Origin: Candidatus Daviesbacteria bacterium
GTDB taxonomy: Bacteria; Patescibacteriota; Microgenomatia; Daviesbacterales; UBA10151
Assembly (NCBI GenBank): GCA_016187025.1
Contig: JACPKM010000001.1
Coordinates: 1-43,187, forward strand
Direction: 5' to 3'
Length of the DNA: 43,187 bases
The notes under the pieces were generated by a model. It had not been told where the DNA came from. It searched no databases and saw only the letters and a list, made by a program, of their open reading frames with translations. This document shows, piece after piece, positions 1-43,187 of the stretch. Both the position numbers and the translations under genes were made by a program. How positions within the stretch are numbered: position 1 is the stretch's first letter; every line of letters begins with the position of its first letter.

Positions 1-1
1 C

Positions 2-2752
2 CTGGAAAGGGCAAACCTTTACCAAGCGCGGGCCAACCCTTACACGATGGGCGGAAATTATATGAAAGATTCAAGGGGTGGCGAATTTAGTACAGACAAC
101 ATGGGCACGATTGAGCAAGGACTAATTGGATACTGGAAGCTGGACGAATCATCTGCCGGTTCTGCTGCGGTTACAAGATATGATCCTTTTGGACCAAATA
201 ACCTCACCGATAAAAATACGGTTGCGTCCACTACGGGTAAAGTTGGTACCGCAGCAACTTTTGCAATAGCTAGTACGGAATATCTTTGCTCTGACAACAA
301 TTTTGATGGAACGTGTGATGATTTAAATGCAGATCTTAGTACTGGCGCTGTTGATTTTACTGTTTCTGCCTGGGTCAATCTTACTACAAAAAGCGGTTAC
401 AGAAGAATTGCCAGCAAAGACGATGGTGCCACAGCTGAATGGGTACTCTATTATGATAGCAGTTCTGATAGGTTTGGATTTGGTACTAGAAATTCCAACG
501 AAAGCGTTCTCGACAATAATGGTCCAGTCTCAACTAGTACCTGGTATTATTTAGTCGGCTGGCATGACGCAGCAAACGATCTAAACTGTCTCCAAATAAA
601 TAATGGTACTCCCAACTGTGCCGCAACTGCAGGCAACGAACCAACAGACACCGCAGGTCCTTTTTATATTGGTTCTCTTAACCCAAGCAGAGGCGCAACT
701 AATAACTACATGGATGGCAGCATAGATGAGGTTGTATTTTGGAAAAGAATATTATCAGCTCAGGAAAGAATGGACCTTTATAACTCCGGCTCCGGCCAGA
801 CCTACTCCGGCGGCGGAGGGTTTCATGGCAGCGCTTTGGGAATAAACGTACTGCCTGCTGTTGCCGATGGATTTACGGGAAAGGGAAGAAACTTTGACGG
901 AAGCAATGACTACGTCAGCATTGGCTCTTTAAGAAACGCCGGCAGTGCTGTAAAGTCGGTTGAGTTTTGGACCTATCCCACCAGCACTACCGATTATTTT
1001 GTTGATTTAAACGGCAGTGCTTATGTTTGGGCAAATGCCGGAACTGTTACTGCCACAGGTTTTACTACTCCAACCATTTACGTTAACGGCGCGGTTTCTT
1101 CTACTATCGTGGCCAACAAATGGCAGCATGTTGCCGTAACTACAGCCTCAGGGCTTAACGCTTCGGCTGTTAATATTGGCAAAACAACAACAAACTATAT
1201 GGCGGGGAAAATAGACGAGGTAAAAATATCAGATGTTGCAAGAACTGCTGATGAAATTGCCGAAAGCTACCGGGCTGGCAGGGATCACCGGATAACCAAA
1301 ACCATCTCTTCCACCGACCTTTCCAGCCAGCAAAAAATTCCTTTTTATGTAGCAAGTGATCGACAAGGAACCTTTTTAGAGGCAACCATTGGCGAAGGAG
1401 CTTTTCAGAATAATGAAAACGATACTAATACCCGGGCTTTATGGCATTTAGAGGAACAAACCGGCACTTCCCCTTATCTTAAGGATTCATCGGGTCTAAA
1501 TAACAATTTAACAGTCGGCAGCGGAACTACCTTTGTCCAGGGAAAGTTTGGTAAAGCAAGAAGTTTTAACGGCACCAGCGACTACCTCACATGCACGGAT
1601 GCCAACTGCGGCGGGACCAGTAAGTTAGACTTTCCGGGAACCGGAGGCTGGTCTATGGGAGCCTGGATAAACACCTCACAATCAGGTTTAGGGTTTATTG
1701 TATCCAAAGATAGCGACGTAGCATCAGGAAGATCATGGAATTTGTATATCAACGCAGGTTCACCTATATATTGGGTTGCCAAGAGTGGAGGTACAGGCAC
1801 TGCTGTAAGCAGCTCGACTACCTTAAATGACAGTAAGTGGCATTATGTGGTGGGGACATATCAATATGTAGGGGACGGGACTTCTCTGCTAAATCTATAT
1901 ATTGATGGAAAATTAGATCTATCAGCCACTAATGCAGTAGGACCAATCCTTGATGGAGCAAGCTCTGTTCAGGTTGGGGCCAGAGAATATTCTAGCTCCA
2001 GGGGATTTTTCTCGGGCATAATTGATGAGCCATTTATTGCAGCCACTCAGCTTTCTGCAGACCAAGTAAGACAAGCTTTTGAAATAGGCAAAAGGACGCA
2101 TCCGGTAACTATTGACTTTAAAGCAAACCTATTATCAACCGACCTTATTACCGGCTCTTCTGATTTAGGTTTTAATGTTGACTCCACTGCTTTTGGGGCG
2201 TCCAACAAAGGAGATAATTTATACCTTGGTGATAAAGTGATTGTCAAAGAAAAAGTTGATAGTACTGAGTATATCGCCCAAGGAACTGTCACCAGCGTCA
2301 ATACTTCGACAGGCTCAGTATCTGTGTCGGCGTGGGACGCCTCCTCGACTTTCCCAACAGGTGGATTTACCACTAATGCGATACTATTTAAATGGCAGCG
2401 GGAATATTTTGATATTACAGGCGTTCCCCTGTCTACCCAAAGGGATGCTATAACAACTATTACCTTAAGACCAACTGATACTTCCCAAGGCGCAAACGTG
2501 TGGCTGGATGATTTAAAGTCTGCCGGAAGTTATTTAACTACTTCCCCAGCCACTATCACTTCTACTTTAAATAGATATATCCAATACCGGGCTATCTTTT
2601 CCTCATCTGACCCGGCAGTTTCTGCCTCTTTGGCCTCTATTACCACAGACTATGACCAGGGTCCAACAGGAAGCAACATGTCTAAAGTTATGCGGCATGG
2701 GAAATGGTTTAACTCAAGCGGAATATTAAGGCCATACTGGTGGGCAAAGTAA
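2..2752 (+). CDS. LamG/concanavalin A-like repeat surface protein, 5'-truncated by the window edge
   Basis: Reading frame is open from base 2 (LERANLYQARANPYTMGG...) into the 901-aa ORF. Three LamG-like repeats (e.g. GLIGYWKLDESS...FTVSAWVNL...DGSIDEVVFWKRILSAQE). Confidence 0.8.
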   Translation: MERANLYQARANPYTMGGNYMKDSRGGEFSTDNMGTIEQGLIGYWKLDESSAGSAAVTRYDPFGPNNLTDKNTVASTTGKVGTAATFAIASTEYLCSDNNFDGTCDDLNADLSTGAVDFTVSAWVNLTTKSGYRRIASKDDGATAEWVLYYDSSSDRFGFGTRNSNESVLDNNGPVSTSTWYYLVGWHDAANDLNCLQINNGTPNCAATAGNEPTDTAGPFYIGSLNPSRGATNNYMDGSIDEVVFWKRILSAQERMDLYNSGSGQTYSGGGGFHGSALGINVLPAVADGFTGKGRNFDGSNDYVSIGSLRNAGSAVKSVEFWTYPTSTTDYFVDLNGSAYVWANAGTVTATGFTTPTIYVNGAVSSTIVANKWQHVAVTTASGLNASAVNIGKTTTNYMAGKIDEVKISDVARTADEIAESYRAGRDHRITKTISSTDLSSQQKIPFYVASDRQGTFLEATIGEGAFQNNENDTNTRALWHLEEQTGTSPYLKDSSGLNNNLTVGSGTTFVQGKFGKARSFNGTSDYLTCTDANCGGTSKLDFPGTGGWSMGAWINTSQSGLGFIVSKDSDVASGRSWNLYINAGSPIYWVAKSGGTGTAVSSSTTLNDSKWHYVVGTYQYVGDGTSLLNLYIDGKLDLSATNAVGPILDGASSVQVGAREYSSSRGFFSGIIDEPFIAATQLSADQVRQAFEIGKRTHPVTIDFKANLLSTDLITGSSDLGFNVDSTAFGASNKGDNLYLGDKVIVKEKVDSTEYIAQGTVTSVNTSTGSVSVSAWDASSTFPTGGFTTNAILFKWQREYFDITGVPLSTQRDAITTITLRPTDTSQGANVWLDDLKSAGSYLTTSPATITSTLNRYIQYRAIFSSSDPAVSASLASITTDYDQGPTGSNMSKVMRHGKWFNSSGILRPYWWAK

Positions 2753-2784
2753 TGCGTGCCGCTTTATACGGCTAAGCATTACCT

Positions 2785-2837
2785 TAATTAAAAGTTTAAA
2801 GTGCAAAGTTCAAAGTTACAGTGTAAAGTTAAAAATT
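2785..2837. repeat. A/T-rich repeat (AAAGTTCAAAGTT-type) left of the four-helix-bundle gene
   Basis: aattaaaagtttaaagtgcaaagttcaaagttacagtgtaaagttaaaaatt; imperfect inverted relationship to 3202-3255. Confidence 0.6.
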
Positions 2838-3209
2838 ATGAACAATAGTGATTTTAAAAAACAATTAATCAACAGAAGCTTTGTCTTTGCACGAAGCATC
2901 ATTCGTTTAACAGATATATTTCCTAGTAAAAGATCTAGCTGGGTTATTACAGATCAGTTAATTAGAGCAGCTACATCAATTGGTGCAAACATTATAGAGG
3001 CTCAAGCTGCAAGTTCAAAACGAGATTTCACTAACTTCTTAAACCATGCATTAAAAAGCGGAAATGAAACTAAATTTTGGTTAGCTTTAGCTAGAGATTT
3101 AGATCATAGATTAGAAGAGAATATAAACACTTCACTTAGAGAAGTTGATGAACTAACTAAGATTCTAGGCTCGAGCATTGTGAAATTAAAGGGTAAAGAC
3201 AAACTTTGA
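2838..3209 (+). CDS. four helix bundle protein (23S rRNA intervening-sequence/S23 family-like)
   Basis: 123 aa; FVFARSIIRLTDIFPSKRSSWVITDQLIRAATSIGANIIEAQAASSKRDFTNFLNHALKSGNETKFWLALARD is typical of the family. Confidence 0.85.
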   Translation: MNNSDFKKQLINRSFVFARSIIRLTDIFPSKRSSWVITDQLIRAATSIGANIIEAQAASSKRDFTNFLNHALKSGNETKFWLALARDLDHRLEENINTSLREVDELTKILGSSIVKLKGKDKL

Positions 3210-3255
3210 ATTTTGAATTGTAATTTTGAATTTTTAATTTTGAACTTTGAACTAA
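3202..3255. repeat. A/T-rich repeat right of the four-helix-bundle gene
   Basis: aactttgaattttgaattgtaattttgaatttttaattttgaactttgaact; reverse complement resembles 2785-2837. Confidence 0.6.
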
Positions 3256-3275
3256 GTATGGTATTGTTCTAAATC

Positions 3276-3734
3276 ATGAAATATAACAGATTAACCAACA
3301 TTTTTATCATAGCCACTATTGTTGGCATCATAACCATCCCCTCCGGCAGTTTCCTTTATACTAAATATGCAAAGCCTTCTATAAAAGCTGGAAAGCCCGG
3401 AGAGGTTAAATCTGCCACCACCCAAGGCCAAGTTGTTACCAAAACCAACAGAGAAGAGCTCGTCAAAGAAGTAAGCAAATCAATTGATTTACCAACAGAT
3501 GAAAAACCCGTAGTTGCCACGATTACTGAGATAGAAAAGCTCAAAAACCAGCCTTTTTTTCAAAAGGCCAAAAACGGGGATAAAGTCTTAGTTTACCAAA
3601 AGAATAAAAAAGCCTATCTTTATGACCCGGTTACCCAAAAAGTACTGGATATTATCCCAATCAACATGGCCACACCTTCAGGTATTACCAAAACAAATTT
3701 TTCTGCATCGTCATCAGCAACAGAAAAACAGTAG
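3276..3734 (+). CDS. membrane-anchored protein of unknown function
   Basis: 152 aa, N-terminal TM segment (IFIIATIVGIITIPSGSFLYT) followed by a soluble domain. Confidence 0.6.
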   Translation: MKYNRLTNIFIIATIVGIITIPSGSFLYTKYAKPSIKAGKPGEVKSATTQGQVVTKTNREELVKEVSKSIDLPTDEKPVVATITEIEKLKNQPFFQKAKNGDKVLVYQKNKKAYLYDPVTQKVLDIIPINMATPSGITKTNFSASSSATEKQ

Positions 3735-3847
3735 TACAGCAAGGAAAAGTTTGTACAGAAGGTTCTTTGATTCGATACACTTTTTGATATATTGATATAT
3801 TTACTACCAGTTGCAATAGCAGCTTGGTTTGCTTTAAGGTAGAAGGT

Positions 3848-6184
3848 ATGCCCAAAGAAGTGTTAAATGTATATTTAGGGTGGATTTTTAAAATTGGACT
3901 GGCTGCAGTTATACTATCTGCCCTATTTTTATTTACAAACTTAACAACTGATTTTTATGATACACCAAAGTTTTTAGTGTTACTTACCTTCACAGGACTG
4001 CTTTTTGTGCTTTCCAGTTTAAGATATACTCTTGAGGGTAAGGTAGCTTTTACCAGAACTCCCCTGGATCTTCCCTTAATTCTTTTGATAGTGATTGCAG
4101 TCATTTCCACCTTCAGCTCAGCTTCTCCTTTTGTATCTGTTTTAGGAAACCAGGCAAAACCCTATCCGGGGCTTGTTTCTATAATCACCCTGGCAATCTT
4201 TTATTTGGTAGTTGTCAACAACTTAAAAGGAGTAAGAAATGTCAGGCAACTTATTTATTTACTGCTGGGTGCAGGTGCAATTTTATCTGTAGCCACCCTT
4301 TTATCTTATGCAGGAGTGAAACTTTTACCTACTCCATGGCAACATGGGACAAACTTTACCCCCACTGGTTCCAGTTTTTCTACAGCCTCAGTACTTGCAC
4401 TGCTTTTACCTTTGGTTTTATTTGATATTTTGGGTAAATCAAATATAGTTTCTAAAACAATAGGGGCTGTATTACTCACACTTTTTGGGATAACTATTGC
4501 CTTAACAGGATCAGGGCTGTCTGAAAACACTTCCTGGACAGCAGTAATCGGTGCTTTGGCTGGAGTAGGGCTTTCCTGGATTTATACCAAACCTAAGCTG
4601 ACTGATAAGACATTGGCGTTTTTATTTGCCCCTTTGGGGATTATCGCTCTGGTGGTCATGCTCTCTTTTATTCCTCCTGTTGGCAATACCAGAAATCCTT
4701 TATATGATTTTGCCAAAAACTTTCCCCGGGAAGTGCAGCTGCCTATTGAGGCTTCCTGGAAAGTTTCTGTTTCTGCCTTCAGAGACTCACCTTTCTGGGG
4801 ATCAGGACCTGCCACATATCTTTTTGACTTTACCAACTATAAACCAATTGAGTTTAACAACACCAAACTTTGGAACCTGAGGTTTGATTCATCATTTAAT
4901 GAATACCTAAACGTTTTAGCAACTCTTGGCGGGGTTGGACTGGTAGCGCTGCTGTTTTTAACAGTACTTTATTTATCATCTGCTTTTAAAACCATCCAGG
5001 AAAACCAGTCATCATATGAACAAACTCCAACCAGCAGGGTTTCTACTGCCTTGGCAGTATCCGGAATTGTCTTTTTTGTAATTTTGGCACTGCATGCATC
5101 AAGTTTGGTGCTATGGATAATTGGCCTTACTATTCTGGCCGGCTTTATGGCTTTGAATACCCATAAAGAAAGCCTTCCTGCTTGGGCAAAACAAGATAAC
5201 CTAAAAGCTCTTTTTGCCAGAGTTGCCAACACCATCACTCCAAACACATCAACATCAGAGCTAATTAACGTTGATGCCCTTCCTTCAATACTTTTAATAG
5301 TGGCTTTAGGCTTAGTAGGATTTGTGACATTTTTTGGAGTGAAACTCACTTTGGCAGATTACCACCATAGACAAGCCTTAGAGGCAGTTGCCAAAAATGA
5401 CGGTATTAAAGCCTACAATGAGCTGGTTGTGGCAGAAGGGCTAAACCCTTATTCTGACCTTTATAGAACCGACATTGCCCAAACCAACTTTGCCCTGGCA
5501 AATGCCATCGCTTCTGCCAAAGGCCCTACCCAGGAAAATCCCCAAGGCTCATTAACTGACCAAGACAGACAGAATATCCAAACCCTGCTGCAGCAGTCTA
5601 TTAACGAAGGCAAACAAGCAATAGCACTGTCCCCTAAAAGCGCTGTTAACTGGGAAATCTTGGCAACAATTTACAGGCAGATTGCCGGAGTTGCCCAAAA
5701 TGCCCTGCTCTTTTCTCTTGACTCATATGGAAGGGCTATCCAAAACGACCCTCTAAATCCACAGCTAAGGCTAAATGTTGGTGGGGTTTACTATGCTGCC
5801 CAAAACTACGATCTGGCCATCAGATTCTTTACTGATTCAATCAACCTAAAGCCTGATTTTGCAAACGGATACTACAATTTATCTGTCGCCTTAAGAGAAA
5901 AGGGTGATTTGAACACAGCCATACAGGCAGCTGAAAGAACCCTGCAGCTGATTACAGATAAAGAAAGCCAAGATTTTAAAACAGCTGAAGCATTCTTAAA
6001 CGACCTTAAAACCAAAGCAGAACAAGATACTTCTACCCAACAACCACCTGCTGCCCAGGCAGAAGGTGCTTTAAAAAATGAAGGATTACCGAAGGTGCTG
6101 GATTTGCCAAAACCAGATAAAATAGCTACCCCTCCTGCAGTCAAAAAACCAAACTCAACCCCGGAACCATCTGCTGCACCCTAG
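3848..6184 (+). CDS. O-antigen ligase/Wzy-like multi-pass membrane protein with C-terminal TPR repeats
   Basis: ORF 3824-6184; MPKEVLN start at 3848 preferred. Many TM helices, then TPR-like AVNWEILATIYRQIAG...NPLNPQLRLNVGGVYYAAQNYDLAIRFFTDSINLKPDFANGYYNLSVALREKGD. Confidence 0.75.
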   Translation: MPKEVLNVYLGWIFKIGLAAVILSALFLFTNLTTDFYDTPKFLVLLTFTGLLFVLSSLRYTLEGKVAFTRTPLDLPLILLIVIAVISTFSSASPFVSVLGNQAKPYPGLVSIITLAIFYLVVVNNLKGVRNVRQLIYLLLGAGAILSVATLLSYAGVKLLPTPWQHGTNFTPTGSSFSTASVLALLLPLVLFDILGKSNIVSKTIGAVLLTLFGITIALTGSGLSENTSWTAVIGALAGVGLSWIYTKPKLTDKTLAFLFAPLGIIALVVMLSFIPPVGNTRNPLYDFAKNFPREVQLPIEASWKVSVSAFRDSPFWGSGPATYLFDFTNYKPIEFNNTKLWNLRFDSSFNEYLNVLATLGGVGLVALLFLTVLYLSSAFKTIQENQSSYEQTPTSRVSTALAVSGIVFFVILALHASSLVLWIIGLTILAGFMALNTHKESLPAWAKQDNLKALFARVANTITPNTSTSELINVDALPSILLIVALGLVGFVTFFGVKLTLADYHHRQALEAVAKNDGIKAYNELVVAEGLNPYSDLYRTDIAQTNFALANAIASAKGPTQENPQGSLTDQDRQNIQTLLQQSINEGKQAIALSPKSAVNWEILATIYRQIAGVAQNALLFSLDSYGRAIQNDPLNPQLRLNVGGVYYAAQNYDLAIRFFTDSINLKPDFANGYYNLSVALREKGDLNTAIQAAERTLQLITDKESQDFKTAEAFLNDLKTKAEQDTSTQQPPAAQAEGALKNEGLPKVLDLPKPDKIATPPAVKKPNSTPEPSAAP

Positions 6185-6229
6185 TGGACGGATTCGACTT
6201 TGCTCACCGTTCCACCTCGCTATACTCGG

Positions 6230-6300
6230 TGGACCTACCGAGAATTGAACTCGGATCTTAGCAATGCGAATGCTACATTCTGCCGTTGAACCATAGGCCC
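6230..6300 (-). tRNA. tRNA-Ala(CGC)
   Basis: GGGCCTA...TAGGTCC-A acceptor with G3:U70; anticodon stem TAGCA/TGCTA with loop TTCGCAT. Confidence 0.88.
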
Positions 6301-6306
6301 TTAAAC

Positions 6307-6380
6307 TGGTGGACCCGAGGGGAATCGAACCCCTTTCTACTCCATGCCATGGAGTTATTCTACCGGTATACCACGGGCCC
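6307..6380 (-). tRNA. tRNA-Ala(GGC), CCA encoded
   Basis: GGGCCCG...CGGGTCC-ACCA with G3:U70; anticodon stem ACTCC/GGAGT with loop ATGGCAT. Confidence 0.9.
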
Positions 6381-6410
6381 AAGAATCAAACAGAATTATA
6401 CTAAATTTTT

Positions 6411-7340
6411 TTACTTTTTAGAAGAAAAATATTCATAAACATCTTTTGAAATATTTACTAAAGTTTCTACTGCCTCATCTTCGTATTGTAGATTTTTGCT
6501 CAACATCACAATCACATATGCCCTATCTTCTTTGCCTTCTCCGGAGGGCAAATACACTATCCCTGCATCATGCCTTACTCTTGATAACTCACCTGTTTTA
6601 TGGACGGTTTTTACCCCTTCCGGCACACCTGCTGGAATTCTGTCATTGATTTTACTAAGGCTTAAACATTCTAATATTTTTTGCGAAACAGAGGGAGAAA
6701 CAATCTCACCTTTATATAATTTTCTAAAAAAGTTGGCTGTATCTGAGGCTGAGGTTTGTATGGAACCAGATATGTTAGTATTGAGAGAGCCTAGACTATC
6801 TGCTTGTTTTTGAACCTGGTTCCAGCCTATTTCCTCAGCAAGCATTATTGAGGCAAAATTATCAGAAATCCTGCCTACTCTTTGCAAAGCCTCTTCAACT
6901 GTATAAACAATCTTTTCTTCCCTATCCTCATAACCAAAATCAACTGCTCCAAGCTTATCAGTTAGATGCTGCTTTGTGGCAGTTATCCCGTCATCTGGTT
7001 TTAGGCTTCCTTCTTCTATTTTTTTAAATACTGCTGCCAGTAAATAAAGTTTATATAAAGAGGCTGCAGGAAATGTCTCAAAAGGTCTCAGACTATATTT
7101 TTGTAAATCATAACTGGATCCTTTTTCCCAAGATAAACCTTCTATAATAACTGCATATTCACCTTTTTTACCATCTAAGTTTTTTTCCACGAGATTTTTT
7201 AAATTTTTACTATTAAATTCAAAAATAAACGTATTACTGGTTCCAAAGACTCTATTGGAAAAAGAAGCAATAATAAATATAAGTGTCAGCAGGAAAAGCG
7301 ACCATACACCAAGCTTTGTAGAAGGACGGATTTGGTACAT
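6411..7340 (-). CDS. class A beta-lactamase-like serine hydrolase/peptidase
   Basis: SxxK (AASLYKLYLL), SDN (RISDNFASIML) and KTG (VHKTGEL) motifs in order, plus N-terminal TM anchor. Confidence 0.8.
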   Translation of the reverse strand: MYQIRPSTKLGVWSLFLLTLIFIIASFSNRVFGTSNTFIFEFNSKNLKNLVEKNLDGKKGEYAVIIEGLSWEKGSSYDLQKYSLRPFETFPAASLYKLYLLAAVFKKIEEGSLKPDDGITATKQHLTDKLGAVDFGYEDREEKIVYTVEEALQRVGRISDNFASIMLAEEIGWNQVQKQADSLGSLNTNISGSIQTSASDTANFFRKLYKGEIVSPSVSQKILECLSLSKINDRIPAGVPEGVKTVHKTGELSRVRHDAGIVYLPSGEGKEDRAYVIVMLSKNLQYEDEAVETLVNISKDVYEYFSSKK

Positions 7341-7348
7341 ACGCTATA

Positions 7349-8491
7349 CTATTTTAATATAGCCAATGGATTAACTGCTACACCCCGGTAATGAATCTCC
7401 AAATGTAAATGAGTTCCTGTTGACCTGCCGGTTGAACCCATCTGGCCAATTGCTTGTCCTCTGGAAACAACCTGGCCTACAGACACATAGATATTGGATA
7501 AATGCGCATAAAGGGACCTGTAACCATTACCATGATCTATAACTACTCTATTTCCATATCCATATCCATCAGGCCATCCAGCTACCACCACTGTCCCTCC
7601 ATCTGCTGCTGCAATTGCAGGAGCAATCCTGTTGGCCACATCAATACCAGGATGATACCAAGCAAAATATTGGGTAAGTGACCCTTGGGTTGGCCAGATA
7701 AAACTGGCCCCGCCAGGTGCGCTAAAGGCAGGCGATGCGGGACCCTGAGCAATATATTGAGGCTGAGGCTTTTTGGGTGCAGGCTTTTCTGGCGGTGAAC
7801 CATCAGGAATAATTAAAAGCTGTCCTGATTTTAACGAAAAGTCATCGGGGATATCATTAAAGGGAAAGTCTACAATGGCCTGTTCGTTGGCAGAGAACTT
7901 GGTAGCCACTGACTCCAGAGTATCACCGCTTTTGACCGTGTAGGAAACCCCAGAGACCGGTAAAATCTTGAGCTGCTGCCCTGGTTTTATAGCATTTACA
8001 TCATCTAAATTATTTTCCCATTTTATGGTATCAGTGGAAATGCCATATTTTTTAGCAATAGATGACAGTGTTTCTCCATCAGCCACCTCATGCTCAATAG
8101 TTTCTGATCTTGGTTTTTCAGAAACTGCAGTATGAGTGTCTTGTTCTCCGGTTAAAACAAAACCATTAGGAAACTGTTCAAATGAATCAACAAACCGCGG
8201 ATCAGGATCTCCAATTCCGGGAAAATTACTTGAGATTAAACTACTGCCGCCAAAGATTCCTGATGTCAGAATTCCCACAGATGCAAGACCTACCATGGAG
8301 CTGTGCCAAACTCTTTTTTGAGCTGCTCCCCTTTTTTCCATTAAGGTCAAAACAATAAAGTTTTTAATACCTTCAAACTTGATTGCAAAATAGACAAATT
8401 TTCTTCTGGTGTACCAGTTGAGGGCATGAAGAAGGCTTTTTAAATCTTCACAGATAGGATTCACAGCAACTATTTTAACAGACCAAAGCAA
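7349..8491 (-). CDS. LysM-containing M23 family peptidoglycan endopeptidase
   Basis: Two LysM repeats (HEVADGETLSSIAKKYGIS..., YTVKSGDTLESVATKFS...) and M23 motifs (WYHPGIDVANR, GSTGRSTGTHLHLEI). Start may be internal (MEKRG..., 8341). Confidence 0.9.
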   Translation of the reverse strand: MLWSVKIVAVNPICEDLKSLLHALNWYTRRKFVYFAIKFEGIKNFIVLTLMEKRGAAQKRVWHSSMVGLASVGILTSGIFGGSSLISSNFPGIGDPDPRFVDSFEQFPNGFVLTGEQDTHTAVSEKPRSETIEHEVADGETLSSIAKKYGISTDTIKWENNLDDVNAIKPGQQLKILPVSGVSYTVKSGDTLESVATKFSANEQAIVDFPFNDIPDDFSLKSGQLLIIPDGSPPEKPAPKKPQPQYIAQGPASPAFSAPGGASFIWPTQGSLTQYFAWYHPGIDVANRIAPAIAAADGGTVVVAGWPDGYGYGNRVVIDHGNGYRSLYAHLSNIYVSVGQVVSRGQAIGQMGSTGRSTGTHLHLEIHYRGVAVNPLAILK

Positions 8492-8518
8492 ACAAATTGC
8501 TGCTTTCTTTATATATAC

Positions 8519-9838
8519 TTATTTAACGTCTTTTAATGAACCTAAAAATTCTAAATTAGAAAGGGTTCTGGAAAGTCTTTCCAAAAATATTTCTGTTCTT
8601 TCATTCTCATTTAAGATTCCCAGCATTCTTCTCATGATGACAATTTGTCTGTAAACTTCTTCTGTAAACAGTAGCTGCTCTTGCCTGGTACTGGAGCTTT
8701 CTATATCTATGGCTGGGTATACCCTTCTTTCAGCAAGCTGTCTTGACAGATGAAGTTCCATATTACCTGTACCTTTGAATTCCTCATAAATTAAATCATC
8801 CATCCTTGAGCCTGTATCAACCAGGGCTGTCCCAATAATGGTTAAAGATCCACCCTCTTCACAGTTCCTGGCTGCACCAAAAAAGTGCTTAGGGGGATAA
8901 AGTGCAACCGGATCAAATCCACCTGATAATGTTCTTCCAGATGGTGGGACGGATAAGTTATATGCCCTCCCGAGTCTGGTTACAGAATCAAGTAATATCA
9001 CTACGTCTTTACCCTGTTCAACTAACCTTTTTGCCCTCTCAAGCGCAATCTCTGCAGCTGTAGTCTGAGCTTCTGCCGGCTCATCGAAGTTTGATGAGAT
9101 TACATCCCCTTTGATAGATCTGGAGATATCAGTAACCTCCTCAGGACGCTCACCCACCAACACTGCCATCAAAATTACATCCGGATGATTTTTAGCAATC
9201 CCTGAGGCAATATCTTTTAAGATAGTTGTTTTACCAGCTTTAGGAGGAGAAACAACCAAACCTCTTTGACCAAAACCAATTGGAGCTACCAAATCTATGA
9301 CTCTTTGAGATAAGGGAGTTTTATCTGTTTCAAGTTTTAAATGTTTGTTAGGATAAATGGCTGTTAAATCTTCAAATTTAACTCTTTTTTTAGGCCTGCC
9401 ATCTGTGCCTATCATTTTATCAGCATCTTCTCCGTTTATTTTATTTACCTGAAGTAAACCAAAGTATCTCTCGTTTTCTTTTGGGGGTCTGGCTGCACCT
9501 TCAACCAAATCACCTGCTCTCAAACCAAATCTTCTGATTTGCGAAGCTGAAATATAGACATCCTTGTCAGAAGGAATATATTTTGGCCTTAAAAACCCAT
9601 GGCCTTCATCCATCACATCTAAAATTCCGTTTACCTGTTCTGTAGCAACATCTCTATCTTGGTAATCTCTGGAATTTTGATAAGTACCTCTTCTGAAACC
9701 TCTTTGGTAACCACTATAACCTTGTGTTTGAGGGTATTCATCAGTCTGATTTGTTGGAGGAGTTGTATCCTCTGGTTGATTCTCTTCTGCTTGTGAGGCT
9801 ATTTGTACCGGTTTAAATGATTTAGTTACACGAGGCAT
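8519..9838 (-). CDS. rho: transcription termination factor Rho
   Basis: [74 protein letters not shown]. Confidence 0.97.
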
Positions 9839-9942
9839 GGTTAGAAAAATTTACAATGTTCAATTTACAATGAATTTTTAAAGGGAATAAAAGTAGGGCA
9901 ACTACAGTCTAAGTAAACCACACTCTCTCATCCTTGTCAATA

Positions 9943-11118
9943 TTACACCTCAAACTGTCTCTTTTCCCAAATATAGTTTGGGTTGCTCCAATTTGCCTTA
10001 AATCCTTTTTTAAATCTTTGCATTCCTGCTCCTACTGGTAAAAATGCTACAGCTGCCCAGAATAGGGCCGGTAAACCGGTTTTTGGCAATTCTTTAGATT
10101 CATAACCTGCAGCAGCCATTACAATTCTTGGTGCAGCAGCTATACAAGTTACAATATTTCTATCAACTCTTCTTGTATATCCCTCTGGACAAACAGCCAC
10201 ATCTGCATATCTTACAGTTGCAGGTTGAGGGTTATTAATTGTTAGGTTTTGCACTGGTCTGTTATCGTTTACTATGTTTACATTACTATTACCAGAATTT
10301 CTGACTTCACTGTTTCCAGAGTTAACCACTGCTGCTACAGCTTGCTGTGGAGCACCTTGAGCAGGCTGAGGCTGAACAGGCTGTTGAATAATTGGCCTGG
10401 TACATCTATCTTTAGGAATCCCTAACTGTCTTGATTGATCTTCACCAGGACAAAATAGGTGACCCTCACATTGTATATTACCCCCGCAAAACTCACCTTC
10501 TCCAGCTTTTCTAACTTCTTGCTGTTGTTGAGGTTGCTGAACTACAAACCCGCACTCAGGTGCATTTGTTCTGGCTATACTGGTTCTTCTTCTTGCTCCA
10601 TTACAGCTGTTTACTTCTACATCCCAAACAGTATGGGTAGCCCAATCACATTCACCGAACTGATCCCTATTCCAGGTACAAGATGGGGCCGGCTGTGAAG
10701 GAGTATCTCCACAAACTCCACCTTGAAAATGAGCATTCCTTATTTGAAACTCTCCTCTACAGTTTTGCCAGACTTCATGAGACCAACCTGCTGCTGTATT
10801 ATCACATTCAGGATATTTAAATTCAAAGTCACAGGAAGGAGTAGGTTGAGTCGTGATTGATGGAGGCTGTGGTTGAGTGGGTTGTGACTCACTACTAGTA
10901 AAAGGCCTTTCTGCTGATTCAAAAAAAGTGGTAGAACTGCCATCTCCACCTGGAGCAGCAGCAAAAGGCCTTTCTTCAGATTCAAAAAATGTTGTGGAAG
11001 ATGCATCCCATTGAGCACCAACTATTTGATTACCTCTATCAAATAGGCCTTGCTGGCCTGCTATCAGCAAAACAATAGATGAGAAGCCAATTAGTAGAAA
11101 CCGGTAGAATTTTTTCAT
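9943..11118 (-). CDS. secreted Cys-rich LPxTG-type surface protein
   Basis: N-terminal signal/TM, C-terminal LPKTG + TM (ELPKTGLPALFWAAVAFLPVGAGMQRFKK...). MKKFYRF start at 11118 preferred over 11148. Confidence 0.7.
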   Translation of the reverse strand: MKKFYRFLLIGFSSIVLLIAGQQGLFDRGNQIVGAQWDASSTTFFESEERPFAAAPGGDGSSTTFFESAERPFTSSESQPTQPQPPSITTQPTPSCDFEFKYPECDNTAAGWSHEVWQNCRGEFQIRNAHFQGGVCGDTPSQPAPSCTWNRDQFGECDWATHTVWDVEVNSCNGARRRTSIARTNAPECGFVVQQPQQQQEVRKAGEGEFCGGNIQCEGHLFCPGEDQSRQLGIPKDRCTRPIIQQPVQPQPAQGAPQQAVAAVVNSGNSEVRNSGNSNVNIVNDNRPVQNLTINNPQPATVRYADVAVCPEGYTRRVDRNIVTCIAAAPRIVMAAAGYESKELPKTGLPALFWAAVAFLPVGAGMQRFKKGFKANWSNPNYIWEKRQFEV

Positions 11119-11119
11119 A

Positions 11120-11893
11120 TTAAGGATTATTCCGGCGGGCAATCTCATTTCTTCTACCTAATAAGAATCCCAGACCTATCATTAGACCGCTTCCCAAAAT
11201 AGCAGCAGGAAGCCACAAAAACTCTTCTTTTTTGCTAACTTCTACCGTTCCATATCCAGGTACTTGTGGAGTGCTTTCAGGCTTTGATGGAATCCGGGTT
11301 GAACTTGCAACAGGAGTTTCTCTTGGTGTACCAGCCTGAGTAGGCCGTGGGGTAGTTGACAGTTGCACAGTTGGAACTGGTTGAGGAGTGCCACTAGGAG
11401 ATGATTGTTTAGGATCCCAAACCATCAACATCTCATCTTTTTGATTGCCACAAGAGATTATTGTACTGGCAGAATCACCATTTTGCAAATCTTGTAGCCT
11501 TATACCTGCCCTTCTTTCACCGGGCAAAGCACTGGCCATCAGTTCTACATAATTTCTGTTTGTTGCAGGATCAATACCTTCTCCTCTCTCATTAGTTGTA
11601 ACTACTTTACTTTCAGGTTTTGCTTCAATTAAAATTCTTCTTCCTGATGCAGGTCCTAAAACTTGGTCTTGGTTGGGTTGAAATTGTGGTCTGCCGTCTG
11701 GCAAAGTTGCACCACCGTTATCTTTATAGTATTGGGCTCTTGGCAAAACTCTAACTCTACACTCTCCACTAGTTTGAGCATTTACTAAACTGGCACTTGC
11801 GAAAGCTAATACAGTAGCTTCTCCTATTGCGGTAGCGGATGTTTTGAAAAAAGTTCTTCTTGAAACTGGCCTGCTTTCAGGGCTGTTATTCAT
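11120..11893 (-). CDS. secreted/membrane-anchored protein with Tat-like signal
   Basis: SRRTFFKTSATAIGEATVLAFASASLVNAQ twin-arginine-like N-terminus; C-terminal TM (WLPAAILGSGLMIGLGFLLGRR). Confidence 0.7.
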   Translation of the reverse strand: MNNSPESRPVSRRTFFKTSATAIGEATVLAFASASLVNAQTSGECRVRVLPRAQYYKDNGGATLPDGRPQFQPNQDQVLGPASGRRILIEAKPESKVVTTNERGEGIDPATNRNYVELMASALPGERRAGIRLQDLQNGDSASTIISCGNQKDEMLMVWDPKQSSPSGTPQPVPTVQLSTTPRPTQAGTPRETPVASSTRIPSKPESTPQVPGYGTVEVSKKEEFLWLPAAILGSGLMIGLGFLLGRRNEIARRNNP

Positions 11894-11905
11894 AATTTAT
11901 TGTGC

Positions 11906-11934
11906 ATTATACTATGGGTTCTACACTTTGTCAA
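11906..11934 (-). promoter_or_regulatory. consensus sigma70-type promoter for the 11120-11893 gene
   Basis: Minus strand TTGACA-N17-TATAAT, ending 12 nt before the ATG. Confidence 0.85.
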
Positions 11935-12012
11935 TAGTTTAGCTAATATAGATTATGAATGACTGAAAACCGAAAATTACAGGATAGGCAAACGGATACT
12001 ATAGAGAATCTA

Positions 12013-13287
<1,275 letters not shown>

Positions 13288-13550
13288 AAGTATTATTCCC
13301 GTAAATATTAGAGGATATTTATTAGAGGAGCACCAAAGAGGGGTAAACGCTCTGTAAGAAATAAAATAGCTAAAAATTCAGATATATAGGGCTTACTTTA
13401 GAAAACAGCTACATATATTAGTACTCTAGGACATTTATCTTTAAGAAGGCTGCCGTTTTTTTGAGCTATTATAGTGTTCAGTTAGCAAAATTTGAGGCTA
13501 TTTTGGGGTATTGACAACAACTTCATTTTTGCTCTATGTTAGAAATAGAG

Positions 13551-13784
13551 AACAATCTCTATCTGCTCTTGAGATTGTTTTCGAACTACATTAAAAAAAG
13601 GGGCATTGCTATTCGAGTCCGTCTGCGGTAGTAATGCTCTTTTTTTGGATTAGTCATTGCCCTTATTGGGAACTAATCCCTGCCCTAGATTAGCCCCCAA
13701 TAAGAGTAACCACTTTCCAAAACCTCCGGTCTTTTATCTAAAATGAAGGTGTTGAGTCCGTCTGCCTCTCAACACCTTCATTTT
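13551..13784. repeat. array of four stem-loops whose loops all contain CTGC (+ strand)
   Basis: Arms: aacaatctc/gagattgtt (13551/13571); aaaaaaaggggcattgcta/tagtaatgctcttttttt (~13593/13629); cttattggg+ctaatc/gattag+cccaataag (13662/13688); aaaatgaaggtgttgag/ctcaacaccttcatttt (13740/13768). Confidence 0.75.
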
Positions 13785-13932
13785 AACCTCTAACCATTAA
13801 AATCAACCCTTGGTCTGCTTTACTCATCAACTTCCTTACCTGCTCTTTTATATCAGCTTCCGGCTGGTGTTTTGAAAATACTCTCCTTTTGACTACTGGT
13901 TTTGATGATCTAAATACCCTAAGGTTGAACAT
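13783..13932 (-). CDS. possible 49-aa basic small protein
   Basis: MFNLRVFRSSKPVVKRRVFSKHQPEADIKEQVRKLMSKADQGLILMVRG*, followed directly by the 17-bp hairpin with a T-run. No clear SD. Confidence 0.35.
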   Translation of the reverse strand: MFNLRVFRSSKPVVKRRVFSKHQPEADIKEQVRKLMSKADQGLILMVRG

Positions 13933-14131
13933 TACATTAAAACTAGCATACTAAAAACTATTTGTCAAGTATTGTGTAACCTATAGGAAAATACAATATT
14001 AAAAAGATAAGGCCTCTAGTTAATAAAAAGGGGTAGTAACGATTAATTAAGTTGCTACAATAGGCTAATCAGCATACCTCTATTTTGTTGTTAACAATAA
14101 AAATTTAATTGTGGAAAACTAAAAACAGGTG

Positions 14132-14998
14132 TTAACCTAGAGGGGTTCCATAGACTAAATAACTAACTAAGTCTGTATTTAACTCTTGTAATTGATTGCG
14201 CCCAACCCAGTCAACTATGTCAGGGACCTCAGGCAAGGACTGATCTAGACTAATTCCAAACCGGACAGATCTTATAGATGCAGCAGGGACAGGTAAATCT
14301 TCCCCGTCGAAATCCCTTAGTAAAACTTGTGATAAATCCGGACTCACCCCATGTAATGGCCTAAAAAACCTGCCACTTTCCCATCTTTCAGCCACCATAG
14401 GACGACCATTTTGTAAAAACCTTACTAAATACCGTCTAATAAGGGCGGGATTGAAAGTGTCATCAGGGGTAGGATTTGCCACTTGTTTTGCAACTAGTAA
14501 CCCAACCCGGGTTTGAAAATCAACCCTTGCTCCTGCTATAAAATCTATTGATCTTGAAGGTTTAACCTCCCATATACCTGCTAAAGCCAGTTCCTGACAC
14601 CTTCCCATCCAGCCCCGCCTCTCTGGAAAATTATTAAGATCTGAGGTCGTACGGTCCAAATATTCCTCTTTTGCCCTTCCTGGGTAACCAAAAATCTGAT
14701 GTGCTGTGTCATGTTGATCTAGTACCCCACCCTCTTGATATAAAGTAGGAATTCCAGCTCTCCGAGCAACACCAGGATCATGAGGATACCAAAAAGGAGC
14801 AAACCAGAGAGGATATGTCCCGTAGTCGGCACGGACCATCTCTGTTTGAGCTGAAGCGGGAGTTATACTAGCTCCGGCAGCTAAAGCTAAACCCGTTACC
14901 ACGGCACCTCCCCATACTCTAAACACACCTCTGCGTGGCATCCGTGTTTGTCCAAAATCATCAATTCCTCTATCTGGTCCTACGTCTGACTCTATCAT
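14132..14998 (-). CDS. secreted protein of unknown function, Tat-like signal
   Basis: MPRRGVFRVWGGAVVTGLALAAGASITPASAQ N-terminal segment; no recognised catalytic domain. Confidence 0.55.
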   Translation of the reverse strand: MIESDVGPDRGIDDFGQTRMPRRGVFRVWGGAVVTGLALAAGASITPASAQTEMVRADYGTYPLWFAPFWYPHDPGVARRAGIPTLYQEGGVLDQHDTAHQIFGYPGRAKEEYLDRTTSDLNNFPERRGWMGRCQELALAGIWEVKPSRSIDFIAGARVDFQTRVGLLVAKQVANPTPDDTFNPALIRRYLVRFLQNGRPMVAERWESGRFFRPLHGVSPDLSQVLLRDFDGEDLPVPAASIRSVRFGISLDQSLPEVPDIVDWVGRNQLQELNTDLVSYLVYGTPLG

Positions 14999-15047
14999 TT
15001 TTCCTAATTTTAGGGCTGAAACAAAACAGAAGCTATAATTTTTCTAA

Positions 15048-15962
15048 CTATTCAGTAAGTTTCCTGGCAAAAACCATTCTTCCTGCAGGAATCTGGAGGC
15101 TTTTTGTTACTTCAACTTGAACAGTTTTACCAATATTATCTGCAGAATCAGATACAACCACCATTGTGCCATCTTGCAAATACCCTACTCCCTGGTTTTG
15201 ATCTTTCCCGATATGGACAATTTTTATTGAAATTTTTTCTCCCGGGATAGCTATTGTTTTTACTGCATTTGCTAAATCATTCACATTCAAAACTGATACC
15301 CCCGAGATGGATGCAAGCCTGTTTAAATTAAAGTCTGTGGTGATAATCTTACCGCTTAAGCTTTTGGCAAGTTTCAGCAGCTTATCATCAACTTGCTTGG
15401 CAGCAACCTCTTTGTCCCAAATTTCAACCCTTAAACTCTTGAGCTTTTTAAGATCCTCAATCACCTCAAAACCCTTTCTTCCCCTCATCCTCTTTAGCTC
15501 ATCTGAGGAGTCTGCCACCTGCTGCAGCTCTGTTAAAACAAACTGGGGAATTAAAACTAACCCACTTACAAACCCAGCCTTGGCTATATCCAAAATCCTG
15601 GCATCAATTATGGCCGAGGTATCCACAATTAGAGGCTTGGTTATGGCTATTGTTCCGGTTGGTGAGGTGGTAGTACCAAATGAGTAGTTGTTACTAGTTG
15701 GGTTAATCCTGACAAATTGGTTTAAAACTTCTGAGGCAACTCTTGCAACTATTAGATTAAAAGCGTGAAGTGTAAACTTGGTCACACTGGCAGCAATATC
15801 TGAAAAGAGCACAAAACCTACAATCCAGGCCATAACAGTTATAAAGGTTTTGACAACAGTGGGATTTGCTCCCTCAACCGGTGGAACAAGCTCGGAAAAA
15901 ATTACTGCAAAAGTTGCAAAAATTGTCGCCACACTAAGGCGGAGTATCCACTTAATACGCAT
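15048..15962 (-). CDS. membrane-anchored PIN/TRAM domain protein (YacL-like)
   Basis: TM N-terminus, PIN (IVDTSAIIDARILDIAKAGFVSG...IITTDFNLNRLASISGVSVLNVNDL), TRAM (GEKISIKIVHIGKDQNQGVGYLQDGTMVVV). Confidence 0.9.
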   Translation of the reverse strand: MRIKWILRLSVATIFATFAVIFSELVPPVEGANPTVVKTFITVMAWIVGFVLFSDIAASVTKFTLHAFNLIVARVASEVLNQFVRINPTSNNYSFGTTTSPTGTIAITKPLIVDTSAIIDARILDIAKAGFVSGLVLIPQFVLTELQQVADSSDELKRMRGRKGFEVIEDLKKLKSLRVEIWDKEVAAKQVDDKLLKLAKSLSGKIITTDFNLNRLASISGVSVLNVNDLANAVKTIAIPGEKISIKIVHIGKDQNQGVGYLQDGTMVVVSDSADNIGKTVQVEVTKSLQIPAGRMVFARKLTE

Positions 15963-16200
15963 GAAATGAATTCCTTTAGCAGATAAAAGATCAAGTTAAA
16001 TAAATATCTGCTGTCCATATTCTCCCACACTCAGTAGTTAAAATACAACTTGCATGCAACAACCTTTTTCCGATGTTTTGAAATAGCTTCTAGTAGATTC
16101 TTGTAATAAGTTGGGTAAAAAGAAGTAATCCAAAAATTACTAACACTGCGCCAAACACCGGCTTTGCCCACTGCAGCCAAGGGCCTATCTTGTGGAGCCT

Positions 16201-16392
16201 TTATACGCGTGATCTAAGGTCAAACAGTAAATCCCTGTTTTGCAGTTTTTTTCTGTCTGTAATAGCACACAGCTTGTGGGCAAACATACATTCAGGTGAT
16301 AGTGTAGGAATGGTGATGCCGTAGAAATCCTTATTAATGTATGTGTTAGGATATGCATCTTTTTCCTTTACACTCAGCAAATTTAACCTGTA
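16201..16392 (-). pseudogene. decayed AbiEii-like nucleotidyltransferase fragment
   Basis: In-frame DAYPNTYINKDFYGITIPTLSPECMFAHKLCAITDRKKLQNRDLLFDLRSRV*; the AHKL..I.DR....RDL.D pattern recalls the AbiEii family. No intact upstream ORF. Confidence 0.6.
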
Positions 16393-16847
16393 GTAATTTT
16401 AGCTTCAAATCCTAAAACCCGAAGGAATACCCGAATATCAACAAAGTTATCCACATTTTTGGAATTTTGTATATTAGAAGATTTCCTTATTCGCGGAAAA
16501 ACTTTGACTATCCGAAGAAAAACTATGTTTATTCCCCAACCCTATAATAATAAATTATATATGTGTACTAGAATTTAAGTTAATATAAAAGCAAACTTTG
16601 TTAAAAAACCATTTTTTGAAAAACAATATTTTTGTTGATTAATAATATGAACAAGACTTTTACTCTTTCTTAAGATTAAGATTGTTTTAGTAGGCTTTTC
16701 TGTAAAATAGATTTACGATTACCTATTTGTAATCCTTGAATGAAAAACTTATCAAAGGTTATAACTATTAAAATCAGTAGCATTTTGTTATTTTTCGCTA
16801 GAAAAAATTATGAATATAGTGATAAAAACTCTAGCTTGTAGTAACTG

Positions 16848-18158
16848 TTATTTTGTTAGCTGTTTAATAGCCTGAGTAAGAATTTTTGTATTATTAAAAG
16901 ATACTACATTACCAAAACCTAGTTTTTTAGCCTCATTGGCTCTTTTTTCTGGATTTCTTACCTCTCTTATCTCACCAAGAAGCCCTACCTCACCCATGAA
17001 CACGGTTTTGGGGTTAATAGTTAAATCTTTAAATGAAGAGGCTATTGCCATACATATACCTAAATCTGCGGCAGGTTCGGTTATTTTTAATCCTCCGGTT
17101 ACATTAACAAAGATATCCTGATCAAAAAGGGGTAATCTTAGACGTTTTTGAAGTACGGCGACCAAAAGCTGTAACCGGTTATTGTCAACCCCTGACCCGG
17201 TTCTTCTGGGAACAGGCAGAGAGGTTTTAGTAACTAATGCTTGTATTTCTACCAAAAGTGGTCTCAACCCTGTCATTACAACCACCACTGCAGAACCTGG
17301 TGCATCTATTTTAGTGTCTAAAAACAACTTAGAAGGATTTTTTACCTCAACCATTCCACCCTCCTCCATTTCAAATATCCCCACCTCATCAGTTGAGCCA
17401 AATCTATTTTTGGTAGCTCTTAATACCCTAAACTGATTGCCTGGATCACCCTCTAGGCTCAATACCACGTCAACCAAATGCTCCAGTGTCCTGGGGCCTG
17501 CAACTGTGCCTTCTTTTGTAACATGACCTACCAAAAAGATAGGAATATGCATCCTTTTTGCTAAACGTTGCAATCTATGGGCAGATTCTCTTACCTGCCC
17601 AACAGAACCTGCCACTGAATCCAAATCCTGGGTTTCTAATGTTTGAATTGAGTCAATTATGACAACTGAGGGTTTGTAATCCTCTATCAACCCAACAATG
17701 GTATCTACATCTGTTTCGTTTAAAACAGAGATATTTGCCTTTTGTTTGATCCTCTCTACTCTTATTTTTATCTGCCTTGCAGACTCTTCTCCTGCAACAT
17801 ACAATGATTTGTTAATATTAAGAGCAAGCTGGGTTAGAAGAGTTGATTTTCCTATTCCTGGATCTCCTGCTACTAAGATTAAAGAGCCATACACAATTCC
17901 TCCTCCTAACACTCTGTTCAGCTCACCTATACCAGAATCTATCCTTTTATAATCCAGCTTGTCAACCTCACTCAAATTAACAATCTCTGCCCTTTTACCA
18001 GCTATACTGCCTCCATCTTGTGCTTTGGCACCCCGACCTACCTGCTCTACCTCCTCGACAAAAGAGTTCCAGCTATCGCATTGGGGACATTTCCCAAGAT
18101 AGGTTGAGGATTTGTAACCACATTGCTGACAAGTGTAAACAGTGGTAAGCTTAGCCAT
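16848..18158 (-). CDS. radA: DNA repair protein RadA
   Basis: N-terminal zinc finger CQQCGYKSSTYLGKCPQCDSW, Walker A GDPGIGKSTL, KNRFGSTDEVGIFEM, Lon-like C-terminus. MAKLTTVYTC start at 18158. Confidence 0.96.
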   Translation of the reverse strand: MAKLTTVYTCQQCGYKSSTYLGKCPQCDSWNSFVEEVEQVGRGAKAQDGGSIAGKRAEIVNLSEVDKLDYKRIDSGIGELNRVLGGGIVYGSLILVAGDPGIGKSTLLTQLALNINKSLYVAGEESARQIKIRVERIKQKANISVLNETDVDTIVGLIEDYKPSVVIIDSIQTLETQDLDSVAGSVGQVRESAHRLQRLAKRMHIPIFLVGHVTKEGTVAGPRTLEHLVDVVLSLEGDPGNQFRVLRATKNRFGSTDEVGIFEMEEGGMVEVKNPSKLFLDTKIDAPGSAVVVVMTGLRPLLVEIQALVTKTSLPVPRRTGSGVDNNRLQLLVAVLQKRLRLPLFDQDIFVNVTGGLKITEPAADLGICMAIASSFKDLTINPKTVFMGEVGLLGEIREVRNPEKRANEAKKLGFGNVVSFNNTKILTQAIKQLTK

Positions 18159-18164
18159 AAAGGT

Positions 18165-18170
18165 ATTATA
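18165..18170 (-). promoter_or_regulatory. -10 box placed for a leaderless radA mRNA
   Basis: TATAAT-N6-ATG on the minus strand. Confidence 0.55.
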
Positions 18171-18200
18171 CAGGAAAATTATTTTAGAGATGCGAAGCAT

Positions 18201-19295
18201 CTACTTATAAATTAATCCTTCAGTTGAGGTTACAAAAGGTGCCAAGTTAATCTTTCTTCTTTGAGTATCTATGCTATCTACTAAAAAGTTAGTTTTTTCT
18301 CCTACCTCATAACTTGCCCCAGCTAGTCTTGAAGAAGGCAAAAAGCCTTCTATATCTTCGCCTAAATCAATTGTAATCCCTGCTGCATCTACACTTTTGA
18401 TAGTTCCTTTTACCACATCATCAGCTTGAAACTTTTCTGCAAGCTTTGTAAATGGATCCTGTTGCAGTTGTTTAATAGATAGATTTAATCTCCCAAGCTC
18501 TTCATCTTTACCAACTACTTTTGTTTGTACTTTTTGACCAACTTTGAACTTATCAGCTAAATTCTCTTCTCTTTCCCAGGAAACCTCTCCAATAAATACC
18601 AATCCTCCAACACTCTCTACATCTACAAACAGTCCAAATGGAAGAATATTTACTATCTCCCCAGAAACAGTATCCCCAATAGTAAACTTATTTAAGTTAT
18701 CCTTTTCTGACTGACTAACTAGCCCCTTTTGAGTAAGAATTAGTTTGTTGGTTTCTTCATCAACTTCAGACACGGTTACTCTTATTATTTGACCAGCTAA
18801 AGATTCTTCTTTACCAACTTTTTTAACAAGCTCAAAACCAACTTGTGAGTTTGGCAAAAAGCCCCTGACTTCATCTATTTCAACAATTAAACCACCTTTG
18901 TTAACCTCTAAGATTCTCCCTGCAAACTCTGTTTGAGAACCCCGGGCTGATTTAAATCTACTCCAATCAAGCATCCGTCCTTTGAACTTGCTCCTGGTTT
19001 TTAAAGAGGCTGCTTGAGATAAGGAGAGGCTGATTTGGCCTGAATCCCTACCAGTATCCACCACAAAAGCCTCAATACTATCACCTAATTTAATTGAATC
19101 CTGTTTTTCTTTGGGAAACTCCCGTAAAGATAAGCTACCCTCGTATTTACCACCTAAATCCAAAGTTAAATCCTGATCTGATTTAATAATTATTGTACCT
19201 TTAACTTGCTGACCACGAAAGATATGTTGAGAAGATTTCTGAGAAGCTAAAAGCTTCTCCATGATTGGGTTATTTGATACTATATTTTTGGCCAC
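18201..19295 (-). CDS. rpsA: S1 RNA-binding domain protein (ribosomal protein S1-like)
   Basis: Four S1-like repeats, e.g. FTIGDTVSGEIVNILPFGLFVDVESVGGLVFIGEVSW; apparent GTG start. Confidence 0.85.
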   Translation of the reverse strand: MAKNIVSNNPIMEKLLASQKSSQHIFRGQQVKGTIIIKSDQDLTLDLGGKYEGSLSLREFPKEKQDSIKLGDSIEAFVVDTGRDSGQISLSLSQAASLKTRSKFKGRMLDWSRFKSARGSQTEFAGRILEVNKGGLIVEIDEVRGFLPNSQVGFELVKKVGKEESLAGQIIRVTVSEVDEETNKLILTQKGLVSQSEKDNLNKFTIGDTVSGEIVNILPFGLFVDVESVGGLVFIGEVSWEREENLADKFKVGQKVQTKVVGKDEELGRLNLSIKQLQQDPFTKLAEKFQADDVVKGTIKSVDAAGITIDLGEDIEGFLPSSRLAGASYEVGEKTNFLVDSIDTQRRKINLAPFVTSTEGLIYK

Positions 19296-19350
19296 TTAAC
19301 ATATACCTGCTTTCTTTAAATTTCAGCCATTATACACCAATCACCTAAAA

Positions 19351-19379
19351 AGAAAAAGCTCTCCTTTAGGGAGAGCTTT
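19351..19379 (-). terminator. intrinsic terminator downstream of 5S
   Basis: Minus strand AAAGCTCTCCCTAAAGGAGAGCTTTTTCT: 9-bp GC-containing stem plus T-run. Confidence 0.85.
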
Positions 19380-19385
19380 GTTCAA

Positions 19386-19502
19386 ATCCGGCAGTGAGGT
19401 ATTTTCACGCACCCTTGCGAGTGTATTATCGTCCCCGCTGAGACGTTTGACGACTGAGTTCGGTATGGGATCAGGTCGAACCGTCTCGCTCAAACCACCG
19501 AG
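19386..19502 (-). rRNA. rrf: 5S rRNA
   Basis: Complement aligns by eye to the 5S 3' half (GCTGAGACGTTTGACGACTGAGTTCGGTATGGGATCAGGT). Confidence 0.9.
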
Positions 19503-19943
19503 AGCTATAGTATACAGTATATAGTAAGGAGTATCAAGTAGCTGAAAAGTCCAAACACTTTTGTACTCTAAAATGTGAATACGGATATATAAGAAGACAA
19601 ATCTTTCTGCCAAAAAATCTCAACTACAACCATTAGTAAAGGTAAGCTAAATACATTACTGTACTTACACTGCCTCCCTATCAATCCTTCGAGTCGTGCT
19701 TACGCACTTCCTTCAGGATTCCCTCACGGGACCTGGTAGTCTTCCAGGGGTTTCAAAGATACCTCATCTTAGGGCTCGCTTCGTGCTTAGATGCTTTCAG
19801 CACTTATCGTAATAGCAACGTAGCTACCCTGCGCTGCCCGTCCATTGGACGAACAACAGGCACACTAGAGGTTGCCTCGTCTCGGTCCTCTCGTACTAGA
19901 GACCACTCCCTTCAAGTATCCAAACGCCCATGCTGGATAGAGT

Positions 19944-19983
<40 letters not shown>

Positions 19984-20051
19984 GTTTTAACTGGCGAACA
20001 GCCAGACCCTTCCCACCTACTTCAGCGGGAGGATACGATGAGCCGACATCG

Positions 20052-20896
20052 TAGCTACTATAGGATATGATCCAATAGCATTTCTTACAATTACTCGTAA
20101 GCTTAGACTATACCTTCATCCTCTTATCCTTGAGGAGTCAGCGTTTTAGCTTTCCATTTTAAAGAAAGCTCCGTCCCGATTAAATCGGGACAAGTCGTTA
20201 CGGGGTCATAACAGAAGGAAACTTGTACCTAAATTCTTTTAGTACAAATGGTTCAACTAATTGAATAAATCTTTTAGCACTTTTAGATCGAATTCTAATT
20301 CTGTAATAGGTTTTATCCTTATTAATAGTCGATTCAATCCTAAATTGCTTTTTTAAAAGATCAATTAGTTGTAATTGCTCATTAAAAATAAATTGCTGGG
20401 TGTTTAGATAAATAGATGAATAACTTTTAGAGCCATCGTCCATAAACCAAACTGCCAAGCTGAGTGGACTAAGTGTTAAATTAGATGGTATTATCTTTCT
20501 CCCGTTTTTGTAAAACAAATTGTAAAACGGAGTAAGTACAGGTAATTTTTGAGTAGCAAATCTGTATGCTTCTCTATTACCATTTCCTTTTCTCCATTTT
20601 GGAGAAGTTATTACCAAACTACTCAACTTGCTAAATATCCAATCAACCAGTACTTTTTGACTAAAAGCGTGGTTAATTTCTAAATGAGCATTTTTCTTTA
20701 TTCTCATTGTACCATCTCCTAAGAGAGTTCCAATAAGAATGGACTTTTGTTCTTCTGTCAGACTTCCCACGGTATTGTCCATTGAATTCAGCATAACCCG
20801 AAGGTTAGCCGAAAGTCAACTAGGAGTTCACCGTTATGAGCTGAAACTAAATTAAACAGACTAATGGAATTACTTCCACCACACCCCGATGTGTTG
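20052..20896 (-). other. group I intron at 23S L2500 (845 nt)
   Basis: Exon junction GGCACCT|CGATGTCGG. Intron 5' region has GGGTG pairing with CACCU with U:G at the splice site. Core blocks AACGGTGAA...TAGTTGACTTTCG and GAAGGTATAGTC. Confidence 0.87.
20198..20794 (-). CDS. two-motif LAGLIDADG homing endonuclease (L2500 intron)
   Basis: Motifs ILIGTLLGDGTM and LAVWFMDDGSK; 198 aa; wholly inside the intron. Confidence 0.9.
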   Translation of the reverse strand: MLNSMDNTVGSLTEEQKSILIGTLLGDGTMRIKKNAHLEINHAFSQKVLVDWIFSKLSSLVITSPKWRKGNGNREAYRFATQKLPVLTPFYNLFYKNGRKIIPSNLTLSPLSLAVWFMDDGSKSYSSIYLNTQQFIFNEQLQLIDLLKKQFRIESTINKDKTYYRIRIRSKSAKRFIQLVEPFVLKEFRYKFPSVMTP

Positions 20897-20939
20897 AGGT
20901 GCCGAACCTTGCCGTCCTTGTGGACTGTAGGGCAAGACT

Positions 20940-20972
<33 letters not shown>

Positions 20973-21136
20973 AAGCTCACTCGCTACCACTAGCCAAGTG
21001 AGGATCACTAAGACCTGCTTTCGCACCTGCTCGAGCTGTTTCTCTTGCAGTCAAGCACACTTTATACCTTTACGCTTAAATGCGCGGTTTCCATTCGCGC
21101 TAAGTGTACCTTTGTACCCCTCCGTTACTTTTTTGG

Positions 21137-21686
21137 CAAATTTGTTAACTTTTAAGTGGAAGTTTGTAATGGAAATATTGCAGGATTTTATCTTTCAATA
21201 AATCATTTAGTATAACAGCACTTTTAGCTGAAATATAAATCTGCAATCCATCTTTCTGCGTTCTAATACTTGAGTATTCTTGAACGCACTTTTTAACTTT
21301 CCGTCAAAGTTCTAGGTCATTTCTGCCTAGATCTCTACATCGCTGCAAAGTTCAGACTATATCATGATCCAATTTTCATTGGATCCCAACGTATAGTCGT
21401 TGAGGATTCATCGACTTTTCGATGTTTCCTGCTGATTGACTGCACCGAATACATTTTTAGTTGAGATTTTGATATTAATTCAGTATTACCCGAATCTTAC
21501 CCAAATGTCAATCCTTCGATTTCTCTCAGGATCTCTGCTTCGTTTCTCAGGTCGAAGTATCAACTAGTATCGGATTCTCAGTTGTTCCAGCATATAGTTG
21601 GTTTAATTTATTACGCGGTCACTCATTGCAAGTTACCTCACAATGCCCCCAAAAGATTCGAACAGAGTGTAAGAATCATCTACTTA
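21137..21686 (-). other. group I intron at 23S L2262 (550 nt), no long ORF
   Basis: Exon junction GGTCCCCT|CCAAAAAAGTAACGG. GGGGG guide for CCCCU. Core CAATCAGCAGGAAAC, ATCCTCAACGACTATA, GATATAGTCTGAAC. Terminal G. Confidence 0.9.
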
Positions 21687-21836
21687 AGGGGACCGCCCCA
21701 GTCAAACTGCCCGCCAGACCTTGTCCCAAGTCCTGTTTTTATAAGGATCTTGGTTAGACCTAAGTTCAAAAAAGAGAGGTGTTTCATTGTCGCCAAAGCT
21801 CCCTCCTACACTACACAATTTTAAACTTAAATCAAG

Positions 21837-21874
<38 letters not shown>

Positions 21875-21994
21875 AAGCATGGGAAGGCCGCATCTTCACA
21901 GCCATTGCAATTTCGCCGGGTCTATCCTCAAGACAGTCACTAAGTCGTTCTACCTTTCGTGCGGGTCTGAACTCACCAGACAAGGAATTTCGCT

Positions 21995-22649
21995 TATTTT
22001 CGTTATCACTAGGCTCCTTAACCTAGCTCCTATATGTCGCCACATAGATCGAACCATATCTTTCCATCAGATGACGGATTCTGCGTATGGTCTCTGAGGA
22101 TTCTTAAGATTTCTTATTTTCTCTAAACCTTCTGGTGTAAGATGAATATTTTTTAATTTCATCTTTACTACTTTACAAAAAACATTAAAATCGTTTTTCT
22201 TGTAAGTAATAAGTTGATTTGCCTTAAAGAAAGGAATTATTTTTTCAGATAAATCTTTTGTAGATCGAACACAATAGCGGTAAATATTTTCTTTATGGTT
22301 ATCATATCGTCTATTTACATAGATCGCTCCGCATCCAAAAAAGTCTTTGATTACTTGTAAAGAATCTAGACTCTTTTGCCCTTGCGTAACCACAAATTCA
22401 GGTAATACCTGAAACCCGCTTTTTGTTGTTCTATTTCTAAAAATAGATATCGAAAAGCATCCTTCTCCATCAACAAAACCAACTATCCAGTTTGAAATCT
22501 TAAGTCTTTCCTGCTGATCGTCTGCACTAGGTGCTTTATGACTTGGCATAACTATGTGTAGTTAATACCATAGTAGCACTAGATTCTCAGATTTTCCAGC
22601 ATATAGCAGAATTTTAAAACACATTGGCACTTCCTAAGGCAGCGATATT
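21995..22649 (-). other. group I intron at 23S L1931 (655 nt)
   Basis: Exon junction CCTATGGT|AGCGAAATT. Guide GCCTTAG for CUAUGGU. Core GATCAGCAGGAAA, CCTCAGAGACCATACGC, AAAGATATGGTTC. Confidence 0.9.
22067..22549 (-). CDS. single-motif LAGLIDADG homing endonuclease (L1931 intron)
   Basis: WIVGFVDGEGCFSISIFRN...GFQVLPEFVVTQGQKSLDSLQVIKDFFGCG; 160 aa; wholly inside the intron. Confidence 0.92.
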   Translation of the reverse strand: MPSHKAPSADDQQERLKISNWIVGFVDGEGCFSISIFRNRTTKSGFQVLPEFVVTQGQKSLDSLQVIKDFFGCGAIYVNRRYDNHKENIYRYCVRSTKDLSEKIIPFFKANQLITYKKNDFNVFCKVVKMKLKNIHLTPEGLEKIRNLKNPQRPYAESVI

Positions 22650-24177
22650 ACCATAGGACCCTTATAGTTAAGGCCGCCGTTCACCAGGACTTATACCACA
22701 TCCTCATCTAAATCTTGCGACTTAAAGTCAAATGCAGAATTAATCTACTGGCACTGGGCAGGTGTCAACCCCTATACATCTTCTTTCGAATTAGCAGGGA
22801 TCTGTGTTTTTGTTAAACAGTCGCTCAGTGTCGTTTGCTGCGGGCCGGGCTTGCGCCTGGCCAGGACATCTCGAAAACTTACGTCCAGCTGTTTTGCCGA
22901 GTTCCTTAAGGATAGTTCTCCCGATCGCCTTTGTATACTCAACTCGCCCACCTGTGTCGGTTTAGGTACGGCTGAAACTATTCTCCTTCACGAGTCTTTT
23001 CTCGGAAACAGAAAGTGATTGACTTACGCTATCATAGCTTGTATTTTGGACCATGTACCAAAAGCGCGCAAGCGCGCATGGTACGTGGTTGTAGAAGCGG
23101 ATTTTCCTACCTCCACTAACTTGCTATTTAGACCAAGATATACTTGATTCAATTCTTCCCACTTCGTTCACCCTTAAAGGCTTCCGATATTGCGCTCCTT
23201 GCGGAGCATACATCGAAACTTGTCAGAATAACCTCAATACAGGAATTTTAACCTGTTGTCCATCGACTACGCCATTTGGCCTCATCTTAGGGCCGATTAA
23301 CTCCACGCCGATTAACGTTGCATGGAAAACCTTGGGCTTTCGGCGCTCCAATTTCTCATTGGAGTCTCGCTACTCATACCGGCATTCTCACTTCCAAACA
23401 CTCCACCAAACCTTACAATTTAGCTTCATAGTATTTGGAACGCTCCCCTACCACGCCACATTCATGTAACTGAACGTGGCATCCAAAGCTTCGGTAGTAA
23501 GTTTTAGCCCCGGTAAATTGTCGGCGCGAAAATCCATATTAGACCAGTGAGCTGTTACGCTATCTTTAAAAGGTGGCTGCTTCTAAGCCAACTTCCTGGC
23601 TGTCTAAGGATTCTCACATCCTTTTACACTTAACTTACATTTAGGGACCTTAGCTGTTGATCTGGGATGTTTCCCTCGAGCCCGCTCCGCTTAGCCGGAT
23701 CGGACTGACTCCTCAAGAATAGTCAAAGTATTCGGAGTTTGGTTGAACCTACGGTCTTGCGACCATAGAATCCATCCAGTGCTCTACCCCTTTGACACTA
23801 CCTTGAAGGCTATACCTCAATATATTTCGGGGAGAACCAGCTATCTCCGAGTTCGTTAGGCATATCACCCCTAACCACACTTCATCCCAAGCAATTGATC
23901 TTGCAACGGGTTCGGGCCTCCATCCCGCTTTCGCGGGACTTCACCCTGAGCATGGTTAGCTCACTCGGTTTCGGGTCTACCACAATCACCTATCGCGCAC
24001 TTCGCGCTCGCTTTCACTACGCCTACCTAAGAAATACTTAGTTAGACTTGATGATTGGGATAACTCACCGGTTCATTCTTCAATAGGCACGCGGTCAGGA
24101 CGTACCAGATGGTACATCCCTCCCACTGCTTGTCAGCATACGGTTTCAGGTACTATTTCACTGAGCGTTTCGCTCTT

Positions 24178-24217
<40 letters not shown>

Positions 24218-24928
24218 CGAAAGTATATTTAGCCTTAGGAGATTGGTCCTCCTAGATTCACTCAGGATTACACGTGTCCTGAGTTACTTGGGAAATCACC
24301 CGCGGTAGTTCGGATTTCGCTTACGGGGCTATCACCCTCTTTGGCAAATCTTTCCATATCTTTCTTCTATCCTTGCTACTCACTACTGGTGTCCCGCATA
24401 TCCAATTCCTTGCGGAACTGGTTTAGGCTGTTCCCATTTCGCTCGCCGCTACTTAGGGAATCGCTAATTGCTTTCTTTTCCTGCGCCTACTTAGATGTTT
24501 CAGTTCAGCGCGTACCCTTCTTTTACCTATGAATTCAGTAAAAGATCTGTCATAAAGACAGGAGTTATCTCATTCGGAGATCTCTGGATCACAGCTTCTT
24601 GGCAGCTCCCCAGAGCTTATCGCAACCATGTACGTCCTTCATCGGTACTTTCGACCTAGGCATCCACCGTATGCATTAATGTTGAGTAATTTTTGGCATC
24701 AAATTAGCAAAGCTTTAAAAGCCTCGCTGTTAAAAATTTGACCTTCCATTTTTTCCGTATTCACATTTCAAAGTGCAAATTGTTTTTGGGCGATCCTGGA
24801 CCGCCACCATCTGTTATTTAGTCTTTCTGCCAGATCGCCCATCACGAACATTAGCTCGGAATGGACTTTTTGGTAGTTTGTCTAAATATCAGACAACGGT
24901 TGTCCAAAAATGTCCAAGTGTTTATGGG

Positions 24929-25000
24929 TGGACCGACGGGGATTCGAACCCCGGACCCCCTCATTGCAAATGAGGTGCTCTACCACTGAGCCATCGGCCC
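24929..25000 (-). tRNA. tRNA-Ala(TGC), immediately upstream of 23S
   Basis: GGGCCGA...TCGGTCC with G3:U70; anticodon stem CCTCA/TGAGG with loop TTTGCAA. Confidence 0.95.
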
Positions 25001-25148
25001 TAATCCACTATCGAGTCCAAAACCAAAATATTAAATTGTAAAAAAGTGAGGGATGCAACGTCTCTCAATCTCTGGTTCCTCCAGAGATGAAGGACCAGAA
25101 TTTAGTTTGTGGCGTTGTTTCTCAGCATATTTTCAAACACTGTAGGAA

Positions 25149-25178
25149 AGTTTACCAAATTTTTAACCTTTTTGTCAA
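25149..25178 (-). promoter_or_regulatory. candidate promoter of the tRNA-Ala-23S-5S unit
   Basis: Minus strand TTGACA-N18-TAAACT between gap and tRNA-Ala. Confidence 0.5.
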
Positions 25179-25205
25179 ATACTTACAAAGTAAAGAAGGA
25201 GCAGA

Positions 25206-26222
25206 TCAAGACCCTATCTTAATCACCTGTTCAATTAGGCGGTTACTATAACCCCATTCATTGTCATACCAGGCAAAAATCTTTAGCAAGTCCCCATCCA
25301 CCATCTGAGTCAAAGGCAGATCAATCACCGAAGACTCGCTTCTGCCAATAATATCAGAAGAAACCAAAGGCTCTTCACTCCAAGCCACGATTCCTCGCCA
25401 ACGCTCGTCATCGCAAGCTTCCTTTATGGCTTGATTTACTTCCTCAACTGTAGTTTTTTTCTTTAAAACCAAAGTAATATCAGATATTGATCCAGTAATC
25501 ACAGGTACCCTTAAAGCACGTCCGTCAAATAAGCCTTTAAGTTGTGGGATAACCTCCGTTGTAGCAACAGCAGCGCCTGTGGTGGTGGGAATAATGTTTA
25601 CATAAGCTGCTCTGGCACGTCTTAAGTCCTTGGCCTTTCCTCCCGGAGGCGGACCGTCTACCAGGTTTTGTTCAGCGGTGACCCCATGAACTGTGGTCAT
25701 AACAGCCTTCACAACACCAAATTTTTGATCAATGATTGCCACAACCGGAGCAATACAGTTGGTGGTACATGAGGCATTATTAACAAGCCGTTCATCTCTA
25801 TAGTCTCTATCATTTACCCCAATTACAAAAGTTTCAACTCCTCCTCCTTTTGCAGGAGCTGATAAAACCACTTTTTTGGCACCAGCAGCCAGGTGCTGCT
25901 TCATCCCCTCTTCATCTGTAAACCGACCAGTTGATTCAATAACAACATCTATATTTAGTTCCCCCCAGGGTAATTTGGTAGGTTCTTTTTCAGTCAAAAC
26001 TGGGTATTTTTTATTATCTACAATGATATTTTTGTCATCAAAAGAAACCTCTTTACTCCAGATTCCATAAGCAGAATCATATTTTAGAAGATGAGCGAGA
26101 ACTTCCGGGGATGTTAGATCATTTAAAGCAACTATTTCCAAAGCATCAGTATGCTTTTCCAAAGCCACCTTAAAAGCATTCCTCCCAATCCTGCCAAAAC
26201 CATTAATGGCAACCTTAAGCAT
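25206..26222 (-). CDS. gap: glyceraldehyde-3-phosphate dehydrogenase, type I
   Basis: AINGFGRIGRNAFK, NNASCTTNCIAPV, WYDNEWGYSNRL. Confidence 0.97.
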   Translation of the reverse strand: MLKVAINGFGRIGRNAFKVALEKHTDALEIVALNDLTSPEVLAHLLKYDSAYGIWSKEVSFDDKNIIVDNKKYPVLTEKEPTKLPWGELNIDVVIESTGRFTDEEGMKQHLAAGAKKVVLSAPAKGGGVETFVIGVNDRDYRDERLVNNASCTTNCIAPVVAIIDQKFGVVKAVMTTVHGVTAEQNLVDGPPPGGKAKDLRRARAAYVNIIPTTTGAAVATTEVIPQLKGLFDGRALRVPVITGSISDITLVLKKKTTVEEVNQAIKEACDDERWRGIVAWSEEPLVSSDIIGRSESSVIDLPLTQMVDGDLLKIFAWYDNEWGYSNRLIEQVIKIGS

Positions 26223-26643
26223 GATTTAATACCTCCGCAGGCTCTTTTCGTTTCATGTTCAATTTATCAAAATCTTTATCATAAGAAATAATGGTCCATT
26301 CTTTCTCGTAAAGCGGCCTAATTGAAGCCAAAACAGCATCGATATACTTTATATTATAATCTTCGTAAAGCGATAGTGCTAAAACAGGATTAAAACTATC
26401 AATTAACCTTAAACCCCGAAGATTAATGATACTTCTTAAGGCTTTGACAACATCAGTTTTGGAAAATCCATAATATGCGGAAAGAGTCCAGGCTATCTCA
26501 GCCAGGACTAGATTTGATGTAACTCCCTTAATTTTATTAAGTTTGATTGCTGCCAGCGTCTGGCAACAATCTTCAAATATTTTTTCGTCCTCTTTAACAA
26601 GTGTACGAAGAAAAATATCAGTATCTATAAAATATTTAACCAT
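26215..26643 (-). CDS. PIN-domain toxin (VapC-like)
   Basis: YFIDTDIFLRTLVKEDEKIFEDC...VLAEIAWTL...IKYIDAVLASI...IISYDKDFDKL; overlaps partner ORFs at both ends. Confidence 0.85.
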   Translation of the reverse strand: MVKYFIDTDIFLRTLVKEDEKIFEDCCQTLAAIKLNKIKGVTSNLVLAEIAWTLSAYYGFSKTDVVKALRSIINLRGLRLIDSFNPVLALSLYEDYNIKYIDAVLASIRPLYEKEWTIISYDKDFDKLNMKRKEPAEVLNHA

Positions 26644-26876
26644 TAAATTCTACTATAAGTTTTATCCATCAGGTGGCGGGCTTCCAGAACAGGCTTTTTC
26701 TTCTTTGGTTTAAACTGGCCGGCTATATCTAAAACATCGTAGGTTGGAGTCACTCTGATGGAGTTCCCCATTATCTCGATATAAACCTTGCTGTAGGTAG
26801 CAAGCCCTACTTTCTCTCTTAATTTTTTAGGGATAGTCACCTGGCCTTTTTGGGTAATGGAAGTAACAATTTGCAT
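26643..26876 (-). CDS. AbrB/SpoVT-type antitoxin (VapB-like)
   Basis: MQIVTSITQKGQVTIPKKLREKVGLATYSKVYIE. Confidence 0.88.
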   Translation of the reverse strand: MQIVTSITQKGQVTIPKKLREKVGLATYSKVYIEIMGNSIRVTPTYDVLDIAGQFKPKKKKPVLEARHLMDKTYSRI

Positions 26877-26915
26877 GATTTCCTTACGTTTTTTGAAAGA
26901 AAAGGAAAGATTTTC

Positions 26916-26961
26916 TTACTTTTATAAAAGTAATACTACTATATATTCCTTACTTTGTCAA
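26916..26961 (-). promoter_or_regulatory. TA promoter with overlapping 18-bp perfect palindromic operator
   Basis: TTGACA-N17-TAGTAT, and TTACTTTTATAAAAGTAA (26916-26933) overlapping the end of the -10 box. Confidence 0.75.
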
Positions 26962-26986
26962 TATTAATTAGATATGGAAATTGAAA

Positions 26987-28690
26987 TTATTGCTCAAAAC
27001 AGTAGAGAGCATAGTTGTTATTGCAACTAAAGAATGATTGTGGAAACAGGTTAATATCTACATTGGTCCAGTAATAATAAACTTGTGCATTCCCTGCTGC
27101 ACCTACAGCCAAATCATATTCGGTGGAAGCACTACTTGTCCAAGCTTGACAATGTGCTGCCTGCCCAGTCCCTTGTGGTACAGTTCCATTATAATTGGTA
27201 CCTGTCCATACGGCGCTGTAGTAATTTGTGCCTAACTCTGTAACTACAGGTAAACTTTGCAAAGAACCATCTACTAAATCATTCCAATTATTAGCAATAA
27301 TAGAGCCATTAAGCTGTTTATAAGATACTGTAGCATGGCTAAGTCGATTGCCGGCAGAAGTCTGGTTATCAGATAACCAAGCTTTCCATGTCCCACCTAA
27401 ATTAGCAGCAGTGGCCCTATCCTGACATTTTGCATCAGCTCCCGATAAACCTCCCAAATTACCAGTATATTTGGTACTTGTAACAAAAACTCTTTTAGAG
27501 TCGGTAGTAGGCGGGAGTGTAATTGGGCCTGAGACAGAAGTGGTTACAAGTTGGATAGTGGCCGGGTAAGGGTTGGCGTTTTGCAACCTTTCGTCTGAGG
27601 CTTTGAATCTGGCATATAAAGTTTTTGTGCCTGCTTTTGGATCTGAGAAAGTGTAGTCTGCAAAAGTAGCAGCAGACGATTTCTCTATCCCTACATTTTT
27701 AACATTAATAGTAAAGTTTGGATCTTCTGCTAAAGTAGCAGAAACTGTATATACAGGAGCTGGGGCGGGGGTTGGAGAAGGTGAAGGACTTGGTGTAGTT
27801 GTGCATGTTTTACCAAATTGGCTGGATAAACAGGTAAAATCCTGTAAATTTACAGTACCGTTACCATCAATATCTGCCCTGGCACAATTTGGTGCATCTG
27901 CCACTTTTTTATTAAAACATGCTCTTAAAGCTGAGAAGTCATAGATATTTACCAGTCCGTCTTTATCAACATCAGCACTGCAAGGCGTACAGGAACCAGT
28001 CACAACGGTTTTGGGTGTGGGAGACGGGCTAACGATTCCAGTAGAACCACAAGCTACCCTTACAGTCCATCCCGGATTATATCCTGAACAAGAAAGACCT
28101 AAATCTGTTGGTTTGTAAATAGTAGTTGGAGTACCATTTTTGGTATAGTTTGACCTGTATGGCTGTTGAGAGCCCCAATAACCTGCTTTGTTGGTACAGT
28201 CTAATTTATTGACTGTACAATTTAAACCAGAACATGAAGAAACAGATGCCCCTCCGCACTGCCTCCACCAGTAACCTTTAGCTGCATTATTTCCGCTTAC
28301 TGCCACAGCTTTGGCAAATCCTTTTTTCTGACACATCTGGTCGGCAGTTAAGCCTTGGGGGGTTGCACAACCAACCTGATAGTCTATATAAGTAAAATTA
28401 TTTGTCTGGGCATAAGCTTCGCTAACCAAAGAAACTTTTTTAGCTTGGACTGTAGGCCAATCGGGAGAAGAAAGTTTCACTCTAGCACTGGCTGAGGCAA
28501 TAGAGGTAACCTGATTTCCGCTGCCGTCAACAAACGAAACTGTTACTCCTGGTCCTGCTTTTGGTCTAAAAATAGCAGGATTTTTAATTAGAACCAGTCC
28601 TCCAACAAGCCCTGCAAGAAGAATAAAGATAATCAGTATATGGGCTATACCTTTTTGGTTTAAAGCGGACATTACATTAATTAAAGACAT
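26987..28690 (-). CDS. secreted protein with dockerin-like repeats and DUF1554/lectin-like C-terminal domain
   Basis: DVDKDGLVNIYDFSALRACF and DIDGNGTVNLQDFTCLSSQF (paired Ca-binding repeats); C-terminal KRVFVTSTKYTGNLGGLSGADAKCQDRATAANLGGTWKAWLSD. Confidence 0.75.
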   Translation of the reverse strand: MSLINVMSALNQKGIAHILIIFILLAGLVGGLVLIKNPAIFRPKAGPGVTVSFVDGSGNQVTSIASASARVKLSSPDWPTVQAKKVSLVSEAYAQTNNFTYIDYQVGCATPQGLTADQMCQKKGFAKAVAVSGNNAAKGYWWRQCGGASVSSCSGLNCTVNKLDCTNKAGYWGSQQPYRSNYTKNGTPTTIYKPTDLGLSCSGYNPGWTVRVACGSTGIVSPSPTPKTVVTGSCTPCSADVDKDGLVNIYDFSALRACFNKKVADAPNCARADIDGNGTVNLQDFTCLSSQFGKTCTTTPSPSPSPTPAPAPVYTVSATLAEDPNFTINVKNVGIEKSSAATFADYTFSDPKAGTKTLYARFKASDERLQNANPYPATIQLVTTSVSGPITLPPTTDSKRVFVTSTKYTGNLGGLSGADAKCQDRATAANLGGTWKAWLSDNQTSAGNRLSHATVSYKQLNGSIIANNWNDLVDGSLQSLPVVTELGTNYYSAVWTGTNYNGTVPQGTGQAAHCQAWTSSASTEYDLAVGAAGNAQVYYYWTNVDINLFPQSFFSCNNNYALYCFEQ

Positions 28691-28706
28691 AAATCAGATA
28701 ATCTTG

Positions 28707-29930
28707 TCAAGTACTGTTTTGATCAATAAGTCCCACCAGTAACCAAAAATAGACTAAATGGACTATTGACTGAATCTGAAACTGTGTCCAAACCAAATAT
28801 ATAATCAAACTAACCAGGAAATAGTCTTTTTTGGTTCTTTTAAGAAGAAGGACTACTAAAATCAGCCAGGATACAAGTCCAGATAATCCAGAAAATAATA
28901 CTAAATCAAGGATGTAGTTATGTGCTCTATCAATATTTAAGTTCTTTAGGCTTATTAAAACTGGATTGATTTTTAAGTTCTCCTCAAAAATCTGATGTTT
29001 ATTTTGCTGAAAATAGGTTGACAAAGAAAGGGAAATATTTTCCAGTCCATATCCTGTTAATGGTTTTTGTAAAATCACTTGGACCAGACTTGGCCAAAGG
29101 TATACTCTCTTTTCCACCCCAATAGTCACTAAATCCGGATCATTGCTCCTTAGAGGATTTAAAATTTCTTTTTCAATTAATTTAGGAGAAAGTATTATAA
29201 AAAGCAGTACAAATAGTGAAATCAAGGCTAAGATATTAAGCTTCCGCACAGTTAACTTTAATACCCACAGTAAAAGAATAATAAACACTCCCAATATCGC
29301 TGCTCTTGACTGGCTTAGGAAAATTGCAAAAACTGCAAAAATTATATTTAAAATTCCAACTATTTTGTATTTTTCTTGCTTGGCCAATATATAGGAAAAA
29401 GGTAGGCTTAAAAGGATAAACCCAGAATACAAATTTGGCTGGCCAAAAGTAGATATTACTCTTCCTGCATATGTCATAATTTGCCGATCTAAAAACTCCA
29501 GCTGAACCCATTGCCAAATGGCAACTAAAGAAACTATTAAAGAGGAGAGTGCCAGCACCAAACCCCATTTTATATTAGGTATCTTAGTAAAGGAAACTAA
29601 AAGGTAAAAAAGGTAAAGGTATAAATATAAAATAAGTCCCTGAAAATAAGGGTACTCTCCAAGAAAGCTTCTTGTAAAATCTATTCCGCCAATCGAGGTT
29701 AAAAATAGGATAGTTACAAAAGATAAAGCACTTTTGTTCAAATCTGTCCATTTAATTTGATTTTTAGAAGGGTTTTGAAAGTATAGGTAAACCCAACAAA
29801 ATGCGGCTAAGGAGAGTAAAACTACAAAAAATAACACTTTGATTTGTTCATACCCATAGTTTAAATGCGCAGGAAGAAGTGGAATTAAAAAAACGGTAAA
29901 GATAAGTATGAGCTCAATTAATGCTTTCAT
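28707..29930 (-). CDS. O-antigen ligase/polymerase (Wzy/WaaL-like)
   Basis: Multi-pass protein with STFGQPNLYSGFILLSLPF, SQSRAAILGVF and DRAHNYILDLVLFSGLSGL. Confidence 0.85.
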   Translation of the reverse strand: MKALIELILIFTVFLIPLLPAHLNYGYEQIKVLFFVVLLSLAAFCWVYLYFQNPSKNQIKWTDLNKSALSFVTILFLTSIGGIDFTRSFLGEYPYFQGLILYLYLYLFYLLVSFTKIPNIKWGLVLALSSLIVSLVAIWQWVQLEFLDRQIMTYAGRVISTFGQPNLYSGFILLSLPFSYILAKQEKYKIVGILNIIFAVFAIFLSQSRAAILGVFIILLLWVLKLTVRKLNILALISLFVLLFIILSPKLIEKEILNPLRSNDPDLVTIGVEKRVYLWPSLVQVILQKPLTGYGLENISLSLSTYFQQNKHQIFEENLKINPVLISLKNLNIDRAHNYILDLVLFSGLSGLVSWLILVVLLLKRTKKDYFLVSLIIYLVWTQFQIQSIVHLVYFWLLVGLIDQNST

Positions 29931-30948
29931 CTAGAGCTGCGATAGTAGGTAGCGTTCCCTCTGATAGTAGTCTTAGCATCGCCCCTCCTCCTGTTGAAAC
30001 AAAAGCATTTTGTTGAAACTTACTTAACAGATTTAACTTATTTAAAGCTGCAATAGTATCCCCTCCTCCAACAATAATATCTGCACTGGATTGCAAAATT
30101 GCCTCTGCAATTTCTTTGGTACCCAAGATAGTGTTTTCTTCTTCATATTTTCCTAAAGGTCCAGCCCAGATAATTTGAGCAGCGTTTTTAATAAGCTCTG
30201 CAAAGCTTTCTGTTGCCTCAGTAGAAATATCCAAACCATTATCAATCATTTTGGCAACCATGACATTTTTTGATACCTCTATTTGCCCAGCCCTTATTTC
30301 TTGCGGAAGCTTACCTCCAACCAGAACTGCATCTGCTGTCTGAGAAAAAAGATTTAACACTCCGAGCTTATCTTCCAGTTTGGCTCCGCCAAGAATAACC
30401 AGCAAAGGCTTTTTTGGAGTATTTCTCACTTGTAAAAGCTTCTCTACCTCTTTGGCAAAATGCAAACCTGCTGCCCTTCGGGAACGAAGCCGTCCCTCAG
30501 GGTCTAGAACATCGGTAAAAAGTGTGGGTAAAAGGGTGGTAGAAACAGCGCTGTTGTGAGCAGCAAATGCTTCATTAACATAAAAATCAGCTTGACTTGC
30601 CAGTTCTTTAGCGTATTCTTGACTGCCTTCATTTTCTCTTTTATCAAACCTGGTGTTTTCTAACATCACAAAGGAAGAATCTTCTTCAAAACTTAAACTG
30701 TTAAAGTGGTTTTTCCTAAACCATTCATGCACAGGTTTAAGGCTAAAATTTGGATCAGCTCCTGATGGCCTACCTAAATGACCAATTAAAATTAGCCTTG
30801 AGGCATTTTGATGTATTAAAGTAATCGTAGGAATTCCGGCTCTAAGCCGAAAATCCTCCTCAACTTTCCCATCTTTAATAGGTACGTCTAAATCTAAACG
30901 TAATAAAACTTTCTTTCCTTTAACTACGTCTGGTGTTACAACTTGCAT
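29914..30948 (-). CDS. pgk: divergent, short phosphoglycerate kinase
   Basis: VLLRLDLDVPI, LIGHLGRP, LENTRF, GGAKLEDKLGVL, IWAGPLGKYE, GGGDTIAAL, STGGGAMLRLLSEGTLP; 344 aa. Confidence 0.9.
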   Translation of the reverse strand: MQVVTPDVVKGKKVLLRLDLDVPIKDGKVEEDFRLRAGIPTITLIHQNASRLILIGHLGRPSGADPNFSLKPVHEWFRKNHFNSLSFEEDSSFVMLENTRFDKRENEGSQEYAKELASQADFYVNEAFAAHNSAVSTTLLPTLFTDVLDPEGRLRSRRAAGLHFAKEVEKLLQVRNTPKKPLLVILGGAKLEDKLGVLNLFSQTADAVLVGGKLPQEIRAGQIEVSKNVMVAKMIDNGLDISTEATESFAELIKNAAQIIWAGPLGKYEEENTILGTKEIAEAILQSSADIIVGGGDTIAALNKLNLLSKFQQNAFVSTGGGAMLRLLSEGTLPTIAALDESIN

Positions 30949-31013
30949 TTTTGATATCTTTACTAGCTATAATAGCATACTCTTTTTGATTACTATGCTA
31001 TCATTTAGCCACA

Positions 31014-31895
31014 ATGAATATCCTTACACCAGTTAATTTCCAAGATTATGAATTGCTGGACTCGGGAGAATGCCAAAGGCTGGAAAGGTTTGGTAAATAC
31101 ATCTTAGCAAGGCCTGACCCTCAAGCCATCTGGAAACCAAAACTATCACAGCATGAATGGGATAAAGCACAGGCTGTCTTTAAAAAGACCTCTGCTGAAA
31201 AAGGTTTTTGGGAGAAAAAAGGTATACCTGATAAATGGGTAATCTCCTGGAAAGATATTAAATTCCAAGTGCGCTTATCCCCTTTTAAACACACCGGAGT
31301 TTTTCCAGAACAATCTGTACATTGGGCATTTATCTCAGAAAAAATATCCCAATCAAATGATAAACCAAATGTTTTAAATCTATTTGGTTATACCGGTATT
31401 GTTTCTTTAGTTGCTGCAAAATTAGGAGCAAGAGTTACTCATGTCGATGCCTCATATCCCACTATTGGCTGGGCCAGGGAAAATCAAAAACTATCCGGTT
31501 TGGATGGCAAACCAATCCGCTGGATATTGGATGATTGTTTAAAATTTTGCCAAAGGGAGGAAAAAAGAGGGGTTAAATATGATGGAATTATCATGGACCC
31601 TCCTATATATGGACATGGACCAAAGGGAGAAAAATGGGATTTTAATGAGAGTTTTCCTAGACTGATGGAAATTTGTGCAAAATTATTACCTGATAATCCT
31701 CTATCTGCAAAGCAGAGAGCTTGCTCATTTATAATTGTTAATGCGTATGCAATTTCTGCATCAAGCATAATGTTAAAGAATGTTTTAAAAGACTATTTAA
31801 AGGATGGTCAAATTGAGTCAGGTGAGCTGGCTTTAAAAGAATCTAGTGGCAGATTGCTCTCTACTGGCATTTTTGCCAGATGGTCTGCTAATTAA
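31014..31895 (+). CDS. class I SAM-dependent methyltransferase (RlmI-like)
   Basis: LNLFGYTGIVSLVAAKLGARVTHVDASYPTIGWARENQKLSGL, MDPPIYGHGPKGEKWDF. Confidence 0.8.
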   Translation: MNILTPVNFQDYELLDSGECQRLERFGKYILARPDPQAIWKPKLSQHEWDKAQAVFKKTSAEKGFWEKKGIPDKWVISWKDIKFQVRLSPFKHTGVFPEQSVHWAFISEKISQSNDKPNVLNLFGYTGIVSLVAAKLGARVTHVDASYPTIGWARENQKLSGLDGKPIRWILDDCLKFCQREEKRGVKYDGIIMDPPIYGHGPKGEKWDFNESFPRLMEICAKLLPDNPLSAKQRACSFIIVNAYAISASSIMLKNVLKDYLKDGQIESGELALKESSGRLLSTGIFARWSAN

Positions 31896-31930
31896 CAAAT
31901 AAGGATTTACTTAATATTTTTTTTGAAGGG

Positions 31931-32002
31931 TGGGCGCGCTTGGGATTGAACCAAGGACCCCTTACTTATCAGATAAGTGCTCTACCACTGAGCTACGCGC
32001 CC
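31931..32002 (-). tRNA. tRNA-Ile(GAT)
   Basis: GGGCGCG...CGCGCCC acceptor; anticodon stem CTTAT/GTAAG with loop CTGATAA. Confidence 0.94.
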
Positions 32003-32094
32003 AAAACTTAGATATTCTACCATGCAATAAAATTACTTTCTAGTTTTCACTGACTTTGAATAAGAAGCTATTCATGATAACATATGAAACGTTT

Positions 32095-32165
32095 GGCCTG
32101 GTGGGAGAGGAGTTATCCAGGAGTCTGCAAAACTTCGTACGCGGATGCAAGTTCCGCCCAGGCCT
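32095..32165 (+). tRNA. tRNA-Cys(GCA) with atypical T-loop
   Basis: GGCCTGG/CCAGGCC acceptor, U73, anticodon loop CTGCAAA, T-arm GCGGA-TGCAAGT-TCCGC. Confidence 0.78.
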
Positions 32166-32178
32166 CAAATTTAAGCAC

Positions 32179-32206
32179 AAAAAATCCCCTCAAGAGGGGA
32201 TTTTAA
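32179..32206. terminator. bidirectional intrinsic terminator between tRNA-Cys (+) and 16S (-)
   Basis: aaaaaatcccctcaagaggggatttt: 7-bp TCCCCTC/GAGGGGA stem flanked by A-run and T-run, functional in both orientations. Confidence 0.8.
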
Positions 32207-32838
32207 GATTTTAATTCCAAAAAAGTGGTGGGTTTATGAATCCCGATAAATCGGGAGAAAGTTATTTATAGAAGACTTTCAAACTTCTTTCACCTTATGC
32301 GTGACATAAGTTGATCTGGATCAAACCGTGGCTACCTTCCTTGCGGATTAAGGAATCCTCCAATTTGATCTATATCTCCAGAAAGGAGGTGATCCATCCC
32401 CAGCTTCGGCTAGGGATACCTTGTTACGACTTAAGCCTCATCGCTGGTTTCACCTTCTATCTATATACATAGATATTCGGGTGCCCCCAACTTTGCTGCC
32501 TTGACGGGCGGTGTGTACAAGACCCGAGAACGTATTCACCGCGGCCCGCTGATCCGCGATTACTAGCAATTCCAACTTCATGAGGTCGAGTTGCAGACCT
32601 CAATCTGAACTGAGGCGAAATTTCAGAGATTAGCTTCTTATTACTAAGTCGCTGCTCATTGTTTTTCGCCATTGTAGGGTGTGTGTCGCCCAGGGCGTAA
32701 GAACCGTGCTGACTTGACGTCATCCGCGCCTTCCTTCCCGATATAATCGGGACCGTTCCGCATGGATTATTTAACATACGGTGCGGGTTGCGCTCGTTGT
32801 CCCACTTAAGGGTACAGCTCACGCCACGAGCTGACGAC

Positions 32839-33643
32839 CATGTTAATCTACAGTTTCCTGTAGCACGGACTATACCTTCTCCCTCCTTAATATTTAGGTT
32901 AGGGAGCCAACCGTTTGAATAACCTCATTTGGCTATTCTCAATCCATAGCTATTATGGATATCAGTCTCTACGGGGCAAGTTTTACAGAATACTTTTTAA
33001 TTGCTAATGCAATTCGTTCTCTGTAACTCTTCTTTAAATATAGAACAAATGTTCTTGCAGCTTTATATTGATATAAAGTCACATTGGTCTCTCCAAACAA
33101 TTTCTGATCTCTTATAGCATCATCCTCGCTCGAATAAGCAATTCTGATACCCGATCTGTGTTTAGTATCTATGTGTCCATCACCATCTATTCTTCCAGCT
33201 AAATAAGCTGTTAAATAGCGCTCTGGTACATATAACTCTCCAGTTTTGAAAGACATAAACATTCGCGTTAAAGGTCTATTGTTAATATAAACCTGTACTG
33301 CTTCTTGCTTACGCTTATCACCTACTCTTACTTTATAAATCCTTTCTTTTATGGGGTGACTTGGCGCCACTTTTAAAAGAAACTTTGCGAATTTACTAAT
33401 AAGAATTGGGTTAACTGAGGTCAAACCAATGGAACTAGACCACCAATAACCATCTGCTAACCAAAGACCTAAAATATAGAAATCTTCAGCTGTTTTAAAG
33501 AAAAACTTGCTTCCCACGGTATTACCCATTAATTCCAGATTACCCGAAAGTAACACGAAAATCAATTAGGGCTTCACCGTTTTGGGTTGGTTGTTTTTAT
33601 CTGACATTACTGTCTGACCGGCCATCAGGTCCATTGGACCTTA
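32839..33643 (-). other. group I intron in 16S after about E. coli 1060 (805 nt)
   Basis: Exon junction GCATGGCT|GTCGTCAGC. GGCC guide for GGCU. Core AACGGTGAAGCCCTAATTGATTTTCG and GAAGGTATAGTCC. Terminal G. Confidence 0.9.
32969..33565 (-). CDS. two-motif LAGLIDADG homing endonuclease (16S intron)
   Basis: Motifs YILGLWLADGYWW and LTAYLAGRIDGDGHID; likely start is MGNTVGS, inside the ORF. Confidence 0.88.
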   Translation of the reverse strand: MIFVLLSGNLELMGNTVGSKFFFKTAEDFYILGLWLADGYWWSSSIGLTSVNPILISKFAKFLLKVAPSHPIKERIYKVRVGDKRKQEAVQVYINNRPLTRMFMSFKTGELYVPERYLTAYLAGRIDGDGHIDTKHRSGIRIAYSSEDDAIRDQKLFGETNVTLYQYKAARTFVLYLKKSYRERIALAIKKYSVKLAP

Positions 33644-33760
33644 GCCATGCAGCATCTGTGTACCACCCTCGAAGGTCACACGTTTCCGTGCGCTTGCAGG
33701 TACATGTCAAGCCCTGGTGAGGTGTTTCGCTTTGTATCGAATTAAACCACACGCTCCACT

Positions 33761-33794
<34 letters not shown>

Positions 33795-34226
33795 TAAACT
33801 TGCGTTCGTACTCCCCAGGCGGGATGCTTAACGCGTTAGCTGCGACAGCCAAAAAATCGGCTATCTAGCATCCATCGTTTACAGCTAGGAATACACAGGT
33901 CTCTAATCTGTTTCTCTCCCCTAGCTTTCGTGCCTCAGCGTCATTAGTTTGTTAGATGTCTGCCTACGCCTTTGACGTTCCCAATCATATCAACGCATTT
34001 CACTGCTCCATGATTGGTTCCAACATCCTCCCAAACAATCAAGAATAACCATCTTCTGCCCAAATCCGTGGTTAGGCCACGGGCTTTCAAACAGAATGCG
34101 TCATTCCGCCTACGCAACACTTTACGCCCAATGAATCCGGATAACGCTTGCCGCCTACGTATTACCGAGGCTTCTGGCACGTAGTTAGCAGCGGCTTATT
34201 CGCATATTACCGTCATAATCTTCATA

Positions 34227-34257
<31 letters not shown>

Positions 34258-34601
34258 AATCCTCCACGCGGCGTCGCTCGGTCAGGCTTTCGCCCATTGC
34301 CGAATATTCCCAGTTGCTGCCATCCGTAGATGTACGGGCCGTGTCGCAGTCCCGTTGTGGCTGACCGACCTCTCAGTCCAGCTACCCGTCGTCGCCTTGG
34401 TAGGCAATTACCCCACCAACTAGCTGATAGGACGCAGGCTCATCTTAAAGCGCATTGCTGCTTTAATCTCGCGATCGCATTGGAAATTACCCCCGATTTC
34501 TCGGGGCTATGTCCAACTTTAAGGTAGATTCCCACGCATTACTCACCCGTCCGCCGGTTGTACTTCGATTGCTCTCAGTACCCCCTTGACTTGCATGCTT
34601 A

Positions 34602-34644
<43 letters not shown>

Positions 34645-34914
34645 AAAAAGAAAAAACGAGGTTGTAGTTTTACAACCTAATTTTAAAACCCACCACTTCT
34701 CCGGAATTAAAAAACCTGCCTGCCGGCAGGTTGGCCGAAGAGTGGTTTTTAAATAAATTCACTTCTTCGGTTGTTAAGGTGCCCTTCGACTACGCTCAGG
34801 GTAAACCCTCCGATAAACTCAGGATAAGCTTACCAGATCGTAGTCAAAGATAAATTGTGAAGTAGTATTCTTTGTTAGAACTTTCTCCAATCTGTCCAAC
34901 TTAAGGACGTGGAC

Positions 34915-34943
34915 ATTTTAACCTAATCAAGCTGTACTGTCAA
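34915..34943 (-). promoter_or_regulatory. 16S rRNA promoter
   Basis: Minus strand TTGACA-N17-TAAAAT about 265 nt upstream of mature 16S. Confidence 0.75.
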
Positions 34944-34963
34944 TCTTTCGATATGACTCATCT

Positions 34964-36225
34964 AAAATCCGAATGAAACTGAATCATTGAATCATGAGAA
35001 AATCCGAATGAAAATCATCCTCTAAGGAAGGAGGTGATTTTCATGAAGAAAGAAGAAAAATATGCAATCATCAGGGCATTTGCTAAAGATTACAAGAGAT
35101 CAGGCAAAAATGAGAGGGGTAGAATCCTTGCTGAGGTCTCCAAACTAACAGGCTACTACAAAACCTATGCTTGTGAGCTTCTAACAAAACCCCCATCTTC
35201 TAAAAGATTGAAGATTAAAAGGGTTAGATTTTCTAAATACTTGAAAGTTTGGAATGTGCTTAAAAAATTGTGGGCAACATCAAACTTTGCTTGTGGGAAG
35301 ATATTGGTTGAAGCCATACCAGGACTTTTGGAAAGTATGATTAGGTTTGGTGAGATTAAAGTTACCAGGGAGAAAAGGAAATTGCTGCTTAAAATCTCTG
35401 CATCAACTTGTGACAGATTGCTCAAGAGTGAAAGAAAGAAACTTGAGATTAAAGGCAGATCAGGAACTAAACCTGGACCACTTTTAAAGCATCAAATACC
35501 AGTTAGGATATTCACTCCCTGGGATGAACAAACTCCGGGATTTGTAGAGATTGATTATGTAGCTCATTGTGGAGAAACCCCTAGCTGATACTTACATATC
35601 TAGCCTTGATGCCATAGACATTGCTACAACTTGGACTGAGAAGGAAGCTTGTTTAGGAAAATCTGAAAGGGTAACTGTTGAAGCTTTTGAGGCTTTGGAG
35701 ACAAGATTCCCTTTTAAGATTTTGGGGGTTGATTCAGATAATGATGCTCTGTTCATTAACTGGCATTTCTTAAGAATGACCAAGAGGAAGGAAATTACTT
35801 TTACCAGATCAAGGACATACAGGAAAAATGATCAGGCCCATATTGAGCAGAAAAACTGGTCAACTGTGAGAAAGATTATTGGGTACAGGAGGTTAGAGAC
35901 AGAAAAGCAGCTTAAAATTCTAAATCAGATCTACCAGCTGCTTTCTGATTACTTAAACTTTTTCATCCCCACCCTAAAGCTTGTGAGAAAAGAACACATA
36001 GGCTCCAGGGTTAAAAGGATTTATGACAAAGCTACTACTCCTTACCAAAGAGTTTTAAATCATCCTAACATTGATGAAGATACCAAACTCAAATTAAAGA
36101 GTAAATATCTCACTCTAAATCCTGCTGCCCTTTTAAGAGAGATTAACAGGCTGACCCGTCAATTACTTAAAGGTTGATTTGGTTCTGATTTAAACTGAGG
36201 CAATGATTATCCGTTCGTTCGGATT
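34964..36225 (+). mobile_element. IS element with duplicated left end and frameshifted DDE transposase
   Basis: Left-end 15-mer aaaatccgaatgaaa twice (34964, 34999); inverted-like cgttcggattct at the right end; transposase between. Confidence 0.7.
35034..36177 (+). pseudogene. integrase-catalytic-domain transposase in two overlapping frames
   Basis: RIFTPWDEQTPGFVEIDYVAHCGE (ORF 35034-35588), then +1 frame PLADTYISSLDAIDIATTWTEKEA...GVDSDN...RKNDQAHIEQKNWSTVRK (ORF 35569-36177). Confidence 0.8.
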
Positions 36226-37313
36226 CTATCGTGATGCATAACGTCTTTTGAACAGGCAGACCACATAGGTAACACTTGGAAGAAATTTTCTTGAGCATAC
36301 TCCAGGGGTGTCAGGTAATCAAGAGCCTCGTGTGGTCTGTATGAGTTGTATTTAACAAGCCAGACGGTTAGATCTTCATTAGCCTTTTGTATATCATCCA
36401 ACCCTACCTCAGAATATTTCAACCATTCATGCTAAACAGTACTGTTAAATCTTTCCAGGGCAGGGTTGTCCTTTGGTGTATATGGTCTTGAGTATACCTG
36501 GAGTATATTTAGAGTCTCACAGGCCCTCTCAAAACTCCCTTTAAACTCAGAGCCATTATCCTGATGCATTAAGTTAACCCTGCCTTCAGCCAGGTACATT
36601 AACCTTTTTAAAAAGTCTTCTGCAAAGCCGGAAGAGTTAGTGGTGTAAACCCTGGCAAAAGCTATTTTGCTTAAATGCTCAATAGCTGTGAATATGACTC
36701 TCCTTTGTCCGTACCACCAGATAATAATGGCATCAATGTGCCAAAGGAATCCAAATTGGTTAATCTGTGAAACTGTCTCTTTGATTTCATGAATTCTCAA
36801 TGTAGGCTTGGATTGAGCTTTCTTTTCAACTAAATATTCATGCTCCTTTAAATCAGGATACAGTTTGTGCGTCCTGATGACCCTTTCGATCTTCCAGGTT
36901 GAGATGTTCTCTCCGTACTCCCTAAAGTAGATCCTTTTGAGTTTTCTTTTGCCCAGCTCCATATTCTTTTTCCTCAACTCTAAAATCCTTGCCTCCTCTT
37001 TAAAAGTAACCATCCATCCCCTTAACTTAATTGGTCTTTTAGACTGCTCTTCCAGGAACCTTAAATTAGTTTCATTAAACCTGTCTAACCATTTATGTAG
37101 AGTTTTTCTGGATATTCCAAAATGTGATGCTGTATGTGAAGCATTTTCCCGGCTAACTGTATGGTAGAAGATTATCCATTCAAGCCTGAGTTGGGCAGCA
37201 AGGGTTAACTGATCTTTCCCCAACCTCCTTAAAAGAATCCATTTCTCCGGAATGATGACCTTTTTCTGTACCTTAAAATATGCAAGACTAACTGATTTTG
37301 CAAATCTGTCCAT
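36207..37313 (-). pseudogene. IS481-like transposase interrupted by an in-frame TAG
   Basis: HTH N-terminus, FLWHIDAIIIWWYGQRR, HQDNGSEFKGSF, RPYTPKDNPALERFNSTV*HEWLKYSEVG...YNSYRPHEALDYLTPLEY; TAG at 36432-36434 in the same frame. Confidence 0.82.
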
Positions 37314-37396
37314 CGGTTTTAAATCACCTCCTCAAGCTAATTATTCTAGCTCAGAAGTGTTACCGATGTATCTCAGCCTACTCACCTCGCTGGGAT

Positions 37397-37993
37397 CTAT
37401 TTCCCTAAAAAGGGATTAGCACCGTTAAATACTATCTCAGGAGTATGATTATTAATTACATCTTCAGAAACACCGTACTTGAGGTTATATAATTTATCAA
37501 CTGCGCCAAATAAGGCTTTGCTAAAATTAAAGCCCAATGTCTCAGATACCTTTTTGACTTCTTCTTCAGACTTCCCTTCTATCTCAATGAAAGGTTCTAA
37601 AAACGGCCATTCGTCAATAGTAATGTCAACTCCATCCAAATTCCATAGCTCCCTCTTTGTCTCTTGATAGGCTTTTTTCTGGCAACCTATGGACTCGAGA
37701 AGCAAAGCTGCTTGGATAAAACTACTAATCTCAAGATAAATCTCTTTTTGGTTTTCAATTTTATCCCCATCCACCACTTTTAAACTCATTGTAACCTTAT
37801 CTCCCTCATCTCTAACCCTTAACCATCCACCTTTTATCTCGTGGTTTTTGGGCAAATTAAAAACTACCCGCCTTTGCAAAAATTCTTTTTTGATTAGCTT
37901 TGCTCCTGCCTTTTTAAGGACTTTTCTTATCTTGTTCTTATCGATATTAGGAAATTTTGCTTCTAATTCAGTATCCATAAAATTATTGATCAA
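37397..37993 (-). CDS. CYTH domain protein (CyaB/triphosphatase-like)
   Basis: ELEAKF (ExExK-like), GGWLRVRDEGDKVTMSLKVV, DGVDITIDEWPFLEPFIEIEGKSEEEV. Confidence 0.85.
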   Translation of the reverse strand: MINNFMDTELEAKFPNIDKNKIRKVLKKAGAKLIKKEFLQRRVVFNLPKNHEIKGGWLRVRDEGDKVTMSLKVVDGDKIENQKEIYLEISSFIQAALLLESIGCQKKAYQETKRELWNLDGVDITIDEWPFLEPFIEIEGKSEEEVKKVSETLGFNFSKALFGAVDKLYNLKYGVSEDVINNHTPEIVFNGANPFLGK

Positions 37994-39182
37994 TTACTGC
38001 CATCATATAATAACCTTTTACAGTTTTTATTTTGCTAACTTGGATTTTTTTCGTATTTTTAAAACCGATTTCCATGATCGACTTAAATTGATGAAAAGAG
38101 AGAAATAACCCTCCATGATCTTTCAAGAAATTTACATAATAATAATTCCAAGCATTTGCTAATAAGGTTAGTTTTGGATTCTCAATATCCATTATTATGA
38201 TTCTTTTGCCTAGTCTTTTTAATGTGTTAATCATAATTTCCATTTCGTCTGCATTACGCATATGATGCATCACATTTTTACATATTACTACATCGAATCT
38301 AATTTTAAACTTTAATTCAAGCAAGTTATGGTTTGTAAATACAATCCCTTTATCAGTTGATCCTTTTATCAGAAGCTGCATTGAAGACCGGGCAATGTCG
38401 TTAGCAACTACTAACTTAACTTTATCTGCTAATTTTAGAACCAGACGATCGTCACCACAGGCTATATCTAATACTGTAAGAGATTTCGAAGGTTTTAGCT
38501 GTAAAACCTTTTCTAGAATTACATTCTGCAGAACTTTTGAACTGAAATGATAGCTTATTGGTTTTATTACAAATCTATTAAACTTATTTGCCAAACCTAA
38601 ATCAGCATGATGTTCAACCTCTTCTACAGGTGGTTCTATTATTTTACCCGATAGAATTTTCTTACCAAGTTTAAGTATACGAAGATCTTTATTATTCAGA
38701 TTTATTTCAATGTCATGGGAAAAAGCTCCATCTTGAAAGGAATTTGAATCTTGTAGAAGCCTACCCATATAAGCTAACCCCAGATGATTGATCGGTCGAC
38801 GACCTGCAGTTAGATAAGTGTTCCTTACTAAAGATATCGGATATGCTTCAACCAAAGTATTACCCGTTTCCTTAGAAACTATCCGATCTAAGGCTTGATC
38901 AAACCCCTCGCCTTTTTGTACCCAACCTCCAACCAATTCCCACGTCTGATGACCGCTTCTAATAAAATCTCTCTGTATAAAAAACTCTCTACTACTGTTA
39001 TATAAGGCTATAACGATAAAATATCTTCCTTTAAGACAGTAGTTATAAAAAGCTTCTGAAATCTGTTCGCTATTTTCAAGTCTTGGTAAACCATAGAGTA
39101 ATTGATAGGTATTTAAAAAGGACTCTAAACCCTCAGTCCAATCCCTATTTGAGTTAATAATATTATCAATATCAGAGTTCAT
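37983..39182 (-). CDS. degenerate Nudix domain fused to class I SAM methyltransferase
   Basis: N-terminal GGWVQKGEGFDQALDRIVSKETGN (Nudix-box-like); C-terminal LTVLDIACGDDRLVLKLADKVKLVVANDIARSSMQ...FDVVICKNVMHHM. Confidence 0.78.
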   Translation of the reverse strand: MNSDIDNIINSNRDWTEGLESFLNTYQLLYGLPRLENSEQISEAFYNYCLKGRYFIVIALYNSSREFFIQRDFIRSGHQTWELVGGWVQKGEGFDQALDRIVSKETGNTLVEAYPISLVRNTYLTAGRRPINHLGLAYMGRLLQDSNSFQDGAFSHDIEINLNNKDLRILKLGKKILSGKIIEPPVEEVEHHADLGLANKFNRFVIKPISYHFSSKVLQNVILEKVLQLKPSKSLTVLDIACGDDRLVLKLADKVKLVVANDIARSSMQLLIKGSTDKGIVFTNHNLLELKFKIRFDVVICKNVMHHMRNADEMEIMINTLKRLGKRIIIMDIENPKLTLLANAWNYYYVNFLKDHGGLFLSFHQFKSIMEIGFKNTKKIQVSKIKTVKGYYMMAVIDQ

Positions 39183-39795
39183 GAGTTAAGTTAATTACCT
39201 GTTCAGTAACGGCTTGGGCATCATCAAAAGTGGTATCCACCATCATTAAAGGATGTCTAAGTCGTTTGGCCCATTTTAGATACCCTTCAGAAATTTGGTT
39301 ATTTATTTTCATGTTAAGTATATCTATATCGTTTGCCCCCCTCTCGTGCATTCTTCTAACCCTCTCTTCCTCTGAGCAAGTCAAGACAAATGTTTTCCTG
39401 GGAATTGGAACACTTCTTATTAAAGGGTAGGCGGCAGCTAGTACTATTGGAGACACACCCATTGCTTCGTGAGCAGCTAAAGTAGTTAGCACATACCTAT
39501 CAAAAAATACCGGTTCCCTAGAACTTAATTCCCTTGCTTGATAACCCGCATAAGCTACACCTGTTAAATAGTATAGGAAACGTATATCTGTTCTGGAGTG
39601 TTCAAATCGAGGACGATATTTCTTAAATGCCTCTGGAGGAGTAGCCCAAACTGAATAACCTGCATCCTTCAGGTTTGTAACTACTGTTGTTTTACCGGCT
39701 GCATCCAGACCTTCAATGGCAAATATTCCTGACATTAATTTTACTTTCTGAACAGGTTTTAGTTTTTGGGCTATTTCATGGGTATTTTTACCCAA
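39172..39795 (-). CDS. thymidylate kinase-like P-loop kinase
   Basis: MSGIFAIEGLDAAGKTTVVTNL (Walker A), FFDRYVLTTLAAHEA (DRY), C-terminal LID-like ERVRRMHERG. Likely start at MSGIF. Confidence 0.8.
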   Translation of the reverse strand: MGKNTHEIAQKLKPVQKVKLMSGIFAIEGLDAAGKTTVVTNLKDAGYSVWATPPEAFKKYRPRFEHSRTDIRFLYYLTGVAYAGYQARELSSREPVFFDRYVLTTLAAHEAMGVSPIVLAAAYPLIRSVPIPRKTFVLTCSEEERVRRMHERGANDIDILNMKINNQISEGYLKWAKRLRHPLMMVDTTFDDAQAVTEQVINLTHEL

Positions 39796-40802
39796 CGCCC
39801 ATCAATAAATTTTTCATGAATTAACTCTCGAGTTATCTCAGTTTTTGAATACTCATTAGCAATACCGCCACCCGGTTGAGGTTTCTTTGCTATAACCTTG
39901 GGCATTGTAACTAATGTTACCCGAACCTTTTGTCCCCGATCAGTAAACTCCAGGGTTTGTTCGACTCTAGCTAAACCATTACCCAAATCTCTTCGTGTGG
40001 TATTAGAAGAATAAGGGTCACTCCTCTCTCTAAGACTGCTCGTCAAGCTTTTAAAAATCAGTCCCGGATCCGGTTTTGCTGCATCTTTTTTAGCTTCCCC
40101 TTGACCAGATATTCTTAAAGGTTCGCTTTTGGGGGGAGCACTTACAACTCGGGGACGTTTTAACGACTCCACCACCGGTGATTCTTTGGAAGACTTCTCG
40201 GTAAATGTGATTGTTCTTTGTTGGGGGAAGTCTGCATCCACTATATTGCTTTGATCTCCCGGTTCAGCTGCAGTTTTGGCTTCAGCTATATTGTTATCAA
40301 ACTTACCGGGTTCAATACCAACTACCCGTACTCTCAGTTTCCGTTTATCGATTTGATAGTCAACCATTTCCTCAACTTTTTTACCCAACATACTACTTCC
40401 TAAAGGTGACTCATAAGAAATCCAGTCTGGATTTGTTGCCGAATCATGAGGCCCTAATATAGTTAATTCCTCTTCTAAGTCTTCTCCAGCGAAATGAACA
40501 CGAACGGTATTTCCAATACCCACAGAATCAGTTTCGTGTCGAGGTTCAATAATGTGAACGTTTTCTAATGCGCTCTGTAGGTTATGTACCCGACCCGCGT
40601 GTAGATTGGCTTCTCGAGTCGCCTGCTCAAAGCCGAAGTTATCATGCCAATCCCTGCTATCACCTGCTGTTTCTCCTATTTCCTCACGGTATTTTTGAGT
40701 TAACTCTCGAGCATTCGATAAATCAGACCGAAGGCGTATTTCTGTTGCTCGAGTCATTAAATTTATGGGTCTTTGCGTTCTTTCAACTTGATCCCTGTTC
40801 AT
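39771..40802 (-). CDS. GreA/GreB-like protein with ~170-aa C-terminal extension
   Basis: Coiled-coil tip DWHDNFGFEQA and GreA C-domain pattern SVGIGNTVRVHF...ISYESPLGSSMLGKKVEEMVDYQI, then unknown tail. Confidence 0.72.
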   Translation of the reverse strand: MNRDQVERTQRPINLMTRATEIRLRSDLSNARELTQKYREEIGETAGDSRDWHDNFGFEQATREANLHAGRVHNLQSALENVHIIEPRHETDSVGIGNTVRVHFAGEDLEEELTILGPHDSATNPDWISYESPLGSSMLGKKVEEMVDYQIDKRKLRVRVVGIEPGKFDNNIAEAKTAAEPGDQSNIVDADFPQQRTITFTEKSSKESPVVESLKRPRVVSAPPKSEPLRISGQGEAKKDAAKPDPGLIFKSLTSSLRERSDPYSSNTTRRDLGNGLARVEQTLEFTDRGQKVRVTLVTMPKVIAKKPQPGGGIANEYSKTEITRELIHEKFIDGRWVKIPMK

Positions 40803-40902
40803 ATAATGAGGCTATTATATGTCATATAAGATTGAAGTCAAATTTAGATCATTATTATACCTTGTATTCCTAAATACGGATTGCTATATTAGGTGCAGTT
40901 AA

Positions 40903-41862
40903 ATGGCCAATAATAATAACTTTGTCCTGCTTACCGGAACTGCCAATATTCCATTGGCAGAAAGTATTGCCAAAATCCTCAAAACAGAGGTCCATATGCC
41001 TGTATCTAGGTTTGCTGATGGTGAAGCTCATGTACAAATTCCGGTCAATGTCAGGAAGAGAGATGTTTTCATTATTCAACCTACCTGCCCTCCAAATGTA
41101 GATAAAGCCTATATTGAGCTTTTCGCCATGATTAATGCTGCCCGGCTTGCTTCAGCCGGAGAGATTACGGCAGTTGTTCCCTATTTTGGATATTCCAGAC
41201 AAGACAGAAAAGACCGTCCCCGCACACCGGTGATGGCTGGTGTGATGGCTAAAGCTTTGGAGACATTCGGCGCAAACAGAATTGTCACTGTTGATATACA
41301 CACTGAACAGGCAGAGGGTTTTGTCGCCTCTCCCTGGGATAATTTACCTGCCAGTTTTGTGTTTATTCCTCTTTTGCAAAAGCTTAATTTGAAAAATTTG
41401 GTGATCGCCTCGCCTGACAAAGGCGGTGTACCCCGAGCTAACTTTTACGCCAAAAAACTACGAGCTGAAGGTTTGGCAATTGTATATAAAGAACGGGATG
41501 TTTTTACTAAAAATACCTCCCAGGCTTTAACCATGATTGGAGATGTTAATGGTAAGACTGTTTTGCTGGTAGATGACATGATTGATACTGCCGGAACTAT
41601 TTGCCATGCCGCGGATTTAATCAAGCAAAGAGGGGCTAAATCCGTTATGGCAGTTGCCACCCATGGATTATTTTCTGCAGATGCATTGGAAAAAGTGCAA
41701 AAAAGCGTTCTTCAAACTGTTTATATTGCAGATACTGTCCCCTTAAAAAAAGAGGCGGAAAAGATGGCTAAAATAAAAATGGTTAAAACTGCCAAGATGT
41801 TAGCCGGAGCAATAGAATGTATTAGAACCGGTGAATCCATTAGCCAAAAGTTTTACCTCTAG
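40903..41862 (+). CDS. prs: ribose-phosphate pyrophosphokinase
   Basis: FADGEAHVQIPVNVRKRDVFIIQP, YFGYSRQDRKDRPRTPV, VLLVDDMIDTAGTICHAA. Confidence 0.96.
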   Translation: MANNNNFVLLTGTANIPLAESIAKILKTEVHMPVSRFADGEAHVQIPVNVRKRDVFIIQPTCPPNVDKAYIELFAMINAARLASAGEITAVVPYFGYSRQDRKDRPRTPVMAGVMAKALETFGANRIVTVDIHTEQAEGFVASPWDNLPASFVFIPLLQKLNLKNLVIASPDKGGVPRANFYAKKLRAEGLAIVYKERDVFTKNTSQALTMIGDVNGKTVLLVDDMIDTAGTICHAADLIKQRGAKSVMAVATHGLFSADALEKVQKSVLQTVYIADTVPLKKEAEKMAKIKMVKTAKMLAGAIECIRTGESISQKFYL

Positions 41863-42385
41863 TTTTGGATAAAACGTGATATAGCACAATCCCTAAAGAC
41901 ACCATCACATTTAAAGAAATATTTACTCCATACATAGGCAGCTCTACTACGCTATCCACTACTTCCAAAGTTTTTTTTAACACCCCATAAGTTTCATTTC
42001 CCACCACCAAACAGATAGGCAGGCTATAGTCAAACTTATCATATGGAACACTTTTCTTACTCTGCTCTATTGCAACTACCTTTACCCTTTCCGCTTCACG
42101 CTTTAACCTTGAAACTGCCTCAGAAGCAGTTTCACAATATTCCCACTCTACCCATTCTGTAGTGTTAATTGATGATTTTTTTATTCTTGGATTAGGAGGG
42201 CTACTTGTTCCTCCACACAAAAAAACCTTTTTAGCACTCACCGCATCTGCTAACCTGAAAATTGCCCCTACATTATATGTATCTAATACATTCTCTAAGA
42301 TAATGTAGATATCTTGCTTTTTAACTTCCAACTTTTTTTCTTTTGACTCTCCTAATCTTAGTTGCTTAGAGTTTAGTTTAATCAC
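41840..42385 (-). CDS. TrmH/SpoU family RNA methyltransferase
   Basis: VLDTYNVGAIFRLADA, LVVGNETYGVLKKTLE, LPMYGVNISLNVMVSLGIVLYHVL. GTG start at 42385 overlaps the uppS TGA (GTGA). Confidence 0.85.
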   Translation of the reverse strand: MIKLNSKQLRLGESKEKKLEVKKQDIYIILENVLDTYNVGAIFRLADAVSAKKVFLCGGTSSPPNPRIKKSSINTTEWVEWEYCETASEAVSRLKREAERVKVVAIEQSKKSVPYDKFDYSLPICLVVGNETYGVLKKTLEVVDSVVELPMYGVNISLNVMVSLGIVLYHVLSKTRGKTFG

Positions 42386-43095
42386 TTTCCAAAATTCCTT
42401 TGCTGGGTTTGGTACCAGCGGATGGCCTTTTTTAAATCCTCTCCGGAAAAATCCGGCCAAAGCTTTTTAGTAAAATACAATTCTGAATAAGCTGTTTGCC
42501 AAAGCAGGAAGTTTGATAACCTGATTCTTCCTCCCGTCCTTATCACCAGTTCCGGATCAGGCTGACCATTTGTATAAAGATGCTTATCTACAATCTCTTC
42601 ATTAATTTTGCCTACATCTATTCCCTTTTTTACCATACCTTTGATTGCCTCTACTAATTCTTTTTTACCTCCATAATTTAGAGCAATATTTAACTTTATG
42701 GCCTCGTTTTTAATGTAGGTTTTTTTCATTTCCTCAACTATCTTTCTAATAGCCCCTGGAAGGCCCTCCAGCTCCCCTAAAACGGTTATAGACACCCCAT
42801 TTTGCATCATCTTTTTTAGCTTAGTATGATATGAGCTCCTTAACAGGTTAAAAAGCCCTAACACTTCCCTCTTGGCCCTCTCGGTAATGTTTTCTGTAGA
42901 TAAAGCATAAACTGTAATTGTTTTAACTCCCATTTTTTCTGCTGCTTCTACAATTTCTTCCAAAGTTTCTGCTCCAGCTTCGTGCCCTTTAATATCAGGA
43001 AGGTCTTTTTGCCTTGCCCAGCGCCTGTTGCCATCCATAATAATGGCTATGTGTTTTGGGATATGATTTTTGTCTAAGAGTGCAGAAGTCATCAA
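42382..43095 (-). CDS. uppS: isoprenyl transferase (undecaprenyl diphosphate synthase)
   Basis: HIAIIMDGNRRWARQKDLPDIKGHEAG, DPELVIRTGGRIRLSNFLLWQTAYSELYF. Confidence 0.97.
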   Translation of the reverse strand: MMTSALLDKNHIPKHIAIIMDGNRRWARQKDLPDIKGHEAGAETLEEIVEAAEKMGVKTITVYALSTENITERAKREVLGLFNLLRSSYHTKLKKMMQNGVSITVLGELEGLPGAIRKIVEEMKKTYIKNEAIKLNIALNYGGKKELVEAIKGMVKKGIDVGKINEEIVDKHLYTNGQPDPELVIRTGGRIRLSNFLLWQTAYSELYFTKKLWPDFSGEDLKKAIRWYQTQQRNFGK

Positions 43096-43187
43096 TTGTG
43101 GATATTAACCTAGTTCCACTATTTCTTCCAGTGGGTAAATCCAAATTTGTGCTGTTCGCTGCCTTATAGGATTTTTTCCGCTTCCGT

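Follow-up and report, generated by a model that had tools for sequence, protein, structure and literature searches.

Four consecutive hairpins, each presenting CTGC in its loop, occupy positions 13551–13785 of the window (the whole 43,187-nt stretch of DNA that was analysed), and the question is whether they form one array of equivalent binding sites, a run of terminators, or parts of separate elements. All four lie within an 843-nt gap between leftward ORFs at 12013–13287 and 14132–14998, and were present as the first-pass annotation had described them: hairpin A at 13551–13579 (loop TATCTGCTCTT, fold z-score −4.0), hairpin B (loop TTCGAGTCCGTCTGCGG, −5.3), hairpin C (loop CCTGCCCTA, −6.6), and hairpin D (loop TCCGTCTGCCT, −8.5), with 0 of 200 shuffles matching the native fold for each. 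The last stem, annotated as perfect and 17 bp long, was perfect but comprised 18 bp, and the sequence that two loops had been said to share, GAGTCCGTCTGC, was found as exact copies at 13615 and 13754, although in hairpin D its GAG belongs to the stem; it has only 3 occurrences in the 1.03-Mb genome. CTGC loops were above chance, as had been supposed: the 43-kb window has 13 strong inverted repeats, and CTGC stands in the loops of these four alone.

Hairpins A and B are predicted to form an sRNA gene of about 100 nt on the plus strand (sRNA-1, Table 1), with B as its intrinsic terminator and a 5′ end placed from the promoter position. The layout in a 26-genome alignment was TTGACA, hairpin A, linker, hairpin B, and T-run, with TTGACA at the sRNA-1 position in 26 of 26 aligned relatives and a −10-like hexamer at the matching distance, so that the sequence provides the own promoter and intrinsic terminator of a trans-acting sRNA, and transcription is predicted. 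A 24-sequence alignment, which took in four other families, gave both-side changes in 12 of 12 A-stem pairs and an A-stem covariation score of 0.378 versus 0.162 in shuffles (0 of 500 shuffles as high); CTG in loop A was invariant across the 24 sequences. The B stem was nearly invariant and kept two G.U pairs, equivalent to A.C mismatches on the opposite strand, and since these pairs work only on the plus strand, sRNA-1 is most likely read from that strand. The conserved structure expected of a trans-acting sRNA was found in both hairpins, by covariation in A and by stem invariance in B, with the loops unpaired in the fold.

Covariation and recurrence in relatives, the two checks proposed in the first-pass annotation, were run and bear out its view of a structured, conserved RNA with probably functional loops: the A stem covaries, the region was found again in relatives, and in other genera the orthologous locus again shows each loop type, carried by different stems. 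The idea of one binding array of four equivalent members did not survive; only A and B make up the sRNA, and four equal loops of one array were rejected because C and D behave as separate elements.

Table 1. Features of the locus, in window coordinates.
Feature	Positions	Strand	Basis or occurrence
Conserved neighbour c0: gene for secreted low-complexity protein, LPKTG-like C-terminal motif	12013–13287	−	Gene order, translation
sRNA-1 promoter (TTGACA 13511–13516, spacer 18 nt, TATGTT 13535–13540)	13511–13540	+	26 aligned relatives
sRNA-1, predicted (hairpin A, linker, terminator hairpin B)	13547–13647	+	Promoter and terminator kept, covariance model
Hairpin A (loop 13560–13570, UAUCUGCUCUU)	13548–13582	+	Fold, covariation
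Hairpin B, predicted terminator (loop 13612–13628, UUCGAGUCCGUCUGCGG; U-run 13640–13646)	13594–13646	+	Fold, stem conservation
Hairpin C (loop 13679–13687, CCTGCCCTA)	13662–13704		Single copy per locus
Hairpin D, likely terminator of convergent transcript (minus-strand loop AGGCAGACGGA, complementary to loop B)	13739–13785	−	19/30 family loci
49-codon basic ORF (MFNLRVFRSS...DQGLILMVRG)	13783–13932	−	C-terminal motif common to about two thirds of 30 family loci
−35 box TTGACA of convergent transcript	13963–13968	−	30 family loci
Conserved neighbour c2: PIN/TRAM protein gene	15048–15962	−	Pfam, gene order

Elsewhere in the window, the 23S gene (20811–24688, minus strand, 3878 nt) and the 16S gene (32382–34650, minus strand, 2269 nt) are both far above the usual length, probably owing to rRNA introns or insertions, and an ORF at 20198–20794 (minus strand) resembles a LAGLIDADG-type protein.

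Convergent to sRNA-1, the promoter of a small ORF, TTGACAAATA[GA]T, was found in the same place in nearly all 30 family loci. The ORF in relatives encodes 45–60 aa ending in ..EQVKKVL..DQ(K/Q/G)LILMVRG, with variants LILMVR(G/N/S), and had no Pfam match. Hairpin D was at one stage considered as the terminator of the PIN/TRAM gene, which was dropped when the small ORF was found to end about 25 nt before D on the minus strand. The minus-strand loop of D carries GCAGACGGA, the exact complement of loop B, and a downstream hairpin with a CCGTCTGC-containing loop was found in 19 of 30 family loci, on at least 7 unrelated stems. In four D-less loci the ORF ends 21–33 nt from loop B, so that B itself can be the terminator of the convergent ORF; two further D-less loci have a larger distance and yielded no such hairpin by the criteria used. 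Via D or B, the convergent transcript would end in a GCAGACGGA loop complementary to loop B, and the first-pass remark that terminators need no shared loop proved to be the useful clue. CTATAGG or CTATCGG boxes were seen near the minus-strand promoters at both locus ends (about 13970–13990) and near the surface-gene promoters of relatives, and are possibly a regulator site.

The loop of hairpin C reads CCTGCCC and then TA, AA, or GA; its stems vary, and each locus has one copy. Its place in the window is between B and D. Relatives usually have it upstream of the sRNA promoter, and in many of them it sits between two divergent promoters. At three loci, C is nested in a larger inverted repeat with a second CCTGCCCT.

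Searching with a 271-bp query showed the region in 33 of 57 genomes, own genome counted, with hairpin B identity of up to 97% across genera. Of 382 genomes of the class, 188 gave a covariance-model match to sRNA-1, nearly always a single one; the E-values are rough and many of the deep matches weak, but loci fetched from other families had the same promoter–A–B layout. Exact matches to the hairpin B loop and inner stem in a named genome collection came mostly from Candidatus Daviesbacteria, and the remaining ones from unclassified, Microgenomates, or Patescibacteria bins. No Rfam 15 family reached its gathering score within 13290–14130 (best sub-threshold E 0.2 or worse), and a known Rfam RNA was rejected for that reason; in the literature, no sRNA was found described for Microgenomates, and nothing relevant on CPR sRNAs. 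sRNA-1 appears to represent a previously undescribed family with an unusual convergent complementary partner.

Sites complementary to the loops were sought in the family of this bacterium (f1, Daviesbacteria), using mechanical ORF calls as gene starts and, for own-genome statistics, pattern searches and 20 stretches of 20 kb, which together with the window cover about 43% of the genome. Outside the locus, the own genome holds GAGTCCGTCTGC once only and TCCGTCTGC four times. On the opposite strand, two of these four TCCGTCTGC sites read AGAGCAG...GCAGACGGAC and follow a TTGACA promoter. The first falls within a MerR-HTH/transmembrane/surface protein gene leader, and the second spans the ATG of a gene for a glucosaminidase-like protein, whose glucosaminidase match is below the Pfam cut-off. 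Independent GCAGACGGAC matches in relatives fell on the same MerR-HTH gene family. Counting sites of at least 8 nt within 350 nt upstream of the HTH, GCAGACGGA(C) was found in 15 of 27 MerR-HTH surface-gene leaders of the family versus a mean of 0.22 for shuffled 10-mers (maximum 15 among 2000 shuffles, presumably from shuffles nearly recreating the site), usually between promoter and start codon; the other 12 of the 27 candidate genes were without it. Within 443 kb of the own genome, GCAGACG occurred in 5 start regions versus 0.66 expected, and the same-polarity CCGTCTG in 0. Predicted loop-B duplexes had energies of −18 to −28 kcal/mol. Complementarity to unlinked mRNA starts, as would be expected for a trans-acting sRNA, was in this way found in the own family, and of the protein- or RNA-binding array originally envisaged, it is RNA base pairing rather than a protein array that the complementarity of mRNA sites to the loops fits better.

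For loop A, its complement AAGAGCAG was found 12–45 nt 5′ of the GCAGACGGA site in 4 leaders (11 of 2000 shuffled 8-mers reached four), and loop-A complements at gene starts genome-wide were weakly enriched, about 1–2 fold. The double site AGAGCAG..GCAGACGGA was rejected as a general rule: 54 genomes gave 3 matches, of which the own genome accounts for 2, and the reversed-pattern control gave 0. Near the ORF start, 9 of the 27 genes had CCGTCTG, TCGTCTG, or CCGTCT, and where the leader site is present too, such an early-ORF motif could form a hairpin with it around the start codon. Two genomes (G009 and G015) have leader sites, yet the A–B gene was not found there. In the former (G009:C6:45751), a terminator-like hairpin whose loop is GCAGACGGAC comes immediately after a TTGACA promoter and 58 nt ahead of an ORF for a secreted protein; this hairpin is a possible attenuator. 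At five loci, AAATCTATGCA / TGCATAGATTT repeats were seen in and around MerR-HTH surface-gene promoters; they may be an operator at which the HTH domain exerts autoregulation.

Taken with the conserved gene layout, these sites argue that sRNA-1 is probably a trans-acting base-pairing sRNA for envelope genes, accompanied by a convergent complementary partner. It would recognise other RNAs via its two exposed loops: loop B (GAGUCCGUCUGC) would pair in f1 with GCAGACGGA(C) sites located in the leader or the initial codons of envelope mRNAs, mainly those for MerR-HTH/transmembrane/surface proteins, and in some mRNAs loop A (CUGCUCUU) would also pair, with AAGAGCAG sites. Given the order in which the mRNAs carry the A- and B-sites, one continuous duplex is ruled out, and the two loops would make separate contacts. 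Since many of the sites overlap the ribosome-binding region or immediately precede it, translation repression is the likelier outcome; where CCGUCUG at an ORF start pairs with its own leader, sRNA-1 would relieve the hairpin, and activation would be possible. The convergent transcript, carrying the 49-codon ORF and ending in D, or in B in some relatives, would display the complement of loop B and may be a sponge, or else the other arm of a switch. The loop matches at surface-gene starts suggest that sRNA-1 controls cell-surface content.

Two further families were searched for such sites; none were found in f27. In f6, loop B is GAGTTTCAGTCTGCGG, and the seed gave 18 matches outside the sRNA locus in 12 genomes (5 in total for the reversed-pattern control). 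In about nine of these, TTTCAGTCTGC in the same polarity stood at the translation start of a gene, in most cases one for a secreted or surface protein; a camelysin/TasA-like protein was among them, and the motif at surface-gene starts was UUUCAG(U/C)CUGC (DNA TTTCAG[TC]CTGC). These mRNA sites share the polarity of sRNA-1, which makes pairing between the two impossible. Behind a conserved convergent promoter, the f6 locus carries GCAGGCTGAAA, exact in 9 of 12 loci; the convergent RNA carries GCAGGCUGAAA, and GCAGGCTGAAA complements loop B with one G.U pair. Predicted pairing energies between the convergent RNA and the start sites were −17.7 to −22.2 kcal/mol, and orthologous targets (L250 and L273 versus L286 and L293) have T or C opposite a G of the convergent RNA, as expected if that RNA pairs with the start sites. 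A tentative reading, based for the polarity switch on this one other family, is that a single locus, kept through much of the class, codes for two convergent RNAs with complementary recognition sequences and that the mRNA-targeting strand was switched between families. It would have sRNA-1 pairing with envelope mRNAs in the Daviesbacteria family and the convergent RNA doing so in f6, and perhaps a near-invariant sRNA-1 terminator stem on which only the loop seed was rewritten.

The f6 data would also suit an sRNA-1 that is itself a sponge, or anti-sRNA, whose loop B mimics mRNA starts and sequesters the convergent RNA as the real mRNA regulator: TTTCAG[TC]CTGC stands at envelope-gene starts, the GCAGGCUGAAA RNA is present in 9 of 12 loci, and orthologous targets alternate between T and C opposite its G. 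The mRNA sites of the own family are, however, of the opposite polarity (15 of 27 leaders; 5 versus 0 start regions), which implies pairing with sRNA-1 and not with the convergent RNA, except in genes with an early-ORF CCGTCTG, and we regard this sponge role as unlikely. Titration of a translational repressor in the manner of CsrB/RsmZ, the protein binding CUGC-type sRNA loops as well as matching mRNA motifs, would explain why CUGYC(C/U) is common to the A and C loops although their stems differ from family to family, and why sRNA and mRNAs of f6 carry a same-polarity motif. It is nonetheless distinctly improbable, since own-family targets bear the complement and not the motif, the T/C alternation in f6 fits G.U/G-C pairing, and CsrA (PF02599) was absent in 8 of 8 genomes, the control being found in 3 named genomes. 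A CsrA sponge was rejected on the last of these grounds; titration of a protein other than CsrA is possible.

That the hairpins are mere intrinsic terminators or repeats, with shared loops devoid of function, is very improbable: B and D have U-runs and are terminators on paper, and A- and T-runs flank B on both sides, but the loops of A, C, and D stay constant while their stems change, the opposite of what a terminator needs, a promoter is conserved directly upstream of A, and the sites recur at unrelated genes. We give just as little credence to a DNA-level element such as a replication origin, a binding-site cluster, or a recombination site. Inverted repeats do double as DNA palindromes, and in the five genomes that have both on one contig the element is found 72–178 kb downstream of dnaA, a distance that follows from conserved gene order and on which a replication origin was rejected; against it, stems change with compensation and loops do not, G.U pairs are kept, and the layout is that of promoter and terminator.

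Among known systems, the base-pairing sRNA proposed here would work most like LhrC of Listeria monocytogenes, which has five copies and whose loop A and terminator loop both bind the lapB adhesin mRNA near its start, with UCCC/CU-rich motifs acting against the Shine-Dalgarno region (PMC4132741). Both are short sRNAs with related C-rich motifs in loop A and the terminator loop and with surface-gene targets, predicted ones for sRNA-1. sRNA-1 differs in its motifs (GUCCGUCUGC and CUGCUCUU), in its target gene families, and in having a convergent complementary partner, none being described for LhrC; in place of several near-identical copies, nearly always one model match per genome was found. With motif and copy number different, sRNA-1 is not a member of the LhrC family, and we know of no sequence relation between the two. 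Another Listeria sRNA, Rli27, is reported to act on the mRNA of a cell-wall protein at its long 5′ leader (PMC4214639). It resembles sRNA-1 as an sRNA acting on a surface-protein mRNA leader and is set apart, on a broad comparison, in organism, sequence, and architecture.

In sRNA sponges and anti-sRNAs, some of which lie in 3′ untranslated regions, a second RNA mimics or complements the seed and could absorb the sRNA. Here, unlike in those, the partner is encoded convergently next door, with the complement in its terminator loop in the own family and near its 5′ end in f6. CsrB, CsrC, and RsmZ RNAs likewise have several hairpins with a repeated loop motif, which is GGA, and CsrA is the best-known binder of such arrays. 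sRNA-1 has two hairpins only, and neither of their plus-strand loops contains GGA; it has no Rfam match at gathering score, and PF02599 was found in 0 of 8 genomes.

To our knowledge, Patescibacteria (CPR) have hardly been studied for post-transcriptional control, and organisms of this group are thought to live in contact with other cells. sRNA-1 would give these ultra-small bacteria a class-wide RNA with a predicted set of envelope and surface-protein targets. With loops and target sites named, mutate-and-restore tests can be designed directly. The RNA would matter as a case in which an antisense seed, and perhaps the active strand too, evolves on a frozen scaffold.
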